DNA of 64,000 nt from contig JABAQQ010000018.1 of the NCBI GenBank assembly GCA_019187225.1, positions 62,001 to 126,000 of the forward strand, written 5' to 3'. The stretch comes from Saprospiraceae bacterium (GTDB taxonomy: Bacteria; Bacteroidota; Bacteroidia; Chitinophagales; Saprospiraceae). A model generated the notes under the pieces. The model did no database searches. It was given only the letters and a program-made list of their open reading frames with translations, and was not told the DNA's origin. Each line of letters starts with the position of its first letter. Position 1 is the stretch's first letter. The translations under genes were made by a program, and so were the position numbers. Positions 1 through 64,000 of the stretch are shown here, piece by piece.

Positions 1-1
1 A

Positions 2-1492
2 GTTACCGAATATGCTTTATTAAAGCGAAATGACATTGAATTTATATTAGAACCAACATGCGGGAAAGGAAACTTCATTCTCGCAGCTATTAATCAATCA
101 AAATCACTTAAGAAAATCGTGGGCGTCGAAATATATCTGCCATATGTTTGGGAAACAAAATTTAAATTACTCGCCTATTATTTAACCAACGATGATATTC
201 CAAAACCCGAAATTGATATAATTCATGGCAACGCTTTTGAATTTTCTTATCAAGAACTAGCCAAATCAACAAAGCATCTTAAAACTTTGGTTATAGGTAA
301 TCCACCTTGGGTTACTAATTCAGAACTTGGTTCAATAGATTCTAACAATTTACCTGAAAAATCAAATTTCAAAAAACATAGTGGACTAGAGGCTATTACT
401 GGGAAAGGAAACTTTGATATTGGAGAAAGCATTTCTCTTAAAATGCTTAAATGTTTTGAGAACCATGACGGAATATTCGCCTTTTTGATCAAAAATTCAG
501 TGGTTAAGAACCTCATTCATGATCAAAAACGCAATGGTTTCAGAATAAGCGAATCTGAAAAACTGAATATTGACTCTAAAAAGGAGTTTAATGTATCGGT
601 TAATGCTTGCTTGTTTTTAACGTATTTAAACAAAAAACCTGATTTTACTTGCAAAGAATTTGACTTTTACAATCGAAAATATATAACAACTTTCGGTTGG
701 TTTAAGGACAAATTTGTTTATTCCGTTAAAGACTATGACCAAGGTAGTACTATTGAAGGTAAATCAATATTCACTTGGCGCTCAGGAGTAAAACACGATT
801 GCTCAAAAGTCATGGAATTAGAACGAATTAATGGTCATTTTAGAAATGATTTCGGACAAGAAATCAACCTTGAAAAAAATCTTGTTTATGGCCTGCTTAA
901 AAGTTCCGACCTGAAAGGAGACCAAATGAATACATATAGAAAATCAATTATTATAACACAAAAAAGGATAGGTCAGGATACAAAATATATCCAAGACAAG
1001 CTTCCTCTTACCTACCAATATTTGAAATCAAACAAAAAGTGTTTTGATATGCGTAAATCGTCTATTTATAAAGATAAGCCAGATTTTTCAATTTTTGGAA
1101 TAGGAGATTATTCATTTGCAAAATATAAAGTAGCTATTTCAGGGCTTTATAAATCAACTCATTTCACGTTAGTATGCCCCGAAGATTGTAAGCCGATAAT
1201 GCTTGATGACACTTGCTACTTTATTGGATTTGATCAATTAAAAATAGCACAGATTGCGCATTATTTAGTGAACTCAGAATTAGTTCAAAAATTCCTTAAA
1301 TCAATCATTTTTTTAGATTCAAAAAGGCCAATAAACAAAGATATTTTAATGCGTATTGACTTTGAAAAGGCATTTGAAAGTTCTGATTTTGAAAATGCAA
1401 AGACAAAAATTGACGACTTAAAAATAGAAGATTGGGAAAAATTTGGTCAAATGGTTAGACATAGCGTAAGTGAACAAATGACACTATTCTGA
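2..1492 (+). CDS. N6-adenine DNA methyltransferase, 5' end outside window
   Basis: The frame is open from the first bases, so the N-terminus lies outside; 496 residues are visible. Visible residues 17-25 hold the SAM-binding motif I (EPTCGKGNF) and residues 100-103 the catalytic motif IV NPPW. Together these mark an Eco57I-like N6-adenine DNA methyltransferase. DIIHGNAFEF between them fits motif III. The remaining ~390 residues probably include target recognition. A GTG at 119 is internal, because motif I lies upstream of it. Any restriction or other partner must lie to the left, since the next gene (lepA) is convergent 34 bp away. The gene is markedly A+T-rich and Lys/Asn-rich compared with its neighbours, which suggests transfer. 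The methyltransferase call is firm; whether it belongs to a type II, type IIG or BREX-like system cannot be told. Confidence 0.85.
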   Translation, partial: VTEYALLKRNDIEFILEPTCGKGNFILAAINQSKSLKKIVGVEIYLPYVWETKFKLLAYYLTNDDIPKPEIDIIHGNAFEFSYQELAKSTKHLKTLVIGNPPWVTNSELGSIDSNNLPEKSNFKKHSGLEAITGKGNFDIGESISLKMLKCFENHDGIFAFLIKNSVVKNLIHDQKRNGFRISESEKLNIDSKKEFNVSVNACLFLTYLNKKPDFTCKEFDFYNRKYITTFGWFKDKFVYSVKDYDQGSTIEGKSIFTWRSGVKHDCSKVMELERINGHFRNDFGQEINLEKNLVYGLLKSSDLKGDQMNTYRKSIIITQKRIGQDTKYIQDKLPLTYQYLKSNKKCFDMRKSSIYKDKPDFSIFGIGDYSFAKYKVAISGLYKSTHFTLVCPEDCKPIMLDDTCYFIGFDQLKIAQIAHYLVNSELVQKFLKSIIFLDSKRPINKDILMRIDFEKAFESSDFENAKTKIDDLKIEDWEKFGQMVRHSVSEQMTLF

Positions 1493-1526
1493 AAAGAAGT
1501 ACGAACCCACTACCGCATATATACCC

Positions 1527-3323
1527 TTAATCATTCAACTTCAACACCTTCAAAAACGCCTCCTGCGGCACCTCCACATTGCCGAACTGTTTCATCCGCT
1601 TTTTCCCTTCTTTTTGTTTTTCGAGCAATTTGCGCTTGCGGCTGATATCGCCGCCGTAGCACTTGGCCGTCACGTCTTTGCGCAGGGCGGAGATCGTTTC
1701 GCGGGCGATGACTTTCTGACCGATGGCGGCCTGGATGGCGATCTGGAACTGCTGCCGGGGCAGGAGTTCCTTGAGTTTTTCGCACATCCGGCGGCCCATC
1801 TGTTCCGCCTTGGAGCGGTGCACGAGCGCAGAAAGGGCGTCTACCTGTTCGCCGTTGAGTTTGATGTCGAGTTTTACCAGGTCGGTTTCGCGGTAGTCGA
1901 GCAGGTGGTAGTCGAAAGAAGCATAACCGCGGGTCATGGATTTCAATTTATCATAAAAATCGAACACGATCTCGGCCAGCGGCAGGTGGAAGATCATCTC
2001 CAGACGGGTAGGTGTCAGGTAGTGCTGTTTGATGAGAATGCCGCGTTTTTCGAGGCACAGCGTCATGATGTTGCCGATGTATTCCGGTTTGGTAATGACC
2101 TGCGCGTAGATGTACGGCTCCTCTACTGAAGAAAGGTGGTTGGGGTCGGGCAGTTCGGTCGGCTGGTGCACGCGGAAGCGCTTGCCCTTCATGTCGGTGG
2201 CGAAATAGGGCACGTTGGGCACCGTGGTGATAATTTCCTGGTCGAACTCCCGATATAGGCGCTCCTGCACGATCTCTAAGTGCAGCATGCCGAGAAAGCC
2301 GCATCGGAATCCGAAACCGAGCGCCGCCGAAGTCTCCGGTTCGTACACCAGCGAAGCGTCGTTCAACTGGAGTTTTTCCAGCGAGTCGCGCAGGTCTTCA
2401 AAATCGTCGTTGTCGAGCGGATACAAACCCGCAAACACCATCGGCTTCACGTCCTCGAAACCTTTTACGGGCTCGGTGCAGGGATTTACGACATGCGTGA
2501 TCGTGTCGCCCACTTTGATCTCGCGGCTGACTTTGATGCCGGTGATGACATAGCCCACATTGCCGGCGCTGAGCTCGGGGGCTTCAAATTGCCCCATTCG
2601 CAGTACACCGACCTCTTCGGCTATAACCTCTTTGCCGGTGTTGTAAAATTTGATCTTATCGCCTTTTTTCAAAGTGCCGTTCATCACGCGGACATAAGCG
2701 ATGACGCCGCGGTAGGAATTGAACATGGAATCGAAGATCATCGTCTGTAAAGGAGCGGCGGGATCGCCTTTGGGCGAGGGGACACGATCCACCACAGCGG
2801 CCAGTATCTCCGGCACGCCGATGCCTGTGCGCCCGGAAGCCGAAATGATGTCCTCCCGCTTGCATCCGATGAGGTCAATGATCTGGTCTTGTACTTCTTC
2901 AACCATTGCGCTTTCCATGTCCACTTTGTTCACAATGGGGATGATCTCGAGGTCGTGATCAACGGCGAGGTAGAGATTGCTGATCGTTTGCGCCTGAATA
3001 CCTTGTGTGGCATCCACCAGCAGCAACGCGCCTTCGCAGGCAGCGATCGAACGGCTCACTTCGTAGGAAAAGTCTACGTGACCGGGTGTATCAATCAGGT
3101 TGAAAATATACTCCTGCCCATTGGCGGGGTGCACATAACGCATCTGGATGGCGTGGCTCTTGATGGTGATGCCGCGCTCTCGCTCAAGGTCCATGTTGTC
3201 GAGGGCCTGGTCCTGCATATCCCGTTTGCTGATGGTATTGGTGTATTCCAGCAGGCGGTCGGCGAGTGTGCTTTTGCCGTGGTCAATGTGCGCAATGATG
3301 CAGAAGTTGCGGATATTCTTCAT
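1527..3323 (-). CDS. lepA: Elongation factor 4 (LepA), ribosome back-translocase GTPase
   Basis: This 598-residue protein has the usual LepA length and order. The GTPase motifs are AHIDHGKST (G1, near residue 10), RGITIKS (G2), DTPGHVDF (G3) and NKVDM (G4). Domain II and EF-G-like domains follow, then the LepA-specific C-terminal domain with [20 protein letters not shown], which contacts the ribosomal A/P site. LepA binds stalled or mistranslocated ribosomes and affects translation fidelity and 30S biogenesis. It starts at an ATG at 3323. The gene appears monocistronic: it converges with the methyltransferase and is followed by no obvious terminator. Nothing is missing or unusual. Confidence 0.97.
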
Positions 3324-3519
3324 ATAGATGGTTGCAAGGTAGCAGGGTTATAAAGTTTCAGGGTTGTTTGTTGAGCGTTTGAGCAGCGTCCCGGCGCCGA
3401 AGTTTTTTAAAAATGACTTTAAGGACCCAGTGGCTTTCAATGGCAATTTTTAGCGCGCAAAGGTACGTGAATTTGGCCATTTTAAAGGGAGGGCGCAAAT
3501 GTTTGCGTGGAATTTTCAC

Positions 3520-3556
3520 AAAAAATAAAAAAGCCCGGCCACTATCGGCCGGGCCA
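3520..3556 (-). terminator. Rho-independent terminator of the MddA-like gene
   Basis: A perfect 8-bp stem GCCCGGCC/GGCCGGGC (3533-3540 with 3547-3554) has a 6-base loop. On the minus strand it is followed by a run of T with few interruptions (3532 down to 3520). It lies 55 bp beyond the stop of the minus-strand membrane methyltransferase gene. Confidence 0.85.
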
Positions 3557-3610
3557 TAAAAGCCTCGCAAGATTGTTTTCATGTGGTTTAGGGGGTTGGG
3601 GGATTAGGCA

Positions 3611-4405
3611 TCAATACAGCGACGCCGGCTCTTCCGCCTCTTTTGCCGCATGGGCACCTGCCTGTTCCTGTGGCATTTTGCCTTTCGTAAACGGGATCAG
3701 CATCGGCGCCCACTTTTTGTACTTGCGGTATTTGTCGCCATAAAGTGCAATCAGGTCGCGCTCTTCCAACTGGATCGCCGTGAGGATGTAACCGGTGGTC
3801 ATCACTGCGAAAAAGAAGTGGGTAATGGTCATCACCGGCGCAGCCCAGAAAGCGATGAGGAAACCGAGGTACAGCGGGTGGCGCACATACTTGTAAAACA
3901 GGGGTAGACGGAATTTGACGTTCTCATAGGGTTTGCCCTGAAAATAGAGCCACACCTGGCGCAGTCCGAAGAGGTCGAAGTGGTTGATCATAAATGTCGC
4001 GATCAGCACGACCAGCCAACCGATCATACTGACGCCGGTCAGAACACCCGCCAGCACGTCGTTTTCGACCGACCAGATCACCCCGCCGAGGGGCTGCCAG
4101 AAATATACCATAGTAATGAGGCAGATACAGGTGAACAACACGAAAGTGCTGCGCTCGATGGGCTCCGGCACAAACTGCGTCCACCAGCGTTTGAAGGCCG
4201 GGCGTGCCATGATGCTGTGCTGCAGTGCAAAAAGCGAGAGCAGCGCGGCGTTGATGAGCAGTGCGGTGGTAAGGGGAATTTGCGGCGCGCCGTCAATGCT
4301 TTTTGGGACAAAGAGATTTTCGACAAAACCGATCATATAAAGAAAGGTGCCGAAAAACAGGCAGTAAACGACGACGCCGTACAGCAAAACGAGAAGACGT
4401 TTCAT
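3611..4405 (-). CDS. MddA/NnrU-like membrane methyltransferase
   Basis: A 264-residue integral membrane protein with about five to six hydrophobic segments (roughly residues 4-28, 43-62, 87-104, 117-143, 178-200). The C-terminal half carries the isoprenylcysteine/phospholipid methyltransferase signature: RHPLYLG at 175-181, an acidic E-E-R at 214-216 and YGDKYRKY at 222-229. The N-terminal LQHSIMARP-type segment is typical of the NnrU/MddA branch. MddA methylates methanethiol to dimethyl sulfide with SAM, and this is the best guess for the reaction. An NnrU-like role or methylation of another small thiol is possible. The ATG at 4405 was chosen because the first membrane helix starts there; the frame is open further upstream to 4678 but that part is hydrophilic and unlike the family. 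A terminator lies downstream. Confidence 0.75.
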   Translation of the reverse strand: MKRLLVLLYGVVVYCLFFGTFLYMIGFVENLFVPKSIDGAPQIPLTTALLINAALLSLFALQHSIMARPAFKRWWTQFVPEPIERSTFVLFTCICLITMVYFWQPLGGVIWSVENDVLAGVLTGVSMIGWLVVLIATFMINHFDLFGLRQVWLYFQGKPYENVKFRLPLFYKYVRHPLYLGFLIAFWAAPVMTITHFFFAVMTTGYILTAIQLEERDLIALYGDKYRKYKKWAPMLIPFTKGKMPQEQAGAHAAKEAEEPASLY

Positions 4406-4713
4406 AAAGTAAGTTGAATGTGTGTGAACAATAGATTGGTTCAATTGCGCCGCAAAGGTTTGTCGGGCAAGCGCGTTCAGCCATACGCATTTGAGCCGTT
4501 CACCCTTTTTACCGCTCAATAAGCCTTCTTTTTTGAGAGAATAGCTTGCCGTGGAAAAAATGGCCTCCCTTGGTGGTAAAGCCCCGCAACACTCAACAAA
4601 TCCGGCCAACGGCTCAACATTCCGGCGACTGCAATCAAACGGGATTGGGCATAACAAGACATGGGCGCTTCTTTGCACCAGTTTTTAACCGATTTTTTCC
4701 AAACAATTATTCT
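4406..4713. other. Divergent intergenic region between MddA-like and TonB-C genes
   Basis: This 308-bp gap separates two divergent genes and must hold both promoters. A near-match to the Bacteroidota -7 box (AACCTTTG) lies on the minus strand upstream of the methyltransferase, and CTTCTTTG on the plus strand (4668-4675) follows a TTG at 4645. Both are imperfect. No further gene, RNA or long repeat was seen. Confidence 0.4.
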
Positions 4714-5163
4714 ATGAAAACAATGATTGCGCTGGTGTTTACCGGCTTGTGCGCATGGTCGGCTGCGACTGCCCAGATCCCCCCTTATCACTCCGGAGTT
4801 AAAGCCTCCGTAACAACCATTGATGAAGCACAACCCTTAGAAGCATTTGACGAACTCACCCCATCCCGGGGGAGCAGCAATGCATGGTTCCCCGATTTCA
4901 AAGGTTACGTGCGCGCCAATATCCGCTACCCCATGGCCGCCCGCGAAGCCGGATTGGAAGGTGTGGTGTATGCAGAGGCTACAGTAAAGACTGACGGAGG
5001 ACTGGCGGACATCCGGATTGTGGACGGGCTGAGCTACAGCTGCGACAGGGAAGTAGTGCGCTTGTTGTCCGGCATGCCTGCCTGGAAGCCGGCGTATCGC
5101 AACGGTGTACCTGTTGAACAAAACGTGTATATGCGGGTGCGATTCCAATTGAAGCCGTTTTAA
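4714..5163 (+). CDS. Exported TonB C-terminal domain protein
   Basis: A 149-residue protein. Residues 1-21 form a signal peptide ending in ATAQ, and residues ~60-148 match the TonB C-terminal fold: RANIRYPMAAREAG with the invariant Tyr-Pro at 72-73, then GVVYAEATVKTDG, DREVVRLL and a final RVRFQLKPF strand. Unlike true TonB it lacks an N-terminal membrane anchor and a Pro-rich spacer, so it is probably a soluble periplasmic TonB-C module. Such stand-alone modules are common in Bacteroidota and have no established role. The ATG at 4714 begins the signal peptide; the frame is open upstream but that stretch is not signal-like. The next gene starts 65 bp downstream, after a GC-rich hairpin. Confidence 0.8.
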   Translation: MKTMIALVFTGLCAWSAATAQIPPYHSGVKASVTTIDEAQPLEAFDELTPSRGSSNAWFPDFKGYVRANIRYPMAAREAGLEGVVYAEATVKTDGGLADIRIVDGLSYSCDREVVRLLSGMPAWKPAYRNGVPVEQNVYMRVRFQLKPF

Positions 5164-5184
5164 TCAGATTTTGTTTGTTTCCAG

Positions 5185-5208
5185 CCCTCCCCGTTCTCGC
5201 GGGGAGGG
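5185..5208. repeat. GC-rich palindrome CCCTCCCCG/CGGGGAGGG
   Basis: Perfect 9-bp stem (5185-5193 with 5200-5208) around a 6-base loop, between the TonB-C and thioesterase genes. No T-run follows, so it is a poor terminator. A related CTCCC/GGGAGG-rich palindrome sits inside the coding region at 55742-55858. Confidence 0.7.
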
Positions 5209-5228
5209 GATTTAAAACACACTGCCTT

Positions 5229-5756
5229 ATGACAAAAACACCCGATTCGATACATACCGTTCGCTTCATGCATTGCGATCCGTTCAACCACCTGGGCAAT
5301 ACCCGCTACCTCGATTATTTTATCAATGCGCGGGAAGACCACGTGCTGCATAGCTATGGGTTCGATATATACGACTACGCTTCCAAAACGGGCGAATCGT
5401 GGGTAGTGGCACAAAATCAGATTGCGTACCTATCCCCTGCCCGGGCGATGGAGAAAGTGTTCATCAGGTCTTCCATTTTGGAGTGGAACAGCAGCGATGT
5501 TTTGGTGGAAATGCAAATGTGGAACGAGACGTGCAGCAGGATAAAGGCCTTGTTGTGGACACGGTACGTGCACGTCAATCTCCGTACACAAAAGCGGGCA
5601 ACGCATTCGGAGTATCTCAACCGTTTGTTCCAACCCTGGGAAAATTCCCTTCCCCGAAAAACAACGTTTGAGGAACGTGTAAAAAGTTTTAAAGAAGCGC
5701 CGTCTGGCGGTACAGGCTACCCCGCTGAAAGTTTGATGCGCGTTGATAAAAGTTGA
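5229..5756 (+). CDS. Acyl-CoA thioesterase, 4HBT/hotdog family
   Basis: A 175-residue single hotdog-fold protein. Near the N-terminus the segment HCDPFNHLGNTRYLDYF (residues 15-31) matches the 4-hydroxybenzoyl-CoA thioesterase active-site pattern, with Asp17 as probable catalytic acid and Asn/Tyr in the long helix. The family hydrolyses acyl-CoA or acyl-ACP thioesters; the substrate here is unknown. The start at 5229 puts this motif at the normal distance from the N-terminus. The last codons and stop (RVDKS*) lie inside the first decamer of a GTTGATAAGG repeat cluster, so the native C-terminus may have been altered by the repeat. The sensor kinase gene follows closely. Confidence 0.8.
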   Translation: MTKTPDSIHTVRFMHCDPFNHLGNTRYLDYFINAREDHVLHSYGFDIYDYASKTGESWVVAQNQIAYLSPARAMEKVFIRSSILEWNSSDVLVEMQMWNETCSRIKALLWTRYVHVNLRTQKRATHSEYLNRLFQPWENSLPRKTTFEERVKSFKEAPSGGTGYPAESLMRVDKS

Positions 5757-5803
5757 TAAGGATTGATAATCAAATTCATAAACCCTAATCAGCCCTTATC
5801 AAC
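5742..5803. repeat. Decamer repeat cluster with inverted copy
   Basis: Three 10-bp units (GTTGATAAAA, GTTGATAAGG, ATTGATAATC; 5742-5771) are followed by an inverted counterpart (5781-5803, reading GTTGATAAGGGCTGATTAGG on the other strand). The cluster includes the stop codon of the thioesterase gene. Same family as 43822-43881, 59333-59416 and 53712-53751. Confidence 0.8.
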
Positions 5804-5810
5804 AATATAT

Positions 5811-5818
5811 TACTTTTG
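5811..5818 (+). promoter_or_regulatory. Bacteroidota -7 box before the sensor kinase
   Basis: TACTTTTG matches TAnnTTTG exactly, but no TTG lies 19 bp upstream, and the box ends only 4 bp before the ATG at 5823. If it is used, the transcript is nearly leaderless or translation starts further in. Confidence 0.4.
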
Positions 5819-5822
5819 TCCG

Positions 5823-8800
5823 ATGCTCGACTCTCCGTCATATTGCGCGCGAACTCGGTTTGCGGACATTTGCGAAACCTTCGATGGTTTCATAAAGGTG
5901 TTCCCATCCCGGATTTGGCTGCTTTTCACTGCAGCATGGCTTTGTATATGCAATAATGCGGCAGCGCAATACAAATTCGGACAAGCTATACAATTCGCGC
6001 GTGAAAACGGATTGCCCACCAATGGGGCACGAATGGTGGTGGCTGGCGAGGACGGTTTTGTCTGGACGGGCGCCGATGACGGTCTCTGTCGGTTCGACGG
6101 ACAGCAATTTAAAGTCTGGCGGCGCGATCCGACTAATCCCCGCTCTCTGTTCGACAATACCGTATTCGGCATTTTACCGGAAAAAGACCGGGTGTGGGTG
6201 GCGACTGGACAGGGCATTTCGGTGCTCGACATTCGCGCCGACACGTTCAGGCATTACCAAATCACTCCGACAGGAAAAGCCGCGACATTGACCCGTGATT
6301 TTGGGTTCTCTGCGTCGGTATTGTTTAAAGACTCTTCCGGCGATATTTGGGTGGGCACACGCACAAACGGCCTGTGGAAATATCGCCCTGAAAAAGATGA
6401 TTTTTACCAATACTACTACCCTCCGGAGGCTTATTCAGCCATTTCGCCGATGCTGGATTCACCGCTGTCGGTATTGAGCATTGAATCCGATGGAGACTCG
6501 CTGATTTGGGCCGGCACACCCGCCGGTTTGCAGCAGATAAATAAGCGAACGGGCAAAGTACGCTGGTTCACGTTCCCACAGCGAGACAAGGAATATCAGG
6601 TACATGTGAATGCTTTTCGGCGCTTGTGCTACCACAGCGACGGGAAATTGTACGTTGGCAGTTGGGGGGCGAGCGTTTCAGTTTTTGACCCTGAAAAACA
6701 TACGCTCGAACCGCTTTTTTTGAAAAACAAATACGGCAGCGACATCCTGCACTCGCCGATTGCCAAAATTTTAAGCCGCAATGACGATGAACTCTGGATT
6801 ACAACTCTGACGGGCTTCGTTATTTATCACACGCGCTGGCAGGAAATCGTCTATGCAAAATATAATAAACATATCAAGCAGGAATTGTACGGCGCGGAAA
6901 GTATAGACAAAGACGGGCGGGCCTGGCAGCGTACCTTGCAGGGCATTCAATGTTTCGATCCTTTAATGCAGCAATTCACCCAATATTCCTACGGTGATTT
7001 GCACACGGGTCAGTGGGGGTTCACTTTTTATGTCCTGCCTGAAAGCGCAACTGACGGCCTTATTGTGTGCCCGCGCTACACCGACGGTATTTACAGGTTC
7101 GATAAATTGAGTCATACCTGGACAAAATACCCACTCAACAGGCAGCTCGCAGTGCGCGGGTTCACCCGGCGGCGCGACGGGATCTATGTCGTTTCCGCTG
7201 AAGAAGGTTTGTTCACCTGGTCGAATGCGAAAGGCGGCCAATTGCGACCTGAAAAAAACCTTCAAGGTATTCGTTTCAAACGTTGGGGTGACGCTTTGGC
7301 TGCCCGCGACGGAAAAGTCTGGATCTGTGCAGGCGCCGAAGGCCTCGTTTGCCTCGACCCCGCCGTGCCGCAGCCGCGCATTTTCGGGCCGGAATTGTTG
7401 GGAGGGTCGGGGCCGGATGGTTTGCTCGGTTTTGGCGCGTTATTCGAAGACAGCCGGGGGAATATCTGGTTTGCCCGAAATGGCGGTTTCGGTGTGTACG
7501 CAGCTGCACGTGACACCGTTTTAAACTTCCTTTACGAAGAATCGAATCAAAACAGTTTCCCCCTTGTGAATGATTTTGCCGAAGACAAAAAAAGGCGCGT
7601 GTGGCTGAACAGCAGCGATGGATGGTTGGGCTGGCTCGACCCCGTCCGTCCCGAACTGGGGGTGATTCATAAAATGAACCTGGAGGAAAAAGGTATCATG
7701 GAGGACGTTTTTGCCATTGCCTCTGATGCCAATGGTGATATATGGGGGCATACGCAAGGAGAATTGTTGAAAATCAATTCCGGGAACCTGGAATTGACCA
7801 CTTTCAATTTCCAATACGGCGTGAAAGACCCCGATTTTTTCCACTTCTCAATTTTGCCGTCGGGGGAATTGATCTTCGGAGGGCGCAACGACATCGTACT
7901 GGCAAACCCGGCTGAACTCCAGCGCAACCGTGAGTTGCCCGTACCGTACATTACTGAAATCCAGGTGCAAAACAAAACCCGGCACTATCCTTCCCTTTAT
8001 GGCGGAGAGCCGGTGCGCCTGAAACATTGGGAGAATTATTTCTCCGTCGGGTTTTCGGCAAAAGCCTTCACACTCGGCAGTGAAACGCGATTTCGCTACC
8101 GGCTCGCGGATTTCGACGACTGGACGGAAGCAAACAACCGCCGATTTGCCAATTATACAAACGTGCCGGGTGGCAAATATGTGTTTCAATTGCAAGCCGC
8201 CAACAATGAAGGTGTCTGGAATGAAACCCTGCTCGAAATCCCGGTTTATATAGAGACAGCCTGGTGGGCGAGTTGGTGGTTTCGAAGTGCGACTCTGCTG
8301 GCCATAGGCGGCATGGTGTATGGCGCTTATCAATTCCGCGTGTATCAAATTCGCCGTAAGGCAAGGCTTAAAGCCGATTATGAGAAAAAACTGGCGCAGG
8401 TGGAAATGAGTGCACTGCTCGCGCAGATGAACCCCCATTTCCTCTTCAACAGCCTCAATTCAATTGACAGTTATATCGTCAAGAACGAATCGAAAAAAGC
8501 CTCCGAATACCTGAACAACTTCGCCCGCTTGGTACGGCTCATCCTTCAGCATTCGCGCTCTGAATACATTAGCCTGGCCGACGAACTGGAGGCGCTCGAT
8601 CTGTATCTGCAGATGGAAAACTTGCGTTTTGACAATTGTTTCGATTACAAGATCGAAGTGGACGATTCCCTGCGCACCTCGAGCATTGTGATTCCACCCA
8701 TGTTGATCCAGCCATTTCTGGAAAATGCGATCTGGCACGGGCTGCGGCACCTTCAAAAAGAGAAATGCGAAGGCAAAATCCTCCTGAAAATCACCCGCAA

Positions 8801-9041
8801 TGGCGACTACCTCCGCTGTATTGTCGAAGACAATGGAATTGGCCGTGAAAAATCGGCAGCGCTGAAAGCGGGCAAAAGCGTCAATAACCATAAAAAATCT
8901 ATGGGTATGCGCATCACGCGCGACCGGATTGATCTCATCAATAAACTCCGCAATGTGGATGCTTCGGTGGAAATCATTGACCTGAAAGATGAAAAAGGTC
9001 AACCGTCGGGAACGCGGGTGGAATTGACAATTCCCGTATAG
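5823..9041 (+). CDS. Two-component propeller sensor histidine kinase (LytS type)
   Basis: A 1,072-residue membrane sensor with an N-terminal hydrophobic signal/anchor ending near NNAAAQ. About 650 residues of two-component regulator propeller repeats follow (recurring GLCRFDG, DIWVGTRTNGLW, GNIWFARNGG). A Y_Y_Y domain covers ~752-803, one transmembrane helix ~811-840. The kinase of the His_kinase/LytS class has the phospho-acceptor His872 in QMNPHFLFNSLNS, and an ATPase N-box QPFLENAIWHGL lies near 962-974. The periplasmic propeller probably senses a ligand, often a glycan or aromatic compound in this family, and signals to the LytTR regulator encoded 155 bp downstream. The start at 5823 is preferred over 5763 because the upstream residues lie in a repeat-derived stretch. 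It differs from classic hybrid systems in having no fused receiver or AraC domain. Confidence 0.9.
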   Translation: MLDSPSYCARTRFADICETFDGFIKVFPSRIWLLFTAAWLCICNNAAAQYKFGQAIQFARENGLPTNGARMVVAGEDGFVWTGADDGLCRFDGQQFKVWRRDPTNPRSLFDNTVFGILPEKDRVWVATGQGISVLDIRADTFRHYQITPTGKAATLTRDFGFSASVLFKDSSGDIWVGTRTNGLWKYRPEKDDFYQYYYPPEAYSAISPMLDSPLSVLSIESDGDSLIWAGTPAGLQQINKRTGKVRWFTFPQRDKEYQVHVNAFRRLCYHSDGKLYVGSWGASVSVFDPEKHTLEPLFLKNKYGSDILHSPIAKILSRNDDELWITTLTGFVIYHTRWQEIVYAKYNKHIKQELYGAESIDKDGRAWQRTLQGIQCFDPLMQQFTQYSYGDLHTGQWGFTFYVLPESATDGLIVCPRYTDGIYRFDKLSHTWTKYPLNRQLAVRGFTRRRDGIYVVSAEEGLFTWSNAKGGQLRPEKNLQGIRFKRWGDALAARDGKVWICAGAEGLVCLDPAVPQPRIFGPELLGGSGPDGLLGFGALFEDSRGNIWFARNGGFGVYAAARDTVLNFLYEESNQNSFPLVNDFAEDKKRRVWLNSSDGWLGWLDPVRPELGVIHKMNLEEKGIMEDVFAIASDANGDIWGHTQGELLKINSGNLELTTFNFQYGVKDPDFFHFSILPSGELIFGGRNDIVLANPAELQRNRELPVPYITEIQVQNKTRHYPSLYGGEPVRLKHWENYFSVGFSAKAFTLGSETRFRYRLADFDDWTEANNRRFANYTNVPGGKYVFQLQAANNEGVWNETLLEIPVYIETAWWASWWFRSATLLAIGGMVYGAYQFRVYQIRRKARLKADYEKKLAQVEMSALLAQMNPHFLFNSLNSIDSYIVKNESKKASEYLNNFARLVRLILQHSRSEYISLADELEALDLYLQMENLRFDNCFDYKIEVDDSLRTSSIVIPPMLIQPFLENAIWHGLRHLQKEKCEGKILLKITRNGDYLRCIVEDNGIGREKSAALKAGKSVNNHKKSMGMRITRDRIDLINKLRNVDASVEIIDLKDEKGQPSGTRVELTIPV

Positions 9042-9050
9042 CCAAATTTT

Positions 9051-9171
9051 GATTTAAGATTGCAGATTACATGATTTAAGATTTTAGAAGTTACCCGGCG
9101 TGACATCGTAAATACAAATTTCATACATCCATATCAAAAATCTGCAATCATGTAATCTGCAATCTTAAATC
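9051..9171. repeat. Heptamer (GATTnnn) cluster with 26-bp perfect inverted arms
   Basis: The left arm 9051-9076 is built of GATT-headed heptamers (GATTTAA, GATTGCA, GATTACA). Its exact reverse complement is at 9146-9171. The pair occupies most of the gap between kinase and regulator and starts 10 bp after the kinase stop. A 26-bp stem with a 69-base loop could form in the kinase-regulator transcript. Confidence 0.85.
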
Positions 9172-9196
9172 AATCAAAATCGAAAATTCGCCTGCC

Positions 9197-9946
9197 ATGA
9201 TAAAAGCAGTCATCATAGACGACGAGCGACCCAGCATAGAAACGCTGAAATGGAAGCTCGAAAATTACTGCCCCGAGGTGGCAGTGGAAGCCGCATTCGA
9301 CAATCCGGCGGAAGGGGTGGATTACCTGAAAGGAAATCCACCCGACTTATTGTTCCTCGACATCGAAATGCCCATGCTCAATGGTTTCGATGTGCTGGAA
9401 GAATTGGGCCGCGATGTGCCCTTCAACATTATCTTTACTACCGCCTATGATAATTTCGGCATCCAGGCGGTCAAATTCAGCGCTCTCGATTACCTGCTCA
9501 AACCCGTGCAGAATAAGGAACTCAAGGAAGCGATTGAAAAACACCTCCGGAAAACCCAGGGCCGAATCCCTTCGGAGCAGATTGATGCACTGCTCAATAA
9601 CGTGCAGGCCGAACGAAAAGGCAGGCGCGTCCGTGTGGCTCTGGCGTCAAAGGAAAGCATTGAATTTGTTGATCCTCACGATATTATTCTTTGTATTGCC
9701 AGCAGCAACTATACCGAAGTATACCTGACCAATGGCACAAAACGCGTGATCTCCAAAACCTTGAAAGAGTTTGAAGACCTCCTTGCCCCGTACGATTTTT
9801 TTCGCCCGCATCACTCCCATCTGGTCAATCTCAACCGTGTGCGCGAATTCGTGCGCGGCGATGGGGGATACCTGGTCATGGAAAATAAAATGCAGGTGGC
9901 GGTATCGAAAAGCAAGCGGGAGGAATTGCTGACGTTGTTATCGTAA
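9197..9946 (+). CDS. LytTR-family response regulator
   Basis: A 249-residue regulator. Residues 1-125 are a CheY-like receiver with the acidic pocket at 9-10 and phospho-acceptor Asp55 in LLFLDIEMPMLNGFD, with Lys in LLKPVQNKEL. Residues ~142-249 are a LytTR DNA-binding domain (SNYTEVYLTNG, FFRPHHSHLVNLNRV). It is the cognate partner of the preceding LytS-type kinase, as the kinase class and adjacency both show. LytTR proteins bind pairs of short direct repeats upstream of target genes; no target could be assigned here. The next gene, the decarboxylase, is separated by a long hairpin, so co-transcription is uncertain. Confidence 0.95.
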   Translation: MIKAVIIDDERPSIETLKWKLENYCPEVAVEAAFDNPAEGVDYLKGNPPDLLFLDIEMPMLNGFDVLEELGRDVPFNIIFTTAYDNFGIQAVKFSALDYLLKPVQNKELKEAIEKHLRKTQGRIPSEQIDALLNNVQAERKGRRVRVALASKESIEFVDPHDIILCIASSNYTEVYLTNGTKRVISKTLKEFEDLLAPYDFFRPHHSHLVNLNRVREFVRGDGGYLVMENKMQVAVSKSKREELLTLLS

Positions 9947-9958
9947 TTTCATTGAAAC

Positions 9959-10071
9959 ACATAGGCACATGCAGAGCCGGACGTTGGACTTTTAGACCTT
10001 GGAAACCAATCATTTAGTCTAATGTCCAAGGTCTAAAAGTTCAACGTCCGGCTACGTATGTGCCTATGTAT
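9959..10071. repeat. Long imperfect hairpin with arms of ~46 bp
   Basis: The left arm (9959-10004) and right arm (10024-10071) are near-perfect reverse complements, including GCCGGACGTTG and CTTTTAGACCTTGGA. The loop contains AACCAATCATTTAGTC. The loop and the adjacent TTGGACA-like units recur at 20811-20886. It lies between the response regulator and decarboxylase genes. Confidence 0.85.
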
Positions 10072-10090
10072 TTGAAAAATAAAAACAGCT

Positions 10091-11563
10091 ATGAATAACG
10101 AAATAGAAACCCTCGACCCTGACAACTGGGAAACCGTCCGCCAATTGGGTCACCGCATGGTGGACGACATGGTGCAATTCCTTCGAACCATCGGCGATCA
10201 ACCCGTCTGGCGCAAACCCTCCGAAGAAGCCAGGCAGCATTTGCAGGCCGGATTGCCGGAAGCACCACAGGATATGGAAGCGGTTTACGAAGATTTCAAA
10301 CAACACGTTTTGCCATATTACAACGGCAACATCCACCCCCGTTTTTGGGGCTGGGTGAAAGGTACCGGCTCCATGCAGTCCGCCCTGGCCGAAATGCTCG
10401 CCGCCGCCATGAATCCCAACGTTTCGCTGGGCGACCAGGGAGCGATGTACGTGGACAAACAGGTGATTGAGTGGTGCAAACAAATGATGAATTTCCCACC
10501 GGAAGCGAGCGGCATCCTCGTCAGTGGCGCCTCTATGGCCAATGCAACGGCGCTGCTGGTTGCCCGCAATGCATTCGATGCGGACATACGATGGAAAGGA
10601 TTGCAGGGCCGCGCTGAGAAATTGGTCGTCTATGCCTCCAGCGAGACGCACAGTTGCATTCCGCGTGCGGTGGAAATGCTCGGCCTGGGTACGGATGCTC
10701 TGCGCAGCGTCCGTGTGGGTGATGATTATACATTGGATATGAAAGACTTGCGTACACGAATTGCCGAAGACGAAGCCGCCGGGCTGCGCCCTTTTTGCGT
10801 GGTTGCCAACGCCGGAACGGTCAACACCGGCGCAATAGACCCGCTCGAAGACCTGGTCGCCTTGTGCAAAGAAAAAAGGCTTTGGCTCCACGTGGACGGC
10901 GCTTTTGGCGCCTTGGCCAGCACTCTGCCAGAATATGAACCTGCCTTGAAATGGATCAGTCAGGCCGACAGCGTGGCTTTCGACCTGCACAAATGGATGT
11001 ACCTTCCTTATGGCGTCGGCTGCGTGCTCGTGCGCGACGGCAATATCCACCGTCAGGCATTTACCTACACCGCGGATTACCTGATGAAGCACGAGCGCGG
11101 CATTCCCGCCGGACCGGAGGGCCTGTCGAACTTCGGCCTCGAACTCTCCCGCGATTTCAAAGCGCTGAAAGTCTGGATGGCGCTGAAAGAACACGGGATG
11201 GACAAATTCCGCCGCCTGATCCGGCAGAATATTCAGCAAGCAGGATATCTGTCCAGGCGGATCGGCCAAACCCCGGGTCTGGAACTCATGGCGCCGGCGC
11301 CGCTCAACATCGTCTGTTTTCGCTACAACCCCGGATTCCTGAACGCCGCCGAACTGAACGCCCTGAACAAGGAAATTCTCATGCAACTGCACGAAAGTGG
11401 CATCGCCGCACCGTCGTATACCCGCCTGCAGCAATCCTATTGTCTCCGTGTGGCCATTACCAACCACCGCACTACCACGGCGGATCTGGAGATGTTGATT
11501 GAGGCCGTTTTGAAAATAGGAAAAAAGGCAGTGCGATTGACATCTGTGGCGACGCAAGTATAA
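10091..11563 (+). CDS. Group II PLP-dependent (aromatic) amino-acid decarboxylase
   Basis: A 490-residue member of the pyridoxal-dependent decarboxylase group II family (aromatic-L-amino-acid, tyrosine and glutamate decarboxylases). It shows HVDGAFGA with the PLP-ring Asp269 and AFDLHKWMYLPYG with the Schiff-base Lys301; NPRFWGW-type HPRFWGWVKG and ASMANATALL segments are also present. The family removes CO2 from an amino acid to give an amine. Overall similarity to the aromatic branch and the nearby cyclase and HPD genes favour an aromatic substrate, but this is inference. The ATG at 10091 gives a normal N-terminus (LDPDNWETVRQLGHRMVDDM). No signal peptide, so cytoplasmic. Confidence 0.88.
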   Translation: MNNEIETLDPDNWETVRQLGHRMVDDMVQFLRTIGDQPVWRKPSEEARQHLQAGLPEAPQDMEAVYEDFKQHVLPYYNGNIHPRFWGWVKGTGSMQSALAEMLAAAMNPNVSLGDQGAMYVDKQVIEWCKQMMNFPPEASGILVSGASMANATALLVARNAFDADIRWKGLQGRAEKLVVYASSETHSCIPRAVEMLGLGTDALRSVRVGDDYTLDMKDLRTRIAEDEAAGLRPFCVVANAGTVNTGAIDPLEDLVALCKEKRLWLHVDGAFGALASTLPEYEPALKWISQADSVAFDLHKWMYLPYGVGCVLVRDGNIHRQAFTYTADYLMKHERGIPAGPEGLSNFGLELSRDFKALKVWMALKEHGMDKFRRLIRQNIQQAGYLSRRIGQTPGLELMAPAPLNIVCFRYNPGFLNAAELNALNKEILMQLHESGIAAPSYTRLQQSYCLRVAITNHRTTTADLEMLIEAVLKIGKKAVRLTSVATQV

Positions 11564-11579
11564 ATTCAGGGACGGAATG

Positions 11580-11597
11580 AAAAATCCACAGGATTTT
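11580..11597 (+). terminator. Possible weak terminator after the decarboxylase
   Basis: A short A+T-rich hairpin AAAAATCC-aca-GGATTTTT lies 20 bp past the decarboxylase stop. The stem is short and the U-run is part of the stem, so function is doubtful. Confidence 0.35.
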
Positions 11598-11644
11598 TAC
11601 CTCCTCAACCACCGATTTGCCGGTGGGGACTAATATCGCACACC

Positions 11645-12394
11645 ATGCAGATCACCTTCACCCGTCAAAACAAAACATTCCGGGCCGACCTCTCTCAGCC
11701 AATTGACCTGTCCATTTTGCTGAAAGAAGGCCTGGAAAATGTCAACTGTTTCTACGCGCCTCCGGTGGAATATTGGCCGGTCGTAGCGGGAGAATTCATC
11801 GGCGACACAACAAAGGGCGGCCCTGTCAATTTTTTCAACGTCAAACTCAATCCGCATGGAAACGGTACCCATACCGAGTGTGTCGGCCACATTTCCAAAG
11901 AGCGGTATGTGCTGCGCGATTGCCTTTTGGAATCGCATTTTTGGGCAAAACTCGTCAGCATTTTTCCGCAAAAAACCGACGACGGCGACCGCGTGCTTTT
12001 TCGCGCGCAATTGGAGGAGGCTTTTGCAAAAAACGAAGCCGAAGCCTTGATAATCAGAACTTTGCCGAACGACGATTTGAAAAAACGAACGAATTATTCC
12101 GGCGCGAACCCGCCTTATTTGGACCATGAAGCCGCCCGTTATTTAGTGGAATGCGGTGTGCAACACCTGCTGCTCGATTTGCCTTCCGTTGACCGCGAAG
12201 AAGACGGCGGACAATTGCTCGCGCACCGGGCCTTCTGGCAGTACCCGGACGCCGTTCGCAAGCATTGCACGATTACGGAATTGGTTTACGTGCCGAACGA
12301 AGTAAAAGACGGTTTTTACCTGCTGAATTTGCAAACCGCCTCTTTTGATTTGGATGCGAGTCCGTCGAGGCCGGTTGTTTTTTTAACTGATTAA
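11645..12394 (+). CDS. Cyclase-family (kynurenine formamidase-like) metal hydrolase
   Basis: A 249-residue cyclase-family protein (PF04199-like). The metal-binding signature of arylformamidase KynB, usually HxGTHxDxPxH, appears here as HGNGTHTECVGH (residues 71-82). It has one extra residue before GTH, Glu in place of Asp and Cys-Val in place of the usual Ala/Pro. A second conserved block is LPSVDREEDGGQLLAHRAFW. Known members hydrolyse N-formylkynurenine or related amides in tryptophan breakdown; others have unknown substrates. Its position between an aromatic-type decarboxylase and HPD suggests aromatic metabolism, but the altered motif argues against a confident kynB label. Cytoplasmic, no signal peptide; ATG at 11645. 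Confidence 0.75.
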   Translation: MQITFTRQNKTFRADLSQPIDLSILLKEGLENVNCFYAPPVEYWPVVAGEFIGDTTKGGPVNFFNVKLNPHGNGTHTECVGHISKERYVLRDCLLESHFWAKLVSIFPQKTDDGDRVLFRAQLEEAFAKNEAEALIIRTLPNDDLKKRTNYSGANPPYLDHEAARYLVECGVQHLLLDLPSVDREEDGGQLLAHRAFWQYPDAVRKHCTITELVYVPNEVKDGFYLLNLQTASFDLDASPSRPVVFLTD

Positions 12395-12423
12395 CGGCTT
12401 TGTTGGTGGTTAGGCTTCATTTT

Positions 12424-12663
12424 TTATTCTATTTTTATTCTTCCTTCTCCCAAATCTGTCAAAAATTTAAGAGGGTCTTTCAAGAACTTATATGAATTTG
12501 AATCCTTTATTAATTTCGCAACTTCACGGAATTCGGGTTCAACCAAATTTCCTTTAATATCCATTAAAAGCCAATCGTATTTCTTGGCCAATTCAATCAT
12601 CTCTTTTAGAAATTTCAATTCATCTTCTCTTAAATCTGCTCGGAAAAGGATTGGTATCGTCCT
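12424..12663 (-). pseudogene. A+T-rich 3' gene remnant
   Basis: An open frame of about 80 codons encodes FRADLREDELKFLKEM... and ...LLMDIKGNLVEPEF, which reads like the C-terminal end of a real Lys/Glu-rich bacterial protein. It has no good start: it begins after an in-frame stop at 12664-12666 and the only start candidate is a TTG at 12618. The sequence is much more A+T-rich than the flanking genes. I read it as the surviving 3' end of an acquired gene; family unknown. The alternative, a 64-residue protein starting at TTG, is less likely. Confidence 0.5.
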
Positions 12664-12720
12664 TCAATTTGAAAAAGAAGTGCGGTATTTTTTCGGGAAA
12701 TCCGGCAAATCCGGGAAGGA

Positions 12721-12750
12721 TTGTTTCCGGTAAAAGGGTTTTTATCTTTG
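12721..12750 (+). promoter_or_regulatory. Bacteroidota promoter of HPD
   Basis: TTG at 12721-12723, a 19-bp spacer, then TATCTTTG at 12743-12750: an exact match to the TTG-N19-TAnnTTTG pattern. Transcription would begin near 12757, about 30 bp before the ATG at 12788. Confidence 0.75.
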
Positions 12751-12787
12751 CAGCAAAAAAGCCTCTCACTCTCTACAACTCTCACAC

Positions 12788-14002
12788 ATGGAAGTCCTGA
12801 CCAAATCCCCCGCCTCCGCCGAGGCTACGGCGGGTAAACCCGCTACCGCCACTGCCGCTGCTACTGCCTCTGCTACTGCCTCTGCTACTGCTACTGCTAC
12901 TGCTACTGCCACTACCGATTCCTTCCCCATCAACGGCACCGACCACCTCGAGCTCTACGTCGGCAACGCCAAACAAAGCGCCATGTACTATATGGCCGCG
13001 CTCGGCTTCGAACTCGTGGCTTATTGCGGGCCCGAAACCGGCGTCCGCGACCGCGTGAGCTACGTGCTCCAGCAAAACAAGATCCGTATCGTACTCACCG
13101 CTTCGCTGTTGCCCGATACCGAGATCGCCCGCCACGTGGCCCTGCACGGCGACGGCGTGAAAGTGCTCGCTCTTTGGGTGGACGACGCCGAAAGCGCCTA
13201 TTATACCGCCCTGAAACGCGGCGCCGAATCGGCATTCGCGCCCAAAACCCTGCGCGACGAACACGGCGAAGTGGTATTGGCGGCCATCAAAACCTACGGC
13301 GATACCATCCATACGCTGGTCGAGCGCAGGAATTACAAAGGCGTTTTTCTGCCCGGCTTCGAGCCGCGTAAAAGCGCCTACCCGTCCAAATCTGTCGGCC
13401 TCAAGTACGTGGACCATTGCGTCGGCAACGTCGAACTCGGCGCCATGAACAAATGGGTGAAATTCTACCAGGACGTCATGGGGTTCAAACTGCTCATCAC
13501 GTTCGACGACAAAGACATTTCCACCGAATACACAGCCCTTATGTCGAAAGTGGTGTCGAACGGCAACGGTTATATCAAATTCCCCATCAACGAGCCGGCC
13601 AGGGGCTTGAAAAAGAGCCAGATAGAGGAATACCTCGACTTTTACAAAGGCGCCGGCGTACAACACATTGCCGTAGCGACCGACAACATCCTCGAAACCG
13701 TCGGCCAGATGCGCGCCAATGGGGTGGATTTCCTTTACGTTCCGGAAAACTACTACGAGGACGTGCTCGAACGGGTGGGCAAAATTGACGAGAACATTGA
13801 AGACCTCAAACGCCTCAATATCCTCGTTGACCGTGATGAAGACGGCTATCTGCTTCAAATCTTTACCAAACCCATCCAGGACCGCCCGACGGTGTTCTTT
13901 GAGATCATCCAGCGCAAAGGCGCCAAGTCGTTCGGCAAGGGCAACTTCAAAGCCCTGTTCGAGGCCATCGAACGGGAACAGGCTCTACGGGGGACGCTTT
14001 GA
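12788..14002 (+). CDS. hppD: 4-Hydroxyphenylpyruvate dioxygenase with repeat-derived N-terminal extension
   Basis: This 404-residue enzyme converts 4-hydroxyphenylpyruvate to homogentisate in tyrosine breakdown. It has two vicinal-oxygen-chelate halves. The Fe(II) ligands are His210 (KYVDHCVGN), His293 (GVQHIAVATDN) and Glu372 (VFFEIIQR). The C-terminal GKGNFKALFEAIEREQ helix gates the active site. The catalytic body begins near residue 48 (NGTDHLELYVGN). Residues 1-45 are an extra tail: residues 8-18 come from a palindrome and 19-43 are an Ala-Thr/Ser tract encoded by a (GCTACT)-type hexamer repeat. Such a tail is not part of the family and is probably disordered. The ATG at 12788 is 38 bp after a good -7 box. 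Neighbouring decarboxylase and cyclase genes fit aromatic amino-acid metabolism; no homogentisate dioxygenase is in view. Confidence 0.95.
   Translation: MEVLTKSPASAEATAGKPATATAAATASATASATATATATATTDSFPINGTDHLELYVGNAKQSAMYYMAALGFELVAYCGPETGVRDRVSYVLQQNKIRIVLTASLLPDTEIARHVALHGDGVKVLALWVDDAESAYYTALKRGAESAFAPKTLRDEHGEVVLAAIKTYGDTIHTLVERRNYKGVFLPGFEPRKSAYPSKSVGLKYVDHCVGNVELGAMNKWVKFYQDVMGFKLLITFDDKDISTEYTALMSKVVSNGNGYIKFPINEPARGLKKSQIEEYLDFYKGAGVQHIAVATDNILETVGQMRANGVDFLYVPENYYEDVLERVGKIDENIEDLKRLNILVDRDEDGYLLQIFTKPIQDRPTVFFEIIQRKGAKSFGKGNFKALFEAIEREQALRGTL
12809..12915 (+). repeat. Palindrome plus GCTACT hexamer tract, translated in HPD
   Basis: CCCGCC (12809-12814) pairs with GGCGGG (12829-12834). 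This is followed by TAAACC and about 13 hexamers of the GCTACT/GCCACT/GCCTCT type to 12915. The 29 bases 12828-12856 match 60578-60606 at 26 positions. The element is read here as ...AEATAGKPATATAAATAS.... Confidence 0.9.
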
Positions 14003-14062
14003 ATTTTGGATTGCGGATTTTGGATTGCGGATTGCAGATGGCTGATTTTGGATGGCTGATTG
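14003..14062 (+). repeat. GGATTGC heptamer cluster after HPD
   Basis: Directly after the HPD stop (TGA at 14000-14002) come tandem variants of GGATTGC/GGATTTT (TTGGATTGCGGATTTTGGATT...). No full inverted arm is visible here. Same family as 54154-54192, 56642-56734 and 58303-58341. Confidence 0.75.
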
Positions 14063-14116
14063 ACCGCTATGTGCAAACATTTGTCTAATGATGAAATTCC
14101 CCGGCAAGAAATCGCA

Positions 14117-14172
14117 TAATTTTGCCGTTTAAACCGGCTGCCCGAACCGCATGGGCAGCCAGTTGTTTTTTT
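14117..14172 (+). terminator. Terminator-like hairpin with upstream -7 box, before subtilase
   Basis: The stem GGCTGCCC/GGGCAGCC (14136-14143 with 14153-14160) is followed by AGTTGTTTTTTT, a good intrinsic terminator. An exact -7 box TAATTTTG lies just upstream at 14117-14124 (no TTG at -33). It either ends the HPD transcript or is an attenuator in the subtilase leader. Confidence 0.65.
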
Positions 14173-14204
14173 AAACAGTTTTTAAATCAAATTTTTTTTG
14201 CAAC

Positions 14205-15917
14205 ATGACATTCAAACACTGTGTAGCAGTTATCGCGCTCGGCTTTTCAGCAGCAATGCTCAATGCCCAGGGCAATAAAGCACCGGAAAACTGGTTCACA
14301 CTCGACCCCGTCGCTGATAAAGTGAACGGAACCGGAGGCGACCAGGCGCTCAAAAACCTGAAAGCCAAAGGCAAAAAGGGCCAGACCATCATCGTAGCCG
14401 TACTCGATTCAGGTATTGATGTTGATCACGAAGACCTGAAAGACATTATGTGGACCAATCCCGGCGAAATTGCCGGCAACGGAAAAGACGACGACGGCAA
14501 CGGCTATGTGGACGATATCCACGGCTGGAACTTCCTCGGCGGCAAAGACGGCAGAAGTGTACACCACGAAACCCTCGAACTCACCCGCGAATACGTCCGC
14601 CTGAGCAAAAAATATTCAAATTCCAACGGAGCCAATCTTTCCGGCGCCGACAAAAAAGAATTTGAATACTGGCAGGGCATCAAAACGGCTTATGAAGAAC
14701 AACGCGCTGAAGCCGAAGACGGCAAAGCGCGCATCGTGCAACAAATCACGCAGGTGGAAGATGCTTTCAAAACCGTCGAGAAAGCCATCGGCAAAAAAGA
14801 ATTCACCGCCGAGGAACTCGCCAAAGTGGACGCCGGCAGCAATGCAGAGTTGAAGCAGGCACTGGCTATGGTGCAGGCAGTGATGGGTCAGGGAATCACT
14901 TCCCGGGCAGCCCTGGAAGATCAGAAAAAAGACGCGACCGAACACTTCGAAAATCAACTGGCCTACAACCTTAATCCCGACTACAATCCGCGCGACATCG
15001 TGGGCGACGACCCCAACGATCTTTCCAACCGCATCTACGGCAACAACGATTACGAAGGCCCCGATGCCTTCCACGGCACACACGTGGCCGGTATCATTGC
15101 TGCCGTGCGCAACAACGGCAAAGGCATCAACGGCATCGCCGACAACGTGCGCATCATGACCGTCCGTTGCGTACCCGATGGCGACGAACGCGACAAAGAC
15201 GTTGCCAACGCCATTTATTACGCAGTGGACAACGGCGCCAGCATTATTAATATGTCGTTCGGTAAAGGCTTCAGCCCACAAAAAGCATACGTGGACGCAG
15301 CCATGCAATATGCTGCCGACCACGATGTACTGCTCGTACATGCTGCCGGCAACGATTCGGAAAACAACGATACCGATCCCAACTTCCCCAACGACAATTA
15401 CACCAAACCTGTAAAAAAGGGTCTGTTCAAAAAAGACAAAACCGTTCCGACCTGGATGGAGATCGGCGCTTTGAGCTGGAGAACCGGAGAAAAACGCATT
15501 GCAGGTTTCTCCAACTACGGCAAAAAGAACGTTGACCTGTTCTCGCCCGGCCACCAGTTGTACTCGACTGTGCCCGGCAGCAAATACGGCAACGCCAGCG
15601 GCACTTCTATGGCTTCGCCGGCAGCAGCAGGTGTGGCGGCTATTATCCGATCCTATTATCCGGACCTTTCGGCCAAACAGGTGAAACAGATCATGGAAAA
15701 ATCCGTTGCCAAACAGGATGGCGAAGTGTACAAGCCCGGCACGACCGAAAAAGTAGCCTTCACCGAACTGTGCGTCAGCGGCGGCATCGTGAGCGCAACC
15801 AATGCCGTTACCATGGCCGAACAAACCAAGGCCCAGAAAGCGAAAAACGCCCTCTGGCGCGAAGCGGGTATGGGCAAAGCGCCGAAGCACAACAAGGCGA
15901 AAAGCGCGACACCCTGA
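14205..15917 (+). CDS. Secreted subtilisin-like serine protease (S8)
   Basis: A 570-residue protease. The signal peptide spans residues 1-22 (ends LNAQG). The catalytic triad is Asp68 in VAVLDSGIDVDHEDL, His290 in DAFHGTHVAGIIAA and Ser468 in GTSMASPAAAG; the oxyanion Asn is in HAAGNDSENND. Between Asp and His, residues ~120-270 form a long charged, probably helical insertion that ordinary subtilases lack; related Bacteroidota S8 proteins carry similar inserts. There is no recognisable type IX secretion C-terminal domain (it ends KHNKAKSATP), so it is probably periplasmic or anchored otherwise. The start at 14205 fits the signal peptide. A strong terminator lies 55 bp downstream. A GATTGG/TTATTGG repeat begins at the stop codon. 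Confidence 0.92.
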   Translation: MTFKHCVAVIALGFSAAMLNAQGNKAPENWFTLDPVADKVNGTGGDQALKNLKAKGKKGQTIIVAVLDSGIDVDHEDLKDIMWTNPGEIAGNGKDDDGNGYVDDIHGWNFLGGKDGRSVHHETLELTREYVRLSKKYSNSNGANLSGADKKEFEYWQGIKTAYEEQRAEAEDGKARIVQQITQVEDAFKTVEKAIGKKEFTAEELAKVDAGSNAELKQALAMVQAVMGQGITSRAALEDQKKDATEHFENQLAYNLNPDYNPRDIVGDDPNDLSNRIYGNNDYEGPDAFHGTHVAGIIAAVRNNGKGINGIADNVRIMTVRCVPDGDERDKDVANAIYYAVDNGASIINMSFGKGFSPQKAYVDAAMQYAADHDVLLVHAAGNDSENNDTDPNFPNDNYTKPVKKGLFKKDKTVPTWMEIGALSWRTGEKRIAGFSNYGKKNVDLFSPGHQLYSTVPGSKYGNASGTSMASPAAAGVAAIIRSYYPDLSAKQVKQIMEKSVAKQDGEVYKPGTTEKVAFTELCVSGGIVSATNAVTMAEQTKAQKAKNALWREAGMGKAPKHNKAKSATP

Positions 15918-16113
15918 GTTGGTAATTGGCTATCAGTGATTGGTTATTGGTAGCCACTATTCCAGGGTAAACAAAAAAAGAGCGGCAGCGGGAAAATTCC
16001 CGCTGCCGCTCTTTTTTTGTGCCGGGGCAACGAATGGGTGCAATGTCGGTCAAATGGAGAAATGGGTTGATAACCAATTACTATTAACCGATAGCCAATA
16101 ACCAATCATGCTT
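15918..16113. repeat. Inverted ATTGGTT-type repeat arms around a terminator
   Basis: The left arm (15918-15955, containing TGATTGGTTATTGG) starts at the subtilase stop. The right arm (16070-16113, containing CCAATAACCAATCA) is its inverse. The terminator 15973-16019 lies between them. The right arm ends at the stop codon of a possible 22-codon minus-strand gene. Confidence 0.75.
15973..16019 (+). terminator. Strong bidirectional intrinsic terminator
   Basis: A 14-bp perfect stem AGCGGCAGCGGGAA/TTCCCGCTGCCGCT (15981-15994 and 15997-16010) has A7 before it and CT7 after it, so it can work on both strands. It ends the subtilase transcript and could also stop transcripts from the right. Confidence 0.92.
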
Positions 16114-16175
16114 CTTTCAGCATTTTGTTTCCAAAAATGAGGAGACCAAGTAATAAAACTGTGAGGATGATCATG
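16107..16175 (-). CDS. Possible 22-residue single-helix membrane microprotein
   Basis: A 23-codon frame starts at ATG 16175 and ends at TGA 16107-16109. It encodes a hydrophobic helix (MIILTVLLLGLLIFG) followed by a short polar tail NKMLKEA. It lies 115 bp downstream of the symporter gene on the same strand and just before the bidirectional terminator. Its stop codon abuts a repeat arm, as happens at many real genes in this window. The composition is what a small inner-membrane protein looks like, but 22 codons can arise by chance and no family is recognised. Confidence 0.4.
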
Positions 16176-16290
16176 GATTAAACAGTTTTGATGGTGATAA
16201 AAATGGGAGTGCCTAATTTTTATTGGATAACGGATAAAACCGCCGTTTCGTTTCCTGCAAAAAGCGCGTTTGTCGCTATTTAACTTTCCT

Positions 16291-17994
16291 TTATCGAGTA
16301 ATTAACTGCTTCTTAAACAAGGTCTGTTGAAAAATCAGACTCAAACCCATCACGAGACCGCACCCTAAGGGATTGTACCACAAAAAGGGGTCCTTGCTCA
16401 CGCCGAAAAACAGGAATGCTATCACCGCCTGCGTCACTACCGCTGCCCAGAACACAGCCTTTCCTCCGACTTTTTTCAAAAAAAACGCGGTGAAGAAAAT
16501 GCCAAGAATCGTGCCGTAAAACAAAGAGCCGATCATGTTGACCGCCTGGATCAGGTTGTCGAACAAATTAAAGTAAATAGCGAAAAATGTGATAAGTGCT
16601 CCCCAGACCACTGTCGCGATCTTCGATACCCTGAAGTAATGGTTATCGTCGCGGTCGGGCACAAACAAGCGGCGGTAAATGTCCGATACGCTGGTGGCAG
16701 TGAGGGCGCTGATCTCAGACGCCGTAGTGCTCCACGATGCGCAGAAGATCATGGCGATCATCAGGCCGACCAGACCTGCGGGGAGGTGGTTCAATATAAA
16801 ATTGATAAAGATAAAATCCTTGTCTTTCGGGTCTACGTCGGGCGCGGCTGCTTTTACCAATTCTTCCGCTTCGATGCGCAGTTCTGTTCGCTGGTTTTCA
16901 AGGTTTTGTAGTTCGACCTGCGCTTTGCCCGACAAGCCTGTGTCACCGTTTTTCAGACCTGTAGTCAGATCCTGTAATACCGTTTGTTTTTGTAAAAACA
17001 GGCTGTCACCCCGGGCTTCCAGTCGCTCGAAAGCAATCTCTTGCGGCGTACCATCCACTTTGGCGCGGTTGGCCTGGTTGAAATACAAAGGCGGTTGGGT
17101 GAATTGGTAGAATACAAAAACCATCACGCCTACCGACAACACGAGGAATTGCATGGGGATCTTTACAAAACCGTTGAACAACAAACCAAAGCGACTCTCT
17201 TTCAATGACTTACCTGAAAGATAACGCCCTACCTGGCTCTGGTCGGTGCCGAAATATGAAAGAAAGAGAAAGGTTGCGCCGAGGATACCCGACCACACAT
17301 TGTAGCGGTCTTCCCAATGGAACGACCAGTCCAGCACCTGCGTTTTACCCGTCGCACCTGCGATTTGCCAGGCTTCAGTGAGGCCAATCCCGTCAGGCAA
17401 TTTTTGCAGCACGAGGATAAAAGCGAGTACCAGGCCGCTCAACATGATCGTCATTTGCAGTTCCTGCGTCTTGCTTACCGCCTGACTGCCACCCGAAGTC
17501 GTGTAAATGACGACAAATACCGCCATCAGGAAGTTCGTCAGTGCCAGATTCCATCCGAATACTGCGCTCAGAATGATGCTTGGCGCGTAAATGCTGATGG
17601 CTGCCGCCATGCCACGCTGAATCAAAAACAGCCCGGCTGTAAGAGTCCGCATACGCAGATCGAAGCGCTGTTCGAGGTATTCATAAGCCGTCGTCACCCG
17701 CAGCCGGTAATACACTGGCAGCACGAAAATGCACAGGAAGATCATGGCGATCGGCATCCCGAAATAGTATTGTACAAACTGCATTCCGTCGGCAAAGCCT
17801 TGCCCGGGTGTGCTGAGGAATGTGATGGCACTGGCCTGTGTTGCCATGATGCTCAGGCCGATCGTCCACCAGGGCAGGTCGTGTTTGCCAGCAAGAAAAT
17901 TTTCGCTGGTGCCAATGTTGCGGCTTTTCCAAACGCCGTAAATCACTACAAATGCCAATGTGCCGAGCAGCACTATCCAATCGAGCGTATGCAT
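16291..17994 (-). CDS. Sodium:solute symporter (SSS family)
   Basis: A 567-residue inner-membrane protein with about 13 hydrophobic helices and the SSS hallmarks: SIMATQASAITFLSTPGQ in the first core helices, FLSYFGTDQSQVGRYLSGK, and a Na2-site helix IFCASWSTTASEISALTATS near 417-436. The family couples Na+ entry to uptake of sugars, proline, vitamins or sialic acid; the substrate is unknown. Unusual is a charged, coiled-coil-prone loop of about 90 residues (~303-393, rich in Glu/Gln/Arg/Leu) just before that helix, much longer than in typical members. The ATG at 17994 gives the normal N-terminal helix. It stands alone, divergent from the GHMP kinase gene. Confidence 0.9.
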   Translation of the reverse strand: MHTLDWIVLLGTLAFVVIYGVWKSRNIGTSENFLAGKHDLPWWTIGLSIMATQASAITFLSTPGQGFADGMQFVQYYFGMPIAMIFLCIFVLPVYYRLRVTTAYEYLEQRFDLRMRTLTAGLFLIQRGMAAAISIYAPSIILSAVFGWNLALTNFLMAVFVVIYTTSGGSQAVSKTQELQMTIMLSGLVLAFILVLQKLPDGIGLTEAWQIAGATGKTQVLDWSFHWEDRYNVWSGILGATFLFLSYFGTDQSQVGRYLSGKSLKESRFGLLFNGFVKIPMQFLVLSVGVMVFVFYQFTQPPLYFNQANRAKVDGTPQEIAFERLEARGDSLFLQKQTVLQDLTTGLKNGDTGLSGKAQVELQNLENQRTELRIEAEELVKAAAPDVDPKDKDFIFINFILNHLPAGLVGLMIAMIFCASWSTTASEISALTATSVSDIYRRLFVPDRDDNHYFRVSKIATVVWGALITFFAIYFNLFDNLIQAVNMIGSLFYGTILGIFFTAFFLKKVGGKAVFWAAVVTQAVIAFLFFGVSKDPFLWYNPLGCGLVMGLSLIFQQTLFKKQLITR

Positions 17995-18316
17995 GAAGAG
18001 TCTATGAAAAGTGGTGTATTGATTTTATTTTTCGACAATCATTTGAGGCTGTCACAAGTCGGTGATTTGTTTATTTTGGTGATTTGTTTATTTGAAAATA
18101 ACCCTGATCATGAGGGCGCTACAAAATAACCAAATCCACAAATAAACAAACAAACAGACTGATGAGACAGCCTTAAAAAGCAAGGCAAAAAGCAACCCTC
18201 GGGAACCTTTGATTCTCCGCATCTTTGCATCAGGTACTTTCTCCAAGCCCCAAAAGTCAGAAAGTCTGCCCAATTCCATACTCTGGAACCTACCAAAGAA
18301 CCGTAATTACGCTGAA
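17995..18316. other. Divergent intergenic region with inverted TTTGTTTATTT repeat
   Basis: The 322-bp gap between the symporter and the GHMP kinase. An imperfect inverted repeat spans 18049-18175: GAGGCTGTCACAAGTCGGTG with GATTTGTTTATTT units on the left, and the inverse (AAATAAACAAACAAACAGAC...GACAGCCTT) on the right. It could fold in either leader. A TTTG near 18208 and CATCTTTG at 18220-18227 are too closely spaced to be a convincing promoter. No gene seen. Confidence 0.6.
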
Positions 18317-19264
18317 ATGACGCCAATCAATATACCATCGCCCGTATTTGAAACCCGCGCCCGCGGCAAACTCTTGCTTACCGGAGAGTATTTCGTGCTC
18401 GACGGCTCGACGGCCCTGGCCATTCCTACGCGTTATGGTCAGACATTCCGGGTGGAAGCATGGAATGGATCCGCCCGCCTTTCATGGACGAGTAAAAACA
18501 ACGACGGCGTGGTCTGGTTCCTCGCCGAATACGAATTGCCCGGCCTCGTGCCGCTCACCTTTACCGATAAAAAAACAGCCGACGTCCTGGCGACTATCCT
18601 GAAAGCCTGCCGCAGTCAAAACCCGGATTTTCTTGCCGGCAACCAAAGTTACAAAGTGCTGACCCAAAACGATTTTCCCCGCGAGTGGGGGCTTGGCACA
18701 AGCAGCACGCTGATCGCCGCGCTTGCCCGCTGGGCGGGTGCCGATCCTTATACGATACTCTTCGACACCCTCGGAGGCTCCGGTTACGACATTGCCTGTG
18801 CTTACGCGGAAGGACCCATCCTCTACCGCCTCGACGGTAAAAACCCTGTTGTGGAATCCTTACGCTTCGCTCCTCCTTTCAGCGAGGCACTGTGGTTTGT
18901 CTATCTGGGAAAAAAACAAGATAGCCGTGCGGGCATCCTCCGCTATCGCGAATACGCCAAAGGCAACGAAAGACTCATCGCCGAAATTTCCCGGCTGACC
19001 GAACGGTTTTTGACAGCGCACTCGCTTACTGATTTGGACATCCTTATATTGGAACACGAAACCCTCATCAGCCGGGCACTCCAACTTCCCCGGGCCAAAG
19101 ACCTGTATTTCAATGACTTTTGGGGTGAGGTTAAAAGCCTCGGAGCCTGGGGAGGGGATTTTGTACTGGCGACGAGCGACCGCGGAGAAAGGGAAACACA
19201 TTCCTATTTTGCGTCAAAGGGCATGACGACGGTCCTGAGCTGGGAAGAAATGGCTGTGTTTTAA
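18317..19264 (+). CDS. GYDIA-family GHMP kinase (mevalonate-kinase-like)
   Basis: A 315-residue GHMP-fold kinase. The N-terminal ARGKLLLTGEYFVLDG (15-30) matches the mevalonate/phosphomevalonate kinase start. The phosphate-binding loop is WGLGTSST (124-131), in place of the usual GLGSSA. GYDIA at 156-160 is the signature of a Bacteroidota kinase group named after it. It probably phosphorylates an isoprenoid precursor or related small alcohol with ATP; the substrate is not certain. The ATG at 18317 precedes the conserved start directly, while the upstream frame to 18209 looks non-coding. It converges with the serine hydrolase gene 27 bp downstream. Confidence 0.85.
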   Translation: MTPINIPSPVFETRARGKLLLTGEYFVLDGSTALAIPTRYGQTFRVEAWNGSARLSWTSKNNDGVVWFLAEYELPGLVPLTFTDKKTADVLATILKACRSQNPDFLAGNQSYKVLTQNDFPREWGLGTSSTLIAALARWAGADPYTILFDTLGGSGYDIACAYAEGPILYRLDGKNPVVESLRFAPPFSEALWFVYLGKKQDSRAGILRYREYAKGNERLIAEISRLTERFLTAHSLTDLDILILEHETLISRALQLPRAKDLYFNDFWGEVKSLGAWGGDFVLATSDRGERETHSYFASKGMTTVLSWEEMAVF

Positions 19265-19291
19265 CCACATCTTTCGATCTGTAAAAATCCT

Positions 19292-20779
19292 TTAGCGCTC
19301 TCCCGTTATCAGTTTCACTATGTTTTTCTTTAAATCGTCAAATGCGCCATTGTCCTGGTTGCTGAACACGATCATTGTGATGTCGAGACGCGGGAAATAC
19401 CGGAATTCGAGATTGATGCCGGAAGCGATACCGCCGTGCCCGTAGGAGTATTCGCCGCCGTTTTTTTGTGGAATAAAGCCATAGCCATAGGGAAAGGCGT
19501 TTTTCAGGCCGGACGTTTTGTCCGATATCATGTTTTTGAAACTTTCAGATGAAACAAATGAATTATTTTTCAATTTTTTGGCAAACAGGAGCATATCCCG
19601 CACATTGGAATAGCCTCCACCCGTGGGTGAGCCGCGCTTGCCGTGCTCAGCTTCTTTCCAACCCTCATTGCCGGCTCGGGCAAGTGGTGTTGCCAGGGGT
19701 TTGGTCGTGCGATCGAACACGAAGGTGCCGCTTTGCTGCATGCCCGCCTTGTCGTAAATGAGGTTTTGAATAAAATCGAAATAATCCTGTCCGCTTACTT
19801 TTTCTATGATGGCGCCGAGGAGAATAAAATTGGAATTGCTGTAACCGGCCTCTGTACCCGGTTTAAAATCGAAGCCGGAACCATAGATAATGGGCAGGAA
19901 CTGGTGCCAAGTCGTGCAGCGGCGCATTTCAGCGACAGTCTCTTCCCGCCAGAATTCCCGTATGCCGGAAGTATGCGTCAGGAGGTGGTGTACGGTTACT
20001 TTGTTCGCGTGTGCCGAATCCGGAAAATCCGGAAACCAACTTGTCAGTTTGTCCGTAAAATTTAGTTTGCCCTGCTCCTGCAACCGCATGACAGCCAGCG
20101 CCGTAAACATTTTATTCCCCGACCCCAGGTTGAACAAGGTGTGGGCATCCACCGGTTGGATTCTTTCAGCGTCGGCGTAACCAAAATATTTCTCAAACAG
20201 GATCTGATCCCCTTGTGCAACGAGGGCACTACCGGAAAGGTCGTTTTCTCTGACCAGTTTCTGCACATACCTGTCGAGCCAATCGAGTGTCGTTTTTTGG
20301 GTAATATCGCCGTTGGGCAAGCTCACCGGTTCGGCAACTTCGGCGATAAAAGCGATGGACAACAACTTGTGCGGCGGTGCCGGATCGAGGCGCATTTGTA
20401 TGTCGCGCCACATCGGAGCGTCTTTTTTGCGCAAATAAATGTGCAGAACCCGGCTGATATTGCCCGGCGACAATTCCATGGCCATCAAGTCCGAGTGGTG
20501 GTATTCGAGCGGATTGAATTCGTTTTGCAGTTTGCCGACGAGGCTCAACAGCCGCTCTTTACCGGGGTTGGCGAGGGCTGCATCGGAGAAAATCCGCAAA
20601 ACAATGGCCTCCTGCTCCGAAGCTGATGCGGATTGAATGGCGGTTACAAACTGATCGCCCCAAGTCTCTGGAGAAGGGGCCTCAGTCGTGTTTTGGGCGC
20701 AGGCAACGTGGGAAAAAAACAGCCAGAAAAGGGCGAAAGGATGATTTAATGATGGGAAAAACAGCGAAATCTTCAACAT
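19292..20779 (-). CDS. Secreted serine hydrolase, beta-lactamase/class C PBP family
   Basis: A 495-residue exported protein with a signal peptide through about residue 28 (ends HVACAQ). An extension of ~130 residues resembling the domain before many Bacteroidota esterases follows, then the serine beta-lactamase-like fold. The SxxK motif is Ser220-Gly-Asn-Lys223 in LGSGNKMFTALAV. The second-motif region is AGYSNSNF, and GHGGIASG gives the HxG triad equivalent. Members act as D-aminopeptidases, esterases or carboxypeptidases; true beta-lactamase activity is not implied. The ATG at 20779 starts the signal peptide; the frame continues upstream only into a GGACATT repeat. Confidence 0.85.
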   Translation of the reverse strand: MLKISLFFPSLNHPFALFWLFFSHVACAQNTTEAPSPETWGDQFVTAIQSASASEQEAIVLRIFSDAALANPGKERLLSLVGKLQNEFNPLEYHHSDLMAMELSPGNISRVLHIYLRKKDAPMWRDIQMRLDPAPPHKLLSIAFIAEVAEPVSLPNGDITQKTTLDWLDRYVQKLVRENDLSGSALVAQGDQILFEKYFGYADAERIQPVDAHTLFNLGSGNKMFTALAVMRLQEQGKLNFTDKLTSWFPDFPDSAHANKVTVHHLLTHTSGIREFWREETVAEMRRCTTWHQFLPIIYGSGFDFKPGTEAGYSNSNFILLGAIIEKVSGQDYFDFIQNLIYDKAGMQQSGTFVFDRTTKPLATPLARAGNEGWKEAEHGKRGSPTGGGYSNVRDMLLFAKKLKNNSFVSSESFKNMISDKTSGLKNAFPYGYGFIPQKNGGEYSYGHGGIASGINLEFRYFPRLDITMIVFSNQDNGAFDDLKKNIVKLITGER

Positions 20780-20810
20780 TTGAATGCAAAGTAAGCGGAC
20801 AAAATAAATC

Positions 20811-20886
20811 GACATTGGACATTGGACGTTTGACCCTGACAACCAATCATTTGGTCAAATGTCCAATGTCAAAAATCCATTGTCCA
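20811..20886. repeat. GGACATT heptamer hairpin upstream of serine hydrolase
   Basis: GACATTGGACATTGGACGTTTGACC (left arm from 20811) faces GGTCAAATGTCCAATGTC (right arm), and 17 of 18 paired positions match. The loop ACAACCAATCATTT resembles the loop of 9959-10071. It lies in the 5' region of the minus-strand hydrolase gene. Confidence 0.8.
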
Positions 20887-21037
20887 TGTACTAATTATAA
20901 ATAAATGCGAAGTTTCAGATTTGTACGGAATGCGCATTTGTCCATTCTTGCGAATATTCGTGCCGAGGTAATTGTAACTTCCTGAATTTTCGCGTGTCTT
21001 TCTTTTTCGCATTGTTTTTCAAAAACTAAAAACCGGC

Positions 21038-21973
21038 ATGGGCAAAATAATCACCTGGTCTACTCCCAAATATTCGGTGAGCGAAAAAACGCACGAGACT
21101 GACAACCTGTTTTATGCCGACGATGTCATCCGTTACTCGAAATTCAGGTCGCCATTGTCCATAAAATTCTGCCTGGCGGACGCTATTCGCTATACGGTTG
21201 GCAATCAAAGTGTTGTGGTGCCCCCTGGGGGGAGTTTTGTTGTCAACAACGGTACCGAGATGGAATGCTTGCCCAATAAACCCGGCGTTAGGGCCCTGAT
21301 CGTTTCTTTCACCGACGATCTCGTCAGCGATGTCAACCGAAATTTCTGCAAGGAAGATAAAACCCTGTTGGACAATCCCCACCCATCCCCCGAGCCTGTT
21401 TGTTTTTTCGAGCACGTATACCGTCATCCCGATTTGCTTTCCCGACAATTGTATCTGCTTGCAAAACAGGTGACGCTCAGCGGCGAGTCCAATCCCAACC
21501 TGCCGCCCGATATTTTTTACCATTTGGCGGAAGGGCTGCTCACTCTTCAGCGTGATGTACGGCGGCAGATTGGTAATGTGAATGCCCGCTCGGCCGGTAC
21601 CCGTGAAGAACTGTACCGCCGGGTGTTGTACGCCAAAGACTGGATGCAGGACCATTGGTATTCCCAACTGCAACTGGAGCAAATTGCCCATGCCGCCTGC
21701 CTGTCGCCCTATCATTTTCACCGTAGTTTTCGCGAAGCATTCGGACAATCACCCATGAAGTGGTTGTGCCGGTTGAAACTGCAAAAAGCCAGGGAAATAC
21801 TGGAAGGCGGCGAGACAAGTGTTACGCGAGTTGCTTATCTCTGCGGCTTTGCCGATGTGTTTTCTTTCTCAAAAGCGTTCAAACGAGAGTTGGGTATAAA
21901 CCCTTCTTCGGTTCTGGGAACATCCTGTTCAAATCCGGCGGAGGCGCTCAAAGCGGAGCGAATTTCTGCTTAA
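21038..21973 (+). CDS. AraC-family transcriptional regulator
   Basis: A 311-residue regulator. The N-terminal ~190 residues contain a cupin-like effector region (YTVGNQSVVVPPGGSFVVNN). The C-terminal ~100 residues hold two helix-turn-helix units: DHWYSQLQLEQIAHAACLSP with HFHRSFREAFGQSP, then VTRVAYLCGFADVFSFSKAF with KRELGINPSSV, the AraC/XylS signature. It probably responds to a small molecule. The permease gene 120 bp downstream on the same strand is a plausible target. Start at ATG 21038. Confidence 0.92.
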   Translation: MGKIITWSTPKYSVSEKTHETDNLFYADDVIRYSKFRSPLSIKFCLADAIRYTVGNQSVVVPPGGSFVVNNGTEMECLPNKPGVRALIVSFTDDLVSDVNRNFCKEDKTLLDNPHPSPEPVCFFEHVYRHPDLLSRQLYLLAKQVTLSGESNPNLPPDIFYHLAEGLLTLQRDVRRQIGNVNARSAGTREELYRRVLYAKDWMQDHWYSQLQLEQIAHAACLSPYHFHRSFREAFGQSPMKWLCRLKLQKAREILEGGETSVTRVAYLCGFADVFSFSKAFKRELGINPSSVLGTSCSNPAEALKAERISA

Positions 21974-22093
21974 TGCATGTTCCATACAGCCTTCGGTCGA
22001 ATTCATTGTCTTTCAATTCCCTCGCGACCTTTACTTTGAATCCGGGCTTTTAACAAAAACGCGCGCTTTTACAAGCCAGATAACATTTGAGCT

Positions 22094-24592
22094 ATGATCA
22101 TCAATTACTTCAAACTCGCCGGCCGCAACATCGCCCGGCAGCGTGGCTATGCCCTCGTCAATACTTTTGGCCTTTCCATCGGGCTCGCGTCGGCGCTTTT
22201 TATCTTTATGTATGTGCGCGACGAACTCACCTTCGATACCTACCACCCGAACGCCGAACACACCTACCGCATGGCGATGCGCATCGAACGCCCCAATGGC
22301 GATGCGAACGCTTTTCCAGCTGTGCCGGCGGGCTGGGACAATTACATCAAAAATACCTATCCCGGCATCGAACACATTGCAGGCTTCAGCGCGGACGGGA
22401 TGCCGACGACAATACACTACGTCCCGAAAGACAAAAAAATATTGACCGAAGACATCATCTGGACGGAAGCGGATTTGTACAATATTTTGGAAATCAAAGT
22501 AGTGAAAGGTTCGCCTGAATCGCCGTTGAAAGAGATCAACAGTATGATGCTGAGCGAAAGCGCGGCCAGAGAACTTTTCGGAGCAGAAGACCCGGTGAAC
22601 AAAATCCTCAGTATTTCGCACGTTTTTACTACCAACGGGCAAAAACTCGATATGATGGTAAGCGCGGTGTACAAGGATTTTCCCTCGAATACGCACGTCC
22701 ATCCCAAGTATATTTGCAACATCCTCGCCCTGAAACCCACCGTGCCGAACCTGGAAACCATGCTGAACACTTCGATGGGCGACCAGGAACAGAACTATTT
22801 TGTCAGTTCGTTCATCGTTTGCCGCGACGAGGCGCAAATCCCTGTTATTCAGAACGATTTACAGCAAAAAACCAATGCCATTATCCAACGTTTCGACCCT
22901 GAATTGAAGGCCACCCCGATCATCCGCAAACTCACCGATGTTCACTTTGATCAGGAAGTGGACTGGGCGACCAGCCACAAATCGGCTGACCGCAAATACA
23001 TCTCGATCTTTGTCACCATCGCCCTGCTGATCCTGGTGGTGGCCTGCATCAATTACATCAATCTGGCAACCGCGCGCTCGGTCAACCGCGCCAAAGAGAT
23101 CGGTTTGCGCAAGACTTTCGGCGGGGTGCGGCGGCAATTGTTTTTCCAGTTCATGGCCGAATCCTTCCTGATGGTAGTCGGCGCGATGGTGATCTCGCTG
23201 TTGCTGGCGATGATTTTCCTGTCGCCGTTCAACGACGTGACGGGCAAAAATTTCTCCATCTCGCACCTGTTCAGCGGACCGATGTTGCTCGTCGCAGGCG
23301 GTATCGTGGTGCTGGTGACACTGCTGGCGGGCAGTTATCCGGCCATGTACGTTTCGGGCTTTCAACCTGCTGTCGTATTGAAGGGAAAATTTGCCTTCCG
23401 AAAAGGCTCCAACACCTTCCGCCAGTTTCTGACAACGGTGCAGTTCAGCGTTGCCATCACTTTGTTGGTCGGTTCGGTAGTGGTGGTACAACAAATGAAC
23501 CTGATGCGCAATTCAAAATTGAACGAGGCAGGCAAGCAAATTTTGTCCATTCGCTACGGCGGTTTTACCGGTCCGGCCACCAACGAGAAATACGGCACTT
23601 TTAAAAATCTGGTACTACAAGACCCTGAAATTCAATCGGTCACACTTGCAAATCACCTGCCGCGCCTCGAATTTTTCGGCCCCCTCGATATGGAAATGCA
23701 ATTTCCCGAAATCAGCGCAGAAAAAAGAGACTGGTTCCAACTCAACGGCGATTTTGATTTCCCCAAAACTTTCGGCTTGAAGATCATCGCCGGCCGCGAC
23801 TTCGACCACAACCGCGCGGCGGATTCCAGTGCCGTGCTGCTGAACCAGACTGCCGTAAGAACCCTGAACCTTACCCCTGAAGCAGCCGTCGGAAAAACCA
23901 TCACCCGGCCTGATTTTTCGATGGGTTTCGGCCCGCCCGACAGTACCCGCGCTCCGGTCAGCGGCCTCGTCATTGGTGTGGTGGAGGATTTTCCCTACCG
24001 CTCCATGCACCATAAAATAGAGCCGCTGGCCATCTCACCCATGCCGCACCGACTCGACCGCATCATTCACGTGCGGCTGCCAGCCCGCAATATGGGACAA
24101 AAAATCGCCTCGATCGAAAAGGCATGGAAACAGGTGTTCCCCGACTTCGGCTTCGATTACTGGTTCGTGGATGAAGAGTTTGGACGGATGTATGAGAACG
24201 AAACGCAAATTGCGCAACTCAGCCGGCAGTTCTCCATTCTGGCTATGTTGATCACCTGTGTTGGCTTGTACGGACTGGCGGCCTTTCTCGCCCGGCAACG
24301 CATCAAGGAGATTGGCATCCGCAAAACACTCGGTGCGAGCAATTCGCAGATACTGCTGATGTTGCTAAAAGTTTTTGGCAAAATTCTGCTGCTCGGTTGT
24401 GTCGTCGGCATCCCGCTTGCGTTATTCCTATCCGGCGGCTGGCTCAAAAACTTTGAATACCAGGCGCCTTTGTCGCTCTTCGTTTTTGCAGGCGCCATTG
24501 GAGCGATCGCGCTGGTCACCTTGATCACGGTCGGATTCGAATCCTTGAGGGCATCTCTGGCGAACCCGGTGAAGTCGCTGCACACAGATTAG
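22094..24592 (+). CDS. FtsX/MacB-type ABC transporter permease
   Basis: An 832-residue permease of the Bacteroidota eight-helix type: two MacB periplasmic core plus FtsX units. It has a first helix (ALVNTFGLSIGLASALFIFM, ~16-35), a periplasmic core, three helices near 300-440 with the RAKEIGLRKTFGG coupling loop, a second periplasmic core, and three helices near 715-825 with RIKEIGIRKTLGAS. The RxKEIGxRKxxGA loops contact an ATPase subunit, which is not encoded here. Such proteins work with MacB-like ATPases in export of peptides or lipoproteins, or in envelope-stress signalling. It is followed, in the opposite direction, by a paralogue. Confidence 0.92.
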   Translation: MIINYFKLAGRNIARQRGYALVNTFGLSIGLASALFIFMYVRDELTFDTYHPNAEHTYRMAMRIERPNGDANAFPAVPAGWDNYIKNTYPGIEHIAGFSADGMPTTIHYVPKDKKILTEDIIWTEADLYNILEIKVVKGSPESPLKEINSMMLSESAARELFGAEDPVNKILSISHVFTTNGQKLDMMVSAVYKDFPSNTHVHPKYICNILALKPTVPNLETMLNTSMGDQEQNYFVSSFIVCRDEAQIPVIQNDLQQKTNAIIQRFDPELKATPIIRKLTDVHFDQEVDWATSHKSADRKYISIFVTIALLILVVACINYINLATARSVNRAKEIGLRKTFGGVRRQLFFQFMAESFLMVVGAMVISLLLAMIFLSPFNDVTGKNFSISHLFSGPMLLVAGGIVVLVTLLAGSYPAMYVSGFQPAVVLKGKFAFRKGSNTFRQFLTTVQFSVAITLLVGSVVVVQQMNLMRNSKLNEAGKQILSIRYGGFTGPATNEKYGTFKNLVLQDPEIQSVTLANHLPRLEFFGPLDMEMQFPEISAEKRDWFQLNGDFDFPKTFGLKIIAGRDFDHNRAADSSAVLLNQTAVRTLNLTPEAAVGKTITRPDFSMGFGPPDSTRAPVSGLVIGVVEDFPYRSMHHKIEPLAISPMPHRLDRIIHVRLPARNMGQKIASIEKAWKQVFPDFGFDYWFVDEEFGRMYENETQIAQLSRQFSILAMLITCVGLYGLAAFLARQRIKEIGIRKTLGASNSQILLMLLKVFGKILLLGCVVGIPLALFLSGGWLKNFEYQAPLSLFVFAGAIGAIALVTLITVGFESLRASLANPVKSLHTD

Positions 24593-24656
24593 GGACATAG
24601 AGGGCATTTTATAAGTCGGGTTCTTAGGTCCGATCCCTGAATTTCATGGGATTCCG

Positions 24657-27095
24657 TCATTCCGATCTCAACGACCTGACAGGATTCGCCAATGCCGCTT
24701 TCACACTTTGAAAACTTACCGTGAGAAATGCGATCGCTATGGCGGCGCCTCCCGTTGCTGCAAACATCCACCACTGAATGTCAATGCGATAGGCGAAATC
24801 GGAGAGCCATTTTTCCATGAGATAATACGCGACGGGAAATGCGATGACGAAAGAGGCCAGGACGAGTTTGAGGAAGTCTTTGGCCAGTAAGCCTGTAATA
24901 CCCGCCACACTCGCGCCGAGCACTTTACGGATGCCTATTTCTTTGGTGCGATTCAGGGAAGCCAGCGCCACCAGACCGAGCAGGCCCAGGCAGGCGAGCA
25001 GGACAGCCAGGGTCCCGGAATAGCCCACAATTTTGCTCCAGCGCTCTTCGGCAGCGTAGAAACGACCCAGGTTTTCATCCAGAAACTTGTAGCGGAACGG
25101 CAAATCAGGCACCAGGTCCGTCCATGTTTTCTGGATCAATGCGACGTTTGAGGATATGTCTCCGGGCTGCAAGCGCACAAAAAACTGAAAGGGCGAGTAC
25201 CCGTTGAACATGTGGAGCATCATCGGTTGCACTGCGCGGTGCAACGACAGGAAGTTGAAGTCGCGCACGACGCCGATCACGATAGGATCTTTTCCCCTTC
25301 CTTCGGTGTAACCTGTGAGCGTTTGCCCCAGCACGTTTTCCGGCGACCAGCCGAATTCGTGCATCATCGTTTCGTTGATGACGACCGAAGTGACCGTATC
25401 GGCCGTCACGGCATGGTCAAAATTGCGTCCCGCGATCAATTGCATACCGAGCACCTGTATATAATCGGGGTCAATGAAGTATTCGTACACATCTTTGTGT
25501 TGCCCCTGGTAGTCGAACCCGCTGCGACTCCAGCCGCTTTGAGCGCCCAACGCAAGTTCGGAAGCAGCGATCCCGGCAATTTCGGGCCGACCGGCAAGCG
25601 CTGTCCGGAACAAAGGATAAATGCGCTCTGTGTCCGTATCCGAAGCGTTGACGATCAGCACGTTTTCCCTGTCGAAACCCGGATTTTGGGTTCTTAAATA
25701 ATTCAACTGCCGCACCATGATCAGGGTACAGGCCATCAAACCAACCGAAAGCACAAACTGGAACGTGACCAGGCTTTTGGTGAAAAAATTGGATCCTGCA
25801 ATGCGGAATTTGCTTTTCAACGCCTCTACCGGCCGGAATCCCGACAACACCAGCGCCGGATAACTTCCTGCCAGCAATCCGGTCAGCAAGGTCAGTCCTG
25901 CCAGCATCCAGCCGAGCTCGGGATACAAACCCAGATCGAAACGCAATTTTTTGTCCGTCAATTCATTCAGCGCAGGCAGCAACGCCAAGGCCAATCCAAT
26001 GGCCATTGCCATCGAAAAAACGCTCAGCAGCAGTGATTCAGCCAAAAACTGACCCACCAACTGCCGGCGGTGCGCTCCGATGACTTTTCGCACGCCGATT
26101 TCCCGGGCCCGGCCCGCCGAACGCCCGATGGAAAGCGTGGTGAAATTGATACACGCGATCAGCAACACCAGACCGGCGAGTCCGAGTAATATCCAACCGT
26201 ATTTCGGGTTCATGGGCGGCACATCGCCACTGAGGACGGACATGTCGGTGTGTATGGAGGGGAGGGCTTGCAAACGGTATGAAATGGGTGCGCCGGAGCC
26301 TTTCCAGTAACCCTTGTTGCGCAGTTCAGTAACCTGATCCGGATAGTATTTATCGTAGAATTGTTGCAGGCGTGTGCTGTCGGTCGCCAATCCGGCGCCG
26401 GGTTTGAGTTCGAGGTAGGTAAAATATGCCGACCGCCGCCAATTGTCTACGCTGCGCTTTCCCCATTTCGAGGCCAGGTGCCTGGCGAAATTGGCTAAAA
26501 TGCCGAAACGAATACTCGAATTGGGTGGCAGGTTTTCGGCCACCCCAGTCACCGTGAAAGGCTCAAAATTGTCTTCTATTTTGATTTCCAGCGTTTTTCC
26601 CGTCGGGTTTTCTTCGCCGAATAACTGCTGGGCTGTTTCCACCGTCAGCACAACGCTGTTGAGTTCGTTCAACGCCGTACGCGCGTCGCCATAGCGCAGC
26701 GGAAACGAAAACACATCGAAAACCTGCGGATCGGCAAAAACGACAGGCATCGCGTTGACCTGTCGCGGAGCGCGGATAAAATTATCACCCCAATCGCAGA
26801 AACGAACGTAGTTGACTACCTCCGGCAAATCCGCGTGCATGGCGGGGCCGAGCGGAGCGGGCAGGTAAGGATCGCCTTCAGCCTTTTCGCCGTTCATGGC
26901 CTTGGTATCGCGGTATACCCTGAAAATATGGTCTTTTTTCGCATGGAAGCGATCGAAGGAAAATTCATCGTTGACATGCAGCAACAAGAGCGCAAAACAC
27001 GCCAGTCCGAGTGAAAGACTGATAATATTGATGGTGGCGACACCTTTGTTTTTCCAGAGGTTGCGAAAAGCGATGGTAAGATAATTTCGGATCAT
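24657..27095 (-). CDS. FtsX/MacB-type ABC transporter permease (paralogue)
   Basis: An 812-residue paralogue of the permease at 22094-24592, with the same layout: N-terminal helix (VATINIISLSLGLACFALLL), large periplasmic core, GRAREIGVRKVIGAHRRQ loop, central helices, second core, and TKEIGIRKVLGASVAGITGL before the last helices. It ends NPVRSLRSE, like its paralogue's NPVKSLHTD. The ATG at 27095 matches the conserved MIRNYLTIAFRNLWKNKG start; the upstream frame is not homologous. The two genes converge with 64 bp between stops, suggesting an inverted duplication or independent acquisition. No ATPase gene is nearby. Confidence 0.92.
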   Translation of the reverse strand: MIRNYLTIAFRNLWKNKGVATINIISLSLGLACFALLLLHVNDEFSFDRFHAKKDHIFRVYRDTKAMNGEKAEGDPYLPAPLGPAMHADLPEVVNYVRFCDWGDNFIRAPRQVNAMPVVFADPQVFDVFSFPLRYGDARTALNELNSVVLTVETAQQLFGEENPTGKTLEIKIEDNFEPFTVTGVAENLPPNSSIRFGILANFARHLASKWGKRSVDNWRRSAYFTYLELKPGAGLATDSTRLQQFYDKYYPDQVTELRNKGYWKGSGAPISYRLQALPSIHTDMSVLSGDVPPMNPKYGWILLGLAGLVLLIACINFTTLSIGRSAGRAREIGVRKVIGAHRRQLVGQFLAESLLLSVFSMAMAIGLALALLPALNELTDKKLRFDLGLYPELGWMLAGLTLLTGLLAGSYPALVLSGFRPVEALKSKFRIAGSNFFTKSLVTFQFVLSVGLMACTLIMVRQLNYLRTQNPGFDRENVLIVNASDTDTERIYPLFRTALAGRPEIAGIAASELALGAQSGWSRSGFDYQGQHKDVYEYFIDPDYIQVLGMQLIAGRNFDHAVTADTVTSVVINETMMHEFGWSPENVLGQTLTGYTEGRGKDPIVIGVVRDFNFLSLHRAVQPMMLHMFNGYSPFQFFVRLQPGDISSNVALIQKTWTDLVPDLPFRYKFLDENLGRFYAAEERWSKIVGYSGTLAVLLACLGLLGLVALASLNRTKEIGIRKVLGASVAGITGLLAKDFLKLVLASFVIAFPVAYYLMEKWLSDFAYRIDIQWWMFAATGGAAIAIAFLTVSFQSVKAALANPVRSLRSE

Positions 27096-27313
27096 AGCGA
27101 TAGAAGGCTGAACGTTCCTTATTCTATCCCACACCTTGTGCCGAAACGTCAAGTGATGGATTATCAATGTTTTAATAAAAAAGCAATTGATGCGGTGTGT
27201 TCGGTATCGGACGGCGCGGTGTGCGGGAGCGGACGGCAAACAAAACCGGGAATCGCTGCCAATGGATTCATTCCATTCGCTTTTCATTTAAGAAGCGCGC
27301 CCGCACCCGGTGC

Positions 27314-27343
27314 TTGCGGAATGGAGAAACACCCCTACCTTTG
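27314..27343 (+). promoter_or_regulatory. Bacteroidota promoter of thrS
   Basis: TTG at 27314-27316, 19-bp spacer, TACCTTTG at 27336-27343: an exact consensus match. The leader would be about 83 bases. Confidence 0.75.
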
Positions 27344-27394
27344 CCCTTCACATTCTTCACAAACCGCCCACTCCGTTCGTAGGGAGCACGGGCA

Positions 27395-27415
27395 CCCGCC
27401 TTTCGTTTGGGCGGG
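27395..27415 (+). repeat. CCCGCC/GGCGGG hairpin in the thrS leader
   Basis: CCCGCC (27395-27400) pairs with GGCGGG (27410-27415), followed by CTAAAACAC, 18 bases before the thrS ATG. The arrangement resembles the palindromes in HPD and the Bat TPR gene (CCCGCC...GGCGGGTAAACC) but without the hexamer tract. Confidence 0.55.
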
Positions 27416-27432
27416 CTAAAACACACTTTTTT

Positions 27433-29352
<1,920 letters not shown>

Positions 29353-29391
29353 ATTGTTTCGATTATTCGATTGTTTCGATTGATACGATTC
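29353..29391 (+). repeat. TTTCGATT tandem units after thrS
   Basis: Starting at the thrS stop codon are about four 8-9-bp units (ATTGTTTCG, ATTATTCG, ATTGTTTCG, ATTGATACG). No inverted arm is seen. Confidence 0.65.
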
Positions 29392-29431
29392 GGCGCGGAA
29401 GGCATGGATGTCTTTCGCGCCGTTGTCGTTT

Positions 29432-29815
29432 TTAAAAGCCACTCAACCGATGCACCACAACGTTGGCAAAATGCTGCAAATCTTGCAAGTTTGTCTCGAT
29501 GATATCGCCAACCTTTTCAGGGTCAATCCGGAAGTATTGATGCACGACCAAATTACGAAAACCGACCATCATCACCATTTTTGAAGTCAACTCCGGGCTG
29601 ACAATTCCCGCATTCTCCAACAGCACAAAACTCTCGCGGGCAGAGGCAGGAACGCCAAGGTCAAGTTCGGCAACCGCTATGTTGGCGATGTCAATAATGT
29701 TTTCACAGGCGCGTTGCAGATTGAGCAGCATGGATTCCTGACGAAGCAGGTTGCCCAAAAACGTCTCCCGCTCACCGCGATATACCTCTTGAATCCGGGC
29801 AATGCAGTTCTCCAA
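29432..29815 (-). CDS. hepT: HepT-like HEPN ribonuclease toxin (type VII TA)
   Basis: A 127-residue DUF86/HepT protein. The HEPN catalytic motif Rx4HxY is RNLVVHQY (87-94). HepT toxins cleave tRNA ends and are silenced when the partner MntA AMPylates the Tyr of this motif. The start is a TTG at 29815: no ATG occurs between the upstream mntA stop and the conserved region, and the N-terminus is a few residues shorter than usual. The gene sits 9 bp behind mntA, in the same reading phase, so mntA's TAA is also the first in-frame stop above hepT. The order mntA-hepT is the reverse of the best-studied Shewanella pair. The two are certainly one unit. Confidence 0.85.
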   Translation of the reverse strand: MENCIARIQEVYRGERETFLGNLLRQESMLLNLQRACENIIDIANIAVAELDLGVPASARESFVLLENAGIVSPELTSKMVMMVGFRNLVVHQYFRIDPEKVGDIIETNLQDLQHFANVVVHRLSGF

Positions 29816-29824
29816 ACTTGAGCC

Positions 29825-30244
29825 TTACCTGCTAGCTTGTTGTAGGGCAGCATCGGCGCGTTTTTTAAAAAAAGTATCTAAAATGATTTGCCTTTCTTTG
29901 GCAAAACGCTGGTAATCAGACAAAATCCCGGATTCTAAATCTACACAGTAAGCCCGATCAGCGCAAAAAAGCCGCTTCCGCCCGTGCAATACCTCAAACC
30001 GGAGGACAATGGGCAACGACCGCAAGTCCATCAGATTAGCTCCACTATCTGTCAGGCCGGCCAGTTCCAACTGCAAGCGAAAGAACGATTCCCAACCCTC
30101 CAACGGCTCCGCCGCCAGCACCGCTACATCGTAGTCGCTGTCGGGGCGTGCCTTGCCCGATGCCCGGCTGCCGTACAGATAGACGGCTTTCAGGTCAGGT
30201 ATCGCACTTTGGATGCGGGAGAGGAATTGTGATTCTAAAGCCAT
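29825..30244 (-). CDS. mntA: MntA-like nucleotidyltransferase antitoxin (type VII TA)
   Basis: A 139-residue minimal nucleotidyltransferase. The motif GSx10DxD is complete: YLYGSRASGKARPDSDYDVA with Gly25-Ser26 and Asp37/Asp39, and a third acidic residue in NLMDLRSLP (Asp73). MntA proteins AMPylate the HepT toxin encoded next to them; HepT follows at once here. The ATG at 30244 is preferred over a TTG at 30259. A generic DNA polymerase beta-like nucleotidyltransferase is the same fold; the neighbour decides the call. Confidence 0.85.
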   Translation of the reverse strand: MALESQFLSRIQSAIPDLKAVYLYGSRASGKARPDSDYDVAVLAAEPLEGWESFFRLQLELAGLTDSGANLMDLRSLPIVLRFEVLHGRKRLFCADRAYCVDLESGILSDYQRFAKERQIILDTFFKKRADAALQQASR

Positions 30245-30307
30245 TGTTTTATCTTGCAAAATTGCAAATCATTTGCTGATTTCTTGGGAGAAAACAACAT
30301 CTGTTTG

Positions 30308-30315
30308 TACTTTCG
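30308..30315 (+). promoter_or_regulatory. Possible -7 box of the helicase gene
   Basis: TACTTTCG differs from TAnnTTTG at one position; a TTG lies 21 bp upstream. The ATG is 31 bp downstream. Confidence 0.4.
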
Positions 30316-30345
30316 TCCATCATTCACGCATTCATTTTACTCCCC

Positions 30346-32823
30346 ATGTCAATACAATCAAATCCACAACTCGAGCTCGCGTTCGAATATGTGCGCAACA
30401 CGCACAAGAACATCTTCCTGACCGGCAAGGCGGGCACCGGCAAAACCACTTTTTTGCACCGTGTCAGGGAGGAGTCGCCCAAACGTATGGTCGTGGTGGC
30501 CCCTACGGGCGTGGCTGCCATCAATGCGGGGGGTATGACCATCCACTCATTCTTTCAGTTGCCTTTCGGGCCGTTTCTACCAGGCAATGCGCAGGAAGCC
30601 GCCCGGCAGCGGCGTTTTTCCGGCGAAAAAATTCGTCTCATCCAAAGCCTCGACCTGCTGGTGATCGATGAGATCAGCATGGTGCGGGCCGACGTGCTCG
30701 ACGCCATAGACGACGTGCTGCGCCGTTACCGCGACCGTTACAAACCTTTCGGAGGGGTGCAGCTGTTGATGATCGGCGATTTGCACCAACTGCCGCCGGT
30801 CGTGAAAGACGAAGAGTGGAACTTGCTGCGCGATCACTACCAGACAGCCTACTTTTTCGGCAGCCGTGCCCTGCGCGACAGCAACCCCGTATGTATCGAG
30901 TTGAAACACATCTACCGGCAAGCAGATACGACGTTTATTGATCTGCTCAACAAAGTGCGCAACAACAGGATGGACGAATCCGTGTTGGCCGCGCTCAACA
31001 GCCGTTATGTCCCTCATTTTCAACCCACGGATGAAGAGCCTTACATCACCCTGACGGCTCACAACGCATCGGCGCAGGAGATCAACGCCGAAAAACTGGC
31101 TTCCATCCACCAACCCCTCCAAAAGTTTAAAGCCGTCGTCGAGGGCGATTTTCCGGAATACGCTTTTCCTGCCGACGAGATTTTTGAATGTAAAAAAGAC
31201 GCGCAGGTGATGTTCGTCAAAAACGACCTCAACCGCGAAAAACGCTACTTCAATGGCAAGATCGGCAAGATCACAGGCTTTCGGGAAGGCGTCATATATG
31301 TCCGCTGTCCCGGCGAGGACGAAGACATCGAGGTGCAGCCTGCCGAATGGACCAACGTGAGATACAGCCTGAACGAACAAACCAAAGAAGTCAGCGAAGA
31401 GGTGCTGGGCACGTTCACACAATACCCGCTCAAACTGGCCTGGGCCATCACCATCCACAAAAGCCAGGGTCTTACTTTCGAGCGCGCCATCATCGACGCG
31501 CAGGCGGCCTTCGCACACGGACAGGTGTACGTGGCGCTGAGCCGCTGTAAAAGTTTTGAAGGCATCGTCCTGCGTTCGCCCATCGCCCATTCGAGCGTCA
31601 AGACCGACCAGGTGGTGAAAACATACAGCGACGAAGCCGAAAAAAACGCCCCCGACGAGGCGCATCTGGCGCATTCCAAAGCGGAGTATCAACAATCGCT
31701 GATGCTCGAATTGTTCGATTTCAGCCGCCTCCGCCGGCAGTTCGCGCAATTGAACCGGCTGTTTCTGGAACACGAAAACACCCTCCACCAGGAGGCCGCG
31801 CAGCAATTAAAGGACCTTGACAAAACGGCTGTTGAACAGGTTTTTACGCTGGCAGAGCGATTCCTGCCGCAGATCCGGCAGTATTTCGGACAGACTGCCC
31901 TGCCGGAGGAAAACGAAGCGCTGCAAACGCGACTTCAAAAGGCCGGCGGCTATTTTTCTGAAAAATTGGGCAAAGACCTGCTGCCCGGCGCCCGCAACAT
32001 CCAGATACTGACCGATAACAAAACCGTCCGGAAAGCCGCCCAGGATGCCCTCGAGACGCTTCAAAAAGAAATTTTTATCAAAAATGCCTGCTTTGCGGTC
32101 ATACAGGAAGGCTTCTCCGCCACACGCTACCTGCGCGCCAAAGCCGATGCCGAACTCGATTTCAGCAAAACAAGATCGCTGCAACTGTCCAATGCCGCTG
32201 CGTCTCCCGGGGCGCCCAAAAATATTCCCCACCCCGTCCTGTTCAGCCGCCTGAAAAAATGGCGTGATGACGTGGCCGAAACCAACGGTGTGGAACTCTA
32301 CGAAGTGCTGCCCACCCGCGCTTTGCTGGAGATCGTACAATTTCTGCCGCTGAACCTCGCCGCGCTGAAAAAAGTCAAAGGCATCGGCGCCGGCAAAAGC
32401 CAGCGCTTTGGCGCTGATCTGATCGCACTCGTACAGGGATACTGCGATGAATACAAAGTGCGAACCGGGCAGATGATCGGGCTGATGGCTCCGCCGGAAG
32501 AGGAAAAACCACCCAAACCCGACACCAAAAAAGTAAGCTTCGATCTGTTCAGAGCGGGAAAAACCGTTGATGAGATCGCCCATGAACGCGCTTTGGTGCC
32601 TGGCACCATTGAAGGCCATCTGGCCCATTTCGTCAGTTTGGGAGAACTGGATATATACACGGTGATGGAACTCGAAGACGTTCACGAAATCGTGCAGTTT
32701 TTTCACGGAAACAATACCCGCTCGGGTAGTGAAGCGAAAGCGCACTTCGGGGAAAAGTATTCTTACGGCAAGATCAAAATGGTGTTGCAATACATGGACG
32801 CATCAGAACGGGAAGAAGGCTGA
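30346..32823 (+). CDS. PIF1-like superfamily 1 helicase with HRDC and HTH domains
   Basis: An 825-residue helicase. Residues 1-430 are a PIF1/RecD-like core: Walker A GKAGTGKTT (27-35), motif Ia APTGVAAINAGGMTIHSFFQ, Walker B with Asp108-Glu109 in LLVIDEISMVRADVLD, GDLHQLPPV (motif III), and late motifs WAITIHKSQGLTFE and YVALSRCKSFEGIVLRS. Residues ~620-705 resemble an HRDC domain (ALLEIVQFLPLNLAALKKVKG). Residues ~725-780 resemble a helicase-associated HTH (FDLFRAGKTVDEIAHERALV). The arrangement is typical of Bacteroidota. It probably unwinds DNA at G-quadruplexes or stalled forks; the biological role is not established. It is divergent from mntA-hepT. Confidence 0.88.
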   Translation: MSIQSNPQLELAFEYVRNTHKNIFLTGKAGTGKTTFLHRVREESPKRMVVVAPTGVAAINAGGMTIHSFFQLPFGPFLPGNAQEAARQRRFSGEKIRLIQSLDLLVIDEISMVRADVLDAIDDVLRRYRDRYKPFGGVQLLMIGDLHQLPPVVKDEEWNLLRDHYQTAYFFGSRALRDSNPVCIELKHIYRQADTTFIDLLNKVRNNRMDESVLAALNSRYVPHFQPTDEEPYITLTAHNASAQEINAEKLASIHQPLQKFKAVVEGDFPEYAFPADEIFECKKDAQVMFVKNDLNREKRYFNGKIGKITGFREGVIYVRCPGEDEDIEVQPAEWTNVRYSLNEQTKEVSEEVLGTFTQYPLKLAWAITIHKSQGLTFERAIIDAQAAFAHGQVYVALSRCKSFEGIVLRSPIAHSSVKTDQVVKTYSDEAEKNAPDEAHLAHSKAEYQQSLMLELFDFSRLRRQFAQLNRLFLEHENTLHQEAAQQLKDLDKTAVEQVFTLAERFLPQIRQYFGQTALPEENEALQTRLQKAGGYFSEKLGKDLLPGARNIQILTDNKTVRKAAQDALETLQKEIFIKNACFAVIQEGFSATRYLRAKADAELDFSKTRSLQLSNAAASPGAPKNIPHPVLFSRLKKWRDDVAETNGVELYEVLPTRALLEIVQFLPLNLAALKKVKGIGAGKSQRFGADLIALVQGYCDEYKVRTGQMIGLMAPPEEEKPPKPDTKKVSFDLFRAGKTVDEIAHERALVPGTIEGHLAHFVSLGELDIYTVMELEDVHEIVQFFHGNNTRSGSEAKAHFGEKYSYGKIKMVLQYMDASEREEG

Positions 32824-32884
32824 ATCGGCAGGAATATTCGAAACGGTCTTATGCTTTCACAACGAATTTATATTCAGTGCTTTT

Positions 32885-33499
32885 CTAATCGTTCAGTCTT
32901 TCAAAACGATATCCCTTTCCCGCATAATATTCCAATATCGCCGGCAGAATGCGGCGCATGTTCCGCTCGGCTTTCAGGCTGTCGTGCATCAGCACGATGG
33001 AGCCGGGTTGGGCGTTGTCGAGCACATTCTCCAAGCATTGATCCGGAGAAATTTCCGCGTCATAGTCGCCGCTCAACACATCCCACATGACGATCTGAAA
33101 ATGCCGTTCGAGGAAAGCGCGCTGCCTGGGCGTCAGCCTGCCGTAGGGAGGCCGGAACAGGCGGCTTCTGACGACGCGGGCGCATCGCCGGACGTTGTTG
33201 AGGTACACGACGGGATCGGTCTGCCAACCGTTGAGGTGGTTGAATGTATGATTGCCGACGGCATGGCCTTCCGAGAGGATCTGTCTGTAAATAGCGGAAT
33301 GTTTCACCGCATTTTCACCCACGCAGAAAAAAGTGGCTTTTGCGCCATATGATCGCAGCGTGTCCAGCACCCACGGTGTCACTTCAGGAATCGGTCCGTC
33401 GTCGAATGTCAGATACAAAACCCGCTCAGTGGTTGGAATGCTCCAGGTGTAGTGAGGCAAGAAAGCGCGGATGAGTTTGGGTGTCTTTGCAATAAACAT
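32885..33499 (-). CDS. Polysaccharide deacetylase (NodB family)
   Basis: A 204-residue NodB-fold enzyme. Motif 1 is TFDDGP (31-36, catalytic Asp33 and metal Asp34), motif 2 HTFNH (84-88, metal ligands), motif 3 RPPYG (116-120), motif 4 a DVLSGDYDAE-type segment and motif 5 VLMHDS. All catalytic elements are present, so it should be an active metal-dependent N-deacetylase of peptidoglycan or another GlcNAc polymer. There is no clear signal peptide, only a weakly hydrophobic N-terminus, so its location is uncertain. It converges with the helicase gene. Confidence 0.92.
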   Translation of the reverse strand: MFIAKTPKLIRAFLPHYTWSIPTTERVLYLTFDDGPIPEVTPWVLDTLRSYGAKATFFCVGENAVKHSAIYRQILSEGHAVGNHTFNHLNGWQTDPVVYLNNVRRCARVVRSRLFRPPYGRLTPRQRAFLERHFQIVMWDVLSGDYDAEISPDQCLENVLDNAQPGSIVLMHDSLKAERNMRRILPAILEYYAGKGYRFERLND

Positions 33500-33720
33500 G
33501 GCATGGCGGGTTGCAGGATTTCATCTTCATGGGTGAAATGTTTTGTTTGAAGGATGTTCTCCGGCGGGGTAAAATTCCAGTGTTTTTATCACTTGCGGCC
33601 CGACTTTTTTGCATTTTCCCGCATTCCTGCATGCAGCGGTTCATGTATTCAAAAGTGGTAAGTTTTTACCGTTTGCGGTCAAAAGGCTACAGGGAGTGGC
33701 TAACTATTAAATAAAACTGT

Positions 33721-33728
33721 TACTTTTG
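33721..33728 (+). promoter_or_regulatory. -7 box of gltX
   Basis: TACTTTTG matches TAnnTTTG. No TTG at the expected -33 position. Transcription would start near 33735, just before the leader hairpin. Confidence 0.5.
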
Positions 33729-33741
33729 CTGCAAGTTTACC

Positions 33742-33790
33742 AAAATCGCGACGACTGAAAGCAAACTCTCCTTCAGTCGCCGCGATTTTT
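33742..33790 (+). promoter_or_regulatory. Long hairpin in the gltX leader
   Basis: AAAATCGCGACGACTGAA (33742-33759) pairs with TTCAGTCGCCGCGATTTTT (33772-33790) with one bulge, around a 12-base loop. It lies between the -7 box and the ATG at 33798 and ends in five T. It could act as a terminator/attenuator or cover the start region of gltX. Confidence 0.65.
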
Positions 33791-33797
33791 CGTCATT

Positions 33798-35333
33798 ATG
33801 ACCAAGCCTCGCGTTCGTTTTGCTCCCTCTCCCACCGGCGCGCTGCACATCGGCGGCGTCCGCACGGCATTGTACAACTACCTGTTTGCCAAACAACAAG
33901 GCGGCGCCTTTATCCTCCGCATCGAGGATACCGACCAAAACCGCTATGTTCCCGGCGCTGAGAAATACATCATCGAAACCCTCCGTTGGGTAGGATTGAT
34001 CCCCGACGAAGGAGTGGATTTCGACGGCGCATACGGCCCTTACCGGCAGAGCGACCGCAAAGAAATTTACCAAAAATATGCCCGCGAGCTGGTGACACGG
34101 GGGCGGGCTTATTATGCTTTCGATACGCCGGAAGCATTGGAAGTGCGCCGTGCGGCGGAAGAAAATTTCACTTACAACCACCTGACACGGGGTGGCCTGA
34201 CCAACAGCCTTACGTTGCCGGCAGCGGAAGTGCAGCATCGCCTGGATGCCGGAGAACCCTGCGTCATCCGCCTTTTGGTGGAACCCGGCCAAGCCATCCG
34301 CATCAACGACCTTATCCGGGGAGAAGTGGTTTTTCAAAGTTCCGAGTTGGACGACAAAGTGTTGTTGAAAGCAGACGGCATGCCAACTTACCATCTTGCC
34401 AATATTGTGGACGACCACCTGATGGCCATAACGCACGTCATCCGGGGGGAAGAGTGGCTGCCCAGCACAGCGCACCACGTGCTCTTGTATGAAGGCTTCG
34501 GCTGGCAGGATACGATGCCGCAATTTGCGCACCTTCCGCTCATCCTCAAGCCTGTAGGCAATGGCAAACTCAGCAAACGCGACGGTGCAAAATTCGGCAT
34601 CCCGGTTTTTCCCCTCGAATGGAAAGGCGCCACACCGGAGGATAGTTTCAGTGGCTTCCGCGATACAGGTTTTTTGCCGGAAGCGGTCATCAATTTTCTC
34701 GCTTTGCTTGGCTGGCACCCCGGTGGCGAACAGGAGATATTTTCTTTGAACGAATTGATCGCCGCGTTCTCGATCGAGCACATCAGCAAAGGCGGGGCGC
34801 GGTTCGACTATGAAAAAGCCAGGTGGTTCAACCAAAAATACATCCAGGCGGCTGACAACGGGGTACTGGCAACCCACATTCGCCCGCTTGCCGAGGCCAA
34901 AGGTTACCGGGTAAGCGACGCTTATCTGGCACAGGTGGCGGGGCTGATGAAGGAGCGCGTGACGTTTCTTCCTGACTTCGTCGAAGTGGGATACTATTTG
35001 TTCGAGTCGGTGCGGGTCTACGATGCGGAAGCATTACATAAAAAATGGAATACGGGTTTGTCGCCTGTTTTTGAGGATTTAACCGATTTAGTGGCTACTT
35101 TTGAGCCTTTTAATGGTGTAGCGCTGGAAGAAGCAGTAAAGAATTTTATCTCAGCAAAGGGCCTGAAACCCGGCGATGTGCTTCCGCTCCTGCGGCTGGC
35201 GTTGGCGGGCACGATGAAGGGGCCCGCTATATTCGATATGGCAGAGGCGTTGGGTCAGGACGAGACTGCAGAACGACTCCGGCGCTTTGTAGCCTATGCA
35301 GGGAAAAATGCCGAAAGCGCCGTAAACGGCTGA
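33798..35333 (+). CDS. gltX: Glutamyl-tRNA synthetase
   Basis: A 511-residue class I synthetase that charges tRNA-Glu. The HIGH motif appears as HIGG (17-20) in FAPSPTGALHIGGVRTALYN. RIEDTDQNR follows, and the KMSKS-type loop is KLSKRDG (257-263). The C-terminal helical anticodon-binding domain ends AERLRRFVAYAGKNAESA. Normal size for the family. The ATG at 33798 directly precedes the conserved VRFAPSPTG. Whether it is discriminating or also charges tRNA-Gln cannot be read safely. A small conserved-looking gene follows 94 bp downstream. Confidence 0.97.
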   Translation: MTKPRVRFAPSPTGALHIGGVRTALYNYLFAKQQGGAFILRIEDTDQNRYVPGAEKYIIETLRWVGLIPDEGVDFDGAYGPYRQSDRKEIYQKYARELVTRGRAYYAFDTPEALEVRRAAEENFTYNHLTRGGLTNSLTLPAAEVQHRLDAGEPCVIRLLVEPGQAIRINDLIRGEVVFQSSELDDKVLLKADGMPTYHLANIVDDHLMAITHVIRGEEWLPSTAHHVLLYEGFGWQDTMPQFAHLPLILKPVGNGKLSKRDGAKFGIPVFPLEWKGATPEDSFSGFRDTGFLPEAVINFLALLGWHPGGEQEIFSLNELIAAFSIEHISKGGARFDYEKARWFNQKYIQAADNGVLATHIRPLAEAKGYRVSDAYLAQVAGLMKERVTFLPDFVEVGYYLFESVRVYDAEALHKKWNTGLSPVFEDLTDLVATFEPFNGVALEEAVKNFISAKGLKPGDVLPLLRLALAGTMKGPAIFDMAEALGQDETAERLRRFVAYAGKNAESAVNG

Positions 35334-35427
35334 TCGGTATTTTTACCGGAAAAATGGTAATTGCACCTGAAAAGCGAGAACGCAGTTCACATTATCCGAA
35401 GAGTTGAAATAAAATTTGACTGTAAAT

Positions 35428-35625
35428 ATGGCCAAACGAAACAAACCGAAACCTCCTCCTCCCCAATCCGCCAAGTCAGAGGAAGTTCCTCCCAAGCTCA
35501 ATGAGATTGACATTCAGGTGAATGAGCTAGGTCAGATCGAACGCAACTTCGATATTGACAAGATCAACCAGTTTTTGAACGAAAACGTACCGGACAAGAA
35601 GTTCACAGAGGATACTGAAAGTTAG
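35428..35625 (+). CDS. Small acidic hypothetical protein
   Basis: A 65-residue protein with a basic, Pro-rich N-terminus (MAKRNKPKPPPPQSAKSEEV) and an acidic C-terminal half (NEIDIQVNELGQIERNFDID...). No signal peptide or membrane segment. The residue pattern is coding-like and the ATG at 35428 is reasonable. Family not recognised; a small cytosolic adaptor is possible but unsupported. The stop codon TAG lies at the first bases of a GGACATT repeat cluster. It sits between gltX and the type IX cargo gene. Confidence 0.6.
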   Translation: MAKRNKPKPPPPQSAKSEEVPPKLNEIDIQVNELGQIERNFDIDKINQFLNENVPDKKFTEDTES

Positions 35626-35764
35626 ACATTGGACCGTTGGACATTGGATTGTTGACTATTGGATTTTCACTTAATTTAAATCCGGAAAATTGTCTTGTGT
35701 TCCTCCTCTTACCATCCGAAGCCCGGCAGTCAAAAGTCCAATGTCCAACAATCCAATATCCATT
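35624..35764. repeat. TTGGACA repeat cluster with inverted copy
   Basis: The left side (35624-35668) has ACATTGG, ACCGTTGG, ACATTGG and ACTATTGG units. The right side (35731-35764) has the inverse (AAAAGTCCAATGTCCAACAATCCAATATCC). Related to 9959-10071 and 20811-20886. It begins at the stop of the small gene and precedes the giant adhesin gene. Confidence 0.75.
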
Positions 35765-35873
35765 AATCCCCCGCCTTCAGGCCAATGCCGATGATAATCT
35801 TCCTAATCCGTTTAATCCAAAGCAACTGAACATATCTCTTGACACCCCCGGCGGCCTCCTTCGGTCGTTCGAG

Positions 35874-38800
35874 ATGAAACATGTCCGTATGACAAACCGG
35901 TTACGCAGACGATTACCGGCAACGCCAGTTTTACTCGGGTTTTGCCTTTTAATATGCTCTTTTTCCGGCCTGCAAGCCCAGCAAAGTTCTTTTAATTTCA
36001 CTCCGCCCATCCCGGCGGTATATCCTGTGTTGCCATATCCCGATTGTGCACAGTCCATTGCAGGTGCGGGTGTAATTCCGACGGTCACGTCAGCTGTTGG
36101 AGCGACCATAACGGTTTCCGCATTCGATCCTGTGGAAAGCGGCTATCAGGCTACCGACTTTTTCCCGGCGCCGAACGTACTGATCGTATCATGGCACGTG
36201 GAGGACAATCTGGGGAATTCGGCAAATTTTGAATTCGCTGTCACATTTGTGGATGCCTCACCACCAGTATTGAGCAATACTCCTCCTGCTTCGGCTTCCT
36301 ATGGTTCCATCGTTCAGGTACCTCCCCCGCCTAATGTCACGGCAAACGATTGCACCCCCGTGATGTTGACGTACGTGCAATCCACACCGCCGGATACCTG
36401 CCTTGCCGGTACTTTTACCCGTACCTGGACGGCGAAGGATACTTTCAACAATATCGCCACTTTTACCCAAACCATTACGATCGCGGCGGACAACCAGCCG
36501 CCGTCTATCGCAGTTTTTCCGCAAAACGGCTCCGCCCCCTGCGAACAACTTTCGACCGCATACCCCAATTGGCTGGCGCAACAAATGGCCCTTTTTTTGG
36601 CAGTAGACGTATCGGGCATCAAGTCGTACACCAACAACGCGCCGCCTTCTTTCCCGCCGGGTTGCACCGTGCCAATCACCGTCACTTTCCGGGCGACCGA
36701 CAACTGTAATTCCCACTCGACCACGACAGCTGTTTTTTCCACTTCCGACAATAAGCCGCCGGTAGTGATTGCGCCTGCAAAAGATACGGTCGCATATTGT
36801 TCACCCACCAGCAATCACCTGACCCAACTCGGCGCCTGGATACAAAACAACGGATATGCCGTCGTAACGGATTCGTGCAGCCTGCCGCTGACGTTTTCCA
36901 TGAAAATCGGCGGTGCGGACAAAGATTCGGCCGAAGTAGTTGCCGGATTTTTGGCTTCCTTCGCTAATGGCTGCGGCACCCAGCTCATTGGCAATCAGAC
37001 TTTCAACAAGGTACGCGGCAAAGTGACCGTTGATTTTTATGCAGAAGACGCCTGCGGCGACTCAATTTTTGTGGATCAGGCTACTTTCGGGGCAATTGAT
37101 ACCCTGCCGCCGGTGATCAACGGATCCGATGCCCTCGAACAATGCGGCGGCGCCAACGATAACGCCAATTTGCAAGCCTGGATTGATGCGCACGGCAACG
37201 CTACTACCACCGACGACTGCTCGTCCGTTACCTGGACGAATTTTTCTTTTTTGACCTCCACTGGCCAGAGCGGCAATGGCGTATTCAACGGAGGCCCCTA
37301 CCCGCAGGTGCAGCCCAACAGCTGCAGCTGGTACGTAGATGTAACCTTCCGCGCAACGGACGATTGCGGGAATACCGGCTCCAAAACGCTGCGGTTCCAA
37401 ATCCAGGATACCCAACAACCTGTCATTGCCGGCTTTCCTGATACCGTCACGATGTCTTGCCCCAATCCGGTGCCAATCCTTTCACCCGTATTCGTGACCG
37501 ACAATTGCGACACCAGCATGGCGGTTGCCTACACTTTCACGACGTCCGATTCATTGTGTCCCGGCAGTTATACCATGACCGTTACCTGGTCGGCCACCGA
37601 TGATTGTAATAATACCGGGACGGCTATTCAGACCATTTTGGTGCGCGATACGACGGGGCCGGTGTTCACATTGGTGCCGTCTGCCGATACCTTTCGCTGC
37701 GACACTTTTGTGCTGCCGCCTTTTCCGGTGATGGGGATAGATATTGCGGCGACGGACAATTGCAGCCAGGTTGTAAGTATCACTTCACAGGATGTATCAC
37801 AGCAAGACCCCGATCCGGCGATATGCGGTCATTATACCTACAACATCATCCGGACTTTCACGGCCACCGATGGCTGTGGGAACACGAGTACGGCGTCGCA
37901 AATTATTTCCGTGATTGACAATCTTGGCCCTGAACCGGGTGGTTTGCTGGACACCACGATCACTTGCGAAGCAATGCCTGTCGTCACGCCGCCACCCTCA
38001 CCGGTGGATGCATGCTCAGGCCCTACCGCGCCGCCTGTTTTTGTCAATGACGTGGTTGGAGTTGGTCCTTGCGACGACACTTACCCTCTCACCCGCAACT
38101 GGCAGGCTCAGGATGTGTGCGGCAATACGAGCATCATTCCTCAGATCATTCAGGTTGTGGATACGGTGCGCCCGGTATTGAGCAATATTCCACCGGATGT
38201 GACGGTGGAATGCGATGCCATTCCCCCGGCACCCGATATGAGTACCTTTAATCCCACGGATAATTGCGATGAATCGGTAACGGTCGTTTTGAATGAGACG
38301 GAAATCCGCAATCCGGACACAACGGATTGCAGTCACTGGACGAATTACATCATCCGTCGCGAATGGACGGCAACGGACAATTGCGGTAATGCCCGTACCT
38401 ATACCCAAAACATCAGTGTACAGGATGATACGGGGCCGGTCATTGTTCTGACGCCCGTTGTGATGCTGCCTGCTGAACCGGGGCTTTGCGGTGCGGATGC
38501 AGGTATCCCTGCGCCCGTCTCGCTTTATGATCAATGCACTTCGCTGGGAACCGGAATATTGCTGAAAGACACGGCAATGCTGGTGAATACCTCCGGCGGA
38601 CCGAACAATACGACACCCGTTGATACGATAGTATTCCAATGGCCTTCTCCGAATATGCCGCCGAATGTCCCCGCGACCGGCGCTGCGACGCTGAAGATTG
38701 ATCTGAAAACAGCGGATGCAAATGACACCACCGAGTATTTCCGGATATATGGCGAAGGGGGCTACCTGATCGGTCAAACCAACCCCAACACCCCTCCGGT

Positions 38801-41800
38801 GCAATGCGGTAACAGCACGACCACGCTCAGCATACCGGCCAACGAACTGAACAATTGGCTTGCCGACGGCCAATTGGTACTGACATTGGCTCCGAACGGC
38901 ATGGGCAGCGATGCTATCAACGTGCTGGCAACTTGTCCGGGTGGTAAGGTTATCGCCGAGTTAAGCTACCCCGTGGCCAATCCGCAGGTGCCCATTATGC
39001 TGCTGTACAGCCTCGATGGCGACTCAGCGATCGTGTTCCCTCCACCGGGAAGTTTTTTTCTCGAAGTCGGCACACATACAGTAGTATACACCGCTATAGA
39101 TTGTGCCGGCAACAGTTCGACAGCCACAACAATCATCGAAGTGGAAGATTTGCAGCCACCGACGGTCACGCCGCCACCAGGGGATACTTTTTACGTGGAA
39201 CAAAGCAACTGCAAAGCCGTAGTAACGCTGCCTTTTCCCGGTATCGCTGACAACTGCGATGTATCAGGACATTTGGTGCAGGCATCCGCCAATCTGCCGG
39301 TTATTTTTGAAACGGATCCCAACGCCGGACTGATCCCAAAGGATATCACGCTTTCCATTGCAGGTCTGACCCCCAACGCTATTTCGGGCGGACTTTTGGG
39401 TATCCGGCACAAAGGGGACAATGACAATGCGGCCGGTGGAGAATTTTTCCGGGTGTTTGATGAAAACAACACCTTCCTTTCGGCCACTTCTTCCGGTACA
39501 ACCGCGGGACAATGCTCGATTTTTCACGAAACCGTCATCAATATCTCAGCCAACCAGATCAATACCTGGGCGGCGGGTAATTTTACCGCTTCCTTCAAGC
39601 TGGAAGCAAACGACGACGCCGGCAGTTTCGCCGATTTTATTGATACCTGTGCGGCGCTCTTGCCCGATATGACCGATGGTGTGAGCCGCGTTCAGGCGGT
39701 ATTGGAGTACAGCTTTGCTGTGGTAACCTATGAAATTCGCAACAGCAACGATTCGCTGGTGAGTTTTGGCCCCCTCATTGGCAACCAAACGACCGATACA
39801 CTTTCTCCAGGTATATATAGCGTGAAATATCTGACTACAGACATCAGCGGGCTGGAAGGCATGGCTACTTTCCAGGTAACGGTGCTCGACACTGTGAGAC
39901 CCGTAGCGGTTTGCGAGTCCCTGACAATACAAGTCAATCCCTCCGGATTGCCAGGCGATACCTATGTCCTGCAACCCTCCGAAGTGGACAATGGCAGTTT
40001 CGATAATTGCTCCGGCGCCAACCTGAATTTTCAATTGGCGCAGACGAATTTTACCTGTAGTCAGGCTGGCAACAACTTCAATGTGACGATGACGGTCACG
40101 GATGCATCGGGCAATTCGTCCACTTGTTCGGCAATAGTGAGCGTGATAACCACAGTGCTGCAACCTTCTTACGATCCGGTATGCGAAGGCGGCACCCTGA
40201 AATTATACGCCAATCCGCCTACCAGCGCGTCGAGTTACATTTGGAGCGGTCCGAACGGATTTTCATCCTCCCAGCAAAATCCCACCACCCCAGCCCTGCC
40301 CCAAAGCGAAGGCACCTATTGCGTCACCGTTACCGGCCTGACCGGTTGCACGGCAACGGGTTGCGTCACAGTAGATTTTGCCACGTTGCCCAACCAACCG
40401 ATCATATCGGCGAACAAGGTTTCGTTCTGCGCCGGCGAAAATATCGTGCTGGCCACTCCTACCTACGCCGGACAAAATGTGACATACCAGTGGTACCTCG
40501 ACACCATGCCAGGCGGCCCCGTATTGCTTGGCACCACTCCCCAGCCGATTTTTACCATCAATATGCCGCAGGTGGGGACCTACCGGTATTTTGTAAAAGT
40601 ATCGGCGGACAATTGTATATCGGTCAATTCCAATTTGCTCACAGTGAATGTATATGCCATTCCGCCGGCCAGCGTTGATCCTGCTTACATTGGAGTGTGC
40701 GAATGTGAACCGATTGCGCTAAACTCGACAACGCCTCCATTAAGCGGGCTGACATATAGTTGGAGTGGACCTGTAAGTTTCAGTAGCAATTTACCCGATC
40801 CGTTGGTCGTCAACTGTGCGGCGCAAATCCACGAAGGGATTTATACGTTGGTAACAACCCGAAACGGGTGCTCCTCACCACCGGTTACGGTGACCGTCGA
40901 GGTGGGTACAAAACCGCCGGCGCCGCAACTCACCGGCGCCACCCAGGTTTGCGAAGGTTCTACGGTAACGCTGCTTTGCACACAAATACAAAACGTGGAT
41001 GACTACGAATGGCAATCGCCGCAATTGACCGATACCACGACCGATATTAATTCTCTGGTATTGAACAATGTGATGGTAAGCGACTCCGGCTCCTGGCGTG
41101 TCCGCGCCATGATAGACGGATGTTTTTCCGAATGGTCGGTGCCGCTTCTGGTGGAGGTGCAGGAATATCCCGATGTAACCGCCAGTGCCAACACTCCGCT
41201 TTGCCAGGGCGCTACCCTGCAATTGTCTGCCACCTCCAATATCCCGCTTCCGATGGCGAACTGGGCTTGGTTTGGCCCTGGTTCGTGGGCTGTATATCAA
41301 AACCCAATTCAGACCCGCAGCCCAGCCGTTGCAGGTCTTTACAAAGTGGTGGGCAAAACGAGCTTCGGCTGCGCGGATTCGGCTTTTGTAAATGTAGAAG
41401 TAATAGCACCGCCTGTGATCACATCGGTAACCAATACGGCTCCTTTATGTGCCGATGGATCGGATGCAGTATTGCAGGTAGTTGCAGTATCCCCAAACAC
41501 ACCTTTGGTTTATGTCTGGCACAAACCCGGTGGCGATTTGTTGACTGGCCCTATGCCCATAATCCCCAATGTATCGTTTGCCGACAATGGAACTTATACA
41601 GTCGTTGTCTATGACAAATACGGTTGCTCTTCTTCGGTTGGTTCCACCGTTATTGATGTAGACAGTTTGCCTGCCCGGCCTGTCGTGAGCGTGACACCGC
41701 CGGTGGTGTGTGCGGGTTCTGACGTTACGGTTTCCATTACCAATGCAGGCAGTTATATCAATCCCTTGTTCACCTGGTTCTCTCCCAATACCGGCGATAC

Positions 41801-43817
41801 TGCTACCACACAGCCGTTTATCGTCATCAACAATGCGCAGACACAGGACGCTGGGAATTATTTCGTCCTGGCCGCTGTCAACGGTTGTGTCTCCGATTCA
41901 TCTCTACCGGTGAATGTCGTTGTTAATCCATTGCCACCCGTACCGGTGGCAACAGCCAATTCACCACTTTGCGCAGGCGATACCCTGAAATTGAATACCC
42001 CATTGGTTTTTGGCGCCACTTACTCATGGACGGGGCCGCCCGGAACGGTATTTATTCCGAATGCCAATGTCCGTAACCCTATAGTGCCGAATGTGACGAC
42101 CAACAACAGCGGCAATTATTCGGTGACGATCACGCTCAACGGCTGTTCTTCCACAGGAGAAGGGGTGAATGTGCAGGTGAAATCCCGGCCGGCGACACCC
42201 AGCCTGACGTCGAACTCGCCGGTTTGTCTGGACCAACCCGGCAATGGGCTTAATTTACAAATTGCACCATTTTCTCAGGAACCTGGTGCGCAATACACCT
42301 GGTACCATGCCCCGGCGACCATTATCAGCGGCCCCGGTTTCCCAGTTTCCTATCAAACTTCCAATTTTAGCAGTTTTAACGCGGGCCTCAATGGGTTTTA
42401 TGTGATTGCTTCTAAAGATGGATGCAACTCATTCAATTCCAATATCATACAGGTTAATTTTGATACGATCCCCGACAATATTAATCCCATCGCCGGTGTG
42501 GATAAAGACGCTTGTGCGACCCTGCCCATTCAATTGGATGCCGCCAACCCTGCTCCCGCCACGGGCCTGTGGACACAGGTGACCAATTATCCGGGCAGTT
42601 TTTCCAGCGCGGGAAACCCCGACTCCAAAGTCAATGGCATTATCCCAGGAGTCACCTACCAATTTGCCTGGACGCTTTCCAACGGCGGATGTAAAAACTT
42701 CGCCAGCGACACCGTGAACATCACGACGTTCAAACCTGACACAGCGATGGTGCTGGAAACATTGATTGATACCTGCTACGCTTCAGCGGTACAACTGCAC
42801 GCGGTTCAGGGCGTTTCAGTCGAAGGCTATTGGACCCAGCCGTCCGGCCAGGAAATGCTGACGGGTTTCCATATTGTTGATCCCAACGACCCCAATACAA
42901 TTGTGGATAGCCTGCCGGACGGCAATACCAACATATTGTATTACTGGAACTTAGACAACGGCGCTTGCGGCATTTCGACTGCTACCGTTACTATCCGCAA
43001 TTATGGTTCCCGTGCGTTTGCCGGCGCCGACCAGGTTCTGTGCAGCAACGATTCTTGTACGACCCTATCCGCTAATGCATTACCGTCGGGCGAAAGCGGA
43101 TTGTGGTATAGCGCCGACACGGCACTCAGGTTTTCCAACCCTTCAAGCAACATTACCTCCGTCTGTAACCTCAAACGCGGTACCAACAAAATAATATGGA
43201 TGACCAATGGCGGCTTCTGCGGGCCTCTGTCCTATGATACACTCCTGATCGTTTACGACTTGTATCCTACGGCCGTGCCAGATACGGTCAGTGTTGATTT
43301 CGGTACTCTCCGGGAATTCAACGTACTGCCAAATGATATTTTGCCGCAGCAATACAGTGTAACGGTAGAGCAAGACCCTATGCACGGCAATTTTGATACG
43401 CTGGGTTTGGGGCAATTCAGCTATCAGCCTGACGTGACATTTTCAGGAACGGATATGATGATCTATAAGATCTGCAACCTGGTGTGTCCGGAACCCGCCT
43501 GCAGCACTGCCATCGTGACTTTCCTCGTCGGCTCGGTGGAGGAATGTCAGATTTTTAACGTCATTACCCCCAACGACGATGGTGTGAACGATTTTTTCTT
43601 CGTCCCCTGCCTTACATCCGGAGAAATCTCCGATAATGAAGTGACTATTTTCAACCAGTGGGGCGATGTGGTATTTCATGCCCAGCCCTACGACAACAAC
43701 AACCCCTGGCGCGGTGAATACAAAGGCCAGGAACTCCCTGTAGGTACCTATTTCTATGTCGTCAAATTCAACGGCCAGAGCGCGCCCAAAACAGGGTTTA
43801 TTCAATTGCAACGATAA
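35874..43817 (+). CDS. Giant HYR/Ig-repeat surface protein with type IX secretion C-terminal domain
   Basis: A 2,647-residue exported protein. The signal peptide is within residues 1-36 (ends GLQAQQ). Residues ~40-1400 contain about eleven HYR-like modules, each opening with a D(T/N)xxPV segment and containing a TDDC/TDNC G core with paired cysteines. Two jelly-roll-like inserts (with QCG... and IN/LNNW motifs) lie among them. Residues ~1400-2300 hold about nine Ig-like modules starting CxG or CAGD (PVCEGGTL, SFCAGENI, PLCQGATL, PLCAGDTL). PKD/cadherin-like modules follow. The last ~90 residues (FNVITPNDDGVNDFF ... NQWGDVVF ... YKGQELPVGTYFYVVKFNG) are the gliding-motility-associated type B C-terminal domain that directs type IX secretion. 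It is probably a surface adhesin. The ATG at 35874 starts the signal peptide; 35889 is an alternative. PorP/SprF follows, as expected for this cargo class. Confidence 0.9.
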   Translation: MKHVRMTNRLRRRLPATPVLLGFCLLICSFSGLQAQQSSFNFTPPIPAVYPVLPYPDCAQSIAGAGVIPTVTSAVGATITVSAFDPVESGYQATDFFPAPNVLIVSWHVEDNLGNSANFEFAVTFVDASPPVLSNTPPASASYGSIVQVPPPPNVTANDCTPVMLTYVQSTPPDTCLAGTFTRTWTAKDTFNNIATFTQTITIAADNQPPSIAVFPQNGSAPCEQLSTAYPNWLAQQMALFLAVDVSGIKSYTNNAPPSFPPGCTVPITVTFRATDNCNSHSTTTAVFSTSDNKPPVVIAPAKDTVAYCSPTSNHLTQLGAWIQNNGYAVVTDSCSLPLTFSMKIGGADKDSAEVVAGFLASFANGCGTQLIGNQTFNKVRGKVTVDFYAEDACGDSIFVDQATFGAIDTLPPVINGSDALEQCGGANDNANLQAWIDAHGNATTTDDCSSVTWTNFSFLTSTGQSGNGVFNGGPYPQVQPNSCSWYVDVTFRATDDCGNTGSKTLRFQIQDTQQPVIAGFPDTVTMSCPNPVPILSPVFVTDNCDTSMAVAYTFTTSDSLCPGSYTMTVTWSATDDCNNTGTAIQTILVRDTTGPVFTLVPSADTFRCDTFVLPPFPVMGIDIAATDNCSQVVSITSQDVSQQDPDPAICGHYTYNIIRTFTATDGCGNTSTASQIISVIDNLGPEPGGLLDTTITCEAMPVVTPPPSPVDACSGPTAPPVFVNDVVGVGPCDDTYPLTRNWQAQDVCGNTSIIPQIIQVVDTVRPVLSNIPPDVTVECDAIPPAPDMSTFNPTDNCDESVTVVLNETEIRNPDTTDCSHWTNYIIRREWTATDNCGNARTYTQNISVQDDTGPVIVLTPVVMLPAEPGLCGADAGIPAPVSLYDQCTSLGTGILLKDTAMLVNTSGGPNNTTPVDTIVFQWPSPNMPPNVPATGAATLKIDLKTADANDTTEYFRIYGEGGYLIGQTNPNTPPVQCGNSTTTLSIPANELNNWLADGQLVLTLAPNGMGSDAINVLATCPGGKVIAELSYPVANPQVPIMLLYSLDGDSAIVFPPPGSFFLEVGTHTVVYTAIDCAGNSSTATTIIEVEDLQPPTVTPPPGDTFYVEQSNCKAVVTLPFPGIADNCDVSGHLVQASANLPVIFETDPNAGLIPKDITLSIAGLTPNAISGGLLGIRHKGDNDNAAGGEFFRVFDENNTFLSATSSGTTAGQCSIFHETVINISANQINTWAAGNFTASFKLEANDDAGSFADFIDTCAALLPDMTDGVSRVQAVLEYSFAVVTYEIRNSNDSLVSFGPLIGNQTTDTLSPGIYSVKYLTTDISGLEGMATFQVTVLDTVRPVAVCESLTIQVNPSGLPGDTYVLQPSEVDNGSFDNCSGANLNFQLAQTNFTCSQAGNNFNVTMTVTDASGNSSTCSAIVSVITTVLQPSYDPVCEGGTLKLYANPPTSASSYIWSGPNGFSSSQQNPTTPALPQSEGTYCVTVTGLTGCTATGCVTVDFATLPNQPIISANKVSFCAGENIVLATPTYAGQNVTYQWYLDTMPGGPVLLGTTPQPIFTINMPQVGTYRYFVKVSADNCISVNSNLLTVNVYAIPPASVDPAYIGVCECEPIALNSTTPPLSGLTYSWSGPVSFSSNLPDPLVVNCAAQIHEGIYTLVTTRNGCSSPPVTVTVEVGTKPPAPQLTGATQVCEGSTVTLLCTQIQNVDDYEWQSPQLTDTTTDINSLVLNNVMVSDSGSWRVRAMIDGCFSEWSVPLLVEVQEYPDVTASANTPLCQGATLQLSATSNIPLPMANWAWFGPGSWAVYQNPIQTRSPAVAGLYKVVGKTSFGCADSAFVNVEVIAPPVITSVTNTAPLCADGSDAVLQVVAVSPNTPLVYVWHKPGGDLLTGPMPIIPNVSFADNGTYTVVVYDKYGCSSSVGSTVIDVDSLPARPVVSVTPPVVCAGSDVTVSITNAGSYINPLFTWFSPNTGDTATTQPFIVINNAQTQDAGNYFVLAAVNGCVSDSSLPVNVVVNPLPPVPVATANSPLCAGDTLKLNTPLVFGATYSWTGPPGTVFIPNANVRNPIVPNVTTNNSGNYSVTITLNGCSSTGEGVNVQVKSRPATPSLTSNSPVCLDQPGNGLNLQIAPFSQEPGAQYTWYHAPATIISGPGFPVSYQTSNFSSFNAGLNGFYVIASKDGCNSFNSNIIQVNFDTIPDNINPIAGVDKDACATLPIQLDAANPAPATGLWTQVTNYPGSFSSAGNPDSKVNGIIPGVTYQFAWTLSNGGCKNFASDTVNITTFKPDTAMVLETLIDTCYASAVQLHAVQGVSVEGYWTQPSGQEMLTGFHIVDPNDPNTIVDSLPDGNTNILYYWNLDNGACGISTATVTIRNYGSRAFAGADQVLCSNDSCTTLSANALPSGESGLWYSADTALRFSNPSSNITSVCNLKRGTNKIIWMTNGGFCGPLSYDTLLIVYDLYPTAVPDTVSVDFGTLREFNVLPNDILPQQYSVTVEQDPMHGNFDTLGLGQFSYQPDVTFSGTDMMIYKICNLVCPEPACSTAIVTFLVGSVEECQIFNVITPNDDGVNDFFFVPCLTSGEISDNEVTIFNQWGDVVFHAQPYDNNNPWRGEYKGQELPVGTYFYVVKFNGQSAPKTGFIQLQR

Positions 43818-43821
43818 GAAA

Positions 43822-43881
43822 GTTGATAAATGTTGATAAGGGTTTATTGAAGTTGAGCATATAAACCCTTGTCAACCTGAC
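43822..43881. repeat. Decamer repeat cluster with inverted copy
   Basis: Four 10-bp units (GTTGATAAAT, GTTGATAAGG, GTTTATTGAA, GTTGAGCATA; 43822-43861) are followed by an inverted counterpart TAAACCCTTGTCAACCTGAC (43862-43881). It starts 4 bp after the adhesin stop and ends 12 bp before the next ATG. Confidence 0.8.
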
Positions 43882-43893
43882 AAACTGAATTCT

Positions 43894-44838
43894 ATGAAAA
43901 ATATTTACCTGATCATCATACTTGCTTTTACCTCGCAAATGGCTTTTGCGCAGCAGGATCAGCAGTATACGCAATTTATGTTCAACAAAATGGCATATAA
44001 CCCAGCGTATACAGGTTCCTTCGAATCGCCGACATTGACGGCGATTTACCGAAAACAATGGATCGGGCTGGAAGGTTCGCCGGAAACGCAGGTGCTCTCC
44101 TACAACCAACGCGTCCTGAACAACCGGGTCGGTATGGGCGGGACGCTGACCCGCAATGTTATTGGCATCACGCGCAGCATCACCCTCGATCTGCCTTATG
44201 CCTACCGCATCCCGGTGAAACGCGGTGTTCTGGCCATGGCTCTCCAGTTAAACGTCCGGCATTTGTATCAAAACTGGGCCGATCCGCGTCTGAATCCCTC
44301 CCAGGTGTTTGACAATTCTATCCCTACCGATGCACAGAGCAAGTACTTGGTCAATTTTGGTTGCGGTATCTACTACACCGGGATCAACTGGTTTGGAGGA
44401 CTCAGTATACCCCGCCTTTTGGACAACAATATTGATTTCCTTGACTACGAGGATAATTTCAGTCGTGAGGTTCAACATTTTTACGGAATGGCAGGTATGG
44501 ATTTCAATGTGGACGATGACATCAAAATCACTCCGCAGGTGTTATTGAAATACGCTTTGGGTGCGCCCTTCGATGCTGATATCAATGTCAGTACATTGGT
44601 GAAGCAAAAATTCTATGGCGGAATAAGTTATCGCCTCGGTACCGATACCAACGGGCCGGGAGAAAGCGTTGATGTACTGGCAGGCGTTCAGGCAACGGAA
44701 AACCTGTTTTTCTGCCTGTCGTACGACATCGGATTGAGCAAATTGTACAAGTATAACAGCGGCTCCTTTGAGGCCACTGTGCGCTGGTGGTTCAACCCGC
44801 CGGCGCCGGGCGACGCTCCGATTCCCGATCTCGATTAA
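43894..44838 (+). CDS. PorP/SprF-family type IX secretion outer-membrane protein
   Basis: A 314-residue protein. Residues 1-20 are a signal peptide (TSQMAFAQ), then the family opening QQYTQFMFNKMAYNPAYTGS, IYRKQWIGLEGSPETQ and alternating beta strands of a 14-strand barrel ending in an aromatic strand (ATVRWWFNP). SprF-like proteins are needed to export cognate type B C-terminal-domain cargo, such as SprB in Flavobacterium. The gene directly behind the giant adhesin fits that role. It is separated from the adhesin by a decamer hairpin and from the OmpA/PD40 gene by 113 bp, so the three probably form one operon. Confidence 0.93.
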   Translation: MKNIYLIIILAFTSQMAFAQQDQQYTQFMFNKMAYNPAYTGSFESPTLTAIYRKQWIGLEGSPETQVLSYNQRVLNNRVGMGGTLTRNVIGITRSITLDLPYAYRIPVKRGVLAMALQLNVRHLYQNWADPRLNPSQVFDNSIPTDAQSKYLVNFGCGIYYTGINWFGGLSIPRLLDNNIDFLDYEDNFSREVQHFYGMAGMDFNVDDDIKITPQVLLKYALGAPFDADINVSTLVKQKFYGGISYRLGTDTNGPGESVDVLAGVQATENLFFCLSYDIGLSKLYKYNSGSFEATVRWWFNPPAPGDAPIPDLD

Positions 44839-44951
44839 AAAATTGAGACAATCTTTTTCCTTGCTTTTTTTATCCGAACCTTGCGTATGCGAGGGGCGAT
44901 CATGTTTTTTAAACCATTATTTTTCAATAACTTAAATTACAGAAATTGAAT

Positions 44952-47009
44952 ATGCTTCGCAAATTAATCCTGTTTTTCCCCCTTCTGTTGATCGCGTCGG
45001 CCATATCGCTGACCGCGCAGCAATCGTCCAAAAGTAAGTCCAAAGATCGCTTTCGCGAAAAAGACGGCATCCGCTACCCGGTGCGTGTGCAGAACGCCAA
45101 CGAAATTAACCTGGATGGTACTGATTACGCCCCCGCTTACTTCAAACAAGGGATCGTGTTCGTCTCCAGCCGCGCTAAAAGCGGGCCGCGCGATCAAAAA
45201 GGCGAAACATTCGCCGAGTTGTACTACGCTTTTTTCAACTACAACGGCGAGCCTTCATTCCCCCAAAAGGTGGCATTCACCACCGAAAAGCGATCGAATT
45301 TTCACGACGGTCCGGTTTGTTTCACCCGCGATAACAAAACTGCTTTCCTCACCATGCCGAACAACAAAGACGGTGTGCTGAAAGCGGGCAAAAACGGGAA
45401 AATTACCCTGAAAATTTATGAATCCCGCTATGGAAGACCGGATTGGAGCAAAGCGGTCGAGTTGCCGTTCAACAGCGATGACTACAACTGCAAACACCCC
45501 AGCCTGAGCCCCGACGGCACGAAACTGTTTTTCGCTTCAGATATGCCCGGCGGCTTCGGCGACTACGACATTTACGTAGTAGAACGCACCAACGGTGGCT
45601 GGGGCATGCCCGTCAACCTCGGCCCGGTCATCAACTCGGATAAGCAGGAATCGTTTCCTTTCATCAGCCAGTCGGGCGTATTGTTTTTCAGTTCCAACGG
45701 TCGCTCCAATTCGCTTGGCGGATACGACAACTATTATGTCAACAATCCACTGAACAATCCCGAAGAGGTAGTCAACCTCGGCGATGAGTTCAACACGAGC
45801 GCGGACGAAAAATCCTTCATCATTGACGACGAAGGCAAAAGCGGGTTCTTTACCAGCGACCGCGCGCGCGGCGCCGGCAAAGATGATATTTATCGCTTTG
45901 AAACGCCCAAAGGGCTGGAAGGCGTCGGCAAGCCCGAAGTAAATGCCGCCCAGATCGTCGTGACGGATGCCAAAACCGGCAAGCCACTGCATAAAGCCGA
46001 AATCCGCATCCTGCAGCCCTCCGAAGACGGGTTTGTGAGCGGCAACAAGGATTTTTATACCATTGACCTGACGCCGGTGCAGGACAAACCCAACGCGCTC
46101 AGCCTGCAGCTCGTGCGCAAAGGCGCAGAAGACCTGGGTAGCGCCGACCTGTACAGCAACGCGGAAGGCAAAGCGCAAACCGACTTTACGCGCTATCACA
46201 ATTACCTCGTGGTGGTGAGCCTGCCCGGCTACAGCCCGAAAGAAAGGTTGGTGACAGTGGATACGGAAAAGGGCTTGACGCTCAACTTCGCCCTCAGCGA
46301 AGCACCGCGCTGCCTGCGCGTAGGCGGCATGGTGGCCACCACTACTTTCGGCACCCGCATTTTGAATGCCACCATCAAATTCGTACACCGCGAAACAGGC
46401 ACTACCGAAACCGTCCGTACCAATTGGAACGGCGATTATGCCGCCTGTCTTCCGCTCGAAGGCGACTACGTTGCCTATGTGGAACGGGCAGGGTTCAAGA
46501 GCGAAAACTACCGCATCACCAATCTGAAAATGGGTGATAACCCTTACCAGGAAACCCGCCTCGAACCGCTGACACCCGATGCCGCCATTGAAGCCTCCAT
46601 GCCGCTGGCGACGGGTATCCAGGACGGCTCCATTATCGTTTTGGACAAAATCTTCTATGAATACAACAAGGCTACGCTCAACCAAAGCGCGGTGCGTTAC
46701 CTGGATGCCTTGATCGAATTGCTCAAACGCTACCCGGAAATGGAGATTGACCTCATCTCTCACACCGACACGCGCGGCGACGCAAGGCTGAATCAGGAAC
46801 TCACCGACGCGCGCGCAGAAAACGCCAAGATGTACCTCGTGTACAAATTGGGTGAAAGCGAAGCCAAACGCATCAACCCTTACGGAAAAGGCGAAAGCGA
46901 GCCCCGCAACCGCTGCACCGAAGGCGTGGAATGCTCCGACGACGAGCACCAGCAGAACAACAGGTTGGAAGTAAAGATACGGAAGGTGGGGAAAGTGCCG
47001 AGGCCGTAA
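44952..47009 (+). CDS. PorE-like OmpA-family protein with PD40 propeller
   Basis: A 685-residue exported protein. The signal peptide covers residues 1-23 (ends SLTAQQ). A WD40-like PD40 propeller spans ~45-310 (HPSLSPDGTKLFFASDMPGGFGD, ESFPFISQSGVLFFSSNGR, DDIYRFE). A linker and a carboxypeptidase-regulatory-like beta domain come next (~450-540, CLRVGGMVATTTFG). The C-terminal OmpA domain, residues ~556-680, has FYEYNKATLNQSAVRYLDAL and the peptidoglycan-binding HTDTRGDARLNQELTDARAE. PorE of Porphyromonas has this layout plus an N-terminal TPR, which is missing here. It probably ties the PorP/SprF-cargo machinery to peptidoglycan. The ATG at 44952 was chosen over an upstream TTG. A hairpin follows the stop. 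Confidence 0.88.
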   Translation: MLRKLILFFPLLLIASAISLTAQQSSKSKSKDRFREKDGIRYPVRVQNANEINLDGTDYAPAYFKQGIVFVSSRAKSGPRDQKGETFAELYYAFFNYNGEPSFPQKVAFTTEKRSNFHDGPVCFTRDNKTAFLTMPNNKDGVLKAGKNGKITLKIYESRYGRPDWSKAVELPFNSDDYNCKHPSLSPDGTKLFFASDMPGGFGDYDIYVVERTNGGWGMPVNLGPVINSDKQESFPFISQSGVLFFSSNGRSNSLGGYDNYYVNNPLNNPEEVVNLGDEFNTSADEKSFIIDDEGKSGFFTSDRARGAGKDDIYRFETPKGLEGVGKPEVNAAQIVVTDAKTGKPLHKAEIRILQPSEDGFVSGNKDFYTIDLTPVQDKPNALSLQLVRKGAEDLGSADLYSNAEGKAQTDFTRYHNYLVVVSLPGYSPKERLVTVDTEKGLTLNFALSEAPRCLRVGGMVATTTFGTRILNATIKFVHRETGTTETVRTNWNGDYAACLPLEGDYVAYVERAGFKSENYRITNLKMGDNPYQETRLEPLTPDAAIEASMPLATGIQDGSIIVLDKIFYEYNKATLNQSAVRYLDALIELLKRYPEMEIDLISHTDTRGDARLNQELTDARAENAKMYLVYKLGESEAKRINPYGKGESEPRNRCTEGVECSDDEHQQNNRLEVKIRKVGKVPRP

Positions 47010-47040
47010 GTTCTTTTTATGTGCTGATGCGAATATGGAA

Positions 47041-47073
47041 GAAGCCTTCCGGATTTATTTCCCGGAAGGCTTC
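47041..47073 (+). terminator. Terminator-like hairpin after the OmpA/PD40 gene
   Basis: A perfect 12-bp stem GAAGCCTTCCGG/CCGGAAGGCTTC around a 9-base loop, 31 bp after the stop. The following TATTGTTT is a weak U-tract. It lies between convergent genes and could serve both. Confidence 0.7.
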
Positions 47074-47106
47074 TATTGTTTACCTAATATATATTATGCC
47101 AGCCCC

Positions 47107-48627
47107 CTAAATTTCACTTGCAATTTGTGCCAGCACCGCCGTCAGCGTATCTTCCAGATAACGCCTGATATTGGCTTCCTTTCCTTCACCATTGGTGTAA
47201 GCAGAAACTACATGCGGAGGGATAGCAAGCGGTATAACGGTATTAGGCGTATCCTCTTCATTTTTGCCTTTATGTTCTAAAAATGCTCCTATCGCCAGTG
47301 CGCCATCTTCATAGCCAAAATGATGAATGGTGATTCCTACATGGTATTTCTTTTCTTCTGAAAAGTCAAATCCCAGAATAAACCAGGCCTTTGGAAGATT
47401 GCGGTTGAAATAGTAGCTATGCTTTTGAGCGTAGCCAATGATTTGAGCATAATAGAAATCCTGAAATGCACGCTTTGTCGCGTCGTGGATTCGGGTATCA
47501 TCGAAAGAACACTTCTTGAGATAAACCCCAACGTCTTTACCGTATTTTTTCTTCAAATTTTGCTCTACTTCTTGCAAATAAGTATCACAAATGGAGAAAA
47601 TCTTTCTCCTGCCCACAACAAGTGCATCTGCTTTTGCTGCGAGTACCGCCTCTCGCTGCGCTCTTATTTTTTGAATCAATGCTTCTTGCACTGCTTCAAA
47701 TGAGGAGGAAGATGATACTTCTTGGACATTTAGGGCTTTTTGAATATTCCTCTTTTGCACCTCACCGAGATATGTGACAAACGGTTGAGGTGAACCTTCG
47801 TCTGCCCTTTCAAGCGCCTCAATATACTTTACTTTAGCTTCCTCTCTCAGAACGGTCAATGGGAAAAAACCTGCTTTAACAAAAATGAGGCTGGCAAGCA
47901 GCCTAACAACTCTCCCGTTGCCATCTTGAAAAGGATGGATAGTAGTGAAAGCATGATGAACCCAAGCCGCCAAAATGAGTGGATGGATACTTTCTTCTGA
48001 CAAACGGTTGTAAGTGTTTATCAGATTGTCCATCTCAGAAGCAACGTGTTCAGGAGGGCAATATAAGACCTTAACCCCATCGGGTCGAATTGGATTATTT
48101 TCCCACTTTTTGAACTCACCCTTCAGAAGAGGTATTTTCAACTTTGTCCCTTTCGCGTCTCTACCTTCAGCAGTCTCTTGATGCCGGGTCACCAATTGAT
48201 GCAATTGTTTGACCATCGAAACAGAAAAAGGACGATTGTCTTTTACAATATCGAATATCCAATTAACAGCTTCTAGATGGTCATTCAAATGCTGCATGAG
48301 TGTTTGAGGCTCTATGTTGGTGTCGTTATGGCTTAACAAAGAGCTGCGAAAACCTTCGTTTATGAAAGCTTCAGTTATTCCAGTGCTCAGATCATACATT
48401 CTTTCAACTATACCCGTTTCAATAGCGTGCTCTCGCTTCAGTCTTTCCAAAAACTCTTTGTACTCCAGAGAATTATCCTGCAATTTCTGGCGTTGAATGA
48501 ACCACGAGTCGGAAATATCGTCGAGCACAGAAGTATCGCATTGAGCCCATGCAGACGTGAATTCAATCGGCTTCCAAAGCCTGAAAACTTCGGGAACATT
48601 ACCGGTGGAGGCAATTTCTTCTTCCAT
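47107..48627 (-). CDS. Fic-family AMPylase-type protein
   Basis: A 506-residue protein. The Fic core motif HPFQDGNGRVVR is at residues 231-242, complete with catalytic His231 and the phosphate-binding GNGR, preceded by AAWVHHAFTTI. The N-terminal ~130 residues form a helical region typical of class II Fic proteins, but no clear [S/T]xxxE[G/N] inhibitory motif was found. The C-terminal ~190 residues (after KIFSICDTYLQEVEQNLKKK) match no domain I know. Fic proteins transfer AMP or other nucleotides to Ser/Thr/Tyr of target proteins; the target is unknown. Base composition is more A+T-rich than the flanking genes, suggesting acquisition. It lies 28 bp after the ileS stop on the same strand. Confidence 0.88.
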   Translation of the reverse strand: MEEEIASTGNVPEVFRLWKPIEFTSAWAQCDTSVLDDISDSWFIQRQKLQDNSLEYKEFLERLKREHAIETGIVERMYDLSTGITEAFINEGFRSSLLSHNDTNIEPQTLMQHLNDHLEAVNWIFDIVKDNRPFSVSMVKQLHQLVTRHQETAEGRDAKGTKLKIPLLKGEFKKWENNPIRPDGVKVLYCPPEHVASEMDNLINTYNRLSEESIHPLILAAWVHHAFTTIHPFQDGNGRVVRLLASLIFVKAGFFPLTVLREEAKVKYIEALERADEGSPQPFVTYLGEVQKRNIQKALNVQEVSSSSSFEAVQEALIQKIRAQREAVLAAKADALVVGRRKIFSICDTYLQEVEQNLKKKYGKDVGVYLKKCSFDDTRIHDATKRAFQDFYYAQIIGYAQKHSYYFNRNLPKAWFILGFDFSEEKKYHVGITIHHFGYEDGALAIGAFLEHKGKNEEDTPNTVIPLAIPPHVVSAYTNGEGKEANIRRYLEDTLTAVLAQIASEI

Positions 48628-48655
48628 TATGTATTTAGTTAGAAGTATCTGAATA

Positions 48656-51600
48656 TCAATTCACACTCACCTCGATCCCCACAACCACTTCGTCTTCCAA
48701 TTCTATTTTCTCTCCGTCAACGCTGTCGGCCAGCACCAGATCCGTCGCCAGCACTTCGGCTTTGATGTAGTCGCGGAATTTTTCCACCGCATCGAGGATG
48801 GCGGCGTGTTTTTCCAGCGTCACCGTCACGCGGTCGGTCACGTTGAAGTCCTTGTCCTTGCGGATGTTTTGGATGCGGTTCACGAGGTCGCGGGCAGTGC
48901 CCTCGGCCAAAAGTTCGGGCGTGAGCGTCACGTCGAGCGCTACGGTAAGGTCGCCGTCGGAGGCGACTTTCCAGCCGGGCAGATCTTCCGTGGTGACGAT
49001 CAAATCTTCCGGCGTAAGCGTATAAGCGTTGCCGTTGATGCTGATCGCGAGCGAGCCGGCTTTTTCCAAAGCGTTGATTTCATCGTTGGAAAAATTGGCG
49101 ATCAGGGTGGCTGCCTCTTTCATATCCTTGCCGAGTTTGGCGCCCAAAGTTTTAAAGTTGGCTTTGGCGCCTTTTTTCAACAAACCTGACGCGTCGGTGA
49201 CGTATTCCAGCTGCTTCACATTGATCTCAGACAAAATCAAATCTTTTACGCCATCCACTTCAGCGATGAAAGCTTCGTCGAGCACGGGCAAGAGGATTTT
49301 TTGCAACGGCAAACGCACCCGCAATTTTTCTTTTTTCCTGATACTCAGGGCCAAAGAGCAAATCCGCTGCGCGTAGTCCATGCGCTTTTCCAATGCCTCG
49401 TCCACCCTGGAAGTATCCGGTTGCGTCAGATCGGTCAGATGGACAGAGTCATGGCGAAGCGGAGTGTTATTGGCTTTCGCAGCGTCTTTGATGGGCGCGG
49501 TCAGGTTGCGGTAGAGCCAGTCGGAAAAAAACGGCGCGACAGAAGCCATCAATTGCCCGGTGACCATAAGACACTCGAATAGGGTTTGATACGCGGCGGT
49601 TTTATCGTCGCTCATTTCACCTTTCCAGAAACGCCGTCTCGAAAGGCGCACGTACCAGTTCGATAGGTGTTCGTCCACAAATTCCTCGATGGCACGGCAG
49701 GCGCGGGTCACATCGTAGTCGTCCATAGCAGCGCGGTAGTCGGTCACGAGCGAATACAATTTGGAAATGACCCAGCGGTCGAGTTCGCTGCGCTTATCGT
49801 AAGGCATCACATTGAACTCGTCCATCTTAAAGCCGTCGAGATTGGCATAGAGCGCGAAGAAGTTGTAGGTATTATACATTGTACCGAACAACTTGTTGCG
49901 CACTTCGATAATGCCTGCCGTGTCGAATTTCAGGTTGTCCCAGGGGTTGGCATTCGCCATCATGTACCAGCGCGTGGCGTCGGCGCCATACTCTTCGAGC
50001 GTCTCGAAGGGGTCAACGACATTGCCTTTCGACTTCGACATTTTGTTGCCTTCTCTGTCCAGGACGAGGCCGTTGGAGACGACGGTTTTGAACGCCACCG
50101 AATCGAACACCATCACGGCGATGGCGTGCAGCGTGTAGAACCAGCCGCGCGTTTGATCCACACCTTCGGCAATGAAGTCTGCGGGGAAATTGTTTTTGAA
50201 AACCTCCTGATTTTCAAACGGATAGTGCCACTGCGCATAAGGCATGGAGCCGGAGTCGAACCAGACGTCAATCAAATCCAGTTCGCGAAACATCTTTTTG
50301 CCGGAAGGCGAAAGGAGGACAACTTCATCCATGTAAGGCCGGTGCAGATCTGCCGGTACCGATTGTGACAACCCGAATGCAGCGTTGGCTTTGTTGATCT
50401 CCTCCTGCAATTGCGCTACCGAGCCGATGCACAGTTCTTCTTCCGCATCTTCCGTTCTCCAGATCGGCAAGGTCACGCCCCAGTAACGCGAACGCGAGAG
50501 GTTCCAGTCCTGCAGGTTTTCAAGCCACTGACCGAAACGCCCGGTGCCGGTGCTGGCAGGTTTCCAGTTGATGGTTTTGTTCAACTCCGCCATACGTTCC
50601 TTGACTGCTGAGGCACGGATAAACCAGGAATCGAGCGGGTAGTACAGCACGGGCTTGTCCGTCCGCCAGCAATGCGGGTAAGGGTGTTTGTATTTTTCGA
50701 TCTTGAACGCTTTGTTGTCCTCTTTCAGGCGCAAAGCAATGAGCAAGTCGGTGGGTTTAAATTCCTTATCTTTTTGAATTTCAGCGGAATAATACTCGGC
50801 TTTGACATAACGCCCACCGAATTCGGGCACTTCCTCTGCGAATTTTCCCTGCTTGTCCACGAGCGGGAAAGGCAGGTCGGGCGCTTTCGGATTGGGCAGG
50901 CCGATGAAGGGTACGCCCGCCGCATTGCAGGCACGGAAGTCATCGGCGCCGAAGTAGGGGGCGGTATGCACTACGCCCGTGCCGTCTTCGGTCGTCACCC
51001 AGTCGCCGGAGATGACGCGGAAGGCTTTATCTTCGAGTTCGGGGGTAGAGGCGGCTGGCGTTGGAAGCAATTGCTCAAAGCGGATGCCGACGAGGTCGGC
51101 ACCTTTGATACCGCTTTTTGCAATGTTGTACGGCAATTTCTTATCTCCCGGTTTGAAATCTTCCAACGCTTGGTTTTCATCCTCCGGGTTGAAATATGCG
51201 GAGAGACGGTCTTTGGCTAATACCACACTCATTAGTTGACCAGTGTAGGGGCTGACGGTTTTGACCTTCGCGTATTCGATGTTTGGGCCCACCGTGAGCG
51301 CCACGTTGGAGGGCAAAGTCCAGGGCGTGGTCGTCCAGGCGAGGATGCGGACATCTTCGTTGTCATCCTCGAAGAGGTGCGCCGAAACGGAGTTCCGGCG
51401 TACTTTGAACATCGCCACGACCGAAATATCCGTCACCTCTTTGTAAGTGCCGGGCATATTCAGTTCGTGGGTCGAGAGGCCGGTGCCGGCGGCAGGGCTG
51501 TAAGGTTGGATGGTGAATCCTTTGTACAGAAAAGACTCGCCGGAGGCCGTTTTTTTGTCGTACAATTGCTTCAACAGCCACCACACCGACTCGATGTAAT

Positions 51601-52057
51601 CGTTTTTAAAAGTAATGTATGGGTTGTCCAGATCCACCCAATAGCCCATGCGCCGCGTGAGGTCGTCCCAAACGTCTTTGTAGCGCAATACGGTACTGCG
51701 ACAGGTAGCGTTGTACGTTTCGACGCTGACTTTTTTGCCGATGTCTTCCTTCGTGATGCCGAGTTCTTTTTCTACCTGCAACTCGATGGGTAGGCCATGC
51801 GTATCCCAGCCGCCTTTGCGCTCCACGCGGTGGCCTTTGAGGGTGTTGTAACGGCAAAAAAGGTCTTTTACCGTACGCGCCATCACGTGGTGAATGCCGG
51901 GTATGCCGTTGGCAGAGGGCGGACCTTCGTAAAACACGAACGACTTGCCGGTCGGGCGCTGGCTGACGGATTGTTCGAAGATTTTTTCGTCCTCCCAGAA
52001 CTGGCGGATTTCGGCGTCTATGGAGGGGAGGTGGAGGTGTTTGAATTCGCGGTACAT
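48656..52057 (-). CDS. ileS: Isoleucyl-tRNA synthetase, eukaryote-like (IleS2) type
   Basis: A 1,133-residue class I synthetase for tRNA-Ile. FYEGPPSANGIPGIHHVMART holds the HIGH equivalent (GIHH, ~54-57). An editing domain with TTPWTLPSNVALTVGP follows, then the WFDSGSMPYAQWHYPFEN region and KMSKSKGNVVDPFE near residue 670, and a long C-terminal tRNA-binding tail. YEGPPSANG with HH in the HIGH motif and the long tail mark the eukaryote-like IleS2 clade, whose known members are often insensitive to mupirocin; this is family knowledge, not shown here. Start at ATG 52057 (MYREFKHLHLPSIDAEIRQF). No T-box, as expected in this phylum. Confidence 0.96.
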   Translation of the reverse strand: MYREFKHLHLPSIDAEIRQFWEDEKIFEQSVSQRPTGKSFVFYEGPPSANGIPGIHHVMARTVKDLFCRYNTLKGHRVERKGGWDTHGLPIELQVEKELGITKEDIGKKVSVETYNATCRSTVLRYKDVWDDLTRRMGYWVDLDNPYITFKNDYIESVWWLLKQLYDKKTASGESFLYKGFTIQPYSPAAGTGLSTHELNMPGTYKEVTDISVVAMFKVRRNSVSAHLFEDDNEDVRILAWTTTPWTLPSNVALTVGPNIEYAKVKTVSPYTGQLMSVVLAKDRLSAYFNPEDENQALEDFKPGDKKLPYNIAKSGIKGADLVGIRFEQLLPTPAASTPELEDKAFRVISGDWVTTEDGTGVVHTAPYFGADDFRACNAAGVPFIGLPNPKAPDLPFPLVDKQGKFAEEVPEFGGRYVKAEYYSAEIQKDKEFKPTDLLIALRLKEDNKAFKIEKYKHPYPHCWRTDKPVLYYPLDSWFIRASAVKERMAELNKTINWKPASTGTGRFGQWLENLQDWNLSRSRYWGVTLPIWRTEDAEEELCIGSVAQLQEEINKANAAFGLSQSVPADLHRPYMDEVVLLSPSGKKMFRELDLIDVWFDSGSMPYAQWHYPFENQEVFKNNFPADFIAEGVDQTRGWFYTLHAIAVMVFDSVAFKTVVSNGLVLDREGNKMSKSKGNVVDPFETLEEYGADATRWYMMANANPWDNLKFDTAGIIEVRNKLFGTMYNTYNFFALYANLDGFKMDEFNVMPYDKRSELDRWVISKLYSLVTDYRAAMDDYDVTRACRAIEEFVDEHLSNWYVRLSRRRFWKGEMSDDKTAAYQTLFECLMVTGQLMASVAPFFSDWLYRNLTAPIKDAAKANNTPLRHDSVHLTDLTQPDTSRVDEALEKRMDYAQRICSLALSIRKKEKLRVRLPLQKILLPVLDEAFIAEVDGVKDLILSEINVKQLEYVTDASGLLKKGAKANFKTLGAKLGKDMKEAATLIANFSNDEINALEKAGSLAISINGNAYTLTPEDLIVTTEDLPGWKVASDGDLTVALDVTLTPELLAEGTARDLVNRIQNIRKDKDFNVTDRVTVTLEKHAAILDAVEKFRDYIKAEVLATDLVLADSVDGEKIELEDEVVVGIEVSVN

Positions 52058-52100
52058 TATTATTGTTGAGATGTTGAGATGGGGATTTGTTGAACTTAGT

Positions 52101-52781
52101 TCATTCGTTTTCAGAAAGTTTTTGAATTATTCTTTTCATTACTTCACAGACATATTCATCAGCAATCTTGCAAAATTCTATGACAAATTCGGCATCGGTT
52201 ATTTTTAGTTCGGGTGTTAGCTCATCGCTAATCTCGATATGAGAGAATTGTCGAATTATCGTTTTAAATCCCGTCAACTTATCATCAGGGATGCTTCCAT
52301 TATCATGAGCGATGGCGTTTCGAATCTTCTGATAACGGCTAATTTTTTCCCATTTGTCATTTAGATATGAAGTGTCAATGCCTAAGACCTTATTGATAAA
52401 TTTTTTAGATTTTTCGATATAATTCCCTCCGCTCAAATCATTAAGACCAATTTTTGAATCAATGTATTTTTCAGTTTCAAGACAAATTTCTTTTAACGTC
52501 ACTTCAAACCATGAATAAGTAATCAGCATCTGAGAGTTGAAAAATGCACTGTCAAAATCTCTGTGCTTCAAAATTTCTTCTTCAAACCAAGAATAAGAGT
52601 CCATACCCCAGTCTTCTGCATCAGGGTTCTTCTTTTCCCATTCTCCAATTTTTTCGTCAAGTCTTTTGTGTTCTTCTCCAAGCCATTTTTGATTTGTTTT
52701 GATAAATTCGGCCAAAGTCTTTAGCCGATTCTCCATAAAGTGGAATGTCAATTTTATCCACGCAGATGGTAATTTTTTCAT
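52101..52781 (-). CDS. HEPN-like protein with RNAIAH motif
   Basis: A 226-residue, mostly helical and charged protein. RNAIAHDNG (Arg154...His159) is the Rx4H signature of HEPN ribonucleases, placed in a C-terminal helix after EKISRYQK as in known HEPN folds. An earlier pair of helices contains SQMLITYSWFEVTLKEI, which resembles the first HEPN helices. No partner antitoxin or nucleotidyltransferase lies next to it. The gene is strongly A+T-rich compared with ileS and Uma2 on either side, so it was probably acquired. It has its own -7 box 28 bp before the ATG. Function as an RNA-targeting defence or toxin protein is inference. Confidence 0.65.
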   Translation of the reverse strand: MKKLPSAWIKLTFHFMENRLKTLAEFIKTNQKWLGEEHKRLDEKIGEWEKKNPDAEDWGMDSYSWFEEEILKHRDFDSAFFNSQMLITYSWFEVTLKEICLETEKYIDSKIGLNDLSGGNYIEKSKKFINKVLGIDTSYLNDKWEKISRYQKIRNAIAHDNGSIPDDKLTGFKTIIRQFSHIEISDELTPELKITDAEFVIEFCKIADEYVCEVMKRIIQKLSENE

Positions 52782-52809
52782 TTTAGTTTGGATTTGGATA
52801 ATTGAGCCG

Positions 52810-52817
52810 CAAAAGTA
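52810..52817 (-). promoter_or_regulatory. -7 box of the HEPN-like gene
   Basis: On the minus strand TACTTTTG reads from 52817 to 52810, matching TAnnTTTG. The position for TTG at -33 reads GTG and falls within the adjacent terminator hairpin. Confidence 0.5.
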
Positions 52818-52822
52818 AAAAA

Positions 52823-52848
52823 CCCCGCTCGGCGCACACCGGGCGGGG
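52823..52848 (-). terminator. Terminator of the Uma2 gene
   Basis: A 10-bp stem CCCCGCTCGG/CCGGGCGGGG (one G-U pair) around CGCACA. On the minus strand it is followed by TTTTTT, which overlaps the -7 region of the next gene. The plus strand also has a T-rich run. Confidence 0.8.
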
Positions 52849-52958
52849 TCTTGTGTTTTTTTCCAAACAGCCTTACCGCGTCAGGTGTGCGCACCGCGAC
52901 GAATAATAATGCTGTCGGAAATTATTGCTTGAAACATGGGGCAAAGGTAAGAGGATTT

Positions 52959-53582
52959 TCAGGAAAACAAAGCATCGGCAGTGGTTTTAAAACCCGGTAT
53001 CACCGGCTCGGCGCTGCATACCCGTTCGCCTTTGCATATAAAAACATCAATGGGCGAGGTATATACATAAACAAGTTTCACCTGAGGAACGACCAGCCAG
53101 ATGACCCTGGCGCCGGCATTGAAATATTCATCCAGTTTCTTCAATACCTTTTGGTGCACATCGTTGTCCGACACGAACTCGATGATAAACTCCGGCACGG
53201 AAGGTGTTTTCCCCGATGCAGCATCCGCGATTTGCTGCGCTGTGTAATACGCCATATCGGGGATGCGTAATTGGGTGGGGGAAGTCATGGATTCAGGCTC
53301 AGTGAAGAGCTCACCGCCTTGTTGGTAAGACCCAGTGCTCTGGAAAAAGCGATTGAGTTTCTGGACTATAAAAAGATTTTCAAACGTAATCATTTTGGGC
53401 GATTTTTCGATGACACCATTGTTCCATTCGTACTTGAAACCGTCTTCCGGCGGCGTCCACGCGCGGAATTTCTCCAAAGTGTCGATCTTGCGCCGTCCTT
53501 TCACCCCCTCCTTTTTGGGTGGTAATTTCGTTTCCTCTTTTTGAACAGGCGCTGTTTGTGCTGCTTGTGCTGTGGCTTCCAT
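52959..53582 (-). CDS. Uma2-family (DUF820) restriction-endonuclease-like protein
   Basis: A 207-residue protein. After a low-complexity Ala/Gln/Lys N-terminus (1-35), the PD-(D/E)XK fold of Uma2 follows: YEWNNGVIEKSPK, RIPDMAYY (active-site Asp), EFIIEFVSDND (Glu) and KVLKKLDEYFNAGARVIWLV with the family Lys and the terminal strand VYVYTSP. All elements are present, so a nuclease-like active site is likely, though the role of Uma2 proteins is poorly known. It has a consensus promoter and a good terminator, so it is monocistronic. Confidence 0.88.
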   Translation of the reverse strand: MEATAQAAQTAPVQKEETKLPPKKEGVKGRRKIDTLEKFRAWTPPEDGFKYEWNNGVIEKSPKMITFENLFIVQKLNRFFQSTGSYQQGGELFTEPESMTSPTQLRIPDMAYYTAQQIADAASGKTPSVPEFIIEFVSDNDVHQKVLKKLDEYFNAGARVIWLVVPQVKLVYVYTSPIDVFICKGERVCSAEPVIPGFKTTADALFS

Positions 53583-53597
53583 ATCCTGATTTTTTTA

Positions 53598-53628
53598 CAA
53601 AGGTAATTTTTCAATGACGATTTTCAAA
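53598..53628 (-). promoter_or_regulatory. Consensus Bacteroidota promoter of the Uma2 gene
   Basis: On the minus strand TTTG (53628-53625), a 19-bp spacer, then TACCTTTG (53605-53598) match the consensus exactly. The -33 box overlaps the last codons of the upstream dehydrogenase gene. Confidence 0.8.
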
Positions 53629-56600
53629 AATCGAACCGTACCCAGTCTATTGCTATGACTCCGCGTCCCTGATCCTGCAGATTTTTGAAAACAAAATACA
53701 GGTCGCAAAAATGGTTGAGCGTGGTTGAGCGTGGTTGAACGTGGTTGAGGAGGAGGTCAATTTTTCTCTCTTCAAAAATCATGCGCCCGCTGTTTTTCGA
53801 TTCAAAATTCATCTCTCCGATCAAAGTTCCGTTCGGACTGCCTGCGCGGATCTCCATTCGCCCGCCCGCGTAGGGATAACGTTTATCGCCGTAGCCTGCG
53901 CGCAACATCAGCGAACGAACGCCGGTCAAATCCACTTCGCGGAATACAAAATAAGCATTGTGTTTCAACTCGTTGAGCACCATCGTATCGTTGTCGAAAG
54001 GGCGGTAATTGCCTACGCCGTCGCTTCGGGCGTCGCATTTTTCGGCCTGCATGACAGCGGGGCGAAGGATCAGGGTTTCACTGTTTTCGAGCGGTGGAAG
54101 TCCCTTCGCGCCCCGGTCGCGGTAACTGGCTCTGAAGATGTATGCGCCCGGTTCCGATTGAGGATTGCGGATAGTGGATTGCGGATTATTCGGGTCAAGG
54201 ATGAATATTCCTGAGAGGGGTAATGTCTGCACAGGTTTGGGCGGGTCGCCGAGCGAGAGAATCCACAGCGACATCTGAATGGCTTCTTCTTCGCGTATCT
54301 GCGGATGCGGCGTCATATAAGAATGACCCCAGTTGCCCGAACCGCCGTAAATGATCTTGCGGTAAATGATTGGCACGGCAAAGGCCACGTTGTTGCGGTA
54401 ACGCTCAGCGATGGCCTGGAACGAAGGGCCGTTCACCAGCCGGTCCACGGCGTGACAACTTTTGCAGTCGGATTGTTCCACAAGGCGTTTGCCTTCGGCG
54501 AATTTTTCAGGGGACGCGCCGGCAGCTACCGTTTTTTTGAGCGTTGCAGGATTGATACCTTTTTCCAGATAATCCACCGAAGTTGCGATCGCGCCCGGAG
54601 CGATACCTCCGTATTCCCAGGTCCCGTCCTCACGGTCTTCCACCATCAGCCGGTAACGCAGCGTGTCGCCGGGCTTGTAAAAACTGCGGTTGCGCCCGCT
54701 TATATCCCAATGTACGACGGGAGGCTCGTTGCCCACGTGGAATTTTATTGTTGAAACGGCGGAAGCACCCACACCATCAGTGAGTTTCAAAGTCGCTGTA
54801 TAAATGCCCGGTTTTTCAAAAATATGGGCGACGCTATCCAAATTATTTCGCCGTGCGCGGGTCTTTTGTTTCAGGCCGTCCGATGCGTGTACGGGGTCAA
54901 AAGACCCGCGCAGGGTAGAAGAATTGTCACCAAAATCGAGATCATAAATTAACTCCCCGCCGTCGTAATCTTTTGATTTTGAAAAAGAAAAAACGACTTC
55001 ACAGGGCACAGCGCCGGCGGTTTTGTTCACCTCCAATACCGGAACCGGCGGGCGGTTGCCCCGCACGAAATCAATCCGGCTGAGGCGGGCATCTTCGTTG
55101 GAAGAGTACCAGCGCGTGCCGTATTCGAGCACCCAAAGTGAGCCGGTCCGCCGGTCGATCAGCATATCCATCGGGCGGCTCAGCCGGACGGAATCGGCGA
55201 AGGGTTCGAGACGGTGAAAATTGCCCAGACTGTCGAGCGTAACGGCCATGAGCCAGTTGCGCATCCAATCGTAAATGATGAGTTTGCCGTCATAGTATTC
55301 GGGGAAACGAGTGCTTTCCGGGTATTCATCGCAGTAATAAACCGGCCCGGCCATCGCGTTGCGCCCTCCTATGCCTGCGATGGGAAAGTCGCGGTTTTTG
55401 CCGTAGGGATACCAGATGAAAGCGGGTTGAGCAGGCGGGAGTTCGCGGGCGCCGGTGTTGTTGGGCGATTCATTTACCGGGTGTTGCGGATTAAAATACG
55501 GCCCTGATTTTTTGGTAGTAAAATCATAATCGCGATAAGCCTGGTTGTCGGCTACGAAATAAGGCCAGCCATAAAAGCCGGCCTCGCGGGCGCGGTTGAT
55601 TTCGTCGTGGCCGAGTGGGCCCCGCGCGGTGTCGGCCTTGCCGGCGTCGGGGCCGATGTCGCCCCAGAAAAGAAATTTGCGGCGCGCGTCGCAGGAGATG
55701 CGAAAAGGATTGCGGCAACCCATGATGTAGATTTCGGGAGCCTCCCCTGCCCCCCCCATGAGAGGGGAAAAAGCGCGCGCTCCTTGCCTCTCGGAAAAAG
55801 AATGGAGAAGAGACCGTACCTCCCCCTCATAGGGGGGCCGGGAGGGAGTTACATGCACATCTTTTTGAACAAACAAATTCCCCGCCGGGCATACATATCC
55901 TCCATCCTCCAACGGCTTTATTCTCAGTATTTTACCTCTTAAATCATTCGTATTTGCCGCACTTCTCTGCGCATCGAATGCCTGCCTGCCGGGTCGCTCG
56001 TCTGTCGGCGTGAAGCCATCGGAAGCGAAAGGACTGGTGTTGTCGCCTGTTGCCAGAAAGAGATTTCCTTCCGCATCGAACGCCATGCTGCCTGCGGCAT
56101 GGAAACAATCCTTATGGCCGACGGGAATGGTGAGCAGCACTTTTTCAGAAGTTCGGTCGAGCGTATCGCCCCGGAAAACGAATCGTGAAAGTTGATTCAT
56201 CGAATCGCGCAGCGAGGAATAGTAAAGATAAATCCAGTGATTTTTTTCCCAACCCGGATCAATGGCCACGCCGAGCAGTCCATCGCCCATTTCGGAATAA
56301 ACGGGCAATTTTGTCACAGTGCTTAGCAGCCCGGTTTCGGGTTTGAACAGTTTGATCTGGCCGTGCCGTTCGATCAGGATGATTTGCCCGTCGGGGAATT
56401 GAGCGATTTCCATAGGTTCCTGCAAATCGCTGGCGATCACGGTTTTGACAAATCGCGTAGGGTCGGGCGCACGGGGCGTACGGCAGCGGTTGTAGTTCAG
56501 GGGGCGATTTTTTCCGATGGCGTACAGCAATCCGCCGAGCAGGTGTTGCCGGAACGCCGGATCGCTGTACGATTCGGGAATATGGCCGAGGGCGGTATAA

Positions 56601-57328
56601 AAAGCGCGACCGCCGTCGTATTCGTGGCGCCAGGCCAAAGGGTGATTGGGGATTGGGGATTTCGGATTTCGGATTTCGGATTTCGGATTGTGTGTAGCAT
56701 CCGCAATCCGCAATCCGCAATCCGAAACCGGCATGCTGCCACCCTGATAGATGTTTTCATCCACTGTCAGCAGGATTTCCAGGTCGGGTTCGTAGTTGCG
56801 GAAGTTGTAAATCTCTTCTTTCCAGCGCCAGGGCTGGCAGTCGAGGTGCCGGGTGGACGGATCGGAGCAGTTTTCTACATTCAAACTGACTTCCTGAATA
56901 GCAGGGTGATCTTTGAAATAAGCGCCCAAAAGTCCGCCATACCAACGCCAGGTGTATTCTGTGGCAGAAGCGGAATGGACACCCATGAACCCGCCGCCGG
57001 CCTGGATATAGCGTTCAAAGTCGGCTTCCTGGCGAGGGTCGAGCACTTCGCCGTTGGTATTGAGAAACACGACGGCGGCATAGCGTTTGAGATTTTCTTC
57101 GTTAAAAAACGCCGAATTTTCAGTTGTGTCAGCCAACACACCATTTTCGTAGCAAAGTTGCGTTAATGCTTCTTTGCCCGCTTCGATGCTCTGGTGCCGG
57201 TAACCGCTTGTTTTGGAAAAAATAAGCACACGCGGAGGCGTATCCCAGCGATGGGAACAGGCAACAAAAAGAAGGGAGCCAAGAGCGGGACACCAAAAAC
57301 AAAAGATAAAAAACAGGCAGCGGCTCAT
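53624..57328 (-). CDS. ThuA - PQQ sugar dehydrogenase - PKD - cytochrome c lipoprotein with in-frame repeat insertions
   Basis: A 1,234-residue exported protein. The lipoprotein signal ends LLFVAC (Cys24). A ThuA domain covers ~33-280 (VLIFSKTSGYRHQSI, HPLAWRHEYDGGRAFYTALGH). A glucose/sorbosone dehydrogenase propeller spans ~290-755 (GLLGVAIDPGW, GNLFLATGDN, PEIYIMGCRNPFRIS). A PKD domain covers ~760-865. The cytochrome c has haem motif CKSCH (955-959) and Met1005, and a C-terminal beta/CBM6-like domain follows. It probably oxidises a sugar and passes electrons to its own haem. Four stretches are repeat-derived and foreign to the families: residues ~199-229, ~491-529, ~1046-1059 and ~1194-1206. 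All keep the frame. The ATG at 57328 starts the lipoprotein signal; a codon at 57388 is less likely. Confidence 0.88.
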   Translation of the reverse strand: MSRCLFFIFCFWCPALGSLLFVACSHRWDTPPRVLIFSKTSGYRHQSIEAGKEALTQLCYENGVLADTTENSAFFNEENLKRYAAVVFLNTNGEVLDPRQEADFERYIQAGGGFMGVHSASATEYTWRWYGGLLGAYFKDHPAIQEVSLNVENCSDPSTRHLDCQPWRWKEEIYNFRNYEPDLEILLTVDENIYQGGSMPVSDCGLRIADATHNPKSEIRNPKSPIPNHPLAWRHEYDGGRAFYTALGHIPESYSDPAFRQHLLGGLLYAIGKNRPLNYNRCRTPRAPDPTRFVKTVIASDLQEPMEIAQFPDGQIILIERHGQIKLFKPETGLLSTVTKLPVYSEMGDGLLGVAIDPGWEKNHWIYLYYSSLRDSMNQLSRFVFRGDTLDRTSEKVLLTIPVGHKDCFHAAGSMAFDAEGNLFLATGDNTSPFASDGFTPTDERPGRQAFDAQRSAANTNDLRGKILRIKPLEDGGYVCPAGNLFVQKDVHVTPSRPPYEGEVRSLLHSFSERQGARAFSPLMGGAGEAPEIYIMGCRNPFRISCDARRKFLFWGDIGPDAGKADTARGPLGHDEINRAREAGFYGWPYFVADNQAYRDYDFTTKKSGPYFNPQHPVNESPNNTGARELPPAQPAFIWYPYGKNRDFPIAGIGGRNAMAGPVYYCDEYPESTRFPEYYDGKLIIYDWMRNWLMAVTLDSLGNFHRLEPFADSVRLSRPMDMLIDRRTGSLWVLEYGTRWYSSNEDARLSRIDFVRGNRPPVPVLEVNKTAGAVPCEVVFSFSKSKDYDGGELIYDLDFGDNSSTLRGSFDPVHASDGLKQKTRARRNNLDSVAHIFEKPGIYTATLKLTDGVGASAVSTIKFHVGNEPPVVHWDISGRNRSFYKPGDTLRYRLMVEDREDGTWEYGGIAPGAIATSVDYLEKGINPATLKKTVAAGASPEKFAEGKRLVEQSDCKSCHAVDRLVNGPSFQAIAERYRNNVAFAVPIIYRKIIYGGSGNWGHSYMTPHPQIREEEAIQMSLWILSLGDPPKPVQTLPLSGIFILDPNNPQSTIRNPQSEPGAYIFRASYRDRGAKGLPPLENSETLILRPAVMQAEKCDARSDGVGNYRPFDNDTMVLNELKHNAYFVFREVDLTGVRSLMLRAGYGDKRYPYAGGRMEIRAGSPNGTLIGEMNFESKNSGRMIFEERKIDLLLNHVQPRSTTLNHFCDLYFVFKNLQDQGRGVIAIDWVRFDF
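53712..53751. repeat. Four GTTGAGCGTG decamers inside coding sequence
   Basis: TGGTTGAGCG, TGGTTGAGCG, TGGTTGAACG and TGGTTGAGGA in tandem on the plus strand, translated on the minus strand as part of LNHVQPRSTTLNHF. Same 10-bp period and GTTGA core as the intergenic decamer clusters. Confidence 0.8.
54154..54192. repeat. GGATTGC heptamers inside coding sequence
   Basis: Tandem GGATTGCGGATAGTGGATTGCGGATT on the plus strand, translated on the minus strand as NNPQSTIRNPQSE, between the cytochrome c and the C-terminal domain. Confidence 0.8.
55742..55858. repeat. CTCCC/GGGAGG palindromic insert inside coding sequence
   Basis: A G/C-run-rich segment with local palindromes (for example CCCCCTCATAGGGGGG) and CTCCC/GGGAGG ends, translated as a ~39-residue loop (PSRPPYEGEVRS ... 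FSPLMGGAGE) in the middle of the dehydrogenase propeller. Family members go straight from GNLF plus a short linker to PEIY here. Confidence 0.75.
56642..56734. repeat. Heptamer inverted repeat inside the ThuA coding region
   Basis: Four to five GGATTTC units (56657-56690) face three inverted units CCGCAAT (56701-56721). Translated on the minus strand as CGLRIAD...HNPKSEIRNPKS between YQGG and HPLAW of the ThuA domain, where related proteins have only a few residues. Confidence 0.85.
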
Positions 57329-57369
57329 GTTCGAACGGCATTCAAAATATTTGCGAAAAATAGGAGAAG

Positions 57370-57399
57370 TTTGGACAACCCAGGGCATTGCTACATTTG
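57370..57399 (+). promoter_or_regulatory. Bacteroidota promoter of the Bat operon
   Basis: TTTG at 57370-57373, 18-bp spacer, TACATTTG at 57392-57399. The ATG of the first gene is 18 bp downstream. Confidence 0.75.
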
Positions 57400-57417
57400 C
57401 TAAAATTTAAACCGAAC

Positions 57418-58347
57418 ATGCATATTCGGGATGGCCTTCTTTTATTATTTCTGTGCTTTGCAGCCGGCGTCGCTGCTCAAAGTGCGAATGCCGTTTTTGA
57501 CCGAAATGCGGTGGAAACGGGCGATACCTTTGTGCTGCGGGTAATGGTGACCGGCGTCAGTGCCGAACCGGGCAAAGTGGATTTTTCTCCCTGGCGCGAC
57601 CTGCTACCATCCGACAATGTGCTCTCCCAATCCGCCTGGACGCGGACAGGAGGGCGCTGGGTGCGTCAATTCACTTTGATAACGTTCGATAGCGCCACCC
57701 TCCGCTTGCCTCCGCTTAAAATATTGTTGCGTTCCGGCGATTCCATGCTCTCCAATCCGCTCGACCTCGCGGTGAAACCCACTTACGCCACCACCGATGT
57801 GAGCGATGCAGAAACCATTCGCGACATCCAGCGCGAACCGCTCTTGTGGACGGATTATTGGCCCTGGGGTTTGGGGGGTGTATTGCTTTTATTATTGATG
57901 ATCTGGTTGTTACGGAAAAAAAAGCCGAAACCTGCCGTTGCGGTTCATCTACCACCCCAGCCGGCGCCTGTTGTGCCGCCGCACCAACTGGCTTTGCAAA
58001 AACTAAACATTTTGGAACAAAAACAACTGTGGAAACACGGAGAAGTGGAGCAGTTTTACGCAGAGTTAAGCTTAATTGTACGGGAATATTTAGAAGGCCG
58101 TTTCGGAATTCCCGCACTGGAATCCACTACGCGTGAGATTTTGCCGTTGATAAAAAAAGCGGGTTTTCCGGACAACCTCGACGGGGTGCTGCGCGAACTC
58201 CTGCAAAAATCCGACCTGACGAAATACGCACAACATCCTCCTTCCCAAACATTTCACGAAAAAGCCCTGCACATGGCGCGGCAGTTAGTTCTTGCAACGA
58301 CACCGCACAATCCGCAATCCGCAATCCACAATCCGCAATCCAAATGA
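57418..58347 (+). CDS. BatD-like/DUF4381-type membrane protein of the Bat operon
   Basis: A 309-residue protein with a signal peptide (1-20, ends GVAAQS), a periplasmic beta-rich domain of ~120 residues (VETGDTFVLRVMVTG), one transmembrane helix (~150-167, GLGGVLLLLLMIWLL), a Pro-rich linker and a cytoplasmic helical domain (LWKHGEVEQFYAELSLIVREYLEGRFG). This architecture is usual for the gene just before batA in Bacteroidota. The last residues PHNPQSAIHNPQSK are translated GGATTGC-family repeat, and the stop overlaps the batA start (ATGA). No MoxR or DUF58 gene precedes it. The operon is thought to act in envelope stress or aerotolerance; the molecular role is unknown. Confidence 0.75.
   Translation: MHIRDGLLLLFLCFAAGVAAQSANAVFDRNAVETGDTFVLRVMVTGVSAEPGKVDFSPWRDLLPSDNVLSQSAWTRTGGRWVRQFTLITFDSATLRLPPLKILLRSGDSMLSNPLDLAVKPTYATTDVSDAETIRDIQREPLLWTDYWPWGLGGVLLLLLMIWLLRKKKPKPAVAVHLPPQPAPVVPPHQLALQKLNILEQKQLWKHGEVEQFYAELSLIVREYLEGRFGIPALESTTREILPLIKKAGFPDNLDGVLRELLQKSDLTKYAQHPPSQTFHEKALHMARQLVLATTPHNPQSAIHNPQSK
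58303..58341. repeat. Inverted-orientation GGATTGC heptamers at a gene end
   Basis: CCGCACAATCCGCAATCCGCAATCC-type tandem units that encode the last residues of the BatD-like protein (HNPQSAIHNPQSK) and stop just before the ATGA overlap with batA. Confidence 0.8.
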
Positions 58348-59333
58348 CTTTCGCCCAACCCTATTGGCTATTGCTTCTCCTGTTGCTCCCCGTGTTGATG
58401 TACGGCTACCGGCGCACGGCCAACAACCGCCACGTCGCCCTGCAGGTATCGCGGCAGACCGCTATGCGCGGTGTGAAGACCTGGGTGGTGTATGCCCGCA
58501 AATGGATACAGGCGCTGCGCTGGTTGGTACTGGCATTGTTGATCGTGGCTATGGCGCGTCCGCAAAAAAGATGGTACGAGGAAAAAATTGAAGCCGAGGC
58601 GCTCGACATCATGCTGGTGATGGACATTTCTCCCAGCATGTTGACCAAAGATTTCAAACCCGACCGGCTGACGGTGGCGAAACAGATGGCCAACGACTTT
58701 GCCAGCCGGCGGCAGTATGACCGGATCGGGTTGGTGGTGTTTTCGGGTGGCGCTTTCACCCAATGCCCGCTCACCAACGACCGCCGCATTTTGCAGGCTT
58801 TTATCAACAATTTGCAGGTAGGCAGGCTGAAAGACGGCACGGCCATCGGCATGGGCATTGCCACCGCAGTAAATCACCTGAAGGACAGCGAAGCCAAAAG
58901 CAAAGTGGCCATCGTACTGACCGACAGCGAACAGAATGCGGGGGAGGTCGGACCGGTAAAAGCGGCCGCCATCGCCAAAGCGTTGGGGGTAAAAGTATAT
59001 ACCATTGGGTTGGGGACAGAAGGTACCGTCATGTCGCCGACTTACCAAAACTTCGACGGGTCGTTCGATTTTGCAGCGCGGACAATGACGTTCGACACAA
59101 AATTGCTGGAAGAGGTCGCCCGGTTGAGTGGGGGCCAATTCTACCGGGCCCGCACTTCCGACGATTTGAAAGGAATTTACACGGAAATAGACCGCCTGGA
59201 AAAAACAAAGATCACATCCGCTGCGGTACGGCGTACGCTCGATTATTTTTTTTGGCTGCTCGACGCGGCTTTTTGCCTGCTGGTGTTGGAAATGCTGTTG
59301 CGGTGGGGTCCGTTGCGGGTAGTGACATCTTAA
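58344..59333 (+). CDS. batA: BatA-type von Willebrand factor A membrane protein
   Basis: A 329-residue protein with two N-terminal transmembrane helices (7-20, ~57-72 in WLVLALLIVAMARP), a vWA domain ~88-285 and a C-terminal helix (YFFWLLDAAFCLLVLEML). The MIDAS residues are DISPS (DxSxS), Thr in KDGTAIG and Asp in LTDSEQN, so metal binding should be intact. It overlaps the previous gene by 4 bp (ATGA), which implies coupled translation. BatA and BatB are paired vWA proteins of the Bat (Bacteroides aerotolerance) locus. The stop is followed within 1 bp by a decamer hairpin. Confidence 0.88.
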   Translation: MTFAQPYWLLLLLLLPVLMYGYRRTANNRHVALQVSRQTAMRGVKTWVVYARKWIQALRWLVLALLIVAMARPQKRWYEEKIEAEALDIMLVMDISPSMLTKDFKPDRLTVAKQMANDFASRRQYDRIGLVVFSGGAFTQCPLTNDRRILQAFINNLQVGRLKDGTAIGMGIATAVNHLKDSEAKSKVAIVLTDSEQNAGEVGPVKAAAIAKALGVKVYTIGLGTEGTVMSPTYQNFDGSFDFAARTMTFDTKLLEEVARLSGGQFYRARTSDDLKGIYTEIDRLEKTKITSAAVRRTLDYFFWLLDAAFCLLVLEMLLRWGPLRVVTS

Positions 59334-59416
59334 GGGTTAATGAAGGTTGATAAGGGTTTATAAAGTTGATAATCAACCCTTATTAACCTTTATCAACCCT
59401 CATCAACTTCATCAAT
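59333..59416. repeat. Decamer repeat hairpin between batA and batB
   Basis: The left arm has units GGGTTAATGA, AGGTTGATAA, GGGTTTATAA, AGTTGATAAT. The right arm has AACCCTTATT, AACCTTTATC, AACCCTCATC, AACTTCATC. Both arms keep a strict 10-bp period and fill the whole 84-bp gap between the two genes. Confidence 0.9.
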
Positions 59417-59417
59417 T

Positions 59418-60401
59418 ATGATCCAGTTTGAAAATCCGGTTTTGCTGAATCTGCTGTGGGCGTTGGCCTTGCAGGCGCTGCTTCTTTGGGCGTATTGGCG
59501 CTGGCGGCGGCGTACGCTGCAGCGGTTGGGTTCGCCGGCACTGGCAGAGCGATTGATGGTGGGATTTTCCCCAAAAAGATTTTGGTTGAAAAATGCGCTG
59601 TTTGCCGCTTCGGTGGCATTGGTGGCCATCGCCATCGCCAATCCGCGACAGGCCGTGCGCCGCACACCGCCGCCACAAAGCAGTGCCGATGTATTGATCG
59701 CGCTCGACATATCCCAAAGCATGCTCGCCAGGGATGCGAAACCGAGTCGCTTAGAAGCAGCCAAGGTATTTGTTCAACAATTGGCTGAAGCGCTCGAAGG
59801 CGAGCGGGTCGGACTGATATTTTTTGCGGGAGACGCGTATGCGCAAATGCCGCTTTCGACCGATATAGGATCGCTGATGATGTTTGTTCGCAATGCGAAT
59901 ACCGATTTCATCACCGACCAGGGGACGGATATTGTGTCGGCGATCGAACTGGCGGCCCGCTTGTTCGATTCCGGTTCGGAAGCCGGTCGCGCACTGATCA
60001 TCGTTTCCGACGGCGAACACCACGAGGCGGACGTAGATATCCGTGCCCGGAAAGCCCGCGCGGAGGGCATCGTGATCCACACAGTCAGCGTGGGCGCATC
60101 GTCCAATGCAACGCTTCCAATGCCGGGAGGCGGCTTCAAACGCGATTTCAACGGCCAGGTCGTGCGCAGCAACGCCAACCCCATTTTATTGCGCGATGTG
60201 GCCAAAGCCGGCGGCGGCATTGCGCTCAACACCGACGACGGCGGCGCAGTGAAAACGCTCGCCAGTGAAGTAGATAACCTTCAAAAAAGCGCCGTGGAAG
60301 CGCGCGCTTACACGGAATATGTGTCGTATTATCACTGGCTGGCGCTGGCGGCCCTGCTACTGCTTGCCTTCGAACAGTTGCTTTGGTGGCAGAAGAAGTG
60401 A
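59418..60401 (+). CDS. batB: BatB-type von Willebrand factor A membrane protein
   Basis: A 327-residue protein with N-terminal helices (8-26 and ~56-74, NALFAASVALVAIAIANP), a vWA domain (~90-290) with an intact MIDAS (DISQS, QGTDI, VSDGEHHE), and a C-terminal helix WLALAALLLLAFEQLLWW. It is a paralogue of the preceding BatA. Together with the TPR protein downstream they probably form a complex in the inner membrane with vWA domains in the periplasm. The ATG at 59418 follows the decamer hairpin directly. Confidence 0.88.
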   Translation: MIQFENPVLLNLLWALALQALLLWAYWRWRRRTLQRLGSPALAERLMVGFSPKRFWLKNALFAASVALVAIAIANPRQAVRRTPPPQSSADVLIALDISQSMLARDAKPSRLEAAKVFVQQLAEALEGERVGLIFFAGDAYAQMPLSTDIGSLMMFVRNANTDFITDQGTDIVSAIELAARLFDSGSEAGRALIIVSDGEHHEADVDIRARKARAEGIVIHTVSVGASSNATLPMPGGGFKRDFNGQVVRSNANPILLRDVAKAGGGIALNTDDGGAVKTLASEVDNLQKSAVEARAYTEYVSYYHWLALAALLLLAFEQLLWWQKK

Positions 60402-60476
60402 TAAGTTGTTCCGGCAAGTACCGGCTGCTTTATCTACCAAATTACAATCAAAGAAACCATTATTTGTCTGATACTT

Positions 60477-60496
60477 CCGGCGACTAAAATCGCCGG
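60477..60496. repeat. Short palindrome between batB and the TPR gene
   Basis: CCGGCGA/TCGCCGG (60477-60483 with 60490-60496) around CTAAAA. No T-run follows, so probably not a terminator. Confidence 0.6.
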
Positions 60497-60532
60497 TACA
60501 TTACTGACGAGATCACTTATAATTTGATATAA

Positions 60533-61264
60533 ATGTTTCATTTTCTGAAAAATAAACTACTCCCGCCTTCGTTCCTCCGGCGGGTAAACCTGCCACTGCC
60601 ACTGCCACTGCTACTGCCACTGCTACTGCCACTGCTACTGCTCCTGCCACTGCCCATAAGCGCTCAACACAGTCAAATGCAACAGGGTGACCGCCTTTAC
60701 GATCAAAAAGCATGGAGCAAAGCGGAAGAAACCTACCGGAAATCAGGACCGGGCGCTGCCGCTTCCTACAATGCCGGCAATGCCGCTTACCAGCAGGGCA
60801 AATACGACGTCGCTGCCGAATCGTTCAAAAAAGCCGCTGCTGCCACGACACCGCAGGCGCGCTCGGCAGCATTTTTTAATTTGGGAAATGCTTATTTGCA
60901 ACAGGGAAAATATAGAGATGCCATCATTGCCTATGAACACAGCCTCCGCCAGCAACCCAACCGCTTCGACGCCAAAAAAAACCTGCAAATCGCCAAAAAG
61001 AAATTAAAGGAAGAAGAGAATCCACCGCCGCCACCGCCGCCTCAAAAATTGCCGCCGCCGCCCCCACCACCCAAACCTCAGCGCAACTACCTAGACCGGG
61101 CGCAACAACCGCAAAAAAAGGAGACTCTTTCGGTAGCGCTCAGCCAAAATGAAGCGAAACAAATTTTGACAACCGTCGTCGCGCCCGACGAGGCAAAAAG
61201 CGCGCACGAATACCGGCAACTGGCGCCTGCCACGAAACCATCACGGGTGAAAAAGGATTGGTAA
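60533..61264 (+). CDS. batC: BatC-type TPR protein with repeat-encoded signal peptide
   Basis: A 243-residue protein. Residues 1-44 form a signal peptide whose hydrophobic core is a Leu/Pro tract (NLPLPLPLLLPLLLP...) encoded by a CTGCTA/CTGCCA hexamer repeat. About three tetratricopeptide repeats follow (QGDRLYDQKAWSKAEETYRK, AAFFNLGNAYLQQGKYRDAI, YEHSLRQQPNRFDAKKNLQIA), then a poly-Pro stretch (~162-185). This is the usual content of the TPR gene behind batA/batB. The signal core is derived from the same element as the Ala-Thr tail of HPD, read in another frame. BatD and BatE genes, normally next, are absent: an opposite-strand MFS gene follows 18 bp away. Confidence 0.82.
   Translation: MFHFLKNKLLPPSFLRRVNLPLPLPLLLPLLLPLLLLLPLPISAQHSQMQQGDRLYDQKAWSKAEETYRKSGPGAAASYNAGNAAYQQGKYDVAAESFKKAAAATTPQARSAAFFNLGNAYLQQGKYRDAIIAYEHSLRQQPNRFDAKKNLQIAKKKLKEEENPPPPPPPQKLPPPPPPPKPQRNYLDRAQQPQKKETLSVALSQNEAKQILTTVVAPDEAKSAHEYRQLAPATKPSRVKKDW
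60562..60654 (+). repeat. Palindrome plus GCCACT hexamer tract, translated in batC
   Basis: CCCGCC (60562-60567) pairs with GGCGGG (60579-60584). TAAACC and about ten hexamers (CTGCCACTGCTA-type) follow to 60654. Bases 60578-60606 match 12828-12856 at 26 of 29 positions. Confidence 0.9.
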
Positions 61265-61282
61265 GATCTGATTGAATGCGGT

Positions 61283-62551
61283 TTAGTTTCCCGGGGGCTC
61301 TTCCTGAATTAATTCTTCAAAATCCAGTTCCCGCAACTTCGCAGCCCGCCACCAGGTGTATGCCGCAATGAGCAGCGACATCGAACCGCCAAAAATCACC
61401 GAAGGCACCGTACCCATCAGTTTGGCCGCCACCCCGCTTTCGAAAGCGCCGATCTCATTGGAAGAAGTGACAAAAATAAAATTGACCGACGACACGCGAC
61501 CTTTCATGTGTTCCGGCGTCAGGTGTTGCATGAGCGAAGAGCGGATGTACACACTCACTTCGTCGAACACGCCCGCGAGTAAAAGGAAGAAAAACGACAG
61601 CCAGAAAATTTTTGACAACCCGAAGCCGATGATGCATCCACCAAACCCAGCCACGCAGGCGAGCATCAGTTTCCCGGCATTTTTGCCCAAAGGACGGTGC
61701 GCGATGACAAAAGCCGTACTGATGGCGCCTAATGACATCGCTGCGCGCAATATGCCCAAACCTTCAGGCCCTACTTTCAAAATATCTTTGGCAAAAACAG
61801 GCAGCAGTGCCACCGCTCCACCAAAAAGGACGGCGAATAAATCGAGTGCAATAGCGCTCAGGATCAATTGATTGCTGAATACGAACCGCAGCCCTTCCCG
61901 GATGCGTACCAAAGCAGGTTCCGAATGGTCGGCGGGTGGTACCGGCCGGGGCTCGATGCTCAGAATGGCCATCATCGCCAACAGGCACAAAGCCGTCATG
62001 GTCGCAAAAGTATAGTTGACTCCCGCGAAGCCGTACAGCAATCCTCCCAGACCCAATCCGGTGATACTCGCCACTTCCCAGGTGCTGCTGTTCCACGTAA
62101 TGGCGTTGGGTAATAATTTTTTGTCCACCAACTGCGGTAAAAAAGCGAAATTGGTGGGGCTGAAAAAACCTCTGGAAATCCCTGTACAAAAGATAACTGC
62201 GTAAATTCCCGACAGCAAGGTTCCCCTGGACAGCGAATCCCGGAAAGAGGCCAGCGCCAACAGTGCCAGCGAACACATCAACAACACCAGAATGCAGCCG
62301 GCCAGTATGTTGCGCCGGTTGTATTTATCGGCAATGTGCCCCGCCCAGAGGCTGATGCTGATGGCTGGAATCGCTTCCGCCAGCCCGATAAAACCCAACA
62401 TCAAAGGATCGTTCGTCAGGTCGTAGACGAAATAACCAACAGAAACGGACATGATCTGGATGGCCAGGGTAGTCATCATCCGCATCGCCAGGAAGCGGCG
62501 GTAATCGGGGGTCCGGAGAGCGGCATAGGCGTCGCGGGAGCTTGTCGTCAT
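61283..62551 (-). CDS. MFS transporter, EntS-like (MFS_3)
   Basis: A 422-residue inner-membrane protein with 12 predicted helices. The MFS signature between helices 2 and 3 reads SLWAGHIADKYNRRNILAG, and GFFSPTNFAFLPQLVDKKLLPNAITW is typical of the EntS/MFS_3 group. It has a normal N-terminus (TPDYRRFLAMRMMTTLAIQI). Members export enterobactin, other siderophores or drugs, so a proton-driven exporter is the best call; the substrate is unknown. It stands alone, convergent with the Bat operon. Confidence 0.9.
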   Translation of the reverse strand: MTTSSRDAYAALRTPDYRRFLAMRMMTTLAIQIMSVSVGYFVYDLTNDPLMLGFIGLAEAIPAISISLWAGHIADKYNRRNILAGCILVLLMCSLALLALASFRDSLSRGTLLSGIYAVIFCTGISRGFFSPTNFAFLPQLVDKKLLPNAITWNSSTWEVASITGLGLGGLLYGFAGVNYTFATMTALCLLAMMAILSIEPRPVPPADHSEPALVRIREGLRFVFSNQLILSAIALDLFAVLFGGAVALLPVFAKDILKVGPEGLGILRAAMSLGAISTAFVIAHRPLGKNAGKLMLACVAGFGGCIIGFGLSKIFWLSFFFLLLAGVFDEVSVYIRSSLMQHLTPEHMKGRVSSVNFIFVTSSNEIGAFESGVAAKLMGTVPSVIFGGSMSLLIAAYTWWRAAKLRELDFEELIQEEPPGN

Positions 62552-62684
62552 TGAGTCGTATTAGTCATTGCGCCATCAGGTGCTTTTTGTCGTCAGCGCA
62601 AAGGAACAAAGGGCAGGGTACTGGAAGTTCAATAGCTGCTGATTTTTCCGTATTATCAAAATTGAAGCAGTTTTTTCAACTTTG

Positions 62685-62716
62685 CCCCGCATCAACAAAT
62701 CCCCGCATCAACAAAT
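62685..62716 (+). repeat. 16-bp perfect direct duplication upstream of fabG
   Basis: CCCCGCATCAACAAAT occurs twice in tandem (62685-62700 and 62701-62716), right after a near -7 box CAACTTTG (62677-62684) and 10 bp before the fabG ATG. It would lie in the mRNA leader. Confidence 0.8.
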
Positions 62717-62726
62717 CCACAACAAA

Positions 62727-63467
62727 ATGAAATTACTCGAAGGAAAAGTCGCTCTAATCACGGGCGGGTCGCGCGGCATCGGCGAAGCGCTGGTGCGCAA
62801 ATTTGCCGAACACGGCGCGTCGGTGGCATTCACTTATGTCTCTCCGTCTTCAAAAGGGCGAGCGGATAAATTAGCTGCTGAACTCGGTGAAAACGTAAAA
62901 GCCTATCAAAGTGACGCGGGCAACTATGCACAAGCGGAAAACCTTGTCGGTCAGGTTGTTAAAGACCTCGGCAAGTTGGATATTCTCATCAACAACGCGG
63001 GCATTACCCGCGATACGCTGATGCTCCGCATGACCGAGCAGCAATGGGACGAAGTGATCCAAACCAACCTCAAATCGGTTTTCAACCTAACCAAACACGC
63101 CCTCAAACCCATGATCCGCACCGGCGGCAGCATCATCAACATGAGCTCGGTGGTGGGGGTATTCGGCCAGGCGGGGCAGGCGAACTACGCCGCATCCAAG
63201 GCCGGCATCATCGGTTTTTCAAAATCCATTGCGAAGGAATACGGCTCGCGCGGCATCCGCTGCAACGCCGTGGCGCCGGGCTTTATCGCCACCGAAATGA
63301 CCGACGCGCTCGACGAAAAAACGAAGGAAAATTACCTGAATTCTATCCCTATGAAGCGCCTCGGTACAGGCGACGACGTAGCGAATACCTGCGTTTTTCT
63401 GGCTTCCGAAATGGGCGGATATATCAGTGGGCAGGTGATCTCGGTGTGTGGGGCGCTGAATTGCTGA
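62727..63467 (+). CDS. fabG: 3-Oxoacyl-[acyl-carrier-protein] reductase
   Basis: A 246-residue short-chain dehydrogenase. The NADPH-binding motif is TGGSRGIGE (12-20), NNAG at ~89-92, with catalytic Ser141 (NMSSVVG), Tyr154 and Lys158 (YAASK). CNAVAPGFIATEMT is typical of FabG. It reduces 3-ketoacyl-ACP in fatty-acid elongation; a PHB-type acetoacetyl-CoA reductase is the nearest alternative. The ATG at 62727 begins the conserved MKLLEGKVALITGG. The frame continues 15 codons upstream only through a duplicated 16-bp leader sequence. A repeat follows the stop. Confidence 0.92.
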   Translation: MKLLEGKVALITGGSRGIGEALVRKFAEHGASVAFTYVSPSSKGRADKLAAELGENVKAYQSDAGNYAQAENLVGQVVKDLGKLDILINNAGITRDTLMLRMTEQQWDEVIQTNLKSVFNLTKHALKPMIRTGGSIINMSSVVGVFGQAGQANYAASKAGIIGFSKSIAKEYGSRGIRCNAVAPGFIATEMTDALDEKTKENYLNSIPMKRLGTGDDVANTCVFLASEMGGYISGQVISVCGALNC

Positions 63468-63513
63468 TAGCTGGTGATTGGGGAAATTGGTGTCTCCACC
63501 AATCACCAATTCC
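63468..63513. repeat. ATTGG repeat hairpin between convergent genes
   Basis: GGTGATTGGGGAAATTGGTG faces CACCAATCACCAATTCCC around TCTC. It fills the gap between the fabG stop and the stop of the minus-strand gene. Confidence 0.75.
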
Positions 63514-63515
63514 CT

Positions 63516-63977
63516 TCAAAACGGCAATGGGAAATCATCATCCCGGTAGTCATTGCCGGTCTCCCAATCAAAGTCGTCAAAATCCTCCGGTGAAGGTTCC
63601 GGTTCGTCGCCCTGTAGTTCCGCATTCACGTCGGGGCGGTAGAAATAGAGCCATGCCATTGCGTCTTCTTCAGCGACAAATTGTTGCCACACTATCCGGT
63701 CATCGTCAATATCCCAATCGAATTCGCTGGGCTCGTCCGCGCGGAGCCATTGATAAAACTCCTGAACGGGTGAGATCCTGGCATTTTCTTGTTCCTGCCG
63801 GTGGAATTCTTCCCAGGCCTCCACGTCGTGTCGGGCAATATCCTCCACTTCTTTGCAAAAACAATTGCCCGTATTGCCCATCGGGCATTTGCCTTCATCG
63901 CGATAGCAGCAAAAATCAATTTCAGCGCCGAAATCGTGGTGGTAACGCACCGTCTCGCGGTACATCCACTCCACCAT
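63516..63977 (-). CDS. Acidic, cysteine-containing hypothetical protein (5' end uncertain)
   Basis: A 153-residue frame rich in Asp, Glu and Trp. The N-terminal part has a Cys cluster (FCCYRDEGKCPMGN, NCFCKEVED) that could bind a metal, and the C-terminal tail is strongly acidic (EPEPSPEDFDDFDWETGNDY). No signal or membrane segment. The frame stays open through the right edge of the window, so the ATG at 63977 may be internal and the true start outside. Family not recognised. It converges with fabG across a short repeat hairpin. Confidence 0.65.
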   Translation of the reverse strand: MVEWMYRETVRYHHDFGAEIDFCCYRDEGKCPMGNTGNCFCKEVEDIARHDVEAWEEFHRQEQENARISPVQEFYQWLRADEPSEFDWDIDDDRIVWQQFVAEEDAMAWLYFYRPDVNAELQGDEPEPSPEDFDDFDWETGNDYRDDDFPLPF

Positions 63978-64000
63978 CAGCGTATATCGCGGGCGGGCAG

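Follow-up and report, generated by a model that had tools for sequence, protein, structure and literature searches.

In-frame repeat segments of three kinds in a putative lipoprotein gene of a Saprospiraceae bacterium, and the short tandem arrays of its genome

The host gene and its four repeat sites

The window (the whole stretch of DNA that was analysed, 64,000 nucleotides) lies on contig C15 of a draft assembly of 73 contigs, and its features of interest, with the host gene of the repeats first, are as follows.

53624-57388, minus strand: host gene, an ORF with ThuA, glucose/sorbosone dehydrogenase, PKD and cytochrome c domains; putative lipoprotein
56642-56734, minus strand: site 1, heptamer hairpin, residues 219-249, including SDCGLRIADATHNPKSEIRNPKSPIP
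55742-55858, minus strand: site 2, double G/C-rich palindrome resembling a REP doublet, residues 511-549, between CPAGNLF and PEIYIMGCRN
54154-54192, minus strand: site 3, degenerate GGATTGC heptamers, residues 1066-1079, after the cytochrome c match
53712-53751, minus strand: site 4, decamer array CACGCTCAAC on the coding strand, residues 1213-1226, peptide HVQPRSTTLN
58308-58341, plus strand: heptamer array encoding the final residues (HNPQSAIHNPQSK) of the neighbouring gene at 57388-58347
14003-14062, plus strand: GGATTGC/GGATTTT heptamer array, intergenic

Counted from the first ATG, the host protein has 1254 amino acids, and the gene-model start is later than this ATG; a lipobox-like LFVAC, found by eye, ends at residue 44 and suggests a start near residue 21. 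The ThuA match covers residues 53-290 and contains site 1, while the first dehydrogenase stretch covers residues 322-509 and is directly followed by site 2.

The initial annotation had placed four repeats of three kinds at sites 1-4, and all of them were recovered by sequence, TRF and folding, as heptamers (sites 1 and 3), palindrome (site 2) and decamer (site 4). In site 1 a G-rich arm (GGATTGC) is followed by a C-rich arm (GAAATCC, then CCCAATC). TRF places its arrays at 56657-56689 (4.7 GGATTTC units with 100% match) and at 56699-56724 (3.7 units, also 100%), and the inverted repeat that they make up has -39.1 kcal/mol (z -5.5) when folded as RNA. The two G/C-rich palindromic halves of site 2 pair in one fold within 55742-55858, with -62.5 kcal/mol (z -2.9), a value equalled by 1 of 200 shuffles. 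At site 3 (TRF 54156-54187, score 43) the C-rich strand is the coding one and yields the peptide NPQSTIRNPQS, and the decamer array of site 4 extends over 53712-53749 (score 69). Read as protein, the sites would be hydrophilic loops with NPQSAIR- and PSTV-type peptides. The arrays in the host gene are not due to chance, since codon shuffling of the gene, repeated 300 times, gave a 7-, 8- or 10-base array with a score of at least 40 in only 2 cases, and three such arrays in none. In the window as a whole, 24 matches to GGATTKCGGATTKC are found when up to 2 mismatches are allowed, where 3.3 would be expected. Rfam returned only sub-threshold microRNA models, which were judged to be chance.

Length gain against homologues and the structure model

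The closest orthologues of the host protein are 68% identical to it, and the two closest lack the four segments. Against the closest one (L002) the host protein gains 28, 24 (split into 12 and 12), 12 and 4 residues at sites 1-4, all in frame, which agrees with the description of the segments in the initial annotation as in-frame insertions in loops or joints of domains. The alignment with orthologues suggested there bears the insertions out, as the host protein is the longest among 23-24 homologues at each of the four sites (these counts exclude 9 of 30 loci whose ORFs are partial, and an unrelated ORF from L031). The gain at site 1 falls at a single point against L002 and amounts to +14 to +30 residues over 23 homologues, and over 24 homologues it is +12 to +37 at site 2, +2 to +12 at site 3 and +3 to +7 at site 4. 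At site 3 the full +12 is seen against L002 and L003, and merely +2 to +3 against 20 of the 24, most relatives having a natural loop of similar length there. Since ordinary gaps between the host protein and L002 elsewhere measure 6, 3 and 4 residues, site 4 is unremarkable by length alone. In 21 other homologues, site 1, site 3 and the first half of site 2 belong to the top 5% of insertion positions, whereas site 4 and the second half of site 2 are at positions that are not indel-prone. The rows aligned did not show the same loops conserved at protein level, the outcome that would have spoken against insertion, though site 3 has the mentioned loops in most relatives.

The structure model is moderate (mean pLDDT 65, pTM 0.44, 22 sequences, 1200 residues modelled). 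At sites 1, 3 and 4 the model has segments with pLDDT below 50 that coincide with or overlap the site and are flanked by a strand on either side (for site 1, model segment 173-203, i.e., residues 217-247); such overlap is partly expected because 334 of the 1200 model residues are below 50. The low-confidence segment at site 2 is part of a wider poorly modelled region, so the loop position of this site rests on the alignment.

Five further genes with arrays were compared with relatives, which resulted in two clear insertions (UvrA and a MurF-Alr fusion), one partial and one absent (TruB, where a heptamer-like stretch was rejected as an insertion), the fifth being MeaB, a possible insertion with no gain against G007 and G009 by match lengths. 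The UvrA insertion adds 26 to 41 residues against 12 relatives spanning the site; that of MurF-Alr adds 28 against the three closest, and merely 1 and 5 against G010 and G020, while PEP carboxylase gains merely 2 residues against L243 and L244. Array-like text is found in the MurF loop of three genomes at protein level, heptamer-derived text is present in a paralogue at C54 in the loop equivalent to site 2, and unrelated proteins of the genome share array-derived peptides.

It is very unlikely that all these are ordinary functional loops whose DNA repeats are incidental. Natural indel loops of other sequence and similar length do exist in relatives (site 3, PEP carboxylase, TruB, and MurF in G010 and G020), but the DNA repeats are near-perfect with a period that is not a triplet, their peptides are common to unrelated proteins, and they are absent from the closest orthologues of the host gene, UvrA and MurF. 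An artefact of assembly or binning, which the draft state of the genome could suggest, is extremely improbable, as the arrays of the same three genes are well inside contigs, the flanking protein known from relatives is intact in one frame, and random errors would break frames.

Arrays across the genome

Arrays with periods of 7, 8 and 10 bases were surveyed in 2.07 of the 7.18 Mb (29%) of this Saprospiraceae-type genome, with triplet periods, which do occur, excluded from the count by design. The survey gave 296 clusters, of which 46 are inside gene models, 83 at edges and 167 intergenic, so most are outside genes, although 87% of the surveyed DNA is coding. Clusters inside genes are in frame by construction, as gene-breaking arrays would be counted as edge or intergenic. 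The 46 in-gene clusters, of which only part were compared with relatives, are spread over 40 gene models, including those of UvrA, the MurF-Alr fusion and PEP carboxylase. The codon-shuffle rate extrapolates to about 3 chance arrays in the surveyed coding DNA, and some of the 46 are probably chance, chiefly the six, site 4 among them, that have no period other than 10.

Among the TRF periods of the sample, 7 is the most frequent (206 of the 850 rows), and the main units GGATTGC, GGACGGT and GGACGTT have two-G tracts only, the G-tract unit AATCCCC accounting for 9 rows. The 355 arrays fall into 123 unit classes, 82 of which were seen once, while the class AATCCGC has 34 TRF rows and another has 27. 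This genome has 134 occurrences of three exact GGATTKC units (reversed control 0), which are present in 5 of 100 genomes searched, its own included, with 15, 5, 2 and 1 occurrences in the other four and 0 in G009. The expectation that the same repeats lie between genes elsewhere is borne out for the heptamer only, the one kind of the three shown to be dispersed in this genome: two tandem units of the site 4 decamer, with up to 2 mismatches, were found at no other place in the genome, and the one further copy of the palindrome that was found lies in an ORF.

The C-rich strand is the coding one in 32 single-arm in-gene arrays against 3, a count that omits 11 of the 46 clusters (5 hairpins and 6 without skew). 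Between co-directional genes the bias is 56 against 19, and at gene edges there is none (16 against 24). The idea that selection on the peptide alone produces this bias was rejected, since arrays between genes show it too. All 39 inverted pairs of this genome have the G-rich arm before the C-rich arm and none the reverse, whereas both of two inverted pairs in G021 have the opposite order. Loss of SbcD was rejected as a cause of hairpin build-up, with one SbcD match below the cut-off here, as in most same-genus relatives searched.

Because 7 is not a multiple of 3, three heptamer units pass through all frames, and these 21 bases encode identical seven residues in every frame, per strand. A stop-free heptamer is therefore open in any register, which offers a simple reason why repeat DNA can become protein. 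The period also brings to mind phase variation, in which one heptamer gained or lost would shift the frame and turn the protein off, and the arms of site 1 with their 100% matching units would suit such a switch. We consider this quite unlikely, since a number of the in-gene arrays, located in housekeeping genes where switching would presumably be costly, consist of mixed or degenerate units.

Origin of the arrays and comparison with known systems

Judging from the sequences, repeat DNA seems to have turned into protein loops in this genome. The explanation that we regard as probable is that arrays form at many sites or reach them by copying, and that selection keeps the coding ones that are frame-neutral in loops tolerant of indels. 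The genome would hold a large lineage-specific population of 7-, 8- and 10-base tandem arrays, often as inverted pairs, and those surviving in coding DNA would be stop-free, with a net multiple of three bases, in a loop tolerant of length change. Heptamers would be suited to this, as three units span all frames with one seven-residue cycle per strand. The host gene would represent four such events, namely the heptamer arrays of sites 1 and 3, the REP-like double palindrome of site 2 and the decamer array of site 4. We infer translation of the loops and the filtering role of selection, as well as the birth step, in which slippage may enlarge an array and template switching by fold-back may produce the inverted arm.

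Growth from a chance seed in each gene by local slippage, without dispersal, is unlikely to be the whole explanation. The 123 unit classes and the decamer confined to site 4 fit it, but classes with 34 and 27 TRF rows would hardly come from chance seeds alone, and slippage cannot by itself account for inverted pairs whose two arms share a unit.

Similarly, there is a rather low probability that REP- or MITE-like elements were moved into genes by a transposase such as Y1/RAYT. Site 2 has the form of a REP doublet, and degenerate relatives of its palindrome are found in other genomes, inside ORFs of related genomes; in G033 one contig bears both a palindrome copy (C665:1-20) and a Y1 transposase (C665:1313-1657). 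Within the window the palindrome occurs once, and one further copy was found in the genome (C20:82983, inside an ORF), where the pattern searched for was narrow and misses the window copy; two (C20, C19) of the 13 other BLAST matches in this genome were inspected, and a separate regex search over 2.07 Mb gave no other palindrome like it. That regex matched the window copy and three CCCCTTCGGGGTTAGGGG repeats beside a Y1 gene (G000:C3:165960). The matches in G007:C3, G009:C3 and G000:C19 were rejected as not palindromic, and the one in G071 as outside any ORF. Against this explanation, an expansion of Y1/RAYT is not seen, as this genome has three Y1_Tnp matches (C9, C3, C24) and G007 and G009, in which GGATTKC arrays are nearly absent, have two each; all three lie off the window's contig, with no RAYT gene near site 2, and 82 unit classes occur once. 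Since there are 123 unit classes and no Y1 excess over relatives, local growth and copying of arrays fits at least as well as a mobile element; the idea of coding regions invaded by repeats is supported as to the clusters in 40 gene models, less so as to a mobile element.

A stronger form of the array explanation, possible though doubtful, is that in this Saprospiraceae-type lineage arrays of 7-10 bases and their inverted copies are produced continually by a process linked to replication, in a fixed arm order (in this genome the G-rich arm is always 5'). As heptamers give one peptide whatever the frame, new hydrophilic loops would thereby be written steadily into core enzymes, with the same loops hit more than once. 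Loops hit repeatedly in this sense would be that of site 2 (host gene and paralogue) and that of MurF in three genomes.

The best-known cases of repeat DNA inserted in frame into coding sequence are those of Rickettsia and of REPs; here the insertions derive from non-triplet tandem arrays and reach housekeeping genes, in a bacterium that is presumably free-living, as is the habit of its family. Rickettsia palindromic elements, reportedly treated by Ogata in 2000 and 2002, resemble the present case in that in-frame repeats sit in unrelated genes (here the host gene, UvrA and MurF-Alr, as compared with relatives), but they form families of elements, about 150 bp long, that encode a conserved peptide, and here 7-10-base units of many types form arrays, with no single element length or sequence of that kind among the 355 arrays. 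Such in-frame insertion into unrelated genes is described in a review (PMC10969869). REP palindromes and their dimers inside ORFs, many encoding 20-30 amino acids and uvrA genes included, were described in 2013 (PMC3733652), and site 2 shares with them the form of a short palindrome as a double unit, a likeness by form; REPs carry a GTAG or CGTC tag and have many copies, mainly intergenic, only one further copy of site 2 was found here, and the heptamer arrays of this genome are not REPs.

The heptameric G-rich repeats of Xanthomonas, with convergent inverted pairs and 7-11% overlapping ORFs (PMC4692102), and those of Nostoc are likewise tandem arrays, mostly intergenic (here 46 of 296 clusters are in gene models), but their units are GGGAATC or GGGGA(C/T)T with G-tracts for quadruplexes, while here they are GGATTKC and many others; the passages of that paper on these heptamers contain no analysis of in-frame insertion. 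TAACTGA direct repeats, also heptameric and patchy in distribution, occur in Beggiatoaceae, Cyanobacteria and five Bacteroidetes, with long arrays in some of the latter, as a single unit that lies mainly ahead of start codons in the one genome examined there, and no coding insertion appears in the relevant passages (PMC4679880). Recent tandem repeats of Borgs create disordered protein regions (PMC9879509), with unit lengths in ORFs all divisible by three, whereas the in-gene units counted here are of 7, 8 and 10 bases; coding palindromes are also on record from Nematomorpha (PMC6649704).

Among the papers listed in a literature search with the heptamer and peptide sequences themselves, none dealt with these repeats by title or beginning of abstract. 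Cyanobacterial STRR heptamers lie inside functional RNA genes, including rnpB and a tRNA-Leu intron, in contrast to the protein-coding arrays of this genome. The relatives G007 and G009, nearly without GGATTKC arrays, allow a comparison of the state before and after the arrays.

The window gene and its four repeat sites

The gene at 53624-57388 (-) encodes a product of 1254 residues, and repeats were found at every one of the four places for which the initial annotation claimed them. The domain matches and repeat sites (an array being a tandem repeat of 7-, 8- or 10-base units) are as follows:

Residues 53-290: ThuA domain match
Residues 322-509 (best stretch), plus a second stretch further on: glucose/sorbosone dehydrogenase domain match
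Same protein: PKD and cytochrome c domain matches
56642-56734 (-): site 1, heptamer hairpin
55742-55858 (-): site 2, double G/C-rich palindrome
54154-54192 (-): site 3, degenerate heptamer array
53712-53751 (-): site 4, decamer array

Among 300 codon-shuffled copies of the gene, 2 had at least one array with a period of 7, 8 or 10, and none had three. RNA folding gives -39.1 kcal/mol (z -5.5) for site 1 and -62.5 kcal/mol (z -2.9, 1 of 200 shuffles equally good) for site 2, and shows no structure above shuffles for sites 3 and 4.

Protein comparison gives relatives that are chiefly Bacteroidota; the nearest one (68%) is annotated as a Saprospiraceae bacterium. Near full-length ORFs from 20 of 29 relatives' loci were aligned (nine partial loci excluded), together with two loci of the same genome (contigs C12 and C54) and one locus each from the related genomes G007 and G009; the unrelated ORF of locus L031 was excluded from gain counts. 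The four segments had been proposed as insertions, to be confirmed by orthologue alignment, and the nearest orthologues (L002 and L003, of G007 and G009, 68% identical) are indeed without all of them. Compared to L002, the window protein gains 28, 24 (12 + 12), 12 and 4 residues at sites 1-4, and ordinary gaps of 6, 3 and 4 residues are present outside the sites. It exceeds every aligned row at each site: by 14-30 residues across 23 rows for site 1 and, across 24 rows each, by 12-37 for site 2, 2-12 for site 3 and 3-7 for site 4. The top 5% of insertion positions among 21 other homologues include site 1, site 3 and the initial half of site 2, but not its second half or site 4.

In our opinion it is quite probable that lineage-specific arrays were copied or re-seeded and kept by selection where they are frame-neutral in tolerant predicted loops. 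Our confidence is slightly lowered because site 3 exceeds most relatives by just 2-3 residues (20 of 24 rows), and because part of site 2 lies off indel-prone positions. The same two observations slightly raise the probability of the alternative that the loops are ordinary protein features and the DNA repeats incidental, which we nevertheless consider very unlikely.

The AlphaFold2 model of residues 45-1244 has a mean pLDDT of 65, with 334 of 1200 residues under 50. Segments of pLDDT <50, each flanked by two strands, coincide or overlap with three of the sites: model 173-203 with site 1, 1028-1032 with site 3 and 1171-1181 with site 4. Site 2 is part of a broader low-confidence region. In the paralogue on contig C54 of the same genome (L034), the heptamer-derived DNPQSPIPNPQS is located at the loop equivalent to site 2, and PSTVNHQPSTV farther along.

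Scale, frame and orientation of the arrays

Three exact units of the heptamer pattern GGATTKC occur 134 times in the own genome (66 forward, 68 reverse) and not once in the reversed control; they are present in 5 of 100 genomes, own included (15, 5, 2 and 1 in the others, 0 in G009). In a sample of 2.07 of 7.18 Mb, TRF found 355 arrays whose period is 7, 8 or 10, falling into 123 unit classes. For 110 of the 355 arrays, a reverse-complement arm lies no more than 120 bases away (reversed-sequence control 0). Period-7 density per Mb is 99 in the own genome and, in small samples of related genomes, 88 in G021, 75 in G022, 12.5 in G062 (0.08 Mb each) and 0 in G007 (0.16 Mb).

With gene models from a simple purpose-made gene caller (87.3% coding), 296 clusters in the 2.07 Mb were assigned: 46 fell within gene models, 83 were at their edges and the other 167 were intergenic. 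The 46 are spread over 40 gene models and are in frame by construction, gene-breaking arrays being outside the count; 40 clusters contain an array of 7- or 8-base units and six have period 10 only. By extrapolation from the codon-shuffle rate, about 3 of the 46 would be expected by chance. An earlier pass with different criteria gave 31 clusters in 29 ORFs. A Pfam scan of 20 of these 29, besides the window gene, identified hosts including MurF-Alr, UvrA, a UvrD-like helicase, PEP carboxylase (PEPC), GcvP, MeaB, a PolX-like protein, DUF5682, TruB and an M36 peptidase. Arrays overlap the 3' ends of 20 gene models in the sample.

Since 7 and 10 leave remainder 1 over 3, an array shifts through every reading frame, and each strand yields a single peptide cycle. 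The coding-strand unit is stop-free in every frame in 51 of 51 in-gene arrays, and the 26 arrays with stops on both strands of the unit are confined to gene edges and intergenic DNA. In single-arm arrays, the coding strand is the C-rich one by 32 to 3 inside genes versus 56 to 19 between co-directional genes (Fisher p 0.044), and by 16 to 24 at gene edges. Because the bias persists (27 to 9) among in-gene arrays with neither strand closed by stops, arms of hairpins counted, stops are only part of the reason for it. The G-rich arm comes first in 39 of 39 inverted pairs of the own genome (46 of 46 once periods 14 and 15 are included; 34 of 34 by an alternative count) and in 1 of 1 in G022, and the order is opposite in 2 of 2 pairs in G021.

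Other observations concern single arrays. At 58308-58341 of the window, a heptamer array codes the C-terminal residues HNPQSAIHNPQSK of the gene adjoining the window gene, and a decamer hairpin (TAAGGGTTGA / ATCAACCCTT) lies at 59331-59415, at the end of gene 58344-59333. A perfect 16-unit GGATTGC array (14 successive three-unit matches) at G000:C4:277065-277176 of the own genome is a good marker for unit-number variation.

Decamers, palindromes and further host genes

The initial annotation described the same repeats as intergenic elsewhere, which was borne out for the heptamer only. The site-4 decamer (two tandem units, <=2 mismatches) was found at no other place in the own genome, although other decamers occur in the sample. 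For the site 2 palindrome, BLAST gave no further strong hit (the next has E 0.03), and a pattern search gave one further own-genome copy, C20:82983, in an 891-residue ORF, as well as copies in G020 and G033; as this restrictive pattern fails to pick up even the window copy, copies may be undercounted. Judged by eye, resembling palindromes are present within ORFs of G003, G007, G017, G020 and G025, and as an intergenic doublet in G022. The palindromes seem to form a rare and degenerate family that is REP-like. For site 2, transposition by a Y1/RAYT enzyme is possible, one G033 copy being on a contig with a Y1 gene, but as regards heptamers it has no support. At G000:C3:164330-165305 there are three CCCCTTCGGGGTTAGGGG repeats; the adjoining Y1 transposase gene, at 165960, probably makes up a REP/RAYT pair with them.

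Five further genes were compared with relatives. MurF-Alr gains 28 residues against its three closest orthologues (+1 to +35 across 13); MurF of G010 and G020 has its own repetitive protein text at the equivalent loop, where the gain is 1 and 5. UvrA gains 26 to 41 against 12 site-spanning relatives (the 13th is a fragment) and PEPC 2 to 16 against 13. By match lengths only, MeaB shows no gain against G007 and G009 and about 8-10 residues against G006, G016, G018 and G020. TruB was ruled out as an insertion (difference -1 to +4, 13 relatives). Thus, two of the five are clear insertions, one is partial and one is not, with MeaB match lengths pointing both ways. The G010 MurF loop (L217, another species) carries tandem heptapeptides SHLVPRT-SHLAPRT-SHLQPRT, and UvrA (L106 9050-12148, G000:C4) has a second, N-terminal heptamer array, PSTVHRPPSTV, in addition to its 148-nt hairpin.

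Origin of the arrays and known systems

The arrays are lineage-specific, open in frame, located at loops and under strand and arm-order rules. They may grow by slippage, would be copied or re-seeded to new sites, and could gain inverted arms through fold-back template switching, which would explain the single arm order; selection would then filter them.

Coding repeat insertions and heptamer arrays are each already known. Rickettsia RPE are repeat insertions in coding genes (PMC10969869) and REPs have coding insertions, uvrA included (PMC3733652); both are likewise insertions in coding DNA, and UvrA is a host here too. For Xanthomonas/Nostoc, strand-biased heptamer arrays that include inverted pairs have been described (PMC4692102), the convergent pairs of Xanthomonas resembling the inverted pairs here, as have TAACTGA heptamers for a few Bacteroidetes (PMC4679880). 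Borg repeats in ORFs have unit lengths divisible by three (PMC9879509), unlike the non-triplet heptamers here. The combination seen here, non-triplet heptamer arrays lying in frame within many core genes, was not found among the literature matches listed, which cover few subscription journals.

Outside the tandem-heptamer list, the window has long inverted repeats at 9952-10076 (52 nt arms, 88%) and 9049-9173 (40 nt arms, 93%). In another species, a 512-residue ORF (L326, G022:C296) contains an in-frame KSAIRNPQSV heptamer array.
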